Shown: piece after piece, positions 1 to 52,196 of the stretch
Layout: each line of letters opens with the position of its first letter
How positions within the stretch are numbered: the first letter of the stretch is position 1
From: Flavobacteriales bacterium
GTDB taxonomy: Bacteria > Bacteroidota > Bacteroidia > Flavobacteriales_G > Salibacteraceae
DNA: 52,196 nt
NCBI GenBank assembly: GCA_013204105.1
Contig: JABMOM010000024.1
Coordinates: 1-52,196 of the forward strand
Direction: 5' to 3'
Notes under the pieces: generated by a model
The model's database searches: none
Told to the model about the DNA's origin: nothing
Seen by the model: the letters and a program-made list of their open reading frames with translations, nothing else
Program-made: the position numbers and the translations under genes

Positions 1-586
1 GCAACAAACTATTGTCTTCTCCTTCCATAAGCGGAGCATCCACAGACACTTGCTTTTGTGCATAAACAAAAAGATCGCTGACGCTGTCTGGATTCGACTC
101 CAAGAGTTCACCGATTTCATCGATAGAAGGGGGTCGTTCAAACTTCTGCTCTAGGGCTGAGAATGCCTGCGCTACTTTTTGGATTGCGCTAACCTTATTG
201 AGTGGTAAGCGCACTACCCGGCCATTTTCCGCTATGGCTTGCATAATGCTCTGACGGATCCACCAAACGGCGTAGGAAATGAATTTGAATCCCTTGGTCT
301 CATCGAACCGTTTTGCTGCGATGATTAATCCAATGTTTCCCTCTGCAATAAGATCTTCAAGGGTCAGGCCATGGCCTTGGTACTGTTTCGCGACTGAAAT
401 CACGAAGCGAAGGTTGGCGCTTACCAATTTATTGAGGGCGGTTTCATCTCCCTGTTTGATGCGAACGGCAAGTCGAACTTCTTCCTCTGCGTTGATCATC
501 TCTTCTTTAGAGACATCACTCAGGTATTTGTCAATGGACTTGCTGTCGCGGTTCGTTAGCTGCTTGGTTATCTTAAGCTGACGCAT
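1..586 (-). CDS. rpoD: RNA polymerase primary-type sigma factor (RpoD/SigA family), 3' part missing
   Basis: Directs core RNA polymerase to housekeeping promoters. The reverse strand reads from an ATG at 586 (MRQLKITKQLTNRDSK...) without a stop to the window edge, giving 195 codons. Region 1.2 comes first (YLSDVSKEE), then region 2 with the core-binding and -10 recognition stretch (LKFISYAVWWIRQ-type segment, read here as KGFKFISYAVWWIRQSI), and the beginning of region 3 (RLPLNKVSAIQK). The N-terminus is short, without the long region 1.1 of proteobacterial RpoD, as is usual for the ~290-residue Bacteroidota primary sigma factor. About one third, including region 4, lies outside the window. 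A good promoter lies 41 bp upstream. Family is certain; that it is the principal sigma is inferred from sequence style. Confidence 0.93.
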   Translation of the reverse strand, partial: MRQLKITKQLTNRDSKSIDKYLSDVSKEEMINAEEEVRLAVRIKQGDETALNKLVSANLRFVISVAKQYQGHGLTLEDLIAEGNIGLIIAAKRFDETKGFKFISYAVWWIRQSIMQAIAENGRVVRLPLNKVSAIQKVAQAFSALEQKFERPPSIDEIGELLESNPDSVSDLFVYAQKQVSVDAPLMEGEDNSLL

Positions 587-626
587 AGGCTATAGGTTAG
601 AGGTTGGTTAGACATCAATAGGTTGC

Positions 627-656
627 TGAATGTAGTAATTATTTACTAATTCACAA
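627..656 (-). promoter_or_regulatory. Promoter of the sigma factor gene
   Basis: On the reverse strand TTG (654-656), a 19-bp spacer and TACATTCA (627-634) fit the Bacteroidota -33/-7 pattern TTG-N17-20-TAnnTTTG with one mismatch. Predicted start of transcription is near 622, giving a leader of roughly 35 nt. Confidence 0.5.
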
Positions 657-671
657 TTTGATCTTGAAAAC

Positions 672-690
672 TTTGACGAGGGTCGTCAAA
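672..690. repeat. Perfect hairpin/dyad TTTGACGA-GGG-TCGTCAAA between marR and the sigma gene
   Basis: Two 8-bp arms with a 3-nt centre. It lies 47 bp downstream of the marR stop and 16 bp upstream of the -33 box of the sigma promoter. On the reverse strand the hairpin is followed by GTTTTC, a poor U-tract, so it could be a weak terminator for marR or a protein-binding dyad for the sigma gene. Confidence 0.45.
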
Positions 691-736
691 ATCTACCTCA
701 TACCAATTGGTCGATAATTATTGTTGGGTGGCCGTT

Positions 737-1189
737 TTAGGAACGCCATTTGTCGAGAAGGGCGTTCGTAGCCGCCGCTTCCTTTACTGAAATAGTGTGC
801 AGATTTTTCTCCCAATCTACCATTTGCTCATCGATCACTTCAAGCAGCATCAGACCCTTGTCAGTAATCTTTATATCGACTTGCCTGCGATCGTGTTTAC
901 ATGGTTTACGGGTAACCAGCTCTTTGGCCTTGAGCTTATCGATGATCCTAGAGACGTTGCTCATCTTGTCGATCATCCTGTCTTTCAATAGATTCACAGA
1001 GGCAGCCTCCGGGTATTGACCCCGCAAGATCCTGAGTGAATTGTATTGTTGAGGCGTAAGCTTGTGCTCCTTGAAAACAGAACTCTGCAAACCATTGAGC
1101 CAGCTCGCGGTGTACAATACGTTGATCAGCAGCTTGCTGTACTCGTTCGCGAATTCCTTTTGCTTGATCTCTTCACCTATGCTACCCAT
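737..1189 (-). CDS. MarR-family transcriptional regulator
   Basis: A 150-residue winged-helix DNA-binding protein of MarR type; such proteins are usually dimeric repressors released by small phenolic or oxidised ligands. The reading shows an N-terminal dimerisation helix, the recognition region LTPQQYNSLRILRG and VNLLKDRMIDKMSNVSRIID, and the typical wing KPCKHDRRQVDIKITDKG (DxR motif: DRRQVD), followed by the C-terminal dimerisation helices. It lies 50 bp downstream of hemJ on the same strand but has its own promoter with a 13-bp palindrome, so negative autoregulation is likely. Two cysteines, few enough that redox sensing is not obvious. Ligand and other targets are not visible. Confidence 0.9.
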   Translation of the reverse strand: MGSIGEEIKQKEFANEYSKLLINVLYTASWLNGLQSSVFKEHKLTPQQYNSLRILRGQYPEAASVNLLKDRMIDKMSNVSRIIDKLKAKELVTRKPCKHDRRQVDIKITDKGLMLLEVIDEQMVDWEKNLHTISVKEAAATNALLDKWRS

Positions 1190-1206
1190 GACTTGGATTT
1201 GATCTA

Positions 1207-1233
1207 CAAATGTATGTTTTTACACTAAGTGTA
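1207..1233 (-). promoter_or_regulatory. marR promoter with 13-bp operator palindrome
   Basis: On the reverse strand TACATTTG (1207-1214) is a perfect Bacteroidota -7 box 17 bp before the marR start codon. Upstream of it is the perfect palindrome TACACT-A-AGTGTA (1221-1233), in the spacer between the -33 and -7 positions, where a bound repressor would exclude polymerase. No TTG is seen at -33. Confidence 0.55.
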
Positions 1234-1239
1234 GGTGTA

Positions 1240-1764
1240 TTATTTGTTCATCCTCCGATACAAACGTATTCCTAGCATCAACAACATTCCCACGGCAAAG
1301 AATCCTATGGTGCCGTAAATCCAATCCATGGTTCCTTTCAAAACGACTACGAAGACAATCGAAACAAGCCAGAGGGTGGCTACTTCGTTCCACATCCTTA
1401 GTTTTCGTGACGTCCAATTTACTCTATTCTGACGGTAGTCCAAGAAAATTCGATGCGTAATCAGATGATAGATCCACAAAAGTGTGGTCAATCCCATCTT
1501 CACCATCATCCACGGTTGAGTCCACAGATTCATCTCATAAACCAGCCAATAGCCAAATACCGTAGCCAGAATTGCCGCCGGCCATGTGATGATGTACCAC
1601 AGCCGATACTCCATTACTTTAAACTGGGCTTGCAGAATGCTTTTTTCCTGTTCTACTTTTGCCTCCGCTTCGGTGTGATAGATGAACAGTCGGACCATAT
1701 AAAACAGTCCGGCGAACCAGCTCACTACGAAAATGATGTGCAGTGCTTTTAGGTAGAAATACAT
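1240..1764 (-). CDS. hemJ: Protoporphyrinogen IX oxidase, HemJ type
   Basis: A 174-residue integral membrane protein of the HemJ (UPF0093) family, which oxidises protoporphyrinogen IX to protoporphyrin IX in haem synthesis. It has four hydrophobic segments. The family's essential histidine (H9 in YLKALHIIFVVSWFAG) and lysine (K89 in WMMVKMGLTTLLWIYH) are both present. Length is normal for the short bacterial HemJ. The ATG at 1764 starts directly at the conserved MYFYLKALH. A haem enzyme fits an organism with a cbb3 oxidase and hemN in the same window. Its promoter is not obvious; the 63 bp upstream are shared with the divergent thioesterase gene. Confidence 0.88.
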   Translation of the reverse strand: MYFYLKALHIIFVVSWFAGLFYMVRLFIYHTEAEAKVEQEKSILQAQFKVMEYRLWYIITWPAAILATVFGYWLVYEMNLWTQPWMMVKMGLTTLLWIYHLITHRIFLDYRQNRVNWTSRKLRMWNEVATLWLVSIVFVVVLKGTMDWIYGTIGFFAVGMLLMLGIRLYRRMNK

Positions 1765-1798
1765 GGGTGCCGAAGGTAAGTCACCCCGTTGTAGATTC

Positions 1799-1822
1799 TA
1801 CCTTTGCGTCAAACATTTTGAC
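1799..1822 (+). promoter_or_regulatory. Likely -7 box and dyad before the thioesterase gene
   Basis: TACCTTTG (1799-1806) matches the Bacteroidota -7 box. It is followed by the dyad GTCAAA-CAT-TTTGAC (1808-1822), which would cover the transcription start and ends 5 bp before the ATG. No TTG at -33. The dyad could be an operator or a leader hairpin masking the ribosome-binding region. Confidence 0.4.
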
Positions 1823-1827
1823 AAGAG

Positions 1828-2349
1828 ATGAAAGCTAAAACTCCTTCAGAATCACGTGCTACGTCCACGCACATTGTTCTGCCTGACGACACCAATACAC
1901 TGGGCAACCTCATGGGGGGCAGACTGATGTATTGGATGGATGTTATCTCTGCGGTTGCCGCGCATCGCCATTGCGGAAGGGTGGTCGTAACCGCATCTGT
2001 CAATAACATCTCTTTTAATCAACCCGTTGGACTTGGCGACTTCGTAACGGTTGAAGCCAAAGTGTCTAGAGCTTTTGGCTCAAGCATGGAAGTGTTTATA
2101 GAGGTTTGGGCCGAGGATCATAAAACTATTTCGAAAAGCAAGTGCAACGAGGCGATTTTCACGTTCGTTGCCGTGGATCAGGTAGGCAACCCCATTGATG
2201 TTCCTGAGCTAACACCTCAATCAGACATTGAGAAACAGCGTTTCGATGGAGCCCTGCGGCGAAGACAACTCAGCCTGATCTTAGCTGGCCGCATGAAGCC
2301 AAAGGATGCAACTGAACTCAAAGCAATTTTTGAAGACCTATCAGAATAA
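1828..2349 (+). CDS. Acyl-CoA thioesterase, hotdog fold (YciA/BACH-like)
   Basis: Hydrolyses acyl-CoA to free fatty acid and CoA. The 173-residue protein shows one hotdog domain with the family signature DTNTLGNLMGGRLMYWMD (Asn-containing loop and catalytic Asp) near residues 21-38, followed by ASVNNISFNQPVGLGDFV and a long helix-forming C-terminal extension (residues 130-173). Such ~170-residue hexameric enzymes usually prefer medium or long acyl chains, but specificity cannot be read from the sequence. It lies 6 bp upstream of mrp, so the two may be co-transcribed. Start ATG at 1828 is preceded by AAGAG. Confidence 0.88.
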   Translation: MKAKTPSESRATSTHIVLPDDTNTLGNLMGGRLMYWMDVISAVAAHRHCGRVVVTASVNNISFNQPVGLGDFVTVEAKVSRAFGSSMEVFIEVWAEDHKTISKSKCNEAIFTFVAVDQVGNPIDVPELTPQSDIEKQRFDGALRRRQLSLILAGRMKPKDATELKAIFEDLSE

Positions 2350-2355
2350 GAAACC

Positions 2356-3420
2356 ATGGCAGCAAGTCAAGAACAAGTATTGGAAGCGCTCTCACATGTT
2401 TTAGAGCCAGAATTGAAAAAAGACATCGTAAGCCTTGGGTTGGTGTCTGATATAAAAATCGAAGGGAATACCATTTCCTTCAGAGTTAAATCGAGCAGCC
2501 CAGCCATGCATTCCCGCAAGCGCTTGGAAGAGGCATGCATCCATCAGGTGCGTCGCTTTCTGGGTGATGATGTCGGTGTATTGGTAGAGGTAGAGGCCCT
2601 GCCCAAAAGCGCAGATCGACCACAAGAGCAACGCCGATTTATGCCCTCCGTGAAGAAATTCATTGCCGTTGCTTCCGGAAAAGGTGGAGTTGGGAAGAGC
2701 ACGGTTTGTGCAAATATCGCTGCTGGCCTGGCCAAACGTGGATTCAAGGTTGCCCTCGTGGATGCTGACATTTATGGCCCCTCCATGCCCCTCATGTTTG
2801 ACGTCCTGAATGAGAAGCCTTCTCTAATGGGAACCGAGACAGACAATAAAATGCTGCCCGTTGAGAGTTACGGCGTGAAAATCCTATCGATCGGTTTCTT
2901 TGCCGAGACCAATCAAGCCATCGTTTGGCGTGGACCCATGGCAAGCAAGGCCTTAAAGCAAATGTTCTCCGATGTAGAATGGGGCGATATCGACTATATG
3001 TTGATCGACCTACCTCCTGGTACGGGCGACGTGCACCTTTCCTTGGTGCAAGACATTCCACTCGACGGCGTAGTGATTGTGAGCACTCCCCAAGATGTGG
3101 CTTTGGCCGATGCTAGAAAAGGCGTCGGGATGTTCAAGCTACCAGAGATCAATGTTCCCGTACTTGGAATCGTGGAGAACATGAGCTGGTTTACACCCGA
3201 AGAATTACCCGACAACAAATACTACATCTTCGGAAAAGACGGAGCAAAGAGACTAGCTGAAGAGTTGAATGTTACCCTGTTGGGTCAAATCCCCTTGGTG
3301 CAGAGCATTCGGGAATCTGGAGACGTTGGAAGACCGGCTGTTTTGCAAGAAAACACGCCACAAGCAGATGCTTTCAATGCCCTCATCGACAACTTATTGA
3401 AAGCCCCGGAGGTTGCATAG
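2356..3420 (+). CDS. mrp: Mrp/ApbC-type P-loop ATPase, iron-sulfur carrier
   Basis: Cytosolic Fe-S cluster carrier that loads apoproteins. The 354 residues start with a MIP18/DUF59 domain (about 1-85), then a ParA/MinD-like P-loop domain with the deviant Walker A SGKGGVGKS at residues 107-115, VDADIYGPS (Walker A') at 135-143 and DLPPGTGD. The CxxC pair that bridges the cluster in many Mrp proteins is absent: the stretch after ENMSW reads FTPEELPDNKYYIFG. From memory this variant is common in Bacteroidota. The gene sits directly before nfu, another Fe-S scaffold/carrier, which supports the role. Start ATG 6 bp after the thioesterase stop. Confidence 0.93.
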   Translation: MAASQEQVLEALSHVLEPELKKDIVSLGLVSDIKIEGNTISFRVKSSSPAMHSRKRLEEACIHQVRRFLGDDVGVLVEVEALPKSADRPQEQRRFMPSVKKFIAVASGKGGVGKSTVCANIAAGLAKRGFKVALVDADIYGPSMPLMFDVLNEKPSLMGTETDNKMLPVESYGVKILSIGFFAETNQAIVWRGPMASKALKQMFSDVEWGDIDYMLIDLPPGTGDVHLSLVQDIPLDGVVIVSTPQDVALADARKGVGMFKLPEINVPVLGIVENMSWFTPEELPDNKYYIFGKDGAKRLAEELNVTLLGQIPLVQSIRESGDVGRPAVLQENTPQADAFNALIDNLLKAPEVA

Positions 3421-3444
3421 CAGTTATTACCTTTGACAGGAGTT

Positions 3445-3696
3445 ATGGAAAAAGACCTGATGGAGAAAGTGGTAGCGGCCTTGGACGAGATTCGTCCATT
3501 CCTCAATGCAGATGGAGGCGACTTGAGTGTTGTAGAAATTACCGATGAGAACATCTTGCACATTGAATTCACCGGCGCATGCAGCTCTTGCTCGATGAAT
3601 AACATGACCTTCAAGAATGGAGTGGAAGACGCCATCATGCGTCTTGTTCCAGAGATCCGTAGCGTAGAGCCGGTCAATTTTTCCTTGACGTTCTAA
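3445..3696 (+). CDS. NifU-like C-terminal domain protein (Nfu), Fe-S scaffold/carrier
   Basis: An 83-residue protein that is a single Nfu domain. The cluster-binding pair is C46-x-x-C49 in TGACSSCSMN, and the N-terminal motif IRPFLNADGGDLSVV is typical. Nfu dimers bind a [4Fe-4S] cluster through the two CxxC motifs and hand it to target enzymes. A TTG at 3433 would extend the reading frame by four codons; the ATG at 3445 is preferred because the family start is MEKDLMEKV-like. A TACCTTTG box overlaps the preceding sequence at 3428-3435, so a separate short-leader transcript is possible in addition to read-through from mrp. Confidence 0.9.
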   Translation: MEKDLMEKVVAALDEIRPFLNADGGDLSVVEITDENILHIEFTGACSSCSMNNMTFKNGVEDAIMRLVPEIRSVEPVNFSLTF

Positions 3697-3729
3697 TTTT
3701 TTTCTTCGCCTACCCAACCCTCTCCTTTT

Positions 3730-3798
3730 AACCTACGTGTACCCCGTCGAACGAGCGCTTTTTCGGTGCTTTCGATAGGTAAATGATGAACGTAGGTT
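3730..3798. repeat. Wide 9-bp inverted repeat upstream of the ECF sigma gene
   Basis: AACCTACGT (3730-3738) and ACGTAGGTT (3790-3798) are exact inverse complements separated by 51 bp. They lie in the 157-bp gap before the ECF sigma gene, the nearer arm 55 bp upstream of its ATG. No -33/-7 promoter of housekeeping type is evident here. The rest of the gap holds nothing I recognise. Confidence 0.4.
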
Positions 3799-3853
3799 CC
3801 AATAAAACGACTGAAATTGCAACGCAGACACCAAAAGGTGCGTATTTAGCAGC

Positions 3854-4420
3854 ATGCAAGTCCACCCCGAAATCTTGGCGCGGTGTCGTAAGAACGACCG
3901 CAAAGCTCACAATGAGCTGTATCGCCTTTGTTTTGGGTACCTCATGTCTATATGCTTGAGGTATTGCAACAACCGGGAGGATGCCGAGGGTTACTTGAAC
4001 CAGGGCTTTCTGAAGATCATCACCAACCTCGATAAGTACAAGGAAGAGATCCCGTTTGGATCCTGGATAGCCAGGGTCATGGTAAATACGATCATAGACG
4101 ATTTTAGAAGGGATAAGAAGCGAAGGGAGCACATGACCGGCGCAGACATCGATGAAGTTCCCTTCACAGGGGCAGTCGATTTCAACGACGCCGCTCAGGA
4201 ACTAGAAGCAGAGGAATTGAGGGGAATGATCCAGCGATTGCCCGCGATGAGTCAAAAGGTATTCAACCTTTACGCCATCGATGGATACTCGCACAAAGAG
4301 ATCGGAGCGATGCTGGAAATCAGCGATGGAACGAGTAAATGGCACGTTTCATTCGCACGGAAATCGCTGCAGGAGATGATCAAAAAGGCCATGAAACGAA
4401 TGATGACTTTGACGTTATAG
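3854..4420 (+). CDS. ECF-type RNA polymerase sigma factor
   Basis: A 188-residue extracytoplasmic-function sigma factor. Region 2 occupies about residues 20-90 (NNREDAEGYLNQGFLKIITNL, then GSWIARVMVNTIIDDFRRDK), region 4 residues 118-180 (LPAMSQKVFNLYAIDGYSHKEIGAML followed by a helix that binds the -35 element). This resembles the Bacteroidota ECFs that control envelope and surface functions. The stop lies 4 bp before the next gene, a protein with an N-terminal cytoplasmic stretch and one membrane helix that could serve as its anti-sigma partner. Regulated promoters are unknown. Confidence 0.92.
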   Translation: MQVHPEILARCRKNDRKAHNELYRLCFGYLMSICLRYCNNREDAEGYLNQGFLKIITNLDKYKEEIPFGSWIARVMVNTIIDDFRRDKKRREHMTGADIDEVPFTGAVDFNDAAQELEAEELRGMIQRLPAMSQKVFNLYAIDGYSHKEIGAMLEISDGTSKWHVSFARKSLQEMIKKAMKRMMTLTL

Positions 4421-4424
4421 ACAC

Positions 4425-5741
4425 ATGAGTGAGCACGAACACATAGACGCACTGTTTAATCAGAAACTCAGCGGAGCTGAAGCTGGAGGGTATTCGGACG
4501 CCGCATGGAGCGGCGCAAGTGGCCTTCTCGACCATCACTTCCGCATGCTGTTCTTGAAGAAAGCTTTGTTCATCGCTGTGCCTGTGATTGCCTTGCTCGG
4601 CATCACTTGGTTTGCGCTGCCAGATGCGTCGACCGATGTAGTGGTCCCTTCGGTCAACAAGGTGGTCAACACAGAAACAACAACATCTTCACCCTCCGAC
4701 ATTACTCCTTCCGTTGATCGAGCATCTCAACCTGCTGTAGCAAAAGTTTCAACTTCTGCATCGCTGGAAACGGCCCAAAGCACAGTTATAGAGGCGGACG
4801 TACCAGCATCTACGGCACGTGACATGATTGTAAGCTCACCATCCAAGGTCAGCGTCAACGAACGAGCACTTCAACCTGACGTCGTCAACAATGATGCGAA
4901 AGAGGAGCTTCAGCAGCTGCTTAAAGACCCGATTGCCTTCGATGACCTTGAAACAGGTGAACGGGCTTCCGATATGGAAATGAACGCCTATCGCGCACCT
5001 AAAGCATCTACAAGTGCATTCCATCCGGCCCAATCCGAATTGAATGCCGCCCTTGGTGAAATGCCAACCTTCGAAGTCGGACGACTCGGTGCAGGAGACG
5101 CATCGAGCATTGTATCCCGCGAAAAGTTGAAGAAGGACATGCTTGAACGCTCGAGTCCTGTTTTCGAAATTACCGTAGGTTTTGGCTTGCTGGGAGCTCC
5201 TGTTCTTTACACTCCTTCTTCCCAACCTTTGGGCATCGGAAGCTACGCTTCCTTAGAGGCACGCTACAATTTCAACGATCGCTTATTCGCGTCCACTGGC
5301 GTCATTTATAATCAGCGCGAAGCGGTCATTCAACAGTTCAGCGTCATCACCCCTAATCAAAAGCTGCAATCTCGCGCCGTTGGATACCTCGACATTCCCA
5401 TCCTTTTTGGATATCGATTTGGAGCCCGTCATAGTGTGTCATTTGGTATGGCCTTCAGTCCATTGGTGCGCATGAAAAATGAGGATGTAGGCTTCGGAAT
5501 TCCATGGAACATCGAAACAGTCGTTGTCAATGACAATGGCCCTCGCGCTGGATTTGCCAATTTCGACGTAGCAGGTCTGATAGGATATCGCTTGCAGTTG
5601 ACACAACGATGGTTTGCGAACGCACAATTGCGCTATGGACTCTTCGACATTACGGATGACTCCTTCTTCGCTAGCGGTGATGTAAACCACCATAACCATC
5701 AATTCCGCGTCGGATTGAGCTATCGGTTCCTCAATCGATAA
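4425..5741 (+). CDS. Membrane-anchored protein with C-terminal beta-barrel-like domain, possible ECF partner
   Basis: 438 residues in three parts. Residues 1-45 are hydrophilic and cytoplasmic; 47-66 form one membrane helix (ALFIAVPVIALLGITWFALP); about 70-230 are a low-complexity Ser/Thr/Ala/Asp-rich linker; about 245-438 read as an outer-membrane beta-barrel of the PorT/OmpW-like kind, with alternating strands and a terminal aromatic (VGLSYRFLNR). There is no cleavable signal peptide, so the helix should stay in the inner membrane. The gene follows the ECF sigma by 4 bp. By position it could be the anti-sigma or a sensor, but no known anti-sigma domain is recognisable. It overlaps recJ tail-to-tail by 11 bp. 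Confidence 0.72.
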   Translation: MSEHEHIDALFNQKLSGAEAGGYSDAAWSGASGLLDHHFRMLFLKKALFIAVPVIALLGITWFALPDASTDVVVPSVNKVVNTETTTSSPSDITPSVDRASQPAVAKVSTSASLETAQSTVIEADVPASTARDMIVSSPSKVSVNERALQPDVVNNDAKEELQQLLKDPIAFDDLETGERASDMEMNAYRAPKASTSAFHPAQSELNAALGEMPTFEVGRLGAGDASSIVSREKLKKDMLERSSPVFEITVGFGLLGAPVLYTPSSQPLGIGSYASLEARYNFNDRLFASTGVIYNQREAVIQQFSVITPNQKLQSRAVGYLDIPILFGYRFGARHSVSFGMAFSPLVRMKNEDVGFGIPWNIETVVVNDNGPRAGFANFDVAGLIGYRLQLTQRWFANAQLRYGLFDITDDSFFASGDVNHHNHQFRVGLSYRFLNR

Positions 5742-7467
5742 AGTGAATATCCCGCACCAAGAGTTGTAGGCTAGAGACCCCTTTGTATACATTCTCTTCC
5801 AAGGTATAAGCTACGCTGAATCCCTTTCCCGTCTCGATTTCAGTGATCAGATCTCCCATGCCAAAAGCAATACCGCTGAATTTAATGCTGCGATTTCCGT
5901 CTTGGAACACTTCCAGTTTTAAATGCGAACCATCTCCAACCCGCTTGCTCTTACCGGTATCGAACACATGATGCGTAACGAATACAGGCGCCATGTTTCC
6001 AGGACCAAAGGGTGCCATGCGATCAACTGTCTTCTGTAGGTTCTTGGTCAAGTCGAGGAAGTCCACCTCCAGGTCTATCTGGATGGAGGGAATCAGCTGG
6101 TCCGGCTCGATCGTCGTCGCCACCACTTCCTCAAAGCGCTGCTGGAACGTCTTGATGTTCTTCAAGGCCAAGGTCATTCCAGCGGCTGCTGGGTGCCCAC
6201 CAAAGTTCTCCAAGAGGTCTGCACACTGCTCGATAGCCGCGTGCACATCGTATCCGTTTACGGATCTAGCGGAACCTGAGGCTTTACCATTGGACTCGGT
6301 CAAAATGATGGTAGGCCGGTAAAAATGATCTTGCACCCGAGAGGCTGCTATTCCTACTACTCCTTTGTGCCAATGTTTGGCAAATAAAACGGTGGACTTT
6401 GCCTTGGACAAGGCTTCGTCGGAGTAGATCATCTCTAATGCCTCGTCCATTGTTTGCTTATCTACCTCTCGCCTGTCTAAGTTGTTTTGATTGACCTCCT
6501 CAGCGGGCAATTCCGCTTTTTTTTGGGTAGTTGCCGTCAGCAGCTCTACCGCCAGGCTTCCGTGCTTCATCCTTCCGGCGGCATTGATGCGCGGTCCGAT
6601 CTTAAAGACCAAATCGCTGACCGTAACCACAGGCTTACTCAATTTCCCATTCTCCGCCAAGCCAGCTCCTTCCAGCATTTGGGCAATCCCAGGCCGAAGC
6701 ACACGCTCCATCTGCTTGATGCCCCAATACGTGAGAATTCGGTTCTCCTCGACCATCGGAACGATGTCCGCCGCGGTTGCAATCGCAACCAAGTCCATGT
6801 ATTTAAAAGGGGCTTCTTTTTCCATGTCCCAAGCATGGGCCAAGGCTTGAACGAGTTTGAATCCTATTGCGCAACCGCAAAGCGCCTTGAAGGGATAATC
6901 ACACCCCTCCTGAAGCGGATTGAGAAGAGCTACCGTCGCTGGCAACTTGCTGCCAGGTAGGTGGTGGTCACAAACAATGAAATCAATCCCCTTCTCCGCT
7001 GCGTATGCCACTTGGTCAATGGCCTTCACTCCACAGTCCAATGCGATGACCAAGGTCACCCCATTGTCCTCGGCAAAATCGATGCCTTGAAAACTGATGC
7101 CATATCCCTCCCCATATCGGTCGGGAATGTAGTAGCTGACATTCTCATACTCGTGCATTAGGAAATCGTACACCAAGGATACCGCGGTGGTACCGTCGAC
7201 ATCATAATCTCCGTAGACCAATATATTCTCGCCGGACTCGATGGCTCGCGTCACTCTGTCAACGGCCACCTGCATGTCTTTTAAGCGAAAGGGATCGTGA
7301 AGCTGCTTTAAGGAAGGATTGAAGAATCGGCGGGCGACTTCGAAATCGGTGATGTTGCGTTGGATGAGCAGTGCCGCCAGTGTATCGCTGGCATTGATGG
7401 CCCTTTTCAGGTCTTCGATCTCCTCCTTTTCAGGACGGGGAAGGATGTTCCAACGTTTCTGCAGCAT
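5731..7467 (-). CDS. recJ: Single-stranded-DNA-specific exonuclease RecJ
   Basis: A 5'-3' exonuclease acting on single-stranded DNA in recombination and mismatch or base-excision repair. The 578 residues carry the DHH phosphoesterase motifs in order: YGDYDVDGT at 85-93, ALDCGV, the DHH triad in VCDHHLPGSKLP, then the DHHA1 domain with GVVGIAASR and GGHPAAAGMTL, and the C-terminal OB domain. Length is usual for RecJ. The 3' end overlaps the convergent gene by 11 bp, so the two transcripts are antisense at their ends. A promoter-like TTG-N18-TATCTTTC ends only 4 nt before the ATG. Confidence 0.95.
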   Translation of the reverse strand: MLQKRWNILPRPEKEEIEDLKRAINASDTLAALLIQRNITDFEVARRFFNPSLKQLHDPFRLKDMQVAVDRVTRAIESGENILVYGDYDVDGTTAVSLVYDFLMHEYENVSYYIPDRYGEGYGISFQGIDFAEDNGVTLVIALDCGVKAIDQVAYAAEKGIDFIVCDHHLPGSKLPATVALLNPLQEGCDYPFKALCGCAIGFKLVQALAHAWDMEKEAPFKYMDLVAIATAADIVPMVEENRILTYWGIKQMERVLRPGIAQMLEGAGLAENGKLSKPVVTVSDLVFKIGPRINAAGRMKHGSLAVELLTATTQKKAELPAEEVNQNNLDRREVDKQTMDEALEMIYSDEALSKAKSTVLFAKHWHKGVVGIAASRVQDHFYRPTIILTESNGKASGSARSVNGYDVHAAIEQCADLLENFGGHPAAAGMTLALKNIKTFQQRFEEVVATTIEPDQLIPSIQIDLEVDFLDLTKNLQKTVDRMAPFGPGNMAPVFVTHHVFDTGKSKRVGDGSHLKLEVFQDGNRSIKFSGIAFGMGDLITEIETGKGFSVAYTLEENVYKGVSSLQLLVRDIHFID

Positions 7468-7471
7468 GGGC

Positions 7472-7500
7472 GAAAGATACTACTCTGCTTTGCCTTTCAA
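7472..7500 (-). promoter_or_regulatory. recJ promoter, probably giving a leaderless mRNA
   Basis: Reverse strand: TTG (7498-7500), 18-bp spacer, TATCTTTC (7472-7479), then four bases and the ATG at 7467. With the usual distance from the -7 box, transcription would begin at or within a base or two of the start codon. Confidence 0.5.
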
Positions 7501-7551
7501 TTTCGATTCATCGAGGCAAATTTCAGGGTCTTGTGGAAAAGTGCAAACCTT

Positions 7552-7616
7552 GGGTTGGGGAGTGGGGAGTAGGGAATAGAGAAAGTTAATTGAGGTTGTG
7601 GTTGCAGTTGAGATTG
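7552..7616. repeat. Two adjacent low-complexity tracts upstream of recJ
   Basis: A G-rich tract of GGGGAGT-like units (7552-7581) is followed by a degenerate GTTGAG/GTTGCA tract (7590-7616). Both lie in the 165-bp gap between recJ and the LysM gene, whose 3' ends/5' ends flank it on the same strand. Nothing else is recognised in the gap. Confidence 0.5.
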
Positions 7617-7632
7617 CAGTTCAAATGAAGTT

Positions 7633-8856
7633 TCACCTTTCCTCGATCGATACGATCGTCATCACCTTCGCTTTTGCCACTTCTTCTAAGGTGACGCCAA
7701 AGGGGTTGTATTCGAACTGATCGTGGATGCTCAAGTAATGATCTCCTTCTACCAGTTCAATGACATACTTGCCCTTGAGGCCTTCCAGTTTTGCGTCTCC
7801 GCTGATAAAGGTGAAGTGTTCCCCTTCAGAATCTAAGGCATCTTCGGTGATGAAAGGGCTTAGGGGCTTGACCTTTCCATTTTTGACTTTGACCGGGTAC
7901 TTTCGCCTGTCTAAATGCACGTTCAGGCCAACCGGAACGATCTGCAGGGCAAATTCTTCCGCATTTTCTGATAGGTACCTCCCTTTGAGGTCTTCCAACC
8001 CCAATACCCGGGTGTTTGCATTGGTGAGCGTCCGCTCGTCTCTCACATTCGTAATCACCCCCGCCGGATTTACGCGCACCAGAAAGTACTCCCGCATGAA
8101 GAGGCTCCTTAAATATGAAAGGCTGTCGCCGTCTTCAAATCCTTTTGTCACCTCATCGATCAAGTCTACCAGAGAGGTGCCTTTCGGCTCGACCTTTACG
8201 GCAGGTTCTTTCAGTTTAAGAGGTTCTCGTTTTGGCAGCCCGTCCCTGTCCAAGTAAGGGGTGTCCTCGATCTCCTCCTTTACCTCTTCGAGTTCCACAA
8301 GGCTTTCGCTCACCGAGTCTGTAAGTTCTTTTAGCAGGGCCATCTCCTCGGATGTGGCCCCTTCATCAGGAATTCCTTCTTGAGGCTTGTCCTCTTCTAT
8401 CCTTTCCAATAAGGGCTCCACTACTTGGATGGAGTCGATTCCTTTGGAATCTGGCCGCTTTGCCAGTTTGGACTCGATCAAGTGCGCGGCCACCTTCTTC
8501 GCGTTTTCCTGTCGCCGTTGCTCTCTGGCAATGCGCTCTGCACTCGACTCTACAAGTTCCATCTCTTCTGCCACTTGCATCATACGCGCAGCAGATTCGT
8601 CCGTGTACGGAATACGGATGTTGATGCCCAAGATGAGGGGGTCTGTAAGTGCCGGATTCTCTTCTTCTATGGCCACGACGTTTGAAGCATAAGCCCTAGC
8701 AATGTTGTCCAAGGTTTGGCCTTTGCGGACCTCATGGACATAGAACGGCTCCCCCGCCACGATCTTAATGACCGGATTGAGGTTTTTGATCTCTTGAGAG
8801 TGCAGTAGCATTGGGAAGAGTAATGCTGCAAGGGATAGGAATTGACGCAGGCTCAT
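7633..8856 (-). CDS. Secreted LysM-domain protein of unknown function
   Basis: 407 residues with a cleavable signal peptide (MSLRQFLSLAALLFPMLLHSQ) and one LysM peptidoglycan-binding domain at about residues 40-85 (YVHEVRKGQTLDNIARAYA...NPALTDPLILGINIRIPY). Residues 90-215 are Glu/Lys-rich and probably helical or coiled-coil; the C-terminal 200 residues form an unrecognised mixed domain (VGLNVHLDRRKYPVKVKNGKV...). No hydrolase motif is seen. It should sit in the periplasm, bound to the cell wall. The gene overlaps the end of the DAHP synthase gene by the ATGA quartet, so they are co-transcribed, although the functional link is not evident. Confidence 0.8.
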   Translation of the reverse strand: MSLRQFLSLAALLFPMLLHSQEIKNLNPVIKIVAGEPFYVHEVRKGQTLDNIARAYASNVVAIEEENPALTDPLILGINIRIPYTDESAARMMQVAEEMELVESSAERIAREQRRQENAKKVAAHLIESKLAKRPDSKGIDSIQVVEPLLERIEEDKPQEGIPDEGATSEEMALLKELTDSVSESLVELEEVKEEIEDTPYLDRDGLPKREPLKLKEPAVKVEPKGTSLVDLIDEVTKGFEDGDSLSYLRSLFMREYFLVRVNPAGVITNVRDERTLTNANTRVLGLEDLKGRYLSENAEEFALQIVPVGLNVHLDRRKYPVKVKNGKVKPLSPFITEDALDSEGEHFTFISGDAKLEGLKGKYVIELVEGDHYLSIHDQFEYNPFGVTLEEVAKAKVMTIVSIEER

Positions 8857-9974
8857 ATGCCGAAGATATCTCGTTCGCGCAACTGTTTGTTTACGATCTC
8901 TGATTGGCGTTTGATGGAAGCATTGTGAATTGCCTTCCAGATGGATTGGACGAGTGCGGGGTCGATGTCTCCCGCCTGGCCATGATCGGTCCGATCTTTC
9001 ATGATTTCAAGCCAGCGCTCTAATTGGAACACGGCCACTCCTGATTCTGCCTTGTAGGTTCCGATCTCTTCTACGACCTCCATTCTTCGCTTCAAGTTTT
9101 CGAGCAGGTTGTAGTCGATCTCATCGATGAGGGCGCGTAAGCGTTGCAAACGATCGATGCTCACGGCGTCTTCAAAGTCGAGTTGCCTCGTTTCCAAGGT
9201 GTCGATGAAGGCTGAAAAGTCTTTGAGTGCAAGCTGCTGCTTTGGGTCACTCATGGCGTGGTCTGGATCTGGATGGGTCTCGATCATGATTCCATCAAAG
9301 GCCAAGTTCAACGCGCGTTGCGCTACCTCGTGTAAAAGACTTCGTTTGCCTGCAATGTGACTTGGGTCTACAAGAATCTCGATCTCGGGTAATTTCGTCT
9401 TCAGTTCAATCGGGATCTCCCAGTTGGGTGAATTTCGGAATACGTGATCCTGATAGGTGTTAAACCCTCTATGCACCGCCACCAATTTGTGAAGGCCAGC
9501 CTTTGAAAAGCGCTCCAAAGCCCCGATCCACAGCTGCAAATCTGGATTGATCGGATTCTTCACGAAAAGAGGAATGTCCTTCCCTTCTAATGCATCGGCA
9601 ATCTCTTGAACGGAAAAGGGGTTCACTGTGGTGCGGGCACCAACCCACAAATGCTTCAATCCTGCATCGAGGGCCATTCGGACATGTTCTGCATTGGCTA
9701 CTTCGATCACAAATGGTTTTCCAAAGCGCTCTGTTGCCTTCGCAATCCAAGGAAGTGCCTCGGCACCCATCCCTTCAAATGAATTCGGGCGTGTACGTGG
9801 TTTCCAAACCCCCGCGCGAATCAACTGAACCCGGTCATCCTGAGCCAATTGTTCCGCCACCTGCATAATTTGCGCTTCGGTCTCTGCGCTGCACGGGCCT
9901 GCCAGGATCATGGGCTTGCCTCCGCGGGGCAACCACTTCGCGCTTGGAATGATGGTTATGTTGTTGGCACTCAT
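8853..9974 (-). CDS. Bifunctional DAHP synthase / chorismate mutase
   Basis: Catalyses the first step of aromatic amino-acid synthesis (phosphoenolpyruvate + erythrose 4-phosphate to DAHP) and the chorismate to prephenate step. The 373 residues hold a class I DAHP synthase domain at about 15-260 (AGPCSAETE at 25-33, IRAGVWKPRTRPNSF, VDPSHIAGKRS) and a type II chorismate mutase (AroQ) helix bundle at about 275-360 (LRALIDEIDYNLLENLKRRMEV...). This fusion, with the mutase at the C-terminus, is widespread in Bacteroidota, where the mutase domain also mediates feedback control. ATG at 9974; a TACTTTCG box lies 11 bp upstream of the ATG on the reverse strand without a clear -33 element. Confidence 0.94.
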   Translation of the reverse strand: MSANNITIIPSAKWLPRGGKPMILAGPCSAETEAQIMQVAEQLAQDDRVQLIRAGVWKPRTRPNSFEGMGAEALPWIAKATERFGKPFVIEVANAEHVRMALDAGLKHLWVGARTTVNPFSVQEIADALEGKDIPLFVKNPINPDLQLWIGALERFSKAGLHKLVAVHRGFNTYQDHVFRNSPNWEIPIELKTKLPEIEILVDPSHIAGKRSLLHEVAQRALNLAFDGIMIETHPDPDHAMSDPKQQLALKDFSAFIDTLETRQLDFEDAVSIDRLQRLRALIDEIDYNLLENLKRRMEVVEEIGTYKAESGVAVFQLERWLEIMKDRTDHGQAGDIDPALVQSIWKAIHNASIKRQSEIVNKQLRERDIFGI

Positions 9975-10046
9975 CTCTAGTAAAACGAAAGTAGGTATTG
10001 AAAGGTTCTGCCGTTCCTTGCAGCACCCCCCGGTCTCAGGGTGTCA

Positions 10047-12458
10047 CTAGAGTCGTACTTGCAAGGTCATAAAGAACATGCGTCGCTCCGCAGGAATAAT
10101 GCCCGGCCCTGGATAACCTGTCGCTCTTCGGGTGAAATAAAGCTGATCCGCAACGTTATTGACGCTTCCCTCCAGCTTAATGCGCTTCCAAGCGTAGCTC
10201 ATGGAAACATCCATCACTTGATAGGCTGGAATCACTCCTACAGTGGCATCCGGAAAGAACTCAGCATTGGTAGCATCGGTAAACTGTTGGCTGACGTGGT
10301 TGAACTGCACCCCTCCAGAAAAGCCTTCCTTCCCCACATTTATTCCTGTTTTGAAGTTCACTTGAGGCACGTTCTCTACCCGCTTGTCATGAAATGCAGC
10401 TACCTCCGCTTGCTCGTAGCGCGCATCCACAAGAGAGACATTGTTGTACCAAACGAGTCGCCATTCCCCTTCCTTTCCAAACATTTTGAGCAGGTCATTC
10501 TCTTCAAAAATTTCAACCCCGACGAAGCGTGCATCGGCAATGTTATCGCGGTAATTGACTACCCGAACCACGCCTTCTGCATTCTCGACACGCTTGAGCG
10601 TCTCGCCGATTCGATTGTTGTATTGCATTACAAAGACCCCAGCGTCAAATTGAACGACCCCTTTCCACAGTGTCCCTTTCGCCCCTAGATCAATGGTAAA
10701 ACCAGTCTCATCTTTCATTCCCTTGGCGATCATCAAATTCGGGTTGGAGACGTAGAGGTCCGAAAAATTCATCGCTCGGTAGTTTTGACTTGCATTCGCG
10801 TAGAATTCGATGTCGGGTCTGCATTTCCATGTAGCACCCATTCCAAATAATGCGATGGAGCGGTTGCGGCCAGTAGTTGTATCAACGCTAATCTCAGATA
10901 GCACTTCTCCGGTCAGTGGGTGTCGATCGATCTTGGTATAGTATCCGCTCGAACGTGTTCGAATATGCTCGATTCGAACTCCCGGAGTGAGGTACCAACA
11001 CCCGGAAAGGGGCAAAAGCAATTCAGCGAATGCCGCTCCGTTCTCCGAGGGGAAACGCACATCTGATCCTTCCAAATTTCCACCGTCTACGAATCGAAAG
11101 TCCGCGTCGTTACCGCTACTCGCTTTTCCTTGTCTGTTGCGGGTATCTCCATGATATAAGCGTACTCCCACCAGCACCGCTCCCGGATTTCCAGCCAAAT
11201 CAAAACGTTGGATCACGCGGGTCTCGTTGCCTATGTTATTGAACTCCCCTAAGATCAAGTCTCGTTTCCCGCCAGTGTCTATCCTGTTGATGTTTCCAAG
11301 GAAACCCAGTGCCGCGCGACTGCTCTTGAGTAAGAATGTTTTGCTGTTGATCGACATACTCGACGTGAGTTGTCCGTTGATGGTCATGCTGGCAACATTC
11401 CAATCTACACGGAACCAATTACGCTGTCGGTGACTCTGGCTAGGGTCCTCCTCGAATTGACGATCTGTGAGTCCCCCGGGCTGTTTGGTAGTGTAAAAAT
11501 TGTGGGTGAAGGCTGCATCGATGCTCCACTTCTCATTCAATTTTCTTCCTACCTGCAGGTAGGCCCCATTGCTGTTATAATGCGAATTCGGGCGCCAGCC
11601 TTTCCCTTGTTTATGCTGATAAAATCCATAGTAATTCCATCCTTCACTGGTTCCACCGAGACTGGTGAATGATCCCACGAAGTCATAGCTTCCGATCGTC
11701 GTGCGACTCGTCAATTCTAAAGGACGATCCTCTGGCCCACGCTTCATCTTAAAATTCAACAGCCCACCGAATTGCGTCCCATACTGGAGTGAGGCAGCCC
11801 CCCGGACCAATTCGATTCGATCTACGGCTTCGATCGGCGGCGTGTAATAGCTTTCTGGGTAACCCAACGCATCTGCGCTGATGTCATACCCGTCCTGTCT
11901 AGTATTGAAGTTGGTCGTGCGCTTCGGATCTAAACCTCTAGCTCCAATGCCCATTTGAAGTCCACCTGCATCCGTTTCTTGCACGTTGATGCCTGGTACC
12001 TTAGCAAAGAGTTGGCGGCTATTATTTGTAGCAGTGTTTACGGCCATTTCATCAGGAAGTACGATCTCGTTTTTCTTTCCCGCATACAGCCCGTCCACTT
12101 CAATGTAGCGCAATTTGCTCATGCCCTGTGCCGAACGACGATCATCAACGATTGTAAGGGCCTGTAATTCAATATTCATCGCGTGTAATTCCACTATCAA
12201 TCTTGAAGTGCCTTCTTCGATCGCACGAGATTCTGCGGCATAACCTTCCGCAAACACAGTGATGACATGTGTCCCCGACGCTAATCCATTCAACCTCACA
12301 ATACCTCGTTGATCTGCCTTGAAGGATACATCGGTATTGTCTAGAAAGGCTTCCGCCTTCCCAATCCCCAATGGCAGAATCTGTACTTCAACGGACCGTT
12401 GGGCGACGACAGATCCTATCAGAAAACAAAGGGCGATATGTGCGATCCAATGCTTCAT
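10047..12458 (-). CDS. TonB-dependent receptor, FecA-like
   Basis: Outer-membrane transporter, 803 residues from the ATG at 12458, which begins the signal peptide MKHWIAHIALCFLIGSVVAQ. An upstream in-frame start would add 15 residues that spoil the signal, so it was rejected. After the signal comes a carboxypeptidase-regulatory-like (CarbopepD_reg) domain (about 20-90), the plug (about 110-235; DGYDISADALGYPESYYTPP, LVRGAASLQYGTQFGG) and a 22-strand barrel ending in MFFMTLQVRL. The plug resembles ferric-citrate receptors. It is the last gene of a four-gene operon with an imelysin and a DUF4856-like lipoprotein, both linked to iron in other bacteria, so ferric-complex uptake is the likely role; the substrate is inferred. 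Confidence 0.9.
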   Translation of the reverse strand: MKHWIAHIALCFLIGSVVAQRSVEVQILPLGIGKAEAFLDNTDVSFKADQRGIVRLNGLASGTHVITVFAEGYAAESRAIEEGTSRLIVELHAMNIELQALTIVDDRRSAQGMSKLRYIEVDGLYAGKKNEIVLPDEMAVNTATNNSRQLFAKVPGINVQETDAGGLQMGIGARGLDPKRTTNFNTRQDGYDISADALGYPESYYTPPIEAVDRIELVRGAASLQYGTQFGGLLNFKMKRGPEDRPLELTSRTTIGSYDFVGSFTSLGGTSEGWNYYGFYQHKQGKGWRPNSHYNSNGAYLQVGRKLNEKWSIDAAFTHNFYTTKQPGGLTDRQFEEDPSQSHRQRNWFRVDWNVASMTINGQLTSSMSINSKTFLLKSSRAALGFLGNINRIDTGGKRDLILGEFNNIGNETRVIQRFDLAGNPGAVLVGVRLYHGDTRNRQGKASSGNDADFRFVDGGNLEGSDVRFPSENGAAFAELLLPLSGCWYLTPGVRIEHIRTRSSGYYTKIDRHPLTGEVLSEISVDTTTGRNRSIALFGMGATWKCRPDIEFYANASQNYRAMNFSDLYVSNPNLMIAKGMKDETGFTIDLGAKGTLWKGVVQFDAGVFVMQYNNRIGETLKRVENAEGVVRVVNYRDNIADARFVGVEIFEENDLLKMFGKEGEWRLVWYNNVSLVDARYEQAEVAAFHDKRVENVPQVNFKTGINVGKEGFSGGVQFNHVSQQFTDATNAEFFPDATVGVIPAYQVMDVSMSYAWKRIKLEGSVNNVADQLYFTRRATGYPGPGIIPAERRMFFMTLQVRL

Positions 12459-13789
12459 CCTCTCTCCAGTGCTAGAGGTAATATCCAAGCTTTCTCCCCC
12501 CAATTGTCATCCAATTCTGCAAGATCCACGGTGGGGTCGATAAAGGGTTGACTAGGCCTTCCATTAAAGGTCACATGCACATCTGCTTTGACAGTTGCAT
12601 TCGATACGCCTTGCGCTTCGTAGTGCGTCTTGAGGTGGTCTGCATATTGCAGCATGAGGTCTGGTTGCGTGCTCAGCATTTTCTCCTGAACCGCCGTGAG
12701 AAAATCCGAATTGTCTACCCACAGTTCATTGCCCCCTTCATCGCTCACCTTGAATTGCGCGTATCCTGCCTTTTCTATCAACATGACCCGCCATCCAAAT
12801 CGAAATCCCTGCTCTGTCCAATAAGGGTTTCCGGAGTACATCAGGTAACGGAAAGGAAAAAGCACTTGAAACGCAAAAAACACCGTCAGGATGTTCAAGG
12901 CAAATACCGGAATACGATTTTCAACAGCATTGAACGCTCCCTGCTTCAGTCCGAAGTGGGATTGCATCTTAAGGTGAAAATCTGAAGAGAAAAAAATCAA
13001 GGTAGCGCCGATCATGATGAAGGGGAACATTCCGATCTGAAAGAAGGACCACGTCATCAAATGAAAGGCGATCACCGCAGCATACCCTCCCCATCGCAAG
13101 CGGGCACTCAACAGCACAAAAGGGATCGCCAAATCATAGGCAGCTCCCGCCCAACTGAAGGCAAATGCGGTCGCCTTAAACGTCATCAACTCACCGATGA
13201 TCGGAAGGTGCGCTTGTGCAGGAAGCCAAATGGCCAAGGGCATCGCCTCTAGCAGCCAGTCCGCATTCAATTTAGCTACCCCAGCGAGGAAGTAGACCAA
13301 GCCCAGTTGGAACTTCAGCAAGCTGATTGTTGCGGCTGAGACCTTGCTGACTCTTTTTGTCAATCCTGACAAGGCGTCGATCGAATGTTGACGATGGGCT
13401 GGAAGAAAAATCAGGATTAGACCTACGAGACTGACAAAATAGTAATGGTTCAAATAGTATGTGGCGTCCACCAGCTCCATGTAGGTGAAGGCAAGAAAGA
13501 AGACCACTGTTGAAATGCGATAGAGCGCTCCGAACGCAATACCGAGGGAGCTCAACGCAATCAAACCGAACATCACGTAGTAGCCCATCGAGGACAAATC
13601 GGGAATCCAATAGAACCCGAAATATTTGAAGTGAAGGTCTGGGTTGATGTACTGTGCTTCGATCCACCCTTTGAGGTAAAAGCGCGTAATGCTGATGAAC
13701 ATGATCAGCCCAAATAAAAAGCGAAAAGTGACCAAGGGAGCGATGGACACCTGTGCGTGGACCTGCTTATGGAGCCATCGTTTAATCAC
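12455..13789 (-). CDS. HTTM-domain integral membrane protein
   Basis: About 444 residues with an N-terminal HTTM (horizontally transferred transmembrane) domain of the kind found in vitamin-K-dependent gamma-carboxylase: several hydrophobic helices between residues 15 and 285, including WLPAQAHLPIIGELMTFKATAF and an intervening YLNHYYFVSLVGLI. The C-terminal ~110 residues are soluble. Start is uncertain: a TTG at 13822 overlaps imelysin by 41 bp, whereas the GTG at 13789 overlaps it by 8 bp and is preferred. It overlaps the receptor gene by ATGA. HTTM proteins next to imelysin and TonB receptors recur in Bacteroidota, but I know of no proven function for this subgroup. Confidence 0.82.
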   Translation of the reverse strand: MIKRWLHKQVHAQVSIAPLVTFRFLFGLIMFISITRFYLKGWIEAQYINPDLHFKYFGFYWIPDLSSMGYYVMFGLIALSSLGIAFGALYRISTVVFFLAFTYMELVDATYYLNHYYFVSLVGLILIFLPAHRQHSIDALSGLTKRVSKVSAATISLLKFQLGLVYFLAGVAKLNADWLLEAMPLAIWLPAQAHLPIIGELMTFKATAFAFSWAGAAYDLAIPFVLLSARLRWGGYAAVIAFHLMTWSFFQIGMFPFIMIGATLIFFSSDFHLKMQSHFGLKQGAFNAVENRIPVFALNILTVFFAFQVLFPFRYLMYSGNPYWTEQGFRFGWRVMLIEKAGYAQFKVSDEGGNELWVDNSDFLTAVQEKMLSTQPDLMLQYADHLKTHYEAQGVSNATVKADVHVTFNGRPSQPFIDPTVDLAELDDNWGEKAWILPLALERG

Positions 13790-14846
13790 CGTCGTTGTCT
13801 TGATAAGTGATTTGAACGCCAAGCTGCGAGGGCATGTCCGTCTTCAATAAGACTACCAAGCTCTGCAGCTTTGTGTGCAGGTCCTCCACCTGTGAAGGTG
13901 TTTGCTCAATGGCATCGAAAAGCTTACCATCGATTGCCTCAGCTGAGGCAATTGCAACATCAAACCCCATTTGGATCGCATCGCTCAACGACTGCGTTCC
14001 ATACGTGGCGTCCAAGGCATCCAGATGATCGTCTAATCCCAAGCCTGTATTTCCATTGAACGCTGCTTTAAGGCTTTCGAGGTGTTGGATGAGCAGAGGA
14101 ATGGACTGGGCAGAGAACAAGGCCTCCACTTTTTCAGGTTGAATGACTCCGAGCGTTTTCTTGCCCAGCGGAATCCCAACATTGGCATTCTTCAAGACTT
14201 CAAAATCCTGGTTTATCGCGTTCACAAAGCTTCCCAATGAACTGCCTACGTCGCTCCCAAGGTTGGTTTGAAATTCATCTTGATAAGCATCTTTCCAATC
14301 CGCCTCTACGCTTGTCAAGGCAAGGCTCATCAGCGTTAAATTACGTTGTATGAACTCCTGCACCAAGGCATCGCCAAGGCGATCAGGATTGAGTTGGTAG
14401 AGCACAAAGTCCAACGCCGGCAATCCTTTGGCCGCGCTATTAGTAGAGAGGGCGAGGTCGTAGTCTTCCATACCCACTAAGGTGTGCACACGATCGGTAT
14501 CGGCTGGAAACGTGTTGATCGTCAGTCGCAATCCAACATTCGCTGCAGGACCGAATTCGTAGGGTGCGCATTGCTGCCAAGAGAGATAGGCTTGATCAAA
14601 GGCGCTTCGGAGAACTTCTAGATTGGACGCCGATGCTTCGCCCTTATACGCATCAAAGGCAAGCTGAAAAGAAGTTAGTTTTTCTGCGAACGAATTATAG
14701 GCAGGTAAGATGACATTCGAAGCCAAGTTTTGAAACATGGCAGAACGATCGAAGTCCTCCTCCTGAGGTTTCGGGTCATCACCCTTGCACGATTGCAGAG
14801 AATATCCCCAGACTACCAACCCTACTATGAACAGCCCCTGCCGCAT
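13782..14846 (-). CDS. Imelysin-family (M75-like) lipoprotein
   Basis: A 354-residue periplasmic lipoprotein: MRQGLFIVGLVVWGYSLQSCKGDD gives a signal ending in a lipobox-like LQSC. The rest is a helical imelysin-like double bundle (NVILPAYNSFAEKLTSFQLAFDAY; AYLSWQQCAPYEFGPA; KGLPALDFVLYQLN). In characterised imelysins a GxHxxE motif is conserved; here the equivalent segment reads GLPALDF, so iron binding of the classical kind or peptidase activity cannot be assumed. ATG at 14846; a TTG one codon earlier is ignored. Start and preceding stop overlap as TGATG. The family is iron-regulated in several bacteria, supporting an iron-acquisition operon. Confidence 0.86.
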   Translation of the reverse strand: MRQGLFIVGLVVWGYSLQSCKGDDPKPQEEDFDRSAMFQNLASNVILPAYNSFAEKLTSFQLAFDAYKGEASASNLEVLRSAFDQAYLSWQQCAPYEFGPAANVGLRLTINTFPADTDRVHTLVGMEDYDLALSTNSAAKGLPALDFVLYQLNPDRLGDALVQEFIQRNLTLMSLALTSVEADWKDAYQDEFQTNLGSDVGSSLGSFVNAINQDFEVLKNANVGIPLGKKTLGVIQPEKVEALFSAQSIPLLIQHLESLKAAFNGNTGLGLDDHLDALDATYGTQSLSDAIQMGFDVAIASAEAIDGKLFDAIEQTPSQVEDLHTKLQSLVVLLKTDMPSQLGVQITYQDNDGD

Positions 14847-15937
14847 CAAAGGGTAGTTTTGATGTTTTCCCAGCCATAGACCCCCGCAAGCATGTCTCTG
14901 GCCTGTTGAAGATCCGAAGTGCTCACCGCATAAAAATTATCTCCCAACAATACGATCACTTCATCGATTTGGCTTTGGGTAATGCGGCGTTCGGGATTAT
15001 AGAAGAGCGCTTTAACTAAACCATGGGCTTCCGACAACACGTGGTTACGCAAGTAATCACTGTCCATGTTGGCCAGGGCTGAATTGATGTAGTGAATGGC
15101 CGTTGCTGCGCATACATTCTCCCACTCGGTTCGGACCAAAGTGATGGCTGAATCGCGCTCATTGTAGCGCTGCCACATAATGCCAGATCGACCAATGCGA
15201 AATGCCTCGCTCAGTTTTTCGTTGGATCCGAGTACTGCATTCCGAAGGTTACAGTACTTGCCCCAGTATCGGATGTCTTCGGTATTCTCAGGGAAATTAT
15301 TGCCCACCCCAAGGTATCCGTAAGCCTCGTCCCAATGATGAGCCATGGCCGTTCCCTCGTCTTCGACGATTTCCTCGTTGTCCACCTCCATCTTTTCATC
15401 TGAGAGGTACAAGGCTGTAGCTTGATAATAACAAAGGGCGCCCATGAGTCCTTTCTCGATTAACTCGGCATACTCGTATCCGTTCGCGGTAAAAAGACGG
15501 CTCGAGGAACCATCTTCACTGTACATCACACCCGCAATTCCATCCTCGGCCGCATCCAAGCTTTTACTCGCCTGGACCAGGGTACTGAAATAGTCTTCAA
15601 ACACAGAGCGATGAGGTTCGAACACCTTGCTTTTAATGTCTTTCTCAGAAATGAACGAAAAATTGCCGTTCCCATTTCCATTGGTATTGGCAAACATTGC
15701 GGACAGCACAGCTGGATCCAGTTGGACACCGTATTGATTCGCCGTCTCAATGTATTCCATCACTTCTTCCATCTGATCGAGGCGTTCGGTCTGGCCACTG
15801 TAGTTCACATACGGAAAATCGTATGTCGACGGAAGCGGTGTGTGGAAAAACTCACTTTTCGGTGGCTCCCTGCGACAAGCGCTAAAGCTCAGCACACAAA
15901 GCCCCAACAAGAAGGAGATAGCAGTACGCGAGTGCAT
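14846..15937 (-). CDS. DUF4856-like lipoprotein, first gene of the iron-type operon
   Basis: 363 residues with a lipoprotein signal (MHSRTAISFLLGLCVLSFSACRR, lipobox FSAC). The mature part begins with PLPSTYDFPYVNYSGQTERLDQMEEVMEYI, the start pattern of DUF4856 proteins, followed by a helical domain (AHHWDEAYGYLGVG..., KYCNLRNAVLGSNEKLSEAFRIGR). A Gly-Asn run at about residues 70-77 is a small low-complexity insertion. DUF4856 proteins are often encoded beside imelysins, and appear related to them by their helical HWDEAYGY-type motif; function is unknown but iron handling is suspected. Promoter and dyads lie directly upstream. Confidence 0.83.
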   Translation of the reverse strand: MHSRTAISFLLGLCVLSFSACRREPPKSEFFHTPLPSTYDFPYVNYSGQTERLDQMEEVMEYIETANQYGVQLDPAVLSAMFANTNGNGNGNFSFISEKDIKSKVFEPHRSVFEDYFSTLVQASKSLDAAEDGIAGVMYSEDGSSSRLFTANGYEYAELIEKGLMGALCYYQATALYLSDEKMEVDNEEIVEDEGTAMAHHWDEAYGYLGVGNNFPENTEDIRYWGKYCNLRNAVLGSNEKLSEAFRIGRSGIMWQRYNERDSAITLVRTEWENVCAATAIHYINSALANMDSDYLRNHVLSEAHGLVKALFYNPERRITQSQIDEVIVLLGDNFYAVSTSDLQQARDMLAGVYGWENIKTTL

Positions 15938-15945
15938 CGTTGTTT

Positions 15946-15981
15946 TTATTTAGACTCGTTTTAAATAACGATGCAAACATA
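15946..15981 (-). promoter_or_regulatory. Promoter and AT-rich dyad of the iron-type operon
   Basis: On the reverse strand TATGTTTG (15974-15981) is a perfect -7 box; the predicted start near 15968 falls at the edge of the dyad TTATTTA-N9-TAAATAA (15946-15968), which ends 8 bp before the ATG. No TTG at -33. The AT-rich 7-9-7 dyad has the general size of a Fur site, but does not match the GATAAT-type consensus closely, so the regulator is open. Confidence 0.45.
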
Positions 15982-16022
15982 CCGTGCTGTCTAAGGGAGG
16001 GGCATACCTCTTTTATGGTATT

Positions 16023-16040
16023 TTGGTCATATCTGACCAA
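16023..16040. repeat. Dyad TTGGTCA-TATC-TGACCAA
   Basis: A perfect 7-4-7 inverted repeat 14 bp after the stop of the PKD lipoprotein gene and 85 bp upstream of the DUF4856-like gene, both on the reverse strand. No T-run follows on either strand, so a rho-independent terminator is unlikely; an operator upstream of the iron-type operon promoter fits better. Confidence 0.45.
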
Positions 16041-16054
16041 GCTCATGAAGTCGA

Positions 16055-17068
16055 CTATTCTACCGTGACATCCATCTGAGAAGCGGCGACGTTCATGACC
16101 ATGTAAGTCTTCGTTCCGAGGACCTGCTCATAGATCTTATAGGCAGCGATCTGCACCTGCCCTTTTCCTTTCCCAAGCGTTGAGAGTTCCCCTGGGGTAA
16201 AGGAAGTAGAAGTCTCTGTACCTCCCATTCTTCGGGTGAGGGTGCCATTGGGTCCGTAAACCGAAATGAAGACTGAGTCCGCGTTGTTGATGGCTCCCGA
16301 GTGAGACACCGCAAACGTTGATGTGATGTCAATGGCTGCATCGGCAATTACCTCTTTGGTTGCTGGAAACGGCCAAACATTGCTCAGGCCGTTGATGGAG
16401 CCGTGCTGTCCTCCTCCTGCAATACTCCAGGTAGGTCCAATTCCTTTTTTGAACCCCGTCTGTTCATCAGGTGATTCCACCCAAGCGTATGCATTGTCGG
16501 TCCCGAGATCTAGCGATGCGGTATACTCCCCTTGCTTGAAGGTCACCGCACCCACGTCAGTATAGCCAATTGTTCCGCTGCACCAAGCCATAGCGGCTCC
16601 CGTTTTCACGAGAGCAGGTTCACCGTAAACTGACCAAACCCGCTGATGGTTGATGGCATAGAATACACCATTCACATTGGGAAAATCCAACTCGGGGATG
16701 GAAGCAAGTGCATCTCCTTCGACGGCTACATCGCTGTTTGTTTTAGCTGTGCCTCCGGTGTTGCTGACGGTCAGATCCACCAAGTACACTCCAAACGCAT
16801 CGTACGTGTGCGTTGGCGATTCCTCGGTGCTGGTCTCTCCGTCTCCGAAGTCCCAAACGAAGGTCTCGCCCCGCTCACCGGTATAACTAAACGCAATGGA
16901 CAATCCTGTTTGATCCATTTCAAAAACCGCTGTAGGCGGCTCTGTCGAATCGCTTGGTGCGTTGGGCTCTGGATCATCCTTCTTACATCCAGAAAGGATC
17001 AATCCCGCAATGCAAACAGACGCAAACAAGATTTGGATCGCAGTGACCCTAAGGCTCCTCATTCCCAT
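16055..17068 (-). CDS. PKD-domain lipoprotein of unknown function
   Basis: 337 residues. The signal ends in the lipobox LSGC (MGMRSLRVTAIQILFASVCIAGLILSGCKKD). One PKD beta-sandwich domain lies at about residues 43-115 with the signature FVWDFGDGETS and HTYDAFGVYLVDLTV. The C-terminal 210 residues are a separate unrecognised domain, glycine- and serine-rich, with NHQRVWSVYGEPALVKTGAAM and a GTYTA-like repeat. It is expected at the outer membrane or cell surface. It has its own promoter overlapping the gldC stop codon, so it need not be part of the gliding operon despite its position. Two ATGs two codons apart are possible starts. Confidence 0.82.
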   Translation of the reverse strand: MGMRSLRVTAIQILFASVCIAGLILSGCKKDDPEPNAPSDSTEPPTAVFEMDQTGLSIAFSYTGERGETFVWDFGDGETSTEESPTHTYDAFGVYLVDLTVSNTGGTAKTNSDVAVEGDALASIPELDFPNVNGVFYAINHQRVWSVYGEPALVKTGAAMAWCSGTIGYTDVGAVTFKQGEYTASLDLGTDNAYAWVESPDEQTGFKKGIGPTWSIAGGGQHGSINGLSNVWPFPATKEVIADAAIDITSTFAVSHSGAINNADSVFISVYGPNGTLTRRMGGTETSTSFTPGELSTLGKGKGQVQIAAYKIYEQVLGTKTYMVMNVAASQMDVTVE

Positions 17069-17091
17069 AGCGTGTCAAAATTGAATTTCAA

Positions 17092-17122
17092 CGAATATAG
17101 GCAGTGACGCTTGGTGCATCAA
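17092..17122 (-). promoter_or_regulatory. Promoter of the PKD lipoprotein gene
   Basis: Reverse strand: TTG (17120-17122), 20-bp spacer, TATATTCG (17092-17099). It overlaps the last codons of gldC and lies 23 bp before the ATG. Confidence 0.45.
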
Positions 17123-17460
17123 TCTTCGTTTTTCTTAATAAGCCCCATCTTCTCGCCGAGTTCCAAGGCAAACTGCCGCATCTCTATCGCGGTTTTCTCG
17201 TCTCCAGTGGCGCGCTTGTATGTGTCGCTCATGCTGAGCATCATCTGATGAAAAAACATTTGCATGTCCTCGACCATCATGTCTTTGGTCCACAGGTCAA
17301 TTTTCAATGTGTTCTTTTCCTTCTTGTCCCAAATGGTGAGGAAGGCCGCATCGCAAATGCCTTTTTCATCTGCGCCATCGGCATTCCACTGGATGGCTTC
17401 GGGGATTTGATTCTCGTCCATGTGAACGGTAAAGGTGATCTCGGACTTAACTGTTGACAT
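17119..17460 (-). CDS. gldC: Gliding motility protein GldC
   Basis: A 113-residue soluble protein whose sequence (MSTVKSEITFTVHMDENQIP, IQWNADG..., LTIWDKKEKNTLKIDLWTKDM, MFFHQMMLSMSDTYKRATGD) matches the GldC family of Flavobacteria by recognition. GldC stabilises or assists gliding but is not strictly essential in Flavobacterium johnsoniae. It follows gldB by 12 bp and is co-transcribed with it, the same arrangement as in F. johnsoniae. No signal peptide; cytoplasmic. Confidence 0.92.
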   Translation of the reverse strand: MSTVKSEITFTVHMDENQIPEAIQWNADGADEKGICDAAFLTIWDKKEKNTLKIDLWTKDMMVEDMQMFFHQMMLSMSDTYKRATGDEKTAIEMRQFALELGEKMGLIKKNED

Positions 17461-17472
17461 ACTTTATGTGTA

Positions 17473-18501
17473 CTAAGGTTTGTATTTGCTTTGATTGAGA
17501 ACGGTTTCGGCTTCAGTGGCCATAAGCCCTGGAAGGTCAATGATCTCTTGCTGGGCCATGTAGGCGCGAACGATTTGCCATCCGATGTAAAACCCCATTC
17601 TCGAGGGGGATTCTTTCACCAAATCAACCGTAAACGGACCGTCGTTGGTGAACTTGCCGATTTCGGTTCGGTCACTTGTAAACAGCAATTCGTTGTCGAT
17701 GAAATGTGCCCAAACGTAGGGCTCGTGGGCTTGAGCCCATTGCACTTGTGGGTCGGTATAAAAGATTTTTCTCCCGTCGGCTGTGCGTGGAAGGATGGCG
17801 TCCAAACAATAGAGCACTTTTCCTTGGTGAACGATCGTTTCGAGCATGGTGGGGGTTAGGTCCGTCAACGGATATTCGGTCTCAATCCAGCCCTTTATCA
17901 CCGTCGGGGTAATGTGCGCAGGAGTCATTCTGGTGCGCAGGTAGACCGGAATCTGGAGGTAATCGTAAAAAGGGCACTGTGTCCCTAAGAACATCTCCAA
18001 TCCGATGCCTATTCCTTCACCCGTCATTGCCACCGGCGTGTTAAAGCCTCCGTTGAAACTGATGTGTTTTGGGATTTGCCCTGCCGGGAAATAGCCTTGG
18101 TAATAATTCCACCCCGTGGACAGCTCTTGCTCAAGGTCATGTAAATCTGGGTAGAGACGATCCACCTCGCGTTTCACTTCAAGGATGCTCTCATTCGTAG
18201 TGAAGCCTCTGATTTCCGAAAAGAGATTACTATCTCCAACTTCTCCTAGGTTCAACACATCTTCCACATATCGGGTATACAACTCTCCATATTCCGATTG
18301 CCACCTCGGGTGCTCTCTTCTAAAGGATATGGGACTCATTTCAAACCACGACACGTCTAATCGCTCTATCTTTATCCTGACGCCGTTATCCGGAACGGGG
18401 ATGTCCAACCTATTTTTGTCATCGCAACCCAGCAGGGAGAGCACTAGGACTAGTGAACAAAGCGTTGTTTGAAGAGTAAGTTTCAGGGGAGAGTGCTCCA
18501 T
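17473..18501 (-). CDS. gldB: Gliding motility lipoprotein GldB
   Basis: 342 residues with a lipoprotein signal ending SLLGC (residues 22-26). The body matches GldB by recognition: IKIERLDVSWF near the start, the central GWNYYQGYFPAGQIPKHISF and TGEGIGIGLEMFLG, and the tail SPSRMGFYIGWQIVRAYM. GldB is needed for gliding and type IX secretion in F. johnsoniae; its fold resembles gluzincin-like Zn proteins but no full HExxH is present here. It is divergent from porT across only 39 bp. Start ATG at 18501 gives a proper signal peptide. Confidence 0.92.
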   Translation of the reverse strand: MEHSPLKLTLQTTLCSLVLVLSLLGCDDKNRLDIPVPDNGVRIKIERLDVSWFEMSPISFRREHPRWQSEYGELYTRYVEDVLNLGEVGDSNLFSEIRGFTTNESILEVKREVDRLYPDLHDLEQELSTGWNYYQGYFPAGQIPKHISFNGGFNTPVAMTGEGIGIGLEMFLGTQCPFYDYLQIPVYLRTRMTPAHITPTVIKGWIETEYPLTDLTPTMLETIVHQGKVLYCLDAILPRTADGRKIFYTDPQVQWAQAHEPYVWAHFIDNELLFTSDRTEIGKFTNDGPFTVDLVKESPSRMGFYIGWQIVRAYMAQQEIIDLPGLMATEAETVLNQSKYKP

Positions 18502-18513
18502 CGGGACAGAACG

Positions 18514-18532
18514 TAAATTTGAAACAAATGTA
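18514..18532. promoter_or_regulatory. Overlapping face-to-face -7 boxes of gldB and porT
   Basis: TAAATTTG (18514-18521) reads toward porT on the forward strand; TACATTTG (18525-18532) reads toward gldB on the reverse strand. Three bases separate them and together they form an imperfect inverted repeat. Each transcript would start inside the other's -7 region. Clear TTG elements at -33 are missing on both sides, where the positions fall within the opposing coding sequence. Confidence 0.5.
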
Positions 18533-18540
18533 ACTGGCGT

Positions 18541-19353
18541 ATGAAGAAGATGTTGAGAAATGCGGTGCTTACCGCAGTGATGGGTTTATTTGCAGCCTCA
18601 ACCATGGCGCAGGAGAGCGATATGGAAGATAGAAAATTCAGGTTTGGCCTCGTTGCCTCACCGAATCTAGGATGGGTTAGACCGAACATTCAGGACTTTG
18701 AGAAATCTGGTCTTCAAGCTCGCTTGGGCTTTGGCTATGGCCTAATGATGGACTTTAGGTTCAGTGAGAGTCCAAATTACCTATTCTCTACAGGCATCAG
18801 TATGACCAACAATGGCGGAGCGCTCATCGAGCCTTGGGATTCCTTGGACATTGTCCAGGTTAACGATTCCACGACAATTTCAAATTATTTTTATGGCAAA
18901 GTAGATCGCGCCTATCGCGTTCAATACGTGACGGTGCCGCTCCTGTTAAAAATGCGGACCAACGAAATAGGATACATGACCTACTTCGCGGCGGTTGGAT
19001 TGGATGTTGGGGTGAGAACCCGCGCCTTTGCCAACGACGCTTACACCTGGGAACAAGATGGGCTCCCTCCCGATCAAAAGGACATCAACATCCAAAAAGA
19101 CATGCAGCTCTTTCGTCTCGGGATCAACCTAACCGGCGGGGGCGAATTCAATTTATCGGGCAAGACCAATCTTTATGTGGGCGTCGGATACCACAATCAT
19201 TTCACGAACATGTTTCGTAACACCTCGGATAACAGGATCTTAGAGCCTTCTGATGATGGCACTCCAGACCTGGTAGATGGCATGGCGGTCATCGGAAAAC
19301 AAAAAAAGGCGGTAACAAACTACGTTTCTTTGAACATTGGTGTCTTCTTTTGA
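18541..19353 (+). CDS. porT: Type IX secretion protein PorT / SprT-like outer-membrane beta-barrel
   Basis: 270 residues: signal peptide (MKKMLRNAVLTAVMGLFAASTMAQ), then an eight-stranded barrel of the PorT family (FRFGLVASPNLGWVRP, YGLMMDFRFSESPNYLFSTGI, VQYVTVPLLLKMRT, YVSLNIGVFF with a terminal Phe). PorT (SprT) is required for the Por secretion system and gliding. Placement next to gldB/gldC and nadE repeats the order known from Flavobacterium, which supports the specific name. The nadE start follows by 3 bp. Confidence 0.88.
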   Translation: MKKMLRNAVLTAVMGLFAASTMAQESDMEDRKFRFGLVASPNLGWVRPNIQDFEKSGLQARLGFGYGLMMDFRFSESPNYLFSTGISMTNNGGALIEPWDSLDIVQVNDSTTISNYFYGKVDRAYRVQYVTVPLLLKMRTNEIGYMTYFAAVGLDVGVRTRAFANDAYTWEQDGLPPDQKDINIQKDMQLFRLGINLTGGGEFNLSGKTNLYVGVGYHNHFTNMFRNTSDNRILEPSDDGTPDLVDGMAVIGKQKKAVTNYVSLNIGVFF

Positions 19354-19356
19354 AGC

Positions 19357-20133
19357 ATGAATGCAAACGCTGTCATTGAGCACATCACATCCTGGCTTTT
19401 AGAATACAACCAGACCGCTGGCACAAAAGGATTCGTGGTTGGCGTATCGGGTGGGATCGATTCAGCCGTAACCTCGACCTTGGCGGCAAGGACAGGTCTT
19501 CCGGTGCTCTGTCTTGAAATGCCGATTCATCAATCTTCTGAGCAGGTTACAAGAGCGATGGAACACATTGAATGGCTTAAGTTGCATTATCCAAACGTGC
19601 GCATGGAGAGCGTCGAACTGACACAGGTCTTCGATGGCTTCATCAAATCAATGCCTCCCTCAGATGAGTCCTCCCGAGACATGGCCTTGGTAAACAGTCG
19701 TGCCCGCATTCGAATGACAACCCTCTATTACTTCGCGGCCTTGGAAGGCAAACTCGTGGCCGGCACGGGAAACAAAGTCGAAGATTTTGGCATAGGATTT
19801 TTCACAAAGTACGGAGACGGCGGGGTAGACCTCAGCCCGATCGCAGATATCACTAAATCGGAAGTCTATGCCATTGGTATGGAATTGGGCATCATCTCAT
19901 CCATCATGTCGGCCCCGCCTACAGACGGACTTTGGGGTGACAACCGAACCGACGAGGATCAGATCGGGGCGAGCTATGCCGAATTAGAATGGGCGATGGA
20001 GTTTGATGGAGAAGAGGACGGCTTGGAAGATCGCCAAAAGGAGGTCCTTGCCATTTACAGCAAACAGAACCGGGCCAACCGACATAAGATGGAAGCCATT
20101 CCCGTTTGCACCCTTCCGGAAAGTCTGCGCTAG
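19357..20133 (+). CDS. nadE: NAD+ synthetase, ammonia-dependent type
   Basis: Final step of NAD synthesis: amidation of nicotinic acid adenine dinucleotide with ATP. 258 residues with the ATP-pyrophosphatase loop SGGIDS at 31-36, then LVNSRARIRMTTLYYFA, GTGNKVEDFGIGFFTKYGDGGVD and PTDGLW, all diagnostic. There is no N-terminal glutaminase domain, so ammonia or an unlinked amidase supplies nitrogen. Co-transcribed with porT. The 19 bp after the stop separate it from the convergent korB. Confidence 0.96.
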   Translation: MNANAVIEHITSWLLEYNQTAGTKGFVVGVSGGIDSAVTSTLAARTGLPVLCLEMPIHQSSEQVTRAMEHIEWLKLHYPNVRMESVELTQVFDGFIKSMPPSDESSRDMALVNSRARIRMTTLYYFAALEGKLVAGTGNKVEDFGIGFFTKYGDGGVDLSPIADITKSEVYAIGMELGIISSIMSAPPTDGLWGDNRTDEDQIGASYAELEWAMEFDGEEDGLEDRQKEVLAIYSKQNRANRHKMEAIPVCTLPESLR

Positions 20134-20152
20134 CCCTCGAGCAATCTGAGCC

Positions 20153-21178
20153 TTAGGCGACTTTCCACGTATGACCGCCTCGGATCAACTGGTCTAAATC
20201 ACCTTCTCCTTTAATCTCCTTTGCACGGTCAATCTGGCCTTGCATGGCATCTTCGTAGAGGTAACGCTCTTCTCGATAGAACACTCCAAACGGACGTGGT
20301 AGCGCGTTCTCCTTTCGGGGATCGTCAAACATACGCGTGAGGATCAATGCCTTGCCCATGTCCTTCGAATCGTGGATCCAAAGATCTTCCTTGCTGAAGT
20401 CCTTCAGCTGGACCACCTCGGGCTTCATGCCATTCATTCGAATGCCGAACTCTCGTTCATCGCCAAACGTCAATGGCTCTCCTTCTTCGAGGAATATCGT
20501 GTGCTTTGGCTTGGTGGATTTATCCGTAAAAACTTCAAACGCCCCGTCATTGAAGACGTTGCAATTCTGATAGATTTCGATCAACGAAGTGCCCTTATGG
20601 GCATCTGCGGCTTGTAAAATAGCGCGCATATGCTTCGGGTCGCGGTCCATGGAGCGCGCGATGAAGGTGGCCTCTGCGCCCATGGCTAAAGCCAGTGGGT
20701 TGAAAGGGTGATCCAGCGAACCCATCGGGGTAGACTTGGTCACTTGTCCCTTTGGAGAGGTTGGCGAATACTGCCCCTTGGTCAATCCGTAGATCTCGTT
20801 GTTAAAGAGCAGAATATTGACATCGAAGTTTCTCCGTAAAGCGTGGATAAGGTGGTTGCCTCCGATACTCAGCGCGTCTCCGTCGCCTGTGATCACCCAA
20901 ACGCTCAATTCGGGTCGCGTGGCCTTCAATCCGCTAGCGATCGCAGTAGCGCGTCCGTGGATCGAGTGCATCCCGTATGTATCCATGTAGTAAGGGAAAC
21001 GCGAAGAGCAGCCGATGCCACTCACGAAAACCGTGTCTTCCTTTTTGATGCCTGCTTCCGCCAGGGTAGACTGCATCTGTTTAAGGATGGAATAATCGCC
21101 GCAGCCTGGACACCATCTCACGTCCTGATCGGTAGCGAGGTCTTTCGCGGTCAACTGTTGTGTGTCGGTCGTGCTCAT
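20153..21178 (-). CDS. korB: 2-oxoacid:ferredoxin oxidoreductase, beta subunit
   Basis: 341 residues. Binds thiamine diphosphate and an Fe-S cluster; with the alpha/gamma subunit it decarboxylates a 2-oxoacid (2-oxoglutarate in the KorAB relatives) to the acyl-CoA with reduction of ferredoxin. Seen: DVRWCPGCGDYSIL near residue 20, GIGCSSRFPYYMDTYG, HGRATAIASGLK and the ThDP motif GDGDALSIGGNH ending in N. No separate ferredoxin-type domain. The gene starts with an ATGA overlap with korA. Substrate is inferred from similarity to KorB. Confidence 0.92.
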   Translation of the reverse strand: MSTTDTQQLTAKDLATDQDVRWCPGCGDYSILKQMQSTLAEAGIKKEDTVFVSGIGCSSRFPYYMDTYGMHSIHGRATAIASGLKATRPELSVWVITGDGDALSIGGNHLIHALRRNFDVNILLFNNEIYGLTKGQYSPTSPKGQVTKSTPMGSLDHPFNPLALAMGAEATFIARSMDRDPKHMRAILQAADAHKGTSLIEIYQNCNVFNDGAFEVFTDKSTKPKHTIFLEEGEPLTFGDEREFGIRMNGMKPEVVQLKDFSKEDLWIHDSKDMGKALILTRMFDDPRKENALPRPFGVFYREERYLYEDAMQGQIDRAKEIKGEGDLDQLIRGGHTWKVA

Positions 21179-23028
21179 TTGGCTAAAAGTTCTTTTGCTT
21201 TTTCCTTGATCTCCCGCGATGTGAAAGGCATCCCTTTGATTTTGTTGAGGGGCAGCGCACGTTTATCATAGCGTGCGTTGATCAATTGAATCAACTGGCC
21301 GTCATTGATTTCAGGAATCAAGACCTGATCAAAGCGCTGCAGCAATTCCCCCAAGTTCTTGGGGAAGGGACTCAGGTACCGCACTTGGGCATGGCTTACT
21401 GCATGGCCTTCCGTGATCAATTCTCGGACAGCTGTTCGGATAGCTCCATAGGTTGATCCCCATCCGAGGATCAGTAACTCGCCTTTTTCCTCCCCTTGTC
21501 CAATCGCTTGCTCGGGAATGTGTTCAGCGATCTTTTCTACTTTTTCTTTTCGAATACGCACCATCCGCTCGTGGTTCTCTGGGTCGTAGCTAACGTTGCC
21601 CGTTTCAAAGTCCTTTTCCAACCCTCCTACGCGGTGTTGGAGATCTTTCATCCCTGGGGTCGCCCAAGAACGGACCAAGTTTTCATCCCTGCGGTAGGGG
21701 TAGTAGACGCCGTTCTCAAGTTCCTTTTCTGCATTTGCAAAGCGCGGATGAATTGGCTTGATATCCGCAGCTGAAGGAAACCTCCAAGGTTCAGAACCAT
21801 TGGCAATGAATCCGTCGCTTAAGTACATCACCGGCACCATATGCTCCAATGAGATGCGGGCTGCTTCAATGGCCGTCTCAAAACAGTCCGAAGGAGAGCA
21901 TGGAGCAATCACCACGAGCGGGGCTTCTCCATTTCTTCCGTGCATAGCTTGCAACAGGTCCGATTGCTCTGTTTTGGTAGGAAGGCCTGTTGAGGGTCCT
22001 CCACGTTGGACGTTGATGATGAGCAAGGGTAACTCGAGCATCACTGCCAGTCCAATGGCCTCGCCTTTCAACGCGATTCCGGGTCCACTCGAGGCGGTCA
22101 CGCCCAATGTACCTCCATAACTCGCGCCGATGGAGGCGCAGATCGCCGCTATTTCATCTTCTGCTTGAAAGGTCTTTACACCGAATTCCTTGTGCCTTGC
22201 CAGTTCATGTAGAATATCAGAGGCAGGAGTGATCGGATAGGATCCATAGAAAAGATTGAGACCGGCCTTTTGCGCTGCGACGATCAAGCCCAGCGCAGTT
22301 CCTTGGTTACCCATGATGCTGCGATACTCACCTGATGGAAGGTTGGCTGACTTCACCTCATAGCGCGTAGTGAAGGTTTCATTGGTATCTCCGAAATAAT
22401 ATCCCGCCTTCAACACCTTCAAGTTCGCGTCACGTATTTCTGGCTTCTTAGCGAACTTCTCCTTGATAAATTCTTCGGTATTGGCCAGGCTCCGGTTGTA
22501 CATCCAATACAAGAACCCGAGCACATACATGTTCTTACACCTGTCGATATCCTTGGTCCCCAAACCGCTGTCAACCAATGTCTGTCGCGTTATCTTGGTT
22601 ACGTCCATTTCAATGACCCGGAACTTGTCGAGCGATTCATCAAGCAAAGGATTCGCCTCTTCATCGTACTTAGCCAAGCGAAGGTTTTTCTTGTCAAAGC
22701 CATCGGTATTGGCAATGATGGTTCCTCCTACTTTGAGTTGGTCCAAATTGGCTTTCAATGCGGCGGCATTCATGGCTACCATCACTTCCACCTCATCGCC
22801 AGGGGTAAAGATGTCGATGCTAGCAAACCGTAGTTTGAAGCCCGAAACCCCGGCTACCGTGCCCTGAGGGGCCCTGATCTCTGCTGGAAAGTTGGGAAAC
22901 GTACTGATGTCGTTTCCAAATTGCGCCGATGTATTTGTAAACAGGCTTCCGGTGAGTTGCATGCCATCTCCCGAATCCCCTGCAAATAATATGATGACGT
23001 CGTCTTTCTTCTCTGTAACGCTACTCAT
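21175..23028 (-). CDS. korA: 2-oxoacid:ferredoxin oxidoreductase, fused gamma-alpha subunit
   Basis: 617 residues from the ATG at 23028. A TTG 30 bp earlier would add ten residues and is rejected. N-terminal gamma domain at about 8-190 (LFAGDSGDGMQLTGSLF, FPNFPAEIRAPQGTVAGVSG), then the alpha pyrimidine-binding domain (GNQGTALGLIVAAQKAGL, YGSYPITPASDILHELA, TASSGPGIALKGEAIGLA), then the transketolase C-terminal-like domain. The gamma-alpha fusion is the usual arrangement for two-subunit KGOR of aerobes. A -7 box and dyad lie about 85-110 bp upstream. Confidence 0.92.
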   Translation of the reverse strand: MSSVTEKKDDVIILFAGDSGDGMQLTGSLFTNTSAQFGNDISTFPNFPAEIRAPQGTVAGVSGFKLRFASIDIFTPGDEVEVMVAMNAAALKANLDQLKVGGTIIANTDGFDKKNLRLAKYDEEANPLLDESLDKFRVIEMDVTKITRQTLVDSGLGTKDIDRCKNMYVLGFLYWMYNRSLANTEEFIKEKFAKKPEIRDANLKVLKAGYYFGDTNETFTTRYEVKSANLPSGEYRSIMGNQGTALGLIVAAQKAGLNLFYGSYPITPASDILHELARHKEFGVKTFQAEDEIAAICASIGASYGGTLGVTASSGPGIALKGEAIGLAVMLELPLLIINVQRGGPSTGLPTKTEQSDLLQAMHGRNGEAPLVVIAPCSPSDCFETAIEAARISLEHMVPVMYLSDGFIANGSEPWRFPSAADIKPIHPRFANAEKELENGVYYPYRRDENLVRSWATPGMKDLQHRVGGLEKDFETGNVSYDPENHERMVRIRKEKVEKIAEHIPEQAIGQGEEKGELLILGWGSTYGAIRTAVRELITEGHAVSHAQVRYLSPFPKNLGELLQRFDQVLIPEINDGQLIQLINARYDKRALPLNKIKGMPFTSREIKEKAKELLAK

Positions 23029-23112
23029 TACTAATGTATTCTTCCGTTCAACAGCCAACCTTCAGCACAACGTTTGCGTGAACTCCTTCGTCTACCTGTT
23101 GAAATTCGGGGG

Positions 23113-23140
23113 CAAAAGTAGGCCAATTCATGAGGAATTG
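23113..23140 (-). promoter_or_regulatory. korA promoter box with adjacent dyad
   Basis: TACTTTTG on the reverse strand (23113-23120) is a good -7 box, giving a leader of about 80 nt. Directly upstream, CAATTC-ATGAG-GAATTG (23124-23140) is a perfect 6-5-6 dyad placed where a regulator would touch polymerase. No TTG at -33, consistent with a promoter that may need an activator. Confidence 0.4.
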
Positions 23141-23169
23141 TGTGACATTCGTGATGCTCCGAAAACGGA

Positions 23170-25236
23170 ATGGTGATGGTTGATTTGAGCTTCAATAATT
23201 TGAGATCTCTTTGTTTCGCTGCGGTATCAGTAGCATTGCTCTTCAGCGGCTGCAGGCGGGAATTGACCGCCCCGGGTCTGGAGAACGAGATATTGACACC
23301 GATCTTGTCTACTAAACTAACCATCCACGAAATTGTTCCGGATTCCATCCGCACGACGGATGAAGATGGCTTTGTCACGCTGACCTACCGCAATGATGTG
23401 TACGCTTCAGGCTTAGGTTCCTTCCAAGAACTGGAAACGCGGGAATTCGAAGAAGTCGCAAAGTTGCAATCACTCACCTTAAGCGCAAAGTCTGCTGTAC
23501 GATCAGTTTCTCTTGGGCAAATTGCCTTGGCCGAAGGGGGTGTTACCGGTCAGCTCATCATCAATGCAAATGGCACTTCGTCCATCATTCCTCCGATCAA
23601 TGGCTTAGCCTACGGTCCGATTCCAGTCGACGGTTCTGCATTTTTTGAATCCGTCACGCTTGACTCTGGCTACATGGACATTGAGCTGCACAACCAGTTC
23701 CCGACAGGATTGAGCGATATCGATTTCGAGATTCGAAATGAAAGCGATAACAGCCTAGTCGGTGCTGAGAATTTTACGAGCGTCCCCGCAGGAGGCACCG
23801 AACTCCGCACCATCGACCTTGCTGGAAAGACCATCGAAGGCACCTTGTTGGGCAACATTTTGAACATGGACATCAACGGCACGGCTTCTCCGGTACTGAT
23901 CGACACTTCCGATGCGGTAATCGTCACCATCACGGTGCGCGACATGAAGGTGAATTCAGCGACTGCCATTTTTCCAGCGCAGAACATCATTGAGATAGGA
24001 GATACCAATGCCATGCGTAATGTGGAAGATTTGCGGTTGACGAAAGCCAAAGCAAGCTCGGGTACCATCACGATCCGCGTGGTGAGTACGGTTGAAGACA
24101 CGCTGTTTTTTGACTACTTCGTTCCGGAAGGCAAGAAAGACGGCATTCCTTTGGAGATACACGAAAAAGTAGCTCCTGCTCCGATAGGAGGTAGCGTTGA
24201 AAAGACATTCAGCTATGCGGTGGATGGGTACTTGTTCGATCTGACTGGGTCGCCTACTATCAACTTGTACAACGCCTTCTACAGTGAACTCACGGGTCGA
24301 ATCGACTCGACAGGGAATATCGTTAATCTCAGTTTGGACGATAGTATTTTGGTATTTGTAAAACTGAGTGATTTTGTCCCTGAGTATATTGAAGGGTATT
24401 TAGGCAATACCGAGATCGAAGTAGGTCCGGAAAGTGCGCCCATCTCGTTGTTCCAACATTTTGAATCTGGCATGCTTGCATTTGAGGAGGTCAATGTCTC
24501 CATGGCTGTCAGCAATGGAAATGGCGTACCGTTCGAGGTGGAGTTCCAGCAATTGTCTGCGGAAAACACCAAGACAGGCAAAGTGATAAACATCGATTTG
24601 GCGGGGCTTCCGGACCCAGTTCAAATCGACCGCGCTGCAGATCTTTCCACCCCGTGGGAAGAACTTTGGCAACTGGACGCTTCGTCCAACCTCAATGATG
24701 CCTTAAACATCTATCCGAACCGGTTGAATGTTGCCCTGCGCGTCGCAAGCAATCCCACTCGAGATTCAAATGACCTAAGCCAATTTGCCGTCGACACGAA
24801 TTTCTTGAATGCTTATTTAGACATCGAAATTCCCCTTTCCTTCATCGCGCAAGACCTTGTACTAAGCGACACCGTGGAATTCAACGCCTCTAGCATCAAG
24901 GATTTGGATCACATATCGGGTGGGACATTTTACTTGGTTGCTACCAATAGCTTGCCTTTGGAAGCCGAGTTGGGATTGACCTTTTTGGATCCTTCTGGAA
25001 AGGTCCTTTCTATTGTCTCTTTCGATGGAGCCGTGAGGGGATCCAGTCCATCTGAGCAATCCGTTTTGTCTTGGGAGTTTGATGAACAGATGTTTGCGGA
25101 CATTCGCTCAGCCGAGCAAGTGGTGTTGTCCGCTACGGTGAACACATCCTCCACGTCCGTTCCACAAAAGATCTATTCCGATCAAGCGTTGGACGTTACC
25201 ATTTCCGCGCGCTTTAAGTATACCTACACTCCATGA
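23170..25236 (+). CDS. Large lipoprotein of unknown function
   Basis: 688 residues. Signal and lipobox LFSGC with the acylated cysteine at residue 28. The rest reads as many short beta strands with repeated hydrophobic-polar alternation and conserved-looking acidic turns (NLSLDDSILVFVKLSDF, DSVLSDTVEFNASSI-type segments), without a family I can name; it is probably an all-beta surface or periplasmic protein. Start may be 23170 or the ATG at 23176. It overlaps the following outer-membrane protein gene by ATGA, so the pair is translationally coupled and likely acts together at the outer membrane. Confidence 0.8.
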   Translation: MVMVDLSFNNLRSLCFAAVSVALLFSGCRRELTAPGLENEILTPILSTKLTIHEIVPDSIRTTDEDGFVTLTYRNDVYASGLGSFQELETREFEEVAKLQSLTLSAKSAVRSVSLGQIALAEGGVTGQLIINANGTSSIIPPINGLAYGPIPVDGSAFFESVTLDSGYMDIELHNQFPTGLSDIDFEIRNESDNSLVGAENFTSVPAGGTELRTIDLAGKTIEGTLLGNILNMDINGTASPVLIDTSDAVIVTITVRDMKVNSATAIFPAQNIIEIGDTNAMRNVEDLRLTKAKASSGTITIRVVSTVEDTLFFDYFVPEGKKDGIPLEIHEKVAPAPIGGSVEKTFSYAVDGYLFDLTGSPTINLYNAFYSELTGRIDSTGNIVNLSLDDSILVFVKLSDFVPEYIEGYLGNTEIEVGPESAPISLFQHFESGMLAFEEVNVSMAVSNGNGVPFEVEFQQLSAENTKTGKVINIDLAGLPDPVQIDRAADLSTPWEELWQLDASSNLNDALNIYPNRLNVALRVASNPTRDSNDLSQFAVDTNFLNAYLDIEIPLSFIAQDLVLSDTVEFNASSIKDLDHISGGTFYLVATNSLPLEAELGLTFLDPSGKVLSIVSFDGAVRGSSPSEQSVLSWEFDEQMFADIRSAEQVVLSATVNTSSTSVPQKIYSDQALDVTISARFKYTYTP

Positions 25237-26477
25237 GGATCAGCATGATGATCATAGGACTGTTGATCTGCAGTTTAGGCACGAGGGCGCAAGCAGATCG
25301 CTGGTGGACCCAATACCATTATATAGGATCGCCTGATATTGAGAAGGGCAGTTTGTGGTTGGAAGGTGGCTTCGACATGAATTCGAGCCGCCTCACCAAT
25401 GATATTACCGGAGCCATCCTCAACGGCAGCACGGTCAACGAAGTACAAACGAACTACCTGACAGAAGCTGCCTCTGATTCCAAAACGACCCTTGGTGGTG
25501 GTTTGGACGGCTCAGCGTGGTTTAGAAGCAACAGCGATGGCTTCTTGCATTGGCATCTTGGCGCTGGCTTGACGGATCGGGTCTATGCTAATTTTGCCAC
25601 TGGTCTTGCTCAACTGATTTTGAATGGCAATGGACCTTATGAAGATCACTCCTTGAATCTAGGCCCTTCTTGGATGCGATACATCAGTGCGCAATCTGTT
25701 GGTTTTGGTATGGACCTAGAGACGGACAAGCTAATTTTCGGAAGCAACGTGAACCTAATCAAGGTAAGTCGTTGGCAGTCCATTGATGTCGCTTCTGGAT
25801 CCTTGTATACCGCGCCATTCGGCACACACATTGAAGCTGACCTTACCGCAAGCCGGTCTTACGCGGCATCCACGCAATCCAAACCAGGGGCGTGGTATGG
25901 GACAGGGGCAAGTATTGGCCTGTTTCTGATCAACCGCCCCGCACCAGGCAAAATGTTGATTTCGGCACAAGTAAAGGACTTAGGCTTTGTTCACTTTGGA
26001 GGGATGACAAAGGAAAACATTGCATTGGACACAGTCTTTACAGGTCTTCAAGCCAATGATTTGCTGGAAGCCGGTCCGACCTTCTCTGAAGGCAATGGCT
26101 TAGATAGCATCGAGAGCCTTCTCGGGATTGAGCGCTCGCAGGAACGTGGGGCAGTATTGTTTCCGGGATCCATTCAGCTCGATGTGGTGCAACCTATCGG
26201 TGAAAAGCTTTCATTGGCTGTACAATTGAGGCAATTTTTTATGGGTGTACCGCCTTCCATGCGGGTAGGAATGAGCATTCGGCTTTCTGAATGGCTTGCA
26301 TTAGAACCCTATGGCAGCGCTGGCGGATTCACGCGCTTTGATACAGGGTTAGGCGTATCTTTTCACCCAGGTCAGCGGGTACAAATGAATATCATTTATG
26401 GCTTGCTTGAATCCCAAATCGCCCGTTCTACAACGCGTTCCCAGCATTTGAGAGGGGCATTTCAATTCCTTTTCTAA
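25233..26477 (+). CDS. DUF5723-like outer-membrane beta-barrel protein
   Basis: 414 residues with a signal peptide (MRISMMIIGLLICSLGTRAQA) and an aromatic-rich alternating beta pattern throughout, ending in LRGAFQFLF, the type of C-terminus recognised by the BAM machinery. Segments such as WHLGAGLTDRVYANF, GLFLINRPAPGKMLISAQVKDLGFVHFGG and PGSIQLDVVQPIGEKLSLAVQL recall the DUF5723 family of Bacteroidota, related to FadL/PorP-like barrels. Co-expressed with the preceding lipoprotein. Function unknown. Confidence 0.78.
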   Translation: MRISMMIIGLLICSLGTRAQADRWWTQYHYIGSPDIEKGSLWLEGGFDMNSSRLTNDITGAILNGSTVNEVQTNYLTEAASDSKTTLGGGLDGSAWFRSNSDGFLHWHLGAGLTDRVYANFATGLAQLILNGNGPYEDHSLNLGPSWMRYISAQSVGFGMDLETDKLIFGSNVNLIKVSRWQSIDVASGSLYTAPFGTHIEADLTASRSYAASTQSKPGAWYGTGASIGLFLINRPAPGKMLISAQVKDLGFVHFGGMTKENIALDTVFTGLQANDLLEAGPTFSEGNGLDSIESLLGIERSQERGAVLFPGSIQLDVVQPIGEKLSLAVQLRQFFMGVPPSMRVGMSIRLSEWLALEPYGSAGGFTRFDTGLGVSFHPGQRVQMNIIYGLLESQIARSTTRSQHLRGAFQFLF

Positions 26478-26619
26478 CCTTTATCCAAACCTCTTTCACA
26501 CCTTTATCGTCTTGGCTTTGGTTCGATGATCTCGGTCTTTTACATCGATGAGAACACCTCTCAATACGATGAATTAATTATTGATGAAGATCAAGGTTAC
26601 GGTCGAACGCAAGATTTAT

Positions 26620-26627
26620 TACATTTG
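26620..26627 (+). promoter_or_regulatory. -7 box of the T9SS cargo gene
   Basis: TACATTTG, a perfect Bacteroidota -7 element, 24 bp before the ATG; a TTA rather than TTG lies 20 bp upstream. The following leader is A/T-rich (TAAAATTTAAAACAATT before the ATG), typical of strongly translated Bacteroidota genes. Confidence 0.55.
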
Positions 26628-26651
26628 TGTTACCTAAAATTTAAAACAATT

Positions 26652-27905
26652 ATGAGAAAGTTTACTCTTTTAGTGGCTAGCGGATTGATTTCAGCTATGT
26701 CATTCGGTCAGTCTACATGGTCTGACAATTTTGATTCATACACTGCAGGTGATTTCCTCGGTGTTGCAGGAGCTGACAAAGGATGGTCAACTTGGTCTGA
26801 CGATCCAGGCGGATCAGAAGATGTTCTAGTTTCAAGTGCGAATGCACAAAGTGGCTCTAATTCTGTGTTCTACGAAGGCGGATTGGGCACTGATTGTGTT
26901 CTTAATTTCGGTGATGAGTACAACACTGGAAATTTCCACCTTGATATGGCGATTAATTCTGACAGTGGATTCTACATCAACCTTCAGGGTGAGTCTACCA
27001 TCGGTAACGTTTGGGCATTCCAAGTTTATGTAATCGATGACACCGTTTGGATTGATGATGCTACGGCTCTTTACTATGCCGCTGAATTCACCGAAGAAGG
27101 ACAGTGGGTAGATTACTCAATGGACATTGATCTAGACAATAACGTATGGACTTGTTACTGGAACGGTGACACCATGGCTAGCTTCGCTAACCAGTCTATC
27201 AACCAAGTTGCTTCTATGAATATCTATCCTTTAACTGCTGGTCAGTCTGGTGCGAATCATGAAGCTTATGTTGATGATGTGAACTGGAGCTGGTCTCCTA
27301 CTCCACGTGCGGTTACCTTCAAGGTAGACATGAACTACTACGGTGGTACTGTTGGAGCTATGGCTGTTGCAGGTAACAACATCAACGGATGGTGTGGTGC
27401 TTGTAACCTTTTGAACGACGATGACGCTGACGGCATTTGGGAGACTACTGCTATGGTAGCTGCTGATTCTGTTGAGTACAAGTTCTTAATGGACGATTGG
27501 GCTACTTCTGAGCAGTTTGCTGGAGGCGAGTCATGTACAAAGACTACTGGAGAATTCACTAACCGTTTCCTCGTTCTTCCAGGCGACGTAGTATTGGATC
27601 CAGTATGTTGGGAGCAGTGTGATACTTGCTCTGTACCAACTGGTGTAGCTGAATTCACCGATGCTGCTCCACTTGTATATCCTAACCCAACCAACGATTT
27701 CGTTAATGTTGAGTTCGGAAGTGCAGTGAAGGACATGAGCATCTCTGTTTACGATCTTACAGGTCGTGAAGTGGTTCGTGCATTCAATGCTTTCAACGGA
27801 ACTAAGGCCGTGATCAACGTATCTGAGCTTCCACAAGGAGCATACAGCATCGTTGGTAACAGTGACGATGTTCGATTCCAAGAATCAATCATCATCGCTC
27901 AGTAA
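26652..27905 (+). CDS. T9SS-exported surface protein with type A sorting domain
   Basis: 417 residues from the ATG at 26652; the reading frame stays open upstream but the signal peptide MRKFTLLVASGLISAMSFGQ fixes this start. Domains: an N-terminal jellyroll-like lectin/hydrolase accessory domain (about 21-220; WSDNFDSYTAGDFLG, YVDDVNWSW), a small beta domain with CGACNLLNDDDADGIWE resembling starch-binding-type modules (about 225-325), and a C-terminal type A sorting domain (VYPNPTNDFVNVEF...) cleaved on export by the type IX system. Codon usage is richer in T- and A-ending codons than in the neighbours, and the gene has a strong terminator, both pointing to high expression. No catalytic motif was found. 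Confidence 0.87.
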   Translation: MRKFTLLVASGLISAMSFGQSTWSDNFDSYTAGDFLGVAGADKGWSTWSDDPGGSEDVLVSSANAQSGSNSVFYEGGLGTDCVLNFGDEYNTGNFHLDMAINSDSGFYINLQGESTIGNVWAFQVYVIDDTVWIDDATALYYAAEFTEEGQWVDYSMDIDLDNNVWTCYWNGDTMASFANQSINQVASMNIYPLTAGQSGANHEAYVDDVNWSWSPTPRAVTFKVDMNYYGGTVGAMAVAGNNINGWCGACNLLNDDDADGIWETTAMVAADSVEYKFLMDDWATSEQFAGGESCTKTTGEFTNRFLVLPGDVVLDPVCWEQCDTCSVPTGVAEFTDAAPLVYPNPTNDFVNVEFGSAVKDMSISVYDLTGREVVRAFNAFNGTKAVINVSELPQGAYSIVGNSDDVRFQESIIIAQ

Positions 27906-27926
27906 TCACTGAATACGATAGAAATT

Positions 27927-27956
27927 AAAAAGGCTCCCAATTGGGAGCCTTTTTTT
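27927..27956. terminator. Strong rho-independent terminator, symmetric
   Basis: Stem GGCTCCCAA/TTGGGAGCC flanked by five A and seven T, 22 bp after the T9SS gene stop. Being A/T-flanked on both sides it can also end the convergent universal stress protein transcript. Confidence 0.92.
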
Positions 27957-27997
27957 ATGCCTTAATGTTTAGTCATTTTCTTCGTTCGCAACGCTGG

Positions 27998-28807
27998 TCA
28001 ATGGATCGCAAACATTGGAATCTGCAGGTGCTCGGCCAATTCCTTTGATACGCTTGGCTTCAAAAGGCGCTGGAACCAACTACTCCTTCTAGGTGTAGTA
28101 ACGAGCAATTGCATGTCGTTGTCGTTAGCATAGCTCTCAATTGAGCTTTGTACATCTTCGCTCTCTATGACGTCAAATTTGTGGGGGAATCCGTGCATCG
28201 CCATATGCAGGGTAAATCCCTTCTCTGCCTTTTCCGCATCAATCTTTTGATTGGGCTTATTGACGGTCAATACGGTGACCTCGCTTTTGTTTCTTGTCAC
28301 GATGTCCACGAGGCTCTCCGGTAAGGCTTCGTCCTGTGCATTCAACAGGTCAGCGGTGAACAACACATTGCGCAATGGCTCAAACTGATAGCCGCGAGGC
28401 ACGACGATCACCGGACACGCTGCCTTTTCGATCACGGCGGATGCTACGCTTCCTAAGAAGATTTTCTGGAGTCCTGTTACTCCGGCCGTGCCCATAATAA
28501 TCATGTCGACCTCGTTCTTCTTAGCGTAATTCGTAACCGCGAAGGTGGGATCGCCATACTCAGATACTGTTGTAATCTGAAGGCCAGGATGGCGCTCTAC
28601 AAAGAAGGCTTTTTCATCTTTCAACGAATCTTCCGAAGCTTCTACCAATATATCTTTCAATGAAACCATTGAAGTGGCGGTAGACTTCGGTTCCTCATAC
28701 GCATTGAAGAGGATGTAGTCATGCTGTTCGCCTAGCAAGAACAATCCATATTCGAACGCATTACGTGCATTGTTCGAGAAGTCGGTCGGAATTAGGATGG
28801 TACTCAT
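27998..28807 (-). CDS. Universal stress protein, tandem UspA domains
   Basis: 269 residues. The N-terminal domain (1-140) has the UspA start ILIPTDFSNNARNAFEYGLFL and the ATP-binding signature GTAGVTGLQKIFLGSVAS (G2xG9G-S/T type); the second domain (about 145-269) is degenerate. Tandem UspA proteins of this sort help survival in starvation and low oxygen. It is 12 bp downstream of a second paralogue, and the two probably share a promoter near 29775. Cytoplasmic. Confidence 0.92.
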   Translation of the reverse strand: MSTILIPTDFSNNARNAFEYGLFLLGEQHDYILFNAYEEPKSTATSMVSLKDILVEASEDSLKDEKAFFVERHPGLQITTVSEYGDPTFAVTNYAKKNEVDMIIMGTAGVTGLQKIFLGSVASAVIEKAACPVIVVPRGYQFEPLRNVLFTADLLNAQDEALPESLVDIVTRNKSEVTVLTVNKPNQKIDAEKAEKGFTLHMAMHGFPHKFDVIESEDVQSSIESYANDNDMQLLVTTPRRSSWFQRLLKPSVSKELAEHLQIPMFAIH

Positions 28808-28819
28808 GATCCGCTCTAT

Positions 28820-29689
28820 CTAGGCCAAATCTGAAAATGGCGCAAAATCTTTTTTATAGTCCTTGATCTTCATAGAGAGCACCGGAATGTCTGCGTGATT
28901 TACGATACTCTCCGTTTGGCTTCCATATACAAAACGTGAGAAGCCAGAACGCCCATGCGTCTCCATAGCGATCATATTCGCACCTAAGCGTTTCGCGGCT
29001 TCAAGTATACCAGCATGCACGGTTCTCTCATTGAAAATGTGCGTAGTGTAATTCGTTAATTTCCATTCATCCACAAATTCTTGGATCAATTTTTCCGTGT
29101 AAGGCGTGCTTTCGAAATGATCGGGAGTGATGACTTTGACTAAATGTACGTGCGCATCGAAGGCCTTGATAAACTTGAAAAGTCTTTCGAAGTTTTCCTT
29201 CGCTTCTCCAAGAAAATTGGAAGCGAAAACGACGCTTTCCAAATTAAAGGCCTCGTGCCGGTGCTTAACCGTGAGCACAGGACAATCTGCCAATCGGACC
29301 ACCTTCTCGGTGTTGCTTCCTATGAAGACCTCATGCGCCCCTGTGTCGCCGTGAGAGCCCATTACTATCAAATCGATGCCATGCTCTTCCGCTTGGGTTG
29401 TGATGGTATCGTATACCCCATCGAATTGAAGTACTTCAATCGCATTCACGCCTTCCAAGTATGGTTTCTTGAATAATTCATTGAAACGCTTTTTAACGAG
29501 CTTCATCCAAAAAATGCCTTCGGCGGCATCGGAGTACGATTGGAAGGAATCATTGCGGTCATAAACCGGAATATCCATTACGTGAAGGATGTAGAGTCTA
29601 GCATCCATCTTCTTAGCAAGATTTGCGGCTACTTCAACGGCATTCTCTGCACATTCGCTGAAATCGGTAGGAACCAGGATCTTTTTCAT
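28820..29689 (-). CDS. Universal stress protein, tandem UspA domains
   Basis: 289 residues from the ATG at 29689 (MKKILVPTDFSECAENAVEVAAN); a GTG 18 bp upstream is rejected because the family begins at this motif. The first domain (1-145) ends in GSHGDTGAHEVFIGSNTEKVV and the second (150-280) in ETHGRSGFSRFVYGSQTESIV, so both domains keep the glycine-rich ATP-binding loop. First gene of a two-gene unit. A CRP/FNR-like site lies 113 bp upstream, next to the gene for a CRP-type regulator, so oxygen- or kinase-dependent control is likely. Confidence 0.92.
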   Translation of the reverse strand: MKKILVPTDFSECAENAVEVAANLAKKMDARLYILHVMDIPVYDRNDSFQSYSDAAEGIFWMKLVKKRFNELFKKPYLEGVNAIEVLQFDGVYDTITTQAEEHGIDLIVMGSHGDTGAHEVFIGSNTEKVVRLADCPVLTVKHRHEAFNLESVVFASNFLGEAKENFERLFKFIKAFDAHVHLVKVITPDHFESTPYTEKLIQEFVDEWKLTNYTTHIFNERTVHAGILEAAKRLGANMIAMETHGRSGFSRFVYGSQTESIVNHADIPVLSMKIKDYKKDFAPFSDLA

Positions 29690-29747
29690 GGTATCAATAA
29701 GTTGCACACACCCGAGACGTGTGTTGGTTTGTTTGGCTTATATATAA

Positions 29748-29766
29748 GGAATAGGGCTAGTATTCC
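29748..29766. repeat. Dyad GGAATA-N7-TATTCC in the stress-protein promoter region
   Basis: A 6-7-6 inverted repeat directly next to the 12-bp palindrome CTTATATATAAG (29737-29748), in the 146-bp gap between the stress-protein operon and the regulator gene. Both dyads would be in the leader if transcription starts near 29769. Confidence 0.35.
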
Positions 29767-29773
29767 AAGAAAT

Positions 29774-29819
29774 CAAAAATGGGCACAATTTGAAGGGATG
29801 CTTTTGACCGCCCTCAAAA
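29774..29819 (-). promoter_or_regulatory. CRP/FNR-like site and -7 box upstream of the stress-protein genes
   Basis: TTTTGA-CCGCCC-TCAAAA (29802-29819) matches the TTGA-N6-TCAA half-site spacing of CRP/FNR-family operators, with extended symmetry. On the reverse strand a -7-like CATTTTTG lies at 29774-29781; the start predicted 5 nt past it (29769) puts the dyad centre at -41.5, the class II activator position. The same dyad could instead be a weak terminator of the regulator gene, whose stop is at 29836, but no U-tract follows. Confidence 0.5.
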
Positions 29820-29835
29820 TTTTACATGACCTTCA

Positions 29836-30906
29836 TCAGACGCCACCCATACTTATGCGTCTCAATTTTTCATAATCTTCAATGACGATGATTTTTCCAT
29901 CATTGGAAATAAGTTCTTCTGCTTTGAAGTCTGACAATGTACGAATCAAGGACTCAGTTGCAATGCCAGCATAACCGGCCAATTCCTCTCTGGAGATGGC
30001 CAATTCAATCTTGTGGCTATTGTCGTTGCCGTACTTATCGTACAGTGATTTGATGACGGTAGCGACCCGCTCACGTACATTGCCATAGGCCAACTTGAGC
30101 AATCGTTCCTCTTGGTCGAGAACATTTTTGGACAGGATCTTAATGAAGTTGTTGGTCACTTCTCGATTCGAATACATCAACTTTCTAAATTCTTCGATCG
30201 GAATGAGTGCCACTTCTGAGTCCTCGATGGCCGTTGCCTCTTCCGTGAATGCCGAATTCTCCAGCAATGCCAGGTATCCTAAAAATTCACCTGGTCCACA
30301 CAGTTGGGTAATGAACTCTTTCCCGTAATCCGAGCTTTTCGAAAGCTTCACTTTGCCAGTTCTCAAATAATACAGGGCGTGGGGATATTCTCCTTCACGA
30401 TAAATAGTATCCTTCTTTTTAAATGCCTTGGTATTGCGTTCATTGATGAGGTCGTCAATGGAGAGTTCGCGTTCGACATCTCCCATAAACCGCATCACAT
30501 CGTCATGGTTATCAACCGATTGAGGTGCTCTGATGGCTTCCGACTTTTTAAGTCGCAATTCAATCGCGTCTAAAAGGTCGGTCTCATCAAACGGCTTGGT
30601 GAGGTAATCATCTGCCCCCATGTTCATTCCTTTCCGGAAGTCTCCTCTTTCAGCTTTAGCCGTTAAAAAGATGAATGGCACGGCTGAGGTTTTCGGATTC
30701 TTGTTCAGAATGTGCAACACGCCATAGCCATCAAGCTCTGGCATCATGATGTCACAAATGATCAGGTCATAGGTTTGTTCGTTGGCCAAACTGACTCCTA
30801 CTTTGCCGTTCTCAGCCGTATCAACTTCATAGCCCGCTAATTGCAGGATTTCGGCTGTATTTTCTCTGACGTCTGAATTGTCCTCTATGAGAAGGATACG
30901 CTTCAT
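29836..30906 (-). CDS. Response regulator: receiver domain fused to CRP/FNR-type regulator
   Basis: 356 residues. Receiver domain at 1-120 with phospho-acceptor D52 (CDIMMPELDG), T82 and K104 intact. Then a cyclic-nucleotide-binding-like effector domain at about 150-250 (IYREGEYPHALYYLRTGKVKLSK, GEFLGYLALLEN) and a CRP winged helix at about 275-350 (AISREELAGYAGIATESLIRTLSDFK, the recognition helix). No cysteine cluster as in FNR is seen, so input probably comes through phosphorylation. It overlaps the kinase gene by ATGA, making a cognate pair. The combination replaces separate FixJ and FixK proteins in one polypeptide. Confidence 0.92.
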   Translation of the reverse strand: MKRILLIEDNSDVRENTAEILQLAGYEVDTAENGKVGVSLANEQTYDLIICDIMMPELDGYGVLHILNKNPKTSAVPFIFLTAKAERGDFRKGMNMGADDYLTKPFDETDLLDAIELRLKKSEAIRAPQSVDNHDDVMRFMGDVERELSIDDLINERNTKAFKKKDTIYREGEYPHALYYLRTGKVKLSKSSDYGKEFITQLCGPGEFLGYLALLENSAFTEEATAIEDSEVALIPIEEFRKLMYSNREVTNNFIKILSKNVLDQEERLLKLAYGNVRERVATVIKSLYDKYGNDNSHKIELAISREELAGYAGIATESLIRTLSDFKAEELISNDGKIIVIEDYEKLRRISMGGV

Positions 30907-32432
30907 GATCGATCTGGATTTGGAATGGTAATTATAAAGGTAGTTCCTTCATCAGGAACGCTCTCAAAAGTAATAGTACCGTTCAGAAGTTGCAGGTACT
31001 TGCTCACAATATTGAGCCCCAATCCAGTGCCTTCAATATTCACAGCGTTACGCGCCCGAAAAAAACGTTCAAACATGTTCTCTTGGTCGTCATACGGAAT
31101 GCCGATGCCTCGGTCCGTAACGCTGAAGGTAAGCCTCTGGTCATCCACACTAGCTCGCAAGTCTATTTGCTTATTCTCCTGCGAATATTTGATGGCATTG
31201 CTCAATAGATTGGTACACATGATCTGCAGCATGTTCTGATCGATGTCTACTTCCTCATGTCCATGGAAGGCGTAGTTGATCTCCTGACCACTTTTTGTGA
31301 CTTGGTTTTGTTGTTCTACCAATTCTTGGAAAAGCTCCTTGATGTTGACAGTGTCATGGCTGAGGTAAACTTTGCCAGTCTCCACTTTTTCCAAGGACAA
31401 GAAATCATTCAGGAGGTTGGTCAAATGACGCACCGATGAACGGATTCGCTTGTAATGCTTGGGTTTTTTGTCTTCTACCCCCGCTTGATCGTACTTCTCC
31501 AGAAGCGTTAAAGAGCTCAGCACGGTACTAAGGGGTGTTCGGAACTCATGCGAGGCCATACTGACAAACCGCGATTTCAGCTCATTGAGTTTACGTTCCT
31601 TTTCCAAGGCTTCTTTCGTGCGCTCTTCCGCAAGTTTTCGGTCGGTAATGTTTTGTTCCACGAGCAGGATACGGTCGATTTCTCCTTGATCATTGGAGAG
31701 CGCAACGGCGTTGACGATGTAATACTGATCCTTGAGTTTGACTTCGAATTTCTGATTGTTCCCAACCAATACCTGCATCATTCTTTCCCGCATGAGGTCT
31801 CGCACCTCAGGAGGAAGGCGTTCCAAGTAATTCTTACCGACGAGCTTCTCACTGGTAATCCCGTAGCGATACATTTCCTGTCCTTCTGCGAAGACATAAT
31901 GAAAATCGCGATCGAAGACATTGATGGTTCCCTCTGGGAAGTTCCTCGCAATGAGGCGGTACAGCAATTGGGACTCTTTCAGCTCCTTAGTGCGCTGGTT
32001 GACCCGCTTCTCTAGGTGTTTATTGAGGAGTTTAATCTCCGCTTCCTGCTCCTTACGCTTGGTCACATCCATGATCAGCGCCATGACAACCCGCTGGCCA
32101 TCACCATCCTCGAAATGATTTAAGCTGATCTCCAAAGGAAAGGAAGTGCCATCCTTACGCACACCGATGAGGTCGTATCCTTGTCCCATCGGACGCTGAT
32201 GTGGGTTTTTCATGTACCCCTTTCGATGCCCTTCATGCTTAGGTTTGAGGTGTTTAGGAAGCAGGTTATCTACATTGCTACCCATCATCTCCTTGTCCGC
32301 ATAACCAAACATCTCACACACACTCGGGTTGGCAAGCTTGATGATGCCATTGCCGTCAGCGATCAGCAATCCTTCCGTTGCTGTGTTGAACAGCATTTCA
32401 TACAAGCGTTTTTGGTCTAGATCAAATGCCAT
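30903..32432 (-). CDS. Soluble PAS-PAS sensor histidine kinase
   Basis: 509 residues with no membrane segment, so it senses an internal signal. PAS1 at 10-125, PAS2 at about 155-265, phospho-acceptor domain HisKA with H295 (SMASHEFRTPLS), and HATPase with N, G1 (DRGIGIPYDD) and G2 (GTGLGLNIVSKYL) boxes. PAS1 aligns without gaps to the haem-PAS of FixL over about 45 residues, with H66 at the place of the haem-ligating histidine; similar sequences also occur in non-haem PAS domains. Forms an operon with the REC-CRP regulator and, upstream, a small TerB-like protein. Oxygen or redox sensing is an inference. Confidence 0.92.
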   Translation of the reverse strand: MAFDLDQKRLYEMLFNTATEGLLIADGNGIIKLANPSVCEMFGYADKEMMGSNVDNLLPKHLKPKHEGHRKGYMKNPHQRPMGQGYDLIGVRKDGTSFPLEISLNHFEDGDGQRVVMALIMDVTKRKEQEAEIKLLNKHLEKRVNQRTKELKESQLLYRLIARNFPEGTINVFDRDFHYVFAEGQEMYRYGITSEKLVGKNYLERLPPEVRDLMRERMMQVLVGNNQKFEVKLKDQYYIVNAVALSNDQGEIDRILLVEQNITDRKLAEERTKEALEKERKLNELKSRFVSMASHEFRTPLSTVLSSLTLLEKYDQAGVEDKKPKHYKRIRSSVRHLTNLLNDFLSLEKVETGKVYLSHDTVNIKELFQELVEQQNQVTKSGQEINYAFHGHEEVDIDQNMLQIMCTNLLSNAIKYSQENKQIDLRASVDDQRLTFSVTDRGIGIPYDDQENMFERFFRARNAVNIEGTGLGLNIVSKYLQLLNGTITFESVPDEGTTFIITIPNPDRS

Positions 32433-32440
32433 CCGAGGGA

Positions 32441-32812
32441 TTAAAGATGTTTGATGTCCGCCCTGAAGCGTTTGATCAGGGCTCTCTCCACCTCAGTCAC
32501 GGGCGGAAAGGAATGCGCAACGTCATTAATGAGGAAGATGAACTTCTCTTTGATCCGCTCGGTCAAGTAGTCTTTGCCTAATGTGATGTAATGCATACCC
32601 CGCTCATAGGTAAGCTCTTCCGGGCTAGCGGTCTTCACGAATAAGTGAAAAATGATCTCTGTGACGTCGTAGCCTACCTCCACCTGGTCAGACCATTCAC
32701 GCAACATTTCCTGCAATGCGTGACGTTCTCTGCCTTGGATGACACCATCCGCGCTGGCCATAGAAAAAGCAATGATGCCAATCCCGTAGAAAGGATATTC
32801 TTTCGCCTCCAT
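32441..32812 (-). CDS. Small TerB-like protein, first gene of the kinase operon
   Basis: 123 residues, all-helical by eye. The stretch FSMASADGVIQGRERHALQEML resembles the acidic N-terminal helix-turn-helix of TerB-fold proteins, in which a D-G-x-x-x-x-E pattern is conserved. No signal or membrane segment. It lies 8 bp upstream of the kinase gene and has its own promoter, so it heads a three-gene operon with the kinase and regulator. A role in modulating the kinase is possible by position only. Confidence 0.7.
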   Translation of the reverse strand: MEAKEYPFYGIGIIAFSMASADGVIQGRERHALQEMLREWSDQVEVGYDVTEIIFHLFVKTASPEELTYERGMHYITLGKDYLTERIKEKFIFLINDVAHSFPPVTEVERALIKRFRADIKHL

Positions 32813-32817
32813 TCCAA

Positions 32818-32855
32818 ATTTTTCGGAAAAATAGAAGAATACGACGTAGCATCAA
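32818..32855 (-). promoter_or_regulatory. Promoter of the TerB-like/kinase/regulator operon with overlapping palindrome
   Basis: Reverse strand: TTG (32853-32855), 19-bp spacer, TATTTTTC (32826-32833), start expected near 32821. The palindrome ATTTTTC-G-GAAAAAT (32818-32832) covers the -7 box and start site, so a repressor or autoregulator could bind here. Confidence 0.45.
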
Positions 32856-32869
32856 ACAGCGGCGACGAA

Positions 32870-34222
32870 TTAGACCGTCATACTGAAGATCTGCGTTTCC
32901 GGTTTATTCCGGATCAATCGTTGGTCAAAGGCCATGCATATGTTGCGCACGTATGGCCTTCCTTCTTTCGTAACGTATATGGTGTTGTCTCTGACCTCTA
33001 CCAGATGATCCTTTTCCATTTCCGCAAGTATTCGAAGGTTTTCTGCAAGTGCGGAAGGGTCAAGCTCTTGTAGATCGGCCTTGAAATGGCACATAACATC
33101 AAGGATCAGCTTTCGGATGGCCAAATCTTCGTGGGATAGTTTGTGCCCCCGAAAGATTGGAAAACGCCCCTCCTTTACGCGTTCGAGGTATGCTTCCACT
33201 GTTTTTACATTCTGGGCAAATGCGGTCCACGTATCGCCGATGGCCGAAACGCCGAGGCCAACCATCAATTTGCTGGGTTGCGTAGTATACCCCATGAAAT
33301 TGCGATGCATCTCACCGCGTTGAAAGGCTCGCGTCAACTCTTCATCAGGAAGGGCAAAGTGATCCATGCCAACTTCTACGTAGCCCGCGTCGGTCAACAT
33401 CTCTTTTCCAAGCGCGTACATTTCGTGCTTCAACTCCGCTTCTGGAAGGTCCTTTTCAGTGAAGGAGCGCTGGCCTGGCTTCACCCACGGCACGTGTGCA
33501 TAGCTGTAGTATGCGATTCGATCAGGTCGAAGCAGATTGACCAAATCGATCGTATGCTCAATGCTCGATCGGGTCTGCAACGGCAGGCCATATACAAGGT
33601 CGTAGTTCACTGAAACGTAACCTACCTGTCTTGCCCAGTCTGTGACAAGCTTGACTTGTCCGAACGATTGAATGCGGTTGATGGTTTTCTGGACGACCGG
33701 ATCAAAATCCTGAATGCCTAGGCTTAGTCGTGAGAAGCCCAGATCATGCAATACTTTAAGATGTTCGAATGTCGTGCTCTTAGGGTTGGCTTCTAAGCTC
33801 ATCACCGCGTGCCTATCCATCTGAGAGCTAGCCTTTATCCCCTTGATCAACCGGGCAAGGTTGCGCGGATTGAAAAACGTAGGGGTACCGCCCCCGAGGT
33901 GGATCTCCTTGACCTTTGGCTTGTCTTCAAAGAGGTCAGTGTAGAGCTTCCACTCGCGCAACAGCGCATCGATGTAAGGACCCTCCACATTGTGATTGAC
34001 AGTAATCCTTGTCGTGCATCCGCAGAACGTGCACAGGCTCTCACAATAGGGCAAATGGATATAAATGCTTACCCCTTCCTGATCGTTATACAGATCGAAA
34101 CTTTGCTTGACCAAGGCACTCCATTCTGTCTCACTGGGGGGTGCGTCCCAATAAGGTACGGTTGGATAGCTCGTGTAGCGCGGGCCTGGAACATTGTATT
34201 TGTCAATCAATCTACTCATCAT
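32870..34222 (-). CDS. hemN: Oxygen-independent coproporphyrinogen III oxidase (radical SAM)
   Basis: 450 residues. Converts coproporphyrinogen III to protoporphyrinogen IX without oxygen. The radical SAM cluster motif is C60-x3-C64-x2-C67 in LPYCESLCTFCGC, with the fourth HemN cysteine C69; GGGTPTF follows, and the HemN C-terminal domain extends to the end. Start at one of two adjacent ATGs overlapping the upstream stop. It is the last gene of the cbb3 oxidase transcription unit, which makes sense because haem must be made at low oxygen when this oxidase is used. Confidence 0.94.
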   Translation of the reverse strand: MMSRLIDKYNVPGPRYTSYPTVPYWDAPPSETEWSALVKQSFDLYNDQEGVSIYIHLPYCESLCTFCGCTTRITVNHNVEGPYIDALLREWKLYTDLFEDKPKVKEIHLGGGTPTFFNPRNLARLIKGIKASSQMDRHAVMSLEANPKSTTFEHLKVLHDLGFSRLSLGIQDFDPVVQKTINRIQSFGQVKLVTDWARQVGYVSVNYDLVYGLPLQTRSSIEHTIDLVNLLRPDRIAYYSYAHVPWVKPGQRSFTEKDLPEAELKHEMYALGKEMLTDAGYVEVGMDHFALPDEELTRAFQRGEMHRNFMGYTTQPSKLMVGLGVSAIGDTWTAFAQNVKTVEAYLERVKEGRFPIFRGHKLSHEDLAIRKLILDVMCHFKADLQELDPSALAENLRILAEMEKDHLVEVRDNTIYVTKEGRPYVRNICMAFDQRLIRNKPETQIFSMTV

Positions 34223-34905
34223 CTACAGTCTGAAATTTCGTTAGACTCAATCCTAGCTTTTGGGCTTAAGTACGGAACGCCCAGGTTCATGCCACGAACG
34301 ATTAGTAATCCGCCCATTAGGAAGATCGTAATTGGGATTAGCTTTCTGAACCTCGAACGAGATTTGGGTGTCATGCTTTGAGAGAGTCTGCTTACTAACA
34401 AGAGTGCAGGCAGCGTCCCTGCACCAAAAGCAAGCATGAATATGGCTCCATCCCAGGGGGTGAATGTGCTCGCTGCACCTGCAACCCCTAAATAAACCAT
34501 CCCACATGGTAATATCCCATTGGCAATACCCATAAGGAACCGCACTTTAGATCTACCAATGCCTGCCCTGTGGATCCATCCCGAGAAACGAATAGAAATG
34601 CGTCCGATGGTCGATTCGAGGCGCTTGAACACCTTAGTGAGCGGGTAGATCAGTACGGATAGAATCAATAAAGCACCAATGATCAACGAAAAGGATTGCT
34701 GATAACCGAAGGCGTCAAAGCTTTGCCCTAAGGCGCCTGCCAACATTCCAAACACCATATACATAGACAGCCGCCCGGCGTGATGGAGCAGATCATTTTG
34801 CCAGCTCCCTTTGCCTTGATTGACGGCCAGCAAAATAGGTCCGCACATTCCCAAGCAATGCAGGCTGCCAAATAGACCAATCGATATGGCGACAAGGAGG
34901 TACAT
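34219..34905 (-). CDS. SafE/UreH-like membrane transporter of the cbb3 cluster
   Basis: 228 residues with six hydrophobic segments and the N-terminal motif FGSLHCLGMCGPILLAV of the sulfite exporter TauE/SafE-like (DUF2182/UreH-type) group; a second motif is ILPCGMVYLGVAGAAS. Members next to cco genes carry these Cys/His/Met residues and have been suspected of copper supply for the oxidase. The substrate is not shown here. Start 1 bp after the ccoH stop, and the stop overlaps hemN, so it belongs to the operon. Confidence 0.86.
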   Translation of the reverse strand: MYLLVAISIGLFGSLHCLGMCGPILLAVNQGKGSWQNDLLHHAGRLSMYMVFGMLAGALGQSFDAFGYQQSFSLIIGALLILSVLIYPLTKVFKRLESTIGRISIRFSGWIHRAGIGRSKVRFLMGIANGILPCGMVYLGVAGAASTFTPWDGAIFMLAFGAGTLPALLLVSRLSQSMTPKSRSRFRKLIPITIFLMGGLLIVRGMNLGVPYLSPKARIESNEISDCR

Positions 34906-34906
34906 A

Positions 34907-35347
34907 TCAGATCACAATGTCTTTGGTTAGGAAGAAGTTTTGTTCGCCGCTTTTCCAGGAAATATTCAATTTATAACGTCCCGAGCTCAGCAATTGGCGG
35001 GGGAAAAACATTCGCTTATTCGCATCCAATTCCAATGGAAAACTGCGATCAAGGCTTTGCTCACTTGGACGAAAGAAGGTGACTAAACCTCCCTCTATAT
35101 CGTATTCGAATGCTGTTGGAAAATTGAGCATGAGCCCTGTTTCGCCTTGCGCTATTGTTATCAGGTCCTGGAAGTCATCTCCATTGGCAGTCGCGTCAAT
35201 CCTGGATTGAAAAGCCACTTCTTGAGCGTAGTAGTCCTCCGAAACCAGATCGATATTGGTGTTAAAGCTCTGGTAAACGAAGTACAGGATGTACGTTGCG
35301 AACAAGATGAATACGATGGCTATGGCGTGTCCCCAATTGAATTTCAT
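34907..35347 (-). CDS. ccoH: CcoH/FixH-family cbb3 oxidase assembly protein
   Basis: 146 residues from the ATG at 35347; an earlier in-frame start adds a 25-residue unrelated stretch and is rejected. One membrane helix at about 6-28 (WGHAIAIVFILFATYILYFVYQSF), then a periplasmic FixH-type domain (DYYAQEVAFQSRIDA..., FPLELDANKRMFFPRQLLSSGRYKLNISW). FixH/CcoH stays with the assembled oxidase and supports its stability. Part of the cco operon directly after ccoG. Confidence 0.9.
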   Translation of the reverse strand: MKFNWGHAIAIVFILFATYILYFVYQSFNTNIDLVSEDYYAQEVAFQSRIDATANGDDFQDLITIAQGETGLMLNFPTAFEYDIEGGLVTFFRPSEQSLDRSFPLELDANKRMFFPRQLLSSGRYKLNISWKSGEQNFFLTKDIVI

Positions 35348-35354
35348 ATCTCTT

Positions 35355-36767
35355 TTATTTGACGGGTCCCATGAAGTTGGTCTTCGCGGTCTCCAGTTTC
35401 TTGTCTGCGTTATAAATCCCAATTTTCAGGTGTGTCTTGATCCCTTCCAGCGCCTGCCTTTCGAGGATGATAAACATCGCCCCTTCTAGCACAGCCTGAC
35501 TGTGCACAGTATCCATTGTTCCAATCATTTGAACATCCCCTTCGATTTCCTCCAATTTGAAGGCAACGGGAAAATCAAGGTTCGTTTTATTGATCACCTT
35601 GTAGTTGTACAGGTTGCTGATCCGTCCGTCCTCCTGTGTCTGATACATCACGCCGGGCGTACGAAGAATGCTCGTCTCGACGTCGGTTCTTCCCAGCAAT
35701 AAAGCGATGAAAATCATTACTAAAACAGTGAGAACAGCTATGTAGCCGATGATGCGGGTGGTCATGTGAAACTTGATTCCATTCGCTATGCTTTCCTCGG
35801 ATTTATAGCCGATGAGTCCTGCTTTCAAATGCACCGACTCCATCATGTGGTCGCATGCATCCATACAGGCGGTGCAATTCACACATTCCAACTGCGTTCC
35901 ATTGCGGATATCAATGCCCGTGGGACATACATATACGCATTGCCCGCAATCGATGCAATCTCCTTTGCCAATGGCCTCACGATCCTCGTTCTTCTTGAAT
36001 TTTGCCCTTCCCTCTTTGCGCTCACCTCGATGGTAGTCATAGGCAACCACCAATGAATTGCGATCGAGTAATACTCCCTGCAATCTGCCGTACGGGCAAA
36101 TCGTAGTACACACCTGTTCCCGAAGCTTGGCAAACACTCCGTAAAAGGCGACTGAAAAGACAATCATGGCAGTGAAGCCTCCGACGTGTTTGGTCACAGG
36201 TTCCGTCATGATCTTGAAGAGTTCCTCGCTTCCGATCAGATAGGCCAGAAAGGTGTTGCCAATGATAAAACTGATGATCAAAAAGATCAGGTGCTTGAGC
36301 GATTTCTTCCAGATCTTTTCGCCATTCCAATCCTGTTTATCGAGCTTCATCTGTTGCTTGTAGTCTCCTTCGATCAAGTATTCGACTTTGCGAAAAACCA
36401 TCTCCATGAAGATGGTCTGTGGGCAGACCCATCCGCAAAACAAACGTCCGAACACTACCGTGAACAGGATGACGAACACGATCGCTGCGATCATGGCAAA
36501 GACGAACAAATGGAAATCTTGAGGCCAAAAGATATTGCCGAAAATGACGAACTTCCTTTCCAAGATATCGAGCATCAGAAGCGGCTCTCCGTTGATGCGA
36601 TAGAATGGTCCGGAGAAAAGGATAGTCAGCAAAAAAATGCTGACTATCGTTCTGTAGTTCGTGAATTTACCCTTGGGCTTTTTCGGGTACACCCAAATGC
36701 GGTGACCCTTTTCATCTACCGTAGCAATGCTGTCCCTGAAAGACTCTTTATTTGGCTCCGCCGACAT
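35355..36767 (-). CDS. ccoG: Cytochrome c oxidase accessory protein CcoG (RdxA/FixG)
   Basis: 470 residues, a membrane polyferredoxin thought to reduce copper for the CcoN centre. Seen: NapH-like motif FCGWVCPQTIFMEMVFRK, further CxxxxxC pairs (TTICPYGRLQ), and two 4Fe-4S motifs CIDCGQCVYVCP and CVNCTACMDACD, with an Ig-like C-terminal domain (about 370-470). Five or six membrane helices. Coded between ccoP and ccoH as in other Bacteroidota. Confidence 0.95.
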   Translation of the reverse strand: MSAEPNKESFRDSIATVDEKGHRIWVYPKKPKGKFTNYRTIVSIFLLTILFSGPFYRINGEPLLMLDILERKFVIFGNIFWPQDFHLFVFAMIAAIVFVILFTVVFGRLFCGWVCPQTIFMEMVFRKVEYLIEGDYKQQMKLDKQDWNGEKIWKKSLKHLIFLIISFIIGNTFLAYLIGSEELFKIMTEPVTKHVGGFTAMIVFSVAFYGVFAKLREQVCTTICPYGRLQGVLLDRNSLVVAYDYHRGERKEGRAKFKKNEDREAIGKGDCIDCGQCVYVCPTGIDIRNGTQLECVNCTACMDACDHMMESVHLKAGLIGYKSEESIANGIKFHMTTRIIGYIAVLTVLVMIFIALLLGRTDVETSILRTPGVMYQTQEDGRISNLYNYKVINKTNLDFPVAFKLEEIEGDVQMIGTMDTVHSQAVLEGAMFIILERQALEGIKTHLKIGIYNADKKLETAKTNFMGPVK

Positions 36768-36772
36768 TTGTT

Positions 36773-37972
36773 CTATTCAACCAGCGTTACATCATCCGCC
36801 GCATCCGGAGTAGCACTTTCGGTTTCTCCCGAAGTGCTATCTGATGAAGGGATTTGTTCTTTGGTCGGTGATACTGTTTCAGCGGTTTCTTCTTCTTGCC
36901 ATAAGTCGCCTTGCGCCTCCTTTGCATTCTCCGGATTGGTTCCCTTAAGCGATTTGATGAAGCTGGACACCTGCTGAATCTTTTGCGGGTTGAGCTGGGC
37001 TTGCCAACTGACCATTCCCTTTTCAGGCACTCCGTACTTGATCGTTTTGTAGATGTCGTTCATTGAACCGCCGTTGATCCAATAATCATCTGTAAGGTTG
37101 GGGCCCACTCCTCCGGGCATTGAACCGCCCGATTCACCGTGACACGGCAGACAATAGAGCATAAAGATCTTTTGTCCGGCTGCCAAATCGCTTGCCTCGG
37201 CTAGAAAATCTACGTTGTTCTCATCCACTTCTACGTCCTGTATGGCGACGAATGCCGCCTTTGCTTCTTCAGCTTCGAGCAACTCCGCTTGGTACTCTTC
37301 CAGCTGGAGGTCGCCGTTTCCGGTGACGTGGTAGTGGAAAAAGTAAAGCACCCCTACGACGATAGAGAAGTAGAATCCGTAGAGCCACCATGGCGGCAGG
37401 TTGTTGTCCAACTCTCGAATGCCATCGTATTCATGATCCATAAGCACACCCTCTTCTTTCTCCAGTGGCACCGCGTCGGTGAGGAGGATGTTCACTTTAT
37501 CCATGAAGGATTCGGGCACTTTGCCTACTTCGTCTTTCAGCAGCATCTTCATCAGGCCATTCAGTTTTGCACTCAGGTAGATGAATGCGATGAAGAGGAA
37601 GAGGTTAAGAATAATGAGGGCGATGAAGCCTGTGTCGTTCATCTTTACCAATGCGTCAAAACTGCCATCCTGCGCATTCGCTTGTGATCCAAGGAGAACG
37701 AACAGCAGCGTCATCACTCCCGCACCTTTATTCCAGCGCATTTGCCAGATCCTTTGATTCGACACGATGGATTTGATTACTCCAGCTATCACTAGAATGG
37801 CGAGCAACTGAAAGATGGCAATCACCGCCAAGATGATGAACAAGGTTTCGTCACTGAGACCGGTACCGTTGATCAGGGCATTGCTGGCTGAGGCCTTTTG
37901 AGGCAAGAGGGCAACCAGACACACCAATGTGATCATGGCAGCTGCTTTTGTATTACTTCTCAAGCTTTTCAT
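36773..37972 (-). CDS. ccoP: cbb3-type cytochrome c oxidase subunit CcoP (mono-haem)
   Basis: 399 residues. Hydrophobic N-terminus with a signal-like segment and helices at about 42-69, 83-98, 113-136 and 195-215, then a periplasmic cytochrome c domain with a single haem site C274-x-x-C277-H278 (MLYCLPCHGES) and a distal Met probably in EKGMVSW. Proteobacterial CcoP has two haem sites; only one is present here, with an extended, extra-helix N-terminus, as in other Bacteroidota. The last 45 residues are acidic and disordered. Confidence 0.93.
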   Translation of the reverse strand: MKSLRSNTKAAAMITLVCLVALLPQKASASNALINGTGLSDETLFIILAVIAIFQLLAILVIAGVIKSIVSNQRIWQMRWNKGAGVMTLLFVLLGSQANAQDGSFDALVKMNDTGFIALIILNLFLFIAFIYLSAKLNGLMKMLLKDEVGKVPESFMDKVNILLTDAVPLEKEEGVLMDHEYDGIRELDNNLPPWWLYGFYFSIVVGVLYFFHYHVTGNGDLQLEEYQAELLEAEEAKAAFVAIQDVEVDENNVDFLAEASDLAAGQKIFMLYCLPCHGESGGSMPGGVGPNLTDDYWINGGSMNDIYKTIKYGVPEKGMVSWQAQLNPQKIQQVSSFIKSLKGTNPENAKEAQGDLWQEEETAETVSPTKEQIPSSDSTSGETESATPDAADDVTLVE

Positions 37973-37977
37973 ATTGG

Positions 37978-38151
37978 TTAGTCGTTTTCGTTTAATGGAA
38001 GGTTCTCAAGCTCTTCTACGTAGCCCTTTCTCATCAGCAGCACGTACACGAACAAGCCGAGAAAGAAGGTGAAGAAGATGAGGAAGGAGAGGATGGGGTA
38101 GATCTCTATCCCAGCAATTGAATCCATATGGTGTTTTACAAAATTCAGCAT
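37978..38151 (-). CDS. ccoQ: cbb3-type oxidase subunit CcoQ
   Basis: A 57-residue small membrane protein read directly from the gap between ccoNO and ccoP: it starts MLNFVKHHMDSIAGIEIYP, has one membrane helix (FLIFFTFFLGLFVYVLLM), and ends VEELENLPLNEND. This is the place and form of CcoQ, which stabilises CcoP in the complex. It lies 10 bp after the ccoNO stop and 5 bp before ccoP. Confidence 0.88.
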   Translation of the reverse strand: MLNFVKHHMDSIAGIEIYPILSFLIFFTFFLGLFVYVLLMRKGYVEELENLPLNEND

Positions 38152-38161
38152 GATCCTTCTT

Positions 38162-40309
38162 TTATTTAGTGGCTACGTCAGTAGATTCAATGTCGCGTCC
38201 CAATCGTTGCAAGTAGGCAATGAGGGCGATGATTTCGCGATCCGCTGGCACTTCGATTTGGTTGGAGGTCAAGAGGTCATCTACAATCTCTTGGGCTTGC
38301 GCGTTGAGATCTTGCACCGCCCGGTCTTCGTACCCCTGGGGATAAGGAACCCCGAGTGTGCGCATGGCGTTGATTTTGTCGGCGGTAGAGCTCATATCCA
38401 GTTGATCTTCGATCAACCACGGATAAGGGGGCATGATGGAACCTGGAGACATCGTCCTTGGGTCGAGCATGTGGTTGTAATGCCAGCTGTTCGGTTTGCG
38501 AAGCTTGGAGCCTCCTTCCCGCGCGAGGTCCGGGCCCGTGCGCTTGGAGCCCCACTGGAATGGGTGGTCGTACACAAACTCTCCCGCCTTGGAATACTCT
38601 CCATAGCGCTCCGTCTCACTTCTGAATGGACGGATCATCTGCGAGTGACAATTGTAGCATCCTTCACGGATGTATAGATCGCGCCCTTCTAATTCAAGCG
38701 GAGTATACGGCTTTACGCTACTGATGGTAGGAATGTTAGACTTGACCAACGCCGTTGGTATGATCTCAATCAATCCTCCAATGGAGACTGCGACAAGGGC
38801 TAGCACCATCAATACCATGGGCTTGCGCTCCAATGCTCGGTGCCAATACTCCCCTGCATGAGGTGTGTAATCCTTGGCGAGCGGAGCGGCTTGTGCTGGC
38901 TCATCCTTGATGAAGGAACCATTTTTAGCCGTAACCAGGAGGTTATAGACCATGACCAATACACCAACGATGTAGATGGCGCCTCCAAATGCGCGCATTA
39001 CATACATCGGCATCAACTGGGTGACCGTTTCAAGGAAGTTAGGGTAGGCAAGGAAGCCGTCAGGGGTGAACTCCTTCCACATCAAACTTTGCGTAAACCC
39101 GGCCCAGTACATTGGGATGGCGTAAAAAATGATTCCTAGTGTTCCAATCCAGAAATGGAAGTTGGCCAGTTTCATGGAGTGCAACTTGGTGTTCCACATC
39201 TTAGGAATAAGGAAATAGAGCATGCCGAAGGTCAAGAAACCATTCCAGCCCAGTCCTCCAATGTGCACGTGGGCGATTGTCCAGTCGGTAAAGTGGCTGA
39301 TGGCGTTGACGCTCTTAAGCGACATCATCGGCCCCTCGAACGTGGACATACCGTAGCACGTGATCGCAACGACCATGAATTTTAGAACGGCGCTGTCTCG
39401 CACCTTGTCCCACGCTCCTCTCAATGTGAGTAAGCCGTTGAGCATACCCCCCCATGAAGGAGCGATCAACATGATGGAGAAAACTACCCCTAGCGATTGG
39501 GCCCAATCTGGAAGAGCCGTATACAATAAGTGGTGAGGACCTGCCCAGATGTAGATGAAGATCAGTGCCCAAAAGTGGACGATGGAAAGCCGGTAGGAAT
39601 ACACTGGACGATTCGCAGCCTTCGGCACGAAGTAGTACATCAATCCGAGGTAAGGCGTGGTTAGAAAAAATGCAACTGCATTATGTCCATACCACCATTG
39701 TACCAAGGCGTCTTGCACACCTGCGTACCAGCTGTAACTCTTCAAGAAGGAAACGGGAAGTTCAAACGAATTAAAAATGTGAAGGATAGCTACGGTAACG
39801 AAGGTGGCTAGGTAGAACCAAATGGCTACATAGATGTGGCGCTCTCGTCGCTTGACAATGGTCATGATCATGTTAAGGCCAAAGACCACCCATAATAAGG
39901 TGATCGCAATGTCGATCGGCCATTCGAGTTCCGCATACTCCTTGCCCGTAGTATAACCCAGGGGAAGGGTTATGACTGCCGATAGAATGATCAACTGCCA
40001 ACCCCAAAAATTGACGTTAGAGAGCATGTCGCTCCACATCCTTGTTTTGAGTAGTCGTTGGAGGGAATAATAGACTCCCGCGAAAATGCCGTTACCGACG
40101 AATGCAAAAATCACCGCATTGGTGTGCAATGGTCGAATGCGTCCAAACGTCAGCCAGGAGATGGCCAAGTTGTCAGAAAAGAACTCCGCAAAAGCAAGCT
40201 GAAGCGCGGCGAGGAGTCCTACCAGCATACCAACAACTCCAAACGCCACCGTTGCGATGAGGAATTTGCGTACGATGCCGTTGTCATAGTTAAACTTCTC
40301 CATTTCCAT
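38162..40309 (-). CDS. ccoN: cbb3-type cytochrome c oxidase, fused CcoN-CcoO
   Basis: 715 residues; terminal oxidase reducing oxygen to water with proton pumping at low oxygen. Residues 1-460 are CcoN (12 or more helices) with haem and copper ligands visible as H62 (RPLHTN), H209 (WYGHN), H259/H260 (GPHH) and H347/H349 (AHVHIGG). Residues 490-715 are CcoO, with one helix near 498-518 and the haem c site C551-x-x-C554-H555 (CYNCHSQM). The fusion is typical for Bacteroidota. Start ATG at 40309 or two codons later. It follows ccoS by 3 bp. Confidence 0.96.
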   Translation of the reverse strand: MEMEKFNYDNGIVRKFLIATVAFGVVGMLVGLLAALQLAFAEFFSDNLAISWLTFGRIRPLHTNAVIFAFVGNGIFAGVYYSLQRLLKTRMWSDMLSNVNFWGWQLIILSAVITLPLGYTTGKEYAELEWPIDIAITLLWVVFGLNMIMTIVKRRERHIYVAIWFYLATFVTVAILHIFNSFELPVSFLKSYSWYAGVQDALVQWWYGHNAVAFFLTTPYLGLMYYFVPKAANRPVYSYRLSIVHFWALIFIYIWAGPHHLLYTALPDWAQSLGVVFSIMLIAPSWGGMLNGLLTLRGAWDKVRDSAVLKFMVVAITCYGMSTFEGPMMSLKSVNAISHFTDWTIAHVHIGGLGWNGFLTFGMLYFLIPKMWNTKLHSMKLANFHFWIGTLGIIFYAIPMYWAGFTQSLMWKEFTPDGFLAYPNFLETVTQLMPMYVMRAFGGAIYIVGVLVMVYNLLVTAKNGSFIKDEPAQAAPLAKDYTPHAGEYWHRALERKPMVLMVLALVAVSIGGLIEIIPTALVKSNIPTISSVKPYTPLELEGRDLYIREGCYNCHSQMIRPFRSETERYGEYSKAGEFVYDHPFQWGSKRTGPDLAREGGSKLRKPNSWHYNHMLDPRTMSPGSIMPPYPWLIEDQLDMSSTADKINAMRTLGVPYPQGYEDRAVQDLNAQAQEIVDDLLTSNQIEVPADREIIALIAYLQRLGRDIESTDVATK

Positions 40310-40312
40310 AGG

Positions 40313-40474
40313 TTATGAGTTTTGGTTGTTAGGTTCTTGATCGTCAAACAGGATGCGCACAGAGGGTGAATAGTCGTCATCGTATTGATTGTTTCGGATC
40401 GCCCAGATAAAGGCTCCTAAAAACCCAAGGGCAATGAGAAGGCTCACCACAATGTGTATGATCATAACGCTCAT
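40313..40474 (-). CDS. ccoS: cbb3 oxidase maturation protein CcoS
   Basis: A 53-residue protein read directly from the sequence: MSVMIIHIVVSLLIALGFLGAFIWAIRNNQYDDD..., one membrane helix followed by the GQYDD-like motif of CcoS (here NNQYDDDYSP). CcoS is needed for inserting haem and copper into CcoN. It is the first gene of the long operon ccoS-NO-Q-P-G-H-safE-hemN running down to 32870. In related genomes ccoI commonly precedes it; here ccoI lies 6.3 kb away. Confidence 0.9.
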   Translation of the reverse strand: MSVMIIHIVVSLLIALGFLGAFIWAIRNNQYDDDYSPSVRILFDDQEPNNQNS

Positions 40475-40517
40475 AGAATTCAAGATTTTTCGTTGCGGAC
40501 AAAGATGCCGTCATTGC

Positions 40518-40565
40518 CAAAGGCATTTAATGACAACTGCGGGAGCAGAAGCTGATAAATGTCAG
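40518..40565 (-). promoter_or_regulatory. Candidate CRP/FNR-type site and -7 box of the cco operon
   Basis: CTGA-TAAATG-TCAG (40552-40565) has the symmetric N6 spacing of CRP/FNR sites with the outer base changed. On the reverse strand the best -7-like box is TGCCTTTG (40518-40525); its start site near 40513 would put the dyad centre around -45. A second, broader inverted repeat ACAACTG/CAGTTGT (40533-40569) overlaps. Together they occupy most of the 157-bp gap between ccoS and blaI. Confidence 0.35.
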
Positions 40566-40602
40566 TTGTATGTAACCCAGTCATGCCGTGTCTTCTAAAC
40601 TT

Positions 40603-40624
40603 TATAACTGATTTTTCAGTTTAT
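40603..40624 (+). promoter_or_regulatory. Operator of the first blaI-M56 operon
   Basis: A 22-bp dyad TATAACT-N8-AGTTTAT with perfect inner core AACTGA-TTTT-TCAGTT, 7 bp before the blaI ATG and overlapping the -7-like box TTTATTTG (40620-40627). The same arrangement of half-sites, at the same spacing, precedes the second blaI gene at 46661-46682. Confidence 0.65.
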
Positions 40625-40631
40625 TTGCCTC

Positions 40632-41018
40632 ATGGAAGAATTATTAACGTCGACGGAAGAGCGGATCATGCAGATCATTTGGCGACTGGAAAAGGCATTT
40701 GTCAAAGACATCATTGACGAACTCCCGGCGCCAAAACCCCCGTACAACACGGTTTCTTCTGTGGTTCGCCTGCTCGAACAAAAGGGTTACCTCGGACATA
40801 AAGCTTACGGTCGTGCACATGAGTACCACCCCCTGATTCCGAAAAAAGACTACTCCAAGTTGACCTTCCGAAAATTGCTCAGCAGCTATTTTGAAGGCTC
40901 TTATCAATCTCTCGTCTCCTACATCGTGAATGAAGAAAAGCTCAGCGTAAAAGAGATCAAAGAACTCGAAAGCCTGATTTCACTTCAACGAAAGGAAAAC
41001 CAAAGCAAGAACCCATGA
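40632..41018 (+). CDS. BlaI/MecI/CopY-family repressor
   Basis: 128 residues. Winged-helix domain at 1-75 with recognition region PKPPYNTVSSVVRLLEQKGYL and wing HKAYGRAHEYHPL, then a helical dimerisation domain with LLSSYFEGSYQSL, the place where BlaI is cleaved by its M56 partner. It resembles the repressor at 46273-46650 closely through the DNA-binding helices. Its stop overlaps the start of the M56 gene by ATGA, so the repressor and its inactivating protease are made together. Near-leaderless promoter and operator directly upstream. Confidence 0.92.
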   Translation: MEELLTSTEERIMQIIWRLEKAFVKDIIDELPAPKPPYNTVSSVVRLLEQKGYLGHKAYGRAHEYHPLIPKKDYSKLTFRKLLSSYFEGSYQSLVSYIVNEEKLSVKEIKELESLISLQRKENQSKNP

Positions 41019-42955
41019 CAACACAAGCCATTTTCGTCGGAATCTTGGAGGCAAATGCCGTTATCATTGCGTTGTGGGCCTTCTATGCGGTCGTTCTCCG
41101 AACCGGCACGCACTATCACTATTCCCGCATCTTTTTACTCTCCATAGCCCTCGTTGGGGTTGGCATTGCCGCTATCAACATCGAGGTGGAGCGCGCTGAG
41201 GTCGTGGCATCGACCCCTACTTTTCTTTCATTATCCGATGCTTTTCCAGCCGCCTACGTGGGTGAGGACTTGAGCTTAGGAAGGGAAGAAGGCATGTCCA
41301 GTTTTGTCGGGGGGGGCAGTGCGTTCCAGTGGATTACATGGATCCTTCTGATCGGTGCATTTCTCAGCCTACTTTTTGCCATTTTCAGATGGGTTGCTTT
41401 CTACTCCTTGCTCAGAAAACAGCGAACATGGAATGAAGATCATCAGGTCTATTTGATCCAAACGTTTGATGTCGCTTTTGCCTTCTTAGGCACCATATAT
41501 CTTCCTAGGCATTATATGGCCTTTCCGGCGGATGACCTCAATCGAATCCTTGCCCATGAACGCGGACATGCTGCATTGCGGCATCATTGGGATCGGATAA
41601 CGCTTTCCTTTTTCAAGGCAATGTTTTGGTACAACCCCGCCTTCATTCTCATCGATCGATCGCTCACAGCGGTACATGAGTTTCAAGTCGATAGACTGGT
41701 AGTAACCCCTGAAGAAGATCCTTTTGCGTACAGCAATTTACTCCTGCGGCTCCAGTCCGGAGTGCATCCTCCCACCATGGCCGCCCTTTTTTCCAAGCAA
41801 TTGATCAAGTCGCGCGTAAATAGACTTCATCAACCCAATTCAACTATCATGAAAAAAGTGACCTTCATGCTGGCCCTACCTTTAGTGGCCACGCTGTTCT
41901 ATGCCTTCTCTATTCAAACAGTTGCCGTTCCCCTTGCGCTGCCTACAGGGCAAATCGAGCCCATGCGTCCCGACCCACATCAGTTGCCCATCGCTGCCTC
42001 AACTGTCACCGGATTTTCTGCTTTTGGCGCACGAATTGACCCCTTCTCTAGTGAAACAACAAAGCACCGAGGAATCGATCTAGTAGCCCCTTCTGGCACT
42101 CCGATACTCGCGTCTATGGCCGGTACAGTACTCAGCGTCCAGTACTTAGAAAACGGCTACGGTAATCTGGTCGAAATTCTTCACGCCAATGGTAGCCTTT
42201 CGCGCTATGCGCACTTACTAGAAAGTCTTGTTGTTTCCGGTCAGGCGGTAAATCAAGGCGAGGTGATCGGAAGTTGCGGGTCAACTGGGAAAAGCACGGG
42301 GCCTCATCTCCATTTCGAATTGCTGCATGGTGACTCCTTGCTAGATCCAGAGGAATTCATCGACCTGGGAAACATCTCCTTTGCAAAGGAAGAAGTTCTT
42401 CCCCCGATGAAAAAGGACCTCAAGGTCATCATCGATGCAGGACATGGCGGAAAGGACCCTGGAAATCAAGCAGAAAATGCGACAGAAAAAGACATTACCA
42501 TGGCCATTTCCAAGGTGCTTGCATTGCTTTTGAGATCGCAGGGATACGAGGTAGTTGAAACACGCAATGGCGATGACTTTGTGCCTTTGACAGATCGGGT
42601 AGGTATGTCACATTCCAACAGTGATGAACTCCTCATCAGCCTTCACCTGAATGCATCGGAAAATGACAATGCGAGGGGCGTCGAGATGTTCATCCCCACA
42701 GAAGCGCATCCCTACCATGACCTCAGCAAACATTTTGGAAACGAAGTTGGACGGGTGCTCAATGAAGAGGCGGTGCTAAACCGAGGCATGAAAACTGCTG
42801 AATTCTATGTGCTAAAGCAGAGTACATGTCCTTCTATTCTGGTCGAATTAGGATTTATGTCGTCTCCTCTTGAGCTGAAACGCCTCACGTCCGAAGCCTA
42901 CCAGCTGGCACTTGCCGAATACCTGTCACAAGGCATATCGTATTACGCGCGATGA
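41015..42955 (+). CDS. Fusion of M56 (BlaR1-like) membrane protease, M23 endopeptidase and cell-wall amidase
   Basis: 646 residues without break. Part 1 (1-302): M56 protease with membrane helices near 6-28, 39-56, 104-128 and 281-302; zinc motif H181-ERG-H185 and a downstream HEFQVDR. Part 2 (about 330-450): M23/LytM endopeptidase with H351-x3-D355, H400 and H431-L-H433. Part 3 (about 468-646): N-acetylmuramoyl-L-alanine amidase (Amidase_3) with H477, E491, H544 and catalytic E611 (LVELGFMS). All expected ligands are present, so both wall-lytic domains should be active. After the last helix they lie in the periplasm. In BlaR1 this place holds a beta-lactam sensor domain. Likely role: cleave the BlaI partner on a wall signal and cut peptidoglycan crosslinks and stems. 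Function inferred. Confidence 0.9.
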   Translation: MTTQAIFVGILEANAVIIALWAFYAVVLRTGTHYHYSRIFLLSIALVGVGIAAINIEVERAEVVASTPTFLSLSDAFPAAYVGEDLSLGREEGMSSFVGGGSAFQWITWILLIGAFLSLLFAIFRWVAFYSLLRKQRTWNEDHQVYLIQTFDVAFAFLGTIYLPRHYMAFPADDLNRILAHERGHAALRHHWDRITLSFFKAMFWYNPAFILIDRSLTAVHEFQVDRLVVTPEEDPFAYSNLLLRLQSGVHPPTMAALFSKQLIKSRVNRLHQPNSTIMKKVTFMLALPLVATLFYAFSIQTVAVPLALPTGQIEPMRPDPHQLPIAASTVTGFSAFGARIDPFSSETTKHRGIDLVAPSGTPILASMAGTVLSVQYLENGYGNLVEILHANGSLSRYAHLLESLVVSGQAVNQGEVIGSCGSTGKSTGPHLHFELLHGDSLLDPEEFIDLGNISFAKEEVLPPMKKDLKVIIDAGHGGKDPGNQAENATEKDITMAISKVLALLLRSQGYEVVETRNGDDFVPLTDRVGMSHSNSDELLISLHLNASENDNARGVEMFIPTEAHPYHDLSKHFGNEVGRVLNEEAVLNRGMKTAEFYVLKQSTCPSILVELGFMSSPLELKRLTSEAYQLALAEYLSQGISYYAR

Positions 42956-42981
42956 TTCTCGTTTAGACGGAAGATCATCTG

Positions 42982-43015
42982 AAAGCGCCCGGCAGTGTCG
43001 GGCGCTTTTCGTTTT
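42982..43015 (+). terminator. Rho-independent terminator of the blaI-M56-M23-amidase operon
   Basis: Stem AAAGCGCCCG/CGGGCGCTTT with 7-nt loop followed by TCGTTTT, 26 bp after the stop codon. Confidence 0.85.
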
Positions 43016-43080
43016 AGTACCGGTAGAAGGCTAAACACTTTTAGGCGTATTGCGTACATTAGGGCTATCAAACTACTCCT

Positions 43081-44565
43081 ATGAAACGCATTACAACACT
43101 GCTGACATGCGCATTGACTTTGACAGTATTGCCATCACTTGGTCAGATGGTTCAGACCTATGAGGGACCTTTCGAAAGCGGTGAAGCCACGTATGAATAC
43201 ACCGAGAACAACATGCACGAGAAGGTCTTCAGCGGAAGGTTTTCCTACACTGAAGTGCGTCACATTGAGGAGCGCGGTGGGGACAATGAAATCTTAATCA
43301 CCGGTAATTTCAAGGAGGATAAAAAACACTTGGCTTGGGCGGTAACCGTTAAGCCCGTAGAAACGGGTGGTCGGACAGAAACGATCATCGGCAATTACAT
43401 CGATGGCGAGAAATCAGGACTTTGGACGCACCGATTGATCGATAATGCCACCAACGAAGAAGTAAAGCACGTCAAAGCATCGTTCATTAAAAATCACTTT
43501 CGAGGCCCTTTCAATTACACCTACATAGACACGACCGCACTAGGGATTCGAGCGCTGAAAATCAAGGGCTCTTTTGACAACGACGGTAAATTGGATGGCA
43601 CGTGGTTGTTGTCTTTTACCGACGGCAACGGGGCGGTGTTTTCTGATAGCCTCATCTACAAACACGGTGTATTAGGCTTCAGGCATTTCATGAATACCAC
43701 TCAGCCACTGGTAATTGAAGCCGAAGATAACATGCACCTAGCAACGGCTTTCTTTCGTGAGATGGACAAGGCGGATTCATTCGCCGTTGTGGACGGCGAG
43801 AAATATGGCCTTCGAAAGACTACCACGCAACATCGCATATTGAAGCCCGTGTTTTCTTCATGGATGAATCTCTCAGCCTCAAGTGTCGGGAATGCCTATG
43901 ATGCTCCCTTGCCAACGGTTCTTTTCAAGCGCGGTGAGATCAGAAATCCTGGGCTCTTGAACAACACCATGGAGATCATTCCTTGGAAGGAAACGCCAAA
44001 GGGAAAAAGAGAGTACGAAGCACAGCAAGCCGTTCAAAGGGCCTACGACACGAAGATCAACGTAGCCGACCTGCAATTCAACCAAAAGCAATATCGACAA
44101 GCCCTTCCGCTCTACAAGGAGGCCTATGCGATTAAGGCGGAGCCATACGCCCGAGAGCAGATGAAGAAAGTAGATGATCTCATCCGCGTTGAAGAAGAGA
44201 AAAAGCAGCTGCTCGTGCTGATAAAAAACCGCGAAGACATGTGGAAAGGCAACGACAAAATGCTAGAAGCAGAGACGTATTACGGCAAGAAAGATAAGTT
44301 GTATGAAGCCAGTTTGACCGCGCTGGACTACCAAAAGAAACAGCTGTTTTCCGAGTATAGAGAAACCCGCACCAACATCAGTCAAGCGGCAAACGACAAG
44401 TTGACACTGGAAAATTTGAAGCAATACAAGGCTGCGGTGGATGAAGCAATAACACTTCAGGACCGCATTAAGCAATTGACCAAAAAAGAAGACACAAAGG
44501 AATTGGAGAAAGAGCTGAAAAAGCTCGAAGATCCCAAGGCCATTATTTTCAGGCTTCTAAACTGA
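43081..44565 (+). CDS. Secreted protein with YwqK-like repeats and coiled-coil tail, unknown function
   Basis: 494 residues with a signal peptide (MKRITTLLTCALTLTVLPSLG). Residues 25-210 hold repeated units of the form FxGxFxY/GNYIDGEKSGLWTH/GSFDNDGKLDGTWLLSF, like MORN/YwqK-type repeats of secreted Bacteroidota proteins. Residues 320-494 are helical, with a TPR-like QFNQKQYRQALPLYKEAYAIKAEPYAREQMKKVDDLI followed by a long Lys/Glu-rich coiled coil (KQLTKKEDTKELEKELKK). No catalytic motif. It lies between the two BlaI/M56 pairs in its own promoter unit (a TACATTAG box lies upstream at about 43054), followed by the VOC gene 46 bp later. Confidence 0.78.
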   Translation: MKRITTLLTCALTLTVLPSLGQMVQTYEGPFESGEATYEYTENNMHEKVFSGRFSYTEVRHIEERGGDNEILITGNFKEDKKHLAWAVTVKPVETGGRTETIIGNYIDGEKSGLWTHRLIDNATNEEVKHVKASFIKNHFRGPFNYTYIDTTALGIRALKIKGSFDNDGKLDGTWLLSFTDGNGAVFSDSLIYKHGVLGFRHFMNTTQPLVIEAEDNMHLATAFFREMDKADSFAVVDGEKYGLRKTTTQHRILKPVFSSWMNLSASSVGNAYDAPLPTVLFKRGEIRNPGLLNNTMEIIPWKETPKGKREYEAQQAVQRAYDTKINVADLQFNQKQYRQALPLYKEAYAIKAEPYAREQMKKVDDLIRVEEEKKQLLVLIKNREDMWKGNDKMLEAETYYGKKDKLYEASLTALDYQKKQLFSEYRETRTNISQAANDKLTLENLKQYKAAVDEAITLQDRIKQLTKKEDTKELEKELKKLEDPKAIIFRLLN

Positions 44566-44611
44566 GGAAGACCGCGTGCGAGTGAAATATTTGAAATTGA
44601 ACCGCTCAACG

Positions 44612-44992
44612 ATGAACCTAAATCAAGTAACCGTCCCGAGTCAAAACGTAGCCAAATCGATTGCGTTTTATCAACTGCTAGGGCTTGAATTAATCGTTCA
44701 TACACACGACAAATACGCGCGATTCCAATGCCCAGAAGGGGAGGCCACTTTCTCGGTTGAATGGGCAGAATCGTCACACCAAGGAGATGTAAAAGTCTAT
44801 TTCGAAGTCTCCGATTTGGATGCCGAGTACAATCGATTGAAACGCGCTGGTATGCACTTCGATCAGGTTCCTACTGATCAGCCGTGGCTCTGGAGAGAAG
44901 CCTATCTCAGGGACCCATACGGAAATCGGATTGTTCTTTACACGGCCGGAGAAAACCGCAAATCTCCACCTTGGAAAAAGGTGCTGACCTAA
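44612..44992 (+). CDS. VOC (glyoxalase/bleomycin-resistance) family protein
   Basis: 126 residues from the ATG at 44612 (MNLNQVTVPSQNVAKSIAFYQLLGLELIV); a GTG 36 bp upstream was rejected. One VOC domain of two beta-alpha-beta-beta-beta units: VTVPSQNVAKSIAFYQLLGLEL in the first, VYFEVSDLDAEYNRLKRAGMHF and EAYLRDPYGNRIVLYTAG in the second. These small proteins bind a divalent metal or act in antibiotic resistance or dioxygenation; the substrate cannot be told. Ends 33 bp before a shared terminator. Confidence 0.88.
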   Translation: MNLNQVTVPSQNVAKSIAFYQLLGLELIVHTHDKYARFQCPEGEATFSVEWAESSHQGDVKVYFEVSDLDAEYNRLKRAGMHFDQVPTDQPWLWREAYLRDPYGNRIVLYTAGENRKSPPWKKVLT

Positions 44993-45026
44993 AAGCAGCT
45001 CAACTTAAACGAACTGTGGGACATAA

Positions 45027-45054
45027 AAAAAGGCCCTTGATACAGGGCCTTTTT
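45027..45054. terminator. Symmetric rho-independent terminator
   Basis: Stem GGCCCT/AGGGCC with flanking A5 and T5 and a 6-nt loop between the convergent VOC and M56-TonB genes; it directly abuts the stop codon of the latter and can serve both directions. Confidence 0.9.
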
Positions 45055-45055
45055 A

Positions 45056-46276
45056 TCATTTCATCGAATATTGGATCGGCAAGATCATTTTCACCTTGAC
45101 CTTTACGTCGTCTTTGGTGCCGGGCTCCCAATTGGGCATCCCTTTTACGAATTCAATACCCGGCGCTTCAAGCAGTGGGTCGTCGGATTTTACCGCTTCA
45201 ATATCGCTTAGGCTTCCATCTTCGTTTACGACAAAGCTCAGCATGACCTTTCCTTCAACGCCCGCCTCGCTCAGTTCTTTGGGGTAAACAAACCCCTCTT
45301 TGAAGTAAGTGAGTAATCCCTCCTGACCTCCGGGGAAAGAAGGCTCCACATCCACTTCATCCTTGTTCATCACTTGGTCTGAAGCTTTTGGAGTTATCGC
45401 GTCGCTGATTGCCACTTTCTGTTCGCTATCCGGTATGCCTGGTTGTTGCGTACATGAGCTCAACCAAACGGTTCCGGCAATTACGGGAATGATCAGCGCA
45501 TATACCGCCAATGACCACTTCCTAGATCTATTTTTATTCATCATGAGTATTCTGTTTTTAATGATTGACGTTGAGTAAAATGCATTCGTCAACCGAAAGA
45601 CTTGGGTGTCCAAAGCCTGATCCAGCAGGCTGTATTGATAGTCCTGTCCGTAGGTCCGCATCGTACGCTCATCGGCTAGGAACTCGTGATTGAGTTGCAC
45701 TTCCTTGGCTGCTAAGTGAACAAACGGATTGAACCAAGCCACTACGCGTGTTACGGCGTAAAGCATGACATCTATAGAATGCCATTCTTCCTTGTGTACT
45801 TGTTCGTGGGTCAGGATCATCTCCTTCGTTTCGCCATCGATCGTCGCACCGATCTGAATGCGCGAGAAAAAGGAAAAAGCATGGCTTCCCTCGCTTACCA
45901 AGTACTTCCCAGCCTCAGCTTGCTCTTCACGAGCATCTTTAGCCGATTGCATGATCAAATAAATCGCCCGGAAGAGAACCGAAAGGCCCACCAGTACTCC
46001 AACCAAGTAAATCCAAAAAGCAGTCTCGATCACGGGTTGAAACATGGGTTGCTGTGACGCGCTAAGCACCAACAATGGCAACTCCACTACCGGCAAAGCA
46101 TCCGTGCCAGCACCCCAGCTGGGTATCCTAATCAAGGGCACCACCGTTGAAAAAAGCAAGGCCGCCATGAGGTAGAACCTGTTCCAATGAAAGAAGGTCA
46201 ATCGCTTGAACACTCCCACGTAAAACAGGTAGAGCAGGGCGAACGAAAGGTTCGCTATGATCATGTATTCCATCAT
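45056..46276 (-). CDS. M56-family membrane protease fused to a TonB C-terminal domain
   Basis: 406 residues. Four membrane helices (about 6-22, 35-50, 82-105, 255-274), zinc site H157-EQV-H161 with HEFLADERTM at 197-206 in the cytosolic loop, then a periplasmic TonB C-terminal domain at about 312-403 (FPGGQEGLLTYFKEGFVYPKE, EGKVMLSFVVNEDGSLSDI, VPIQYSMK-like end). In BlaR1 the sensor is a penicillin-binding domain; here the TonB-like domain probably contacts an outer-membrane protein. The gene overlaps blaI by 4 bp and its product should cleave that repressor. M56-TonB fusions recur in Bacteroidota. Confidence 0.92.
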   Translation of the reverse strand: MMEYMIIANLSFALLYLFYVGVFKRLTFFHWNRFYLMAALLFSTVVPLIRIPSWGAGTDALPVVELPLLVLSASQQPMFQPVIETAFWIYLVGVLVGLSVLFRAIYLIMQSAKDAREEQAEAGKYLVSEGSHAFSFFSRIQIGATIDGETKEMILTHEQVHKEEWHSIDVMLYAVTRVVAWFNPFVHLAAKEVQLNHEFLADERTMRTYGQDYQYSLLDQALDTQVFRLTNAFYSTSIIKNRILMMNKNRSRKWSLAVYALIIPVIAGTVWLSSCTQQPGIPDSEQKVAISDAITPKASDQVMNKDEVDVEPSFPGGQEGLLTYFKEGFVYPKELSEAGVEGKVMLSFVVNEDGSLSDIEAVKSDDPLLEAPGIEFVKGMPNWEPGTKDDVKVKVKMILPIQYSMK

Positions 46277-46650
46277 TGCTTGTCGTTTTTATCGATGCTT
46301 TTAAGGATCTCGTCCAATTCATCCATGTTGAGCTCTCGCTCCTTTACGAAAAAGGAGACCAGTTCCTTTACGGACCCATTGAAGTAATTCGACAACAAAT
46401 TCCCTGCAGAGAATCGGCTGTAGTCTTCTTTGCTGACCTTTGGAAAGTACTCGTACGTTTTTCCGTAGGCTTTGTGATCTACAAAGCCCTTTTCTTCCAA
46501 AATTCGTACGATAGTGCTGACCGTGTTGTAGGCCGGCTTTGGTTCGGGCATCTGTGCGAGGATGTCCTTGACAAAACACTTTTCGAGGTCCCACAAGTAC
46601 TGCATTACTTGCTCCTCGGCCTTGGTCAACTCTTTCAATTTCGAATGCAT
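46273..46650 (-). CDS. BlaI/MecI/CopY-family repressor, second copy
   Basis: 125 residues, a clear paralogue of the repressor at 40632: LEKCFVKDI, PEPKPAYNTVSTIVRILEEKGFV and HKAYGKTYEYFP align directly, and LLSNYFNGSVKELVS matches the cleavage region. The recognition helix is nearly identical between the two proteins, which fits their sharing an operator. It heads the operon with the M56-TonB gene. Promoter TTG-N20-TACATTTG and operator lie directly upstream, with only four bases between the -7 box and the ATG. Confidence 0.93.
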   Translation of the reverse strand: MHSKLKELTKAEEQVMQYLWDLEKCFVKDILAQMPEPKPAYNTVSTIVRILEEKGFVDHKAYGKTYEYFPKVSKEDYSRFSAGNLLSNYFNGSVKELVSFFVKERELNMDELDEILKSIDKNDKQ

Positions 46651-46654
46651 AGAA

Positions 46655-46685
46655 CAAATGTATAACTAAAAACATAGTTATACAA
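46655..46685 (-). promoter_or_regulatory. Promoter and operator of the second blaI-M56 operon
   Basis: Reverse strand: TTG (46683-46685), 20-bp spacer, TACATTTG (46655-46662). The spacer is filled by a perfect 10-6-10 dyad (46659-46684) containing TATAACT-N8-AGTTATA (46661-46682). A repressor bound here would cover both promoter elements. ATG is 4 bp past the -7 box. Confidence 0.8.
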
Positions 46686-46768
46686 CTACTTTTTTAATTC
46701 TCACTCCTTCCGTTACCCTGAAAGGCAACCCACACAGGCGTTTGAAGAACATCAGAAAATAAATGGAG

Positions 46769-49168
46769 CTAGTTCTTGGGTCGTAAAACACCGGTCATGA
46801 GACTGACAAAGGCGACCACAGTGACCGAGCTAAGCGGCATGAGAATAGCCGCTACAATCGGAGTCAGCTCGCCTCGGACGGCGAAATAGAGTCCCACTAG
46901 GTTGTAGAGCAGGGAAATGACAATGCTGACTTTCACAACATTCAGACTACGTCGGATGTACTGTAGGTAATCGGCTAGCGACTTCAATTTATCCGCTTGC
47001 AAAATGGCATCACACGCAGGTGAGAAGCTGAACACATCATCGGCAACCGCAATGCCTATTTCTGCCTGTTTCAGTGCCCCAGCGTCATTGAGTCCATCTC
47101 CAAGCATCATAACGGTCGACCCCTCCATTTGAAGCGCCTCTACATACGAGAGTTTTTCCAGTGGAGATTTTCTGAATTGCAAAACACTAGTAGGTCCAAA
47201 CAACTCCTCCATGCGGTCGCGTTCCCCTTCGTGGTCACCGCTTAGCAAATGGGTATGTGTGGTGCGTTGGAGTTTCTTTACCAAATCTGGAATGCCTGAC
47301 CTGATCTCTTTTTCGATCATAAAGTACCCTTTGTGCTCACCGTCGATGAACACGTGCACAAACGATTCATTGAAAGCGCCTTCCGCTTTCTTGGAGGGGG
47401 CGACATGTCCTCCTAGATCTGCCGATCCAATCGCCAGTGCTTTACCCGAACACGATCCTTTGATTCCTTTGCCCACTTCCTCTCTGAACGCGGTCACGTC
47501 AATCGTAGCTCCAGGTAAACTACTCCGGATGGCCACACTCAAAGGATGGGTTGAATTTGCCACTAAGGATTTGATGCTCCTCACCTCAATTTCAGAGAGG
47601 GTCTCTCCTACAAACCGCACTTTGGTGCTGTGAGGTTTGGTCAGTGTCCCCGTCTTGTCGAGGATGATCGCATCGACCGAAGCGATGCGTTCAAGCGTGC
47701 TCGAATTCTTTACAAAAAAGCCGAGCTTGCCTAAAATGCGCGAAACATTTCCCGATGCGAAAGGCATGCTCAAAGCCAGCGCACAAGGACAGGCAATGAT
47801 CAGCACCGCGGTGAAGGCGTCGACCGCTTCACTAGGATCGACCCACAACCAAAAGGCCAGCGTGAGGAATGCAATGCTCAAAATTCCTATGCTAAACGAG
47901 CGGCTCACGTGGTCGATCAGGGTTGAAAAGGACTTCCCATCCTCACTCTCTGTAAACGCCGACTGATTCCAAAGTCCGGTCAAATAGCTTTGAGAGACTT
48001 CCTTTACCACCTCCACCTCGATCGACCCACCGGTTTGTCTTCCTCCCGCATACAGCAAATCTCCTTCGTGTTTCTCTACGATGTCGCTCTCTCCATTTAC
48101 GAAGCTGTAGTCGACGGATGCCATGCCCTTGATCAACACCGCGTCTGCTGGAATCACCTGATTGTTGAGCAAGCGGAGTCGATCTCCCTGTTCGATCTTT
48201 TCCAACATGCACACTTCTTCTTCACCCTCTTTGATGCGCGTTACGGCAATTGGGAAATAAGACCTAAAATCTCGATCGAAAGCCAATGCTTCATAGGTGC
48301 GGCTTTGATACCACTTGCCTATGAGAAGGAAGAACACCAATCCAGCAAAGGAGTCGAAGTATCCTGCCCCTGTTGCACTCAATATCTCGTATGCGCTTCG
48401 TGCAAAAAGGGTGATGATTCCAAGGGCAATAGGTACATCAATGGTCAAGTACCTAACGCGCAAACTTTGCCACGCGCTGCGGAGATAATCCACATCGGCA
48501 TACAAGAGAACGGGGAGAGCCAAGAGCAAGTTGAGGTAGCCAAAGAGAACTTTGAAAGAATCAAGCGAGGCATCGTCGAGCGACAAGTATTCCGGGAAGC
48601 TGAACAACATGATGTTACCAAAAGCAAACCCAGCCACGCCGAGTTTGAGTAAGAGCTTTCGACTCTCCTTCTTATTGCCTTGCACGCCTTTATCCCGCTG
48701 CAAATCAGGCGGATAGCCCAAGTCTTCCAACAAAATCACGAGATCTTTCAGCGACAATAGATCTGCATTGAAATGCACGGTCAACTCCTTGCGCAAGAAA
48801 TTCACATCTGAGCGGTAGACCCCGTCCTTTAGACGGTCGAGCTTTTCCAAAAGCCAAATACAAGCCGCGCAGTGCATGGAAGGAAGATAGAACGTGACCT
48901 TGTTTTTGTTCCCCTCGCTAAAGTCAATGAATTGACGCTTTACCTCATCGAGGTCGAGGAAGTCTTTGTTTGCATGATTGGAACGGATGGTGGAGCCAGG
49001 AGAGTCCGCGTCGATTTCATAGTAACTCACCAATCCTGTATCGCTCAGCAAGGTATACACCGTCTTGCAGCCCTGGCAACAGAAATCATGGCTGTCGTGC
49101 AGAATGTGTTCTTCCACGCAGTCCTCACCGCAGTGATAACAGGTCGTTGTTTGTTTGGCTTGCTCCAT
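46769..49168 (-). CDS. ccoI: Copper-type P1B ATPase CcoI (FixI)
   Basis: 799 residues. Pumps copper across the inner membrane for assembly of the cbb3 oxidase. N-terminal cysteine-rich domain (CYHCGEDC, FCCQGC; residues 10-34), heavy-metal-associated domain with C100-A-A-C103 (MHCAACIW), eight membrane helices, CPC motif at 460-462 (IIACPCALALSM), phosphorylation site D504 (DKTGTLT), and GDGLNDAGALKQAEIGIAV. Usually adjacent to ccoS; here separated from it by the BlaI/M56 block. The preceding terminator touches its ATG. Confidence 0.94.
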   Translation of the reverse strand: MEQAKQTTTCYHCGEDCVEEHILHDSHDFCCQGCKTVYTLLSDTGLVSYYEIDADSPGSTIRSNHANKDFLDLDEVKRQFIDFSEGNKNKVTFYLPSMHCAACIWLLEKLDRLKDGVYRSDVNFLRKELTVHFNADLLSLKDLVILLEDLGYPPDLQRDKGVQGNKKESRKLLLKLGVAGFAFGNIMLFSFPEYLSLDDASLDSFKVLFGYLNLLLALPVLLYADVDYLRSAWQSLRVRYLTIDVPIALGIITLFARSAYEILSATGAGYFDSFAGLVFFLLIGKWYQSRTYEALAFDRDFRSYFPIAVTRIKEGEEEVCMLEKIEQGDRLRLLNNQVIPADAVLIKGMASVDYSFVNGESDIVEKHEGDLLYAGGRQTGGSIEVEVVKEVSQSYLTGLWNQSAFTESEDGKSFSTLIDHVSRSFSIGILSIAFLTLAFWLWVDPSEAVDAFTAVLIIACPCALALSMPFASGNVSRILGKLGFFVKNSSTLERIASVDAIILDKTGTLTKPHSTKVRFVGETLSEIEVRSIKSLVANSTHPLSVAIRSSLPGATIDVTAFREEVGKGIKGSCSGKALAIGSADLGGHVAPSKKAEGAFNESFVHVFIDGEHKGYFMIEKEIRSGIPDLVKKLQRTTHTHLLSGDHEGERDRMEELFGPTSVLQFRKSPLEKLSYVEALQMEGSTVMMLGDGLNDAGALKQAEIGIAVADDVFSFSPACDAILQADKLKSLADYLQYIRRSLNVVKVSIVISLLYNLVGLYFAVRGELTPIVAAILMPLSSVTVVAFVSLMTGVLRPKN

Positions 49169-49200
49169 AAAAAAAGCGAGGCTACAAATGTGCCCCGCTT
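49169..49200 (-). terminator. Rho-independent terminator whose U-tract runs into the ccoI start codon
   Basis: On the reverse strand AAGCGGGGC, a 9-nt loop and GCCTCGCTT pair (one G-U), followed by more T: it should end transcription of the T9SS gene stopping at 49247. The loop contains CACATTTG, a near-match to the -7 box, so it may also be where ccoI transcription is initiated. Confidence 0.72.
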
Positions 49201-49246
49201 CTCAATTTCGTCGCATGACCGAGGTCAGCTTTCACAATGAACGGCA

Positions 49247-50740
49247 TCAATGCCGAACCGTGATCTTACGCAAGTAACGGCCCATTACCGTCTCTACTTC
49301 GATCATGTAAATTCCCGCGGCGAGATCGATTGTCGAAAGCGTTGCTGCATTTCCTATGACCGTTCCTGTCATGATAACATTGCCCAGCAAGTCTGCTACG
49401 CGATAACCTTGGATATGATTGGAACTGATCAATTGAATGTGATCGTTCGCTGGGTTCGGGAAGGCCTTAAATCCACCTTCTACTGGTCCTGAAATACCGG
49501 TCAGCTCAACGGCAAACGAAGCAGTCGTGTCGCAGTTGTTGTTATCCGTAACCACCACTGAATAATCGCCTGCTTCTAATGTTCCGATGTCTTGTGTGGT
49601 AGCCGTAAATCCATCAGGTCCAGTCCATGCATAAGAATAGGGATTAGATCCTCCTGACACCGTGATATCAATCGCCCCATCCGCTCCTACATTCACTCCT
49701 TGCACCGCTCCTACAATGGATATGGGCGCTGGTTCCATGAGCTCTACAGTTACCTCGTACGACCCCGTGTCGTTGTCTGAAATGGTCACGATGTAAGTAC
49801 CAGCACACAGATTATTGACAGCAGATGTAGTTTGTCCTCCAGGCCACGCATATGTGTAAGGAGGAATCCCGCCAACCGCCGCCACAGAAGCAGAGCCGTT
49901 GCATCCGCCAAAGCAAGATGGATTGTTTTCAGAATCGGCGTATCCAAGGACTTGCGCACCCACGACGTATTCAGCCGTAACGATATCACCTCCCGGTGCA
50001 TCAGCGCGCGCGCTTAAGACCGGCCATTTTTCACCATTCGCGATCCAACGATAGTTGTGTTCTGTTGAAGCGCTATCCAAAAATTGTTGCCATCCAAAAA
50101 AGGGAACTTTGATCCATACGGTATCGCGGTTGTCTTCTTTGAAATACTGGCGAATGGTTGTGAATGTTCCACCTGGCGTACTCACATCTCCATGAGCATC
50201 CACCGAACTAGTACCCACCAATACACGCTTCAAACGCGCAGAATCACAGGTCGACCCAAAGCCAAATTCAGCGCAACTGACAGTAGTATCAAAAACCGCC
50301 GTATCCATGAACGTTGCATTCAAGGTGGAAGGAAATTCGATCTGAGTTGAATTCGGATTAAAGTCAGCTACGATATTGATTGGAAAGCCAAAACCTGAAC
50401 CCGCAAAGCCATCTACTACAAACGCTGCGCTTGTTGACTGAAAAAAGAGCGTATCGTTTTGACGTTCAATCGCCAAGTCTGAATTTGGAAATTCCGAGCC
50501 GCTGTTGGTATTGACAGGATCCACAAAATTCAACGAGTTGATGTTGCTCAAGGACAAACTAGTGAAATCCCAAGTCTGGGATCCCGTTCCTCCGACGGAA
50601 AGTCCTGTAGGTGGAAGATCATCATATCCAACGATGATGCTATCTCCAGCTTGCCCGTAGTCCGTTTGGGTTACGGTGATCTGCGCGATCAAGGTGGCTG
50701 AAATAAAAGAGCCTAAGGCGAAGAGTAAAAAGTGCTTCAT
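49247..50740 (-). CDS. T9SS-exported protein with SprB-type repeats and type A sorting domain
   Basis: 497 residues. Signal peptide MKHFLLFALGSFISATLIAQ, an N-terminal jellyroll-like domain (about 20-255), two SprB-type repeats (about 265-345 and 345-420; GGIPPYTYAWPGGQTTSAVNNLCAGTYIVTISDN, then GGSNPYSYAWTGPDGF...GTLEAGDYSVVVTDNNNC) and a type A sorting domain with FKAFPNPANDHIQLIS and VMGRYLRKITVRH. Such repeats are found in SprB adhesin and other surface proteins. Secreted by the machinery to which porT belongs. A 113-bp gap to the divergent rbfA holds a dyad GAAGGT-TT-ACCTTC (50789-50802) and a TACCTTTA box for this gene at 50766-ish. Confidence 0.85.
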   Translation of the reverse strand: MKHFLLFALGSFISATLIAQITVTQTDYGQAGDSIIVGYDDLPPTGLSVGGTGSQTWDFTSLSLSNINSLNFVDPVNTNSGSEFPNSDLAIERQNDTLFFQSTSAAFVVDGFAGSGFGFPINIVADFNPNSTQIEFPSTLNATFMDTAVFDTTVSCAEFGFGSTCDSARLKRVLVGTSSVDAHGDVSTPGGTFTTIRQYFKEDNRDTVWIKVPFFGWQQFLDSASTEHNYRWIANGEKWPVLSARADAPGGDIVTAEYVVGAQVLGYADSENNPSCFGGCNGSASVAAVGGIPPYTYAWPGGQTTSAVNNLCAGTYIVTISDNDTGSYEVTVELMEPAPISIVGAVQGVNVGADGAIDITVSGGSNPYSYAWTGPDGFTATTQDIGTLEAGDYSVVVTDNNNCDTTASFAVELTGISGPVEGGFKAFPNPANDHIQLISSNHIQGYRVADLLGNVIMTGTVIGNAATLSTIDLAAGIYMIEVETVMGRYLRKITVRH

Positions 50741-50841
50741 AGTGTGCGATTTCTTGCTTTGTAAAGGTATAGACGAGATTTGATTCTGGAAGGTTTACCT
50801 TCATTCAACATTCTTGCCTTCACCACGCAAGTGCCAAATCA

Positions 50842-50849
50842 TACTTTTG
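50842..50849 (+). promoter_or_regulatory. -7 box directly before rbfA
   Basis: TACTTTTG followed by four bases and the ATG; transcription is expected to begin at or very near the start codon. No TTG at -33 with normal spacing (nearest is 25 bp away). Confidence 0.5.
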
Positions 50850-50853
50850 CGCC

Positions 50854-51195
50854 ATGGAAAGCGTCCGTCAACAGAAGGTCTCCCGATTGATCCAAAAGGA
50901 ATTAAGCACCCTATTGCAGTCACAGTTCAATCATATTGGACATGGGAGCATGGTGTCGATCACCGTCGTTAGAATAACACCTGACCTCAGCTTCGCGCGG
51001 GTTTACCTCAGCGTATTTCCCTCTACGGAGCCGAAAAAGGTAGTCGATGCTTACAATGCAAGTCTTCCGGAGATTTGCCATGCGCTCTACCAGCGCATTC
51101 GCAATCAATTCAGAAAGATGCCCGAGATTCGATTTTACCATGACGATTCCCTCGATTATGCTGCGCGCATTGATGAACTACTAAGCGACGACTAG
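50854..51195 (+). CDS. rbfA: Ribosome-binding factor A
   Basis: 113 residues, one KH-like domain (VRQQKVSRLIQKELSTLLQ, GSMVSITVVRITPDLSFARVYLSVFP, RIRNQFRKMPEIRFYHDDSLDYAARID). Binds the 30S subunit during late 16S rRNA maturation and cold adaptation. Stop overlaps the GTG start of the next gene by one base, so the two are translationally coupled. Confidence 0.94.
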   Translation: MESVRQQKVSRLIQKELSTLLQSQFNHIGHGSMVSITVVRITPDLSFARVYLSVFPSTEPKKVVDAYNASLPEICHALYQRIRNQFRKMPEIRFYHDDSLDYAARIDELLSDD

Positions 51196-52196
51196 TGAAC
51201 CTTCCTTTTTCCATTGCGCGTCGATATCTCTTTTCAAAAGGGAACCGAAATGTGATCAACATCATTTCAGGCATCGCAGCAACGGGAGTAGCCATCGGCA
51301 GCCTGGCCATGATCATTGTATTGAGCGCTTTCAACGGGCTTGAGGCGTTAGTCACAGACCTCTACACCACCATCGACCCCGACATTCGAATCAGCCCAGT
51401 CAAAGGCAAAACGTTTGATTTAGATTCTGCCGCCTTTGAAGACATCGCTCAATGGGATGAGATTGAAGCTGCTGCTCCGGTGCTCGAAGAGACGGTGTTC
51501 TTGCAGTTCAAAGACCACCAAACCATTGTTACCCTCCGCGGTATTCCGGAAGACTACCTTCCCAACCTCGACTTGGAGGACTTTGTCATCGAGGGCAGCC
51601 ATGGATTATCAGATAGCGGATACCCGCGCGCAATGATGGGATACGGCGTTGCCGACAACCTAAACCTCTTCATCAGCGAAGGCTATGAGGGTGTCAAGGT
51701 GTATGCAGCACGACGCGGTGCAGAAAATGCGCTCAATCCGCAGAGTCGATTTGTCCAGAAACGCATCGTTCCTATGGGCATTGTAGCGCTTAATCCAGAA
51801 TTCGATTTCAAGTATTTCTACACTCCTTTCGATTTCGCCGCGGAGGTCCTGCAGTATGAAAGCCGTGCCTCCTTCATCGACCTCAGTCTACGAGAGGGCG
51901 TAAACGCAAACGACATCAAAGATCGGCTTGAAGAAACCCTAGGTGCCGGTTTTGACGTGAAGACAAGGATTGAATTGAACGATGTGATTTTCAAGACAAA
52001 CGCCACGGAAAAGTGGGTGACTTTTTTCATTTTGAGTTTCATCTTGGTAGTAGCCACCTTCAACCTCATCGGCAGCCTGACCATGCTGATCATCGACAAG
52101 AAGAAAGACATCTCTCTGCTCCGATCGATCGGACAAACCGTAAAAGATGTGCAGCGCCTTTTTCACTATGAGGGCTTTCTGATCACCGCCGTTGGC
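51195..52196 (+). CDS. LolC/E-type ABC transporter permease, 3' part missing
   Basis: 334 codons to the edge, starting at a GTG that overlaps the rbfA stop. The N-terminal segment FSIARRYLFSKGNRNVINIISGIAATGVAIGSLAMIIVLSAFNGLE carries the first membrane helix, followed by a MacB-like periplasmic domain (about 50-265) and the start of the FtsX-like core (WVTFFILSFILVVATFNLIGSLTMLIIDKKKDISLLRSIGQT). LolC/E-like proteins release lipoproteins from the inner membrane. In Bacteroidota the gene commonly follows rbfA. Confidence 0.9.
   Translation, partial: MNLPFSIARRYLFSKGNRNVINIISGIAATGVAIGSLAMIIVLSAFNGLEALVTDLYTTIDPDIRISPVKGKTFDLDSAAFEDIAQWDEIEAAAPVLEETVFLQFKDHQTIVTLRGIPEDYLPNLDLEDFVIEGSHGLSDSGYPRAMMGYGVADNLNLFISEGYEGVKVYAARRGAENALNPQSRFVQKRIVPMGIVALNPEFDFKYFYTPFDFAAEVLQYESRASFIDLSLREGVNANDIKDRLEETLGAGFDVKTRIELNDVIFKTNATEKWVTFFILSFILVVATFNLIGSLTMLIIDKKKDISLLRSIGQTVKDVQRLFHYEGFLITAVG

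Follow-up and report, generated by a model that had tools for sequence, protein, structure and literature searches.

What does a membrane protease of the BlaR1 type do when two cell-wall hydrolases occupy the place of its sensor? The question is raised by one gene in a stretch of 52,196 nucleotides of DNA from a Flavobacteriales bacterium of the family Salibacteraceae (contig JABMOM010000024.1), referred to below as the window. An initial sequence-only reading had described an M56 membrane protease, an M23 endopeptidase and an Amidase_3 joined in a single frame with all catalytic ligands intact, and had proposed that a single molecule would link the cutting of the wall to the control of genes. 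The gene and its parts are located as follows.

41015 to 42955, forward strand: three-domain gene (M56 membrane protease, M23, Amidase_3), 646 aa, ATG start
41489 to 41821, forward strand: Peptidase_M56 domain, residues 159-269, with HERGH at 181-185, E222xxxD226, and F259 and R267 at the positions of BlaR1 F284 and R294
41858 to 41914, forward strand: fourth hydrophobic (membrane) segment, residues 282-300, at the boundary between protease and hydrolases, from hydropathy and modelled helices
42062 to 42349, forward strand: Peptidase_M23, residues 350-445, with H351, D355, H400, H431 and H433
42425 to 42940, forward strand: Amidase_3 without the AmiA-type regulatory segment, residues 471-642, with H477, E491, H544 and E611

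A Pfam search of the whole protein confirmed the three domains in one 646-aa frame, with 103.7 bits for Peptidase_M23 at residues 350-445, 150.3 bits for Amidase_3 at residues 471-642 and 31.5 bits for Peptidase_M56 at residues 159-269, which is borderline against the cut-off of 31. Every catalytic residue named for the three domains is present in the protein sequence. The borderline M56 call was accepted because the membrane and protease half matches S. aureus BlaR1 by profile comparison (8exp, E 1.7e-8) and because model residues 6-262 match the BlaR1 fold (8exs; Z 17.2, rmsd 4.4, 226 aligned residues). Both zinc motifs are present, H181ERGH185 and the ExxxD motif E222FQVD226, in which E222 is the third ligand, and in the profile alignment F259 and R267 correspond to the autocleavage residue F284 and to R294, which together with HEXXH and EXXXD are key features of BlaR1 (PMC9834060). 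The columns of HERGH, ExxxD, F259 and R267 are invariant in an alignment of 13 rows, so that the protease half looks competent; none of the 28 fused ORFs has lost an M56 ligand (the two His, the Glu or the third ligand).

Hydropathy has its four strongest distinct peaks at residues 5-23, 39-57, 106-124 and 282-300, and a weaker one at residues 195-213. Hydropathy also exceeds 1.2 at residues 46-64, 145-163 and 357-375, which, guided by the model, we take as overlap with helix 2 or as strands in folded domains. The loops 128-145 and 262-281 carry a net basic charge, the loop 57-104 an acidic one; combined with the peaks, these charges point to an N-terminus and hydrolases outside the membrane and a HERGH site inside, as in BlaR1. 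The predicted topology is thus N-out/C-out, with four membrane helices, a cytosolic active site and a periplasmic C-terminus, which may be compared with the four full membrane helices plus re-entrant loop of S. aureus BlaR1 (PMC9834060). The C-terminal half consists of M23 and Amidase_3 in place of a penicillin-binding sensor domain: no transpeptidase-type Pfam match was found in the protein at E 0.01, and the NCBIfam model blaR1_generic gives 15.6 bits against a cut-off of 400.

Both hydrolases plausibly are working enzymes. The HxxxD and HxH motifs and the catalytic His of M23 are complete (H351, D355, H400, H431, H433), as are the His, Glu and His zinc ligands and the catalytic Glu of the amidase (H477, E491, H544, E611). 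When models were compared, the M23 part matched ShyA with a Z of 20.4 and the amidase part matched 4rn7, the best among the amidases, with a Z of 28.6. Among 28 fused ORFs (L002, L006 and L007 dropped, L034 and L107 being one gene counted twice, and loci from L127 on outside the count), the ligands are kept in 26 of 27 M23 domains, the exception being the first M23 of L040, and in 8 of 8 amidase domains. This near-complete retention speaks for working enzymes.

The amidase appears to lack the off-switch of its E. coli counterparts. In phmmer searches the best stretch to AmiA, AmiB and AmiC stops at query residue 95-110, whereas 4rn7, 5emi and CwlV align up to residue 179 of 181. In the structural alignment, 178 residues of the amidase (model 468-646) face a 222-residue range of AmiA (56-277), 44 residues of which have no counterpart in the model. 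Since the regulatory domain of AmiA comprises residues 151-194 (PMC10268282), the short alignments suggest an amidase without the AmiA-type autoinhibitory segment, for which control at the level of synthesis would make sense. The linkers before M23 and between the hydrolases look flexible, with pLDDT below 50 at residues 300-317 and 458-461 of the full-length AlphaFold2 model (mean pLDDT 77.7). The mutual orientation of M23 and amidase is to be read with a pTM of 0.58 for the model of the hydrolase pair and 0.44 for the full-length model.

The three-domain gene is preceded by a repressor gene, and a second pair of the same kind lies further along the window.

40632 to 41018, forward strand: blaI-type repressor (Penicillinase_R), 128 aa, with a 4-base overlap with the three-domain gene
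40603 to 40624, no strand: proposed BlaI operator TATAACT-N8-AGTTTAT, within the 157-bp region between the divergent ccoS and blaI
46273 to 46650, reverse strand: second blaI-type repressor
45056 to 46276, reverse strand: second M56 protein, whose periplasmic slot holds a TonB_C domain
46661 to 46682, no strand: dyad TATAACT-N8-AGTTATA, the perfect version, before the second blaI
40316 to 40474, reverse strand: ccoS/FixS-type gene, 53 aa, the divergent neighbour and start of a cbb3 oxidase cluster
38162 to 40309, reverse strand: fused CcoN-CcoO (COX1 + FixO), the neighbour of the system in several relatives

The Penicillinase_R match of BlaI reaches 104.8 bits against a cut-off of 22.6, and blaI precedes the three-domain gene in all six distinct loci. 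The domains, ligands and repressor gene thus support, at the level of sequence, what had been read from the window: a BlaR1-like membrane protease with a BlaI partner and two competent-looking hydrolases at the BlaR1 sensor position.

Three-domain genes were found in 5 of 35 genomes of the family, full length in the window genome (G000), G006 and G015, and damaged or partial in G001, where the N-terminal part carries a frameshift, and in G008, where the copy contains an N-run and ends at the contig end. The family copies share the blaI-first order and 35-39% identity. What remains in G009 is a scrap of 109 aa with 80% identity to residues 540-646; the region has lost its blaI genes and the greater part of both M56 genes, and usp adjoins the amidase scrap. 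This patchiness, together with the scrap, suggests that the system is dispensable. Outside the family no full-length match was found in 395 genomes of the phylum or in 395 of the class (three candidates scored per genome), nor among 42 genomes of the order. A sixth distinct three-domain protein, confirmed by Pfam, is encoded by a Tenacibaculum MAG (L089); no further fused copy was found in 397 genomes around G369, with three candidates scored in each. None of 3960 plasmid records with a match covered 80% of the query.

The three-domain protein was probably built twice. In the M56 tree (L001, L002, L006, L007 and L034, being duplicates or the second M56 protein of the window, were dropped, the latter being re-added from the window), L089 falls inside a mostly Flavobacteriaceae group of M56-M23 proteins (SH-aLRT 99) and the five family members form a separate clade (SH-aLRT 100). 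In the amidase tree, from which the same rows and L008 (the G009 scrap) were dropped, L089 pairs with a separately encoded amidase of Bizionia (L073; support 96), whose gene lies directly 3' of an M56-M23 gene with one in-frame TAG between them. L073 and G796 are the same Bizionia gene, and the 648-aa frame listed for G796 is interrupted by this TAG. By eye, the separate Bizionia amidase has a signal-like N-terminus. A single origin of all six three-domain proteins was rejected by AU tests (p 0.030 for M56 and 0.007 for the amidase), with quick trees seen beforehand, several rows on long branches, L040 left out and only 7 M56-only rows kept. The test did not reject a grouping of every M23-bearing row in one clade (AU p 0.225), and the M23 tree, with the same rows dropped as for the amidase, has few columns and is little resolved.

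Databases carry the label 'M23/M56 family metallopeptidase'. The combination of these two domains, which the sequence-only reading had thought already known, is indeed named in print: a review lists M56 and amidase as second catalytic domains in less than 1% of M23 hits and, in the passages cited here, gives no function for the M23/M56 pair and states that a role of M56 in wall cleavage was not demonstrated (PMC9662197). As for the form with the amidase, which was not familiar to that reading, our searches of open-licence PubMed Central papers found neither the protein nor a function for it. Among the closest known systems, BlaR1/MecR1-BlaI/MecI shares the cytosol-facing M56 gluzincin site (predicted here), the four membrane helices, the C-terminal periplasmic domain, the blaI-type gene in front, and HEXXH and EXXXD with the Phe of the autocleavage loop and the Arg behind it. 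It differs in having a penicillin-binding sensor in place of two hydrolases, and in the present case we found no separate target gene and propose AACT-N8-AGTT as operator. The M56-M23 proteins of Bacteroidota share the domain order behind blaI, but the amidase is absent from their chain. In E. coli, EnvC/LytM and AmiA/B also pair an M23-fold domain with an Amidase_3; there, the LytM domain activates a separate amidase that a blocking helix keeps inactive (PMC10268282), whereas here M23 keeps its ligands, the amidase lacks the blocking segment and both are on one chain. In M56-amidase and HTH_3-TM-Amidase_3 proteins a regulatory module is likewise fused to a periplasmic amidase, but there is no M23 and the HTH_3 form carries its own DNA-binding domain. 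The three-domain protein is real, conserved and recurrent, a variant of the BlaR1/BlaI kind with plausible enzyme function.

Whether the repressor acts on its own operon was approached through the DNA in front of it. The dyad AACT-N8-AGTT before the blaI genes of the family is a new observation. All five family loci have it, starting at most 70 nt ahead of blaI, in one copy in the window and in G006, in two in G015 and G001 and in three in G008, the multiple copies being spaced 20 bp. Resampling that preserved the neighbour frequencies yielded it by chance in 9-29 of 5000 sequences per locus. No AACT-N8-AGTT occurs within 150 nt before the blaI of the Tenacibaculum copy L089, and in a survey of 92 blaI rows in 91 loci, duplicates included, it precedes blaI outside the family only at L055, L065, L066, L075 and L080.

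The bare dyad alone is not specific. The window genome has 30 sites, fewer than the reversed control (213); 27 of them lie outside the window, one is inside the M56-TonB gene, and one, AACTGTGTGGTCAGTT at C31:21416, also carries the inner G...C. As the bare dyad is so common across this genome, the reading of a BlaI loop is weakened. The extended form WAACTG-N6-CAGTTW has a single site in the window genome, at 40605 in the blaI promoter. In G001, G008 and G015 it matches the own promoter plus one other site each, and in G006 it has one match elsewhere, the own promoter being missed owing to a flanking G; the reversed controls gave 0, 4, 2, 0 and 6 sites for G000, G001, G006, G008 and G015. With up to 3 mismatches, TATAACTR-N6-YAGTTATA gave 13 sites in the window genome (control 62), among which both half-sites are intact only in the two that lie at blaI genes. 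These stringent searches indicate that in this genome the extended dyad marks the two blaI promoters, at which the two repressors may cross-talk; weaker BlaI targets elsewhere are possible.

The cleavage position of BlaI counts against a simple BlaR1/BlaI loop. Its register in our alignment was set from what we take to be the S. aureus sequence. On this register the five family loci have Ile or Met at P1' in place of Phe, and the residue before it is Phe or Tyr. P1' is Phe in 19 of 19 partners of M56-M23 proteins, in both partners of M56-amidase proteins and in the L089 partner, Ala in the L040 partner, and Phe (39) or Leu (22) in partners of other M56 proteins. S. aureus BlaI is cut between Asn101 and Phe102 (PMC9834060).

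We favour, with a probability of about 0.47 and thus tentatively, a BlaI/M56 loop built around a tethered dual wall hydrolase, the product of which would be its own receptor-hydrolase. The periplasmic slot of a BlaR1-type receptor-protease would hold an M23 endopeptidase acting on peptide crosslinks and an N-acetylmuramoyl-L-alanine amidase, both kept by the four membrane helices at the outer face of the inner membrane. BlaI bound to the AACT-N8-AGTT dyads would repress its own operon, no other clear target having been found in our searches. A signal from the wall or from the membrane half would lead the cytosolic M56 site to cut BlaI, the operon would be released and more tethered hydrolase would be made. 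Receptor, effector and main regulated product would be one chain, and the loop would determine how much is made of a wall cutter that nothing else restrains. The domains and ligands, the predicted topology, the blaI coupling, the shared dyad and the repeated fusion can be read from the sequences, and in this reading operator function and repression, a narrow regulon, BlaI cleavage, wall cutting and a share of the hydrolase half in sensing are presumed. The proposed link between wall cutting and gene control within one protein is supported in part, by the repressor-protease pair and the proposed operator, its signal being presumed.

The hydrolases could also be effectors only, a cargo whose amount and place the fusion ties to the BlaI switch, with sensing left to the M56 helices, the extracellular loop or another protein. 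We regard this as possible, if doubtful. Among the matches listed, the architectures comprised at least 63 proteins with M56 alone, at least 19 M56-M23 ORFs (18 different genes), at least 9 M56-M23-amidase ORFs (6 distinct), at least 2 M56-amidase and at least 1 M56-M23-M23, as classified with three home-made HMMs, genome contigs being searched with one peptide pattern (at least 80 loci). In 62 other M56 proteins the periplasmic slot holds unrelated domains, TonB_C in 30, Plug in 18 and CarbopepD_reg_2 in 13, and a slot that is so readily swapped need not be a ligand sensor every time. The hydrolase ligands kept in all but one domain and the Bizionia amidase, a separate gene with a signal-like start (by eye) directly behind an M56-M23 gene, also fit a cargo. 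The domain in this slot is nevertheless the sensor in S. aureus BlaR1 (PMC9834060), and hydrolases were recruited to it repeatedly.

Somewhat more doubtful is the proposal that the hydrolase is its own sensor, in which occupancy or product state of M23 and amidase would gate M56, BlaI would be cut and more protein would be made. The sequence-only reading had made a similar suggestion, in which binding of the substrate, or its exhaustion, might switch the protease. Built at least twice from an amidase joined to an M56-M23 receptor, such a protein would keep wall cleavage in balance as a homeostat of a single chain. BlaI might in addition touch the divergent cbb3 promoter, which would connect the turnover of the wall with respiration. 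The blaI operon is divergent from the cluster ccoS-ccoNO-ccoP-ccoG, 157 bp from ccoS, and the shared ccoS promoter region is a possible BlaI target. The system adjoins ccoNO in the window, G006 and G001, with about 3.7 kb between them in G015, and in G003 and G005 ccoNO is present but the system does not adjoin it; ccoNO was not found in G009. Of the family genomes, 22 have ccoNO and 5 of these carry the system, against 0 of the 13 that lack ccoNO. These are too few genomes to claim a functional link to the oxidase, and we take the association as one of position, not as proof of function.

It is improbable that the fusion serves to couple translation and processing, the fourth membrane helix acting as a signal peptide from which signal peptidase frees a soluble M23-amidase. 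An initial MKK and a short hydrophobic core do mark segment 279-300, by eye the N-termini of the split and single forms resemble signal peptides, and signal peptidase cuts BlaR1 in the linker behind its last helix (PMC9834060); the MKK, however, is not kept in all homologues (AKK in G006). Even less probable are hydrolase domains that only bind wall fragments as a ligand signal, with catalysis incidental and other genes as output. Their place at the BlaR1 sensor position and the other bare dyads in the window genome would suit such a role, but the catalytic ligands are almost all retained in the relatives checked and the extended dyad occurs at no further site in that genome. An assembly or base-call error fusing separate genes has next to no chance, and is refuted for the family clade that carries the window protein: in Bizionia a single TAG codon does separate split from fused, but unbroken full-length genes in three assemblies and damaged or partial ones in two, at 35-39% identity, show the same order, blaI first, the window's being joined by four further family genomes.

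It is only partly understood how the condition of the wall is sensed in Gram-negative bacteria and how their lytic enzymes are restrained. A receptor with cutting enzymes at its sensor position, under a repressor from the same operon, offers a compact and directly testable case. That it was repeatedly assembled from the same parts, an M56-M23 protein and an amidase that in one relative is a neighbouring gene, suggests a benefit from the coupling. At their periplasmic end M56 proteins have an exchangeable slot, a point of relevance to the many BlaI/M56 pairs in Bacteroidota that are still uncharacterised.

Roughly 2 kb past the end of the three-domain gene (M56-M23-Amidase_3), the window carries a second blaI/M56 pair, in which TonB_C occupies the periplasmic slot of the M56 protein. 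Its candidate operator resembles that of the three-domain operon, and cross-talk between the window's two BlaI-type repressors is possible.

Window 45056-46682: second blaI/M56 pair with candidate operator

Two other fused proteins are encoded in the window, a 715-residue CcoN-CcoO fusion (COX1 + FixO; 38162-40309) and a response regulator receiver joined to a CRP-type cNMP-binding domain and HTH_Crp_2 (29836-30906). The gene beside the latter reads by eye as a histidine kinase.

In G009, a close relative, the region has lost its blaI genes together with the greater part of the two M56 genes, usp directly adjoins the scrap of the three-domain gene, and a FixI-type ATPase match ends at residue 511. 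By eye, the sequence in the gap resembles the end of a tyrosine recombinase; ccoNO was not found in this genome.

L142:13240-18100 (G009:C5): region with the three-domain scrap

A gene for a secreted cyclophilin-like protein, named by eye, lies next to the three-domain operon in two family genomes, on opposite sides.

L005:50-982: cyclophilin-like protein, upstream of the operon in G015
L006:3196-4083: cyclophilin-like protein, downstream in G001

Other M56-M23 architectures were found among the surveyed loci. Three reading frames of 688-987 residues are extended at the C-terminus, one of them (L211) with a weak TonB receptor Plug match. A fourth, from a distant phylum member, has a BlaI gene in front and two M23 domains in a row, the first with Asn replacing the H400 equivalent.

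L208:1402-4362: M56-M23 with extra C-terminal part
L211:1399-3588: M56-M23 with extra C-terminal part
L210:742-2805: M56-M23 with extra C-terminal part
L040:1048-3084, minus strand: M56-M23-M23

Finally, in three genomes (G663, G369 and G145) a single chain of 416-421 residues leads from an HTH_3 DNA-binding domain through an apparent membrane helix, recognized by eye, to Amidase_3. In these proteins a wall amidase is again coupled to a regulator.

L214:1501-2748, minus strand: HTH_3-helix-Amidase_3
L216:1492-2748, minus strand: HTH_3-helix-Amidase_3
L217:1495-2757, minus strand: HTH_3-helix-Amidase_3
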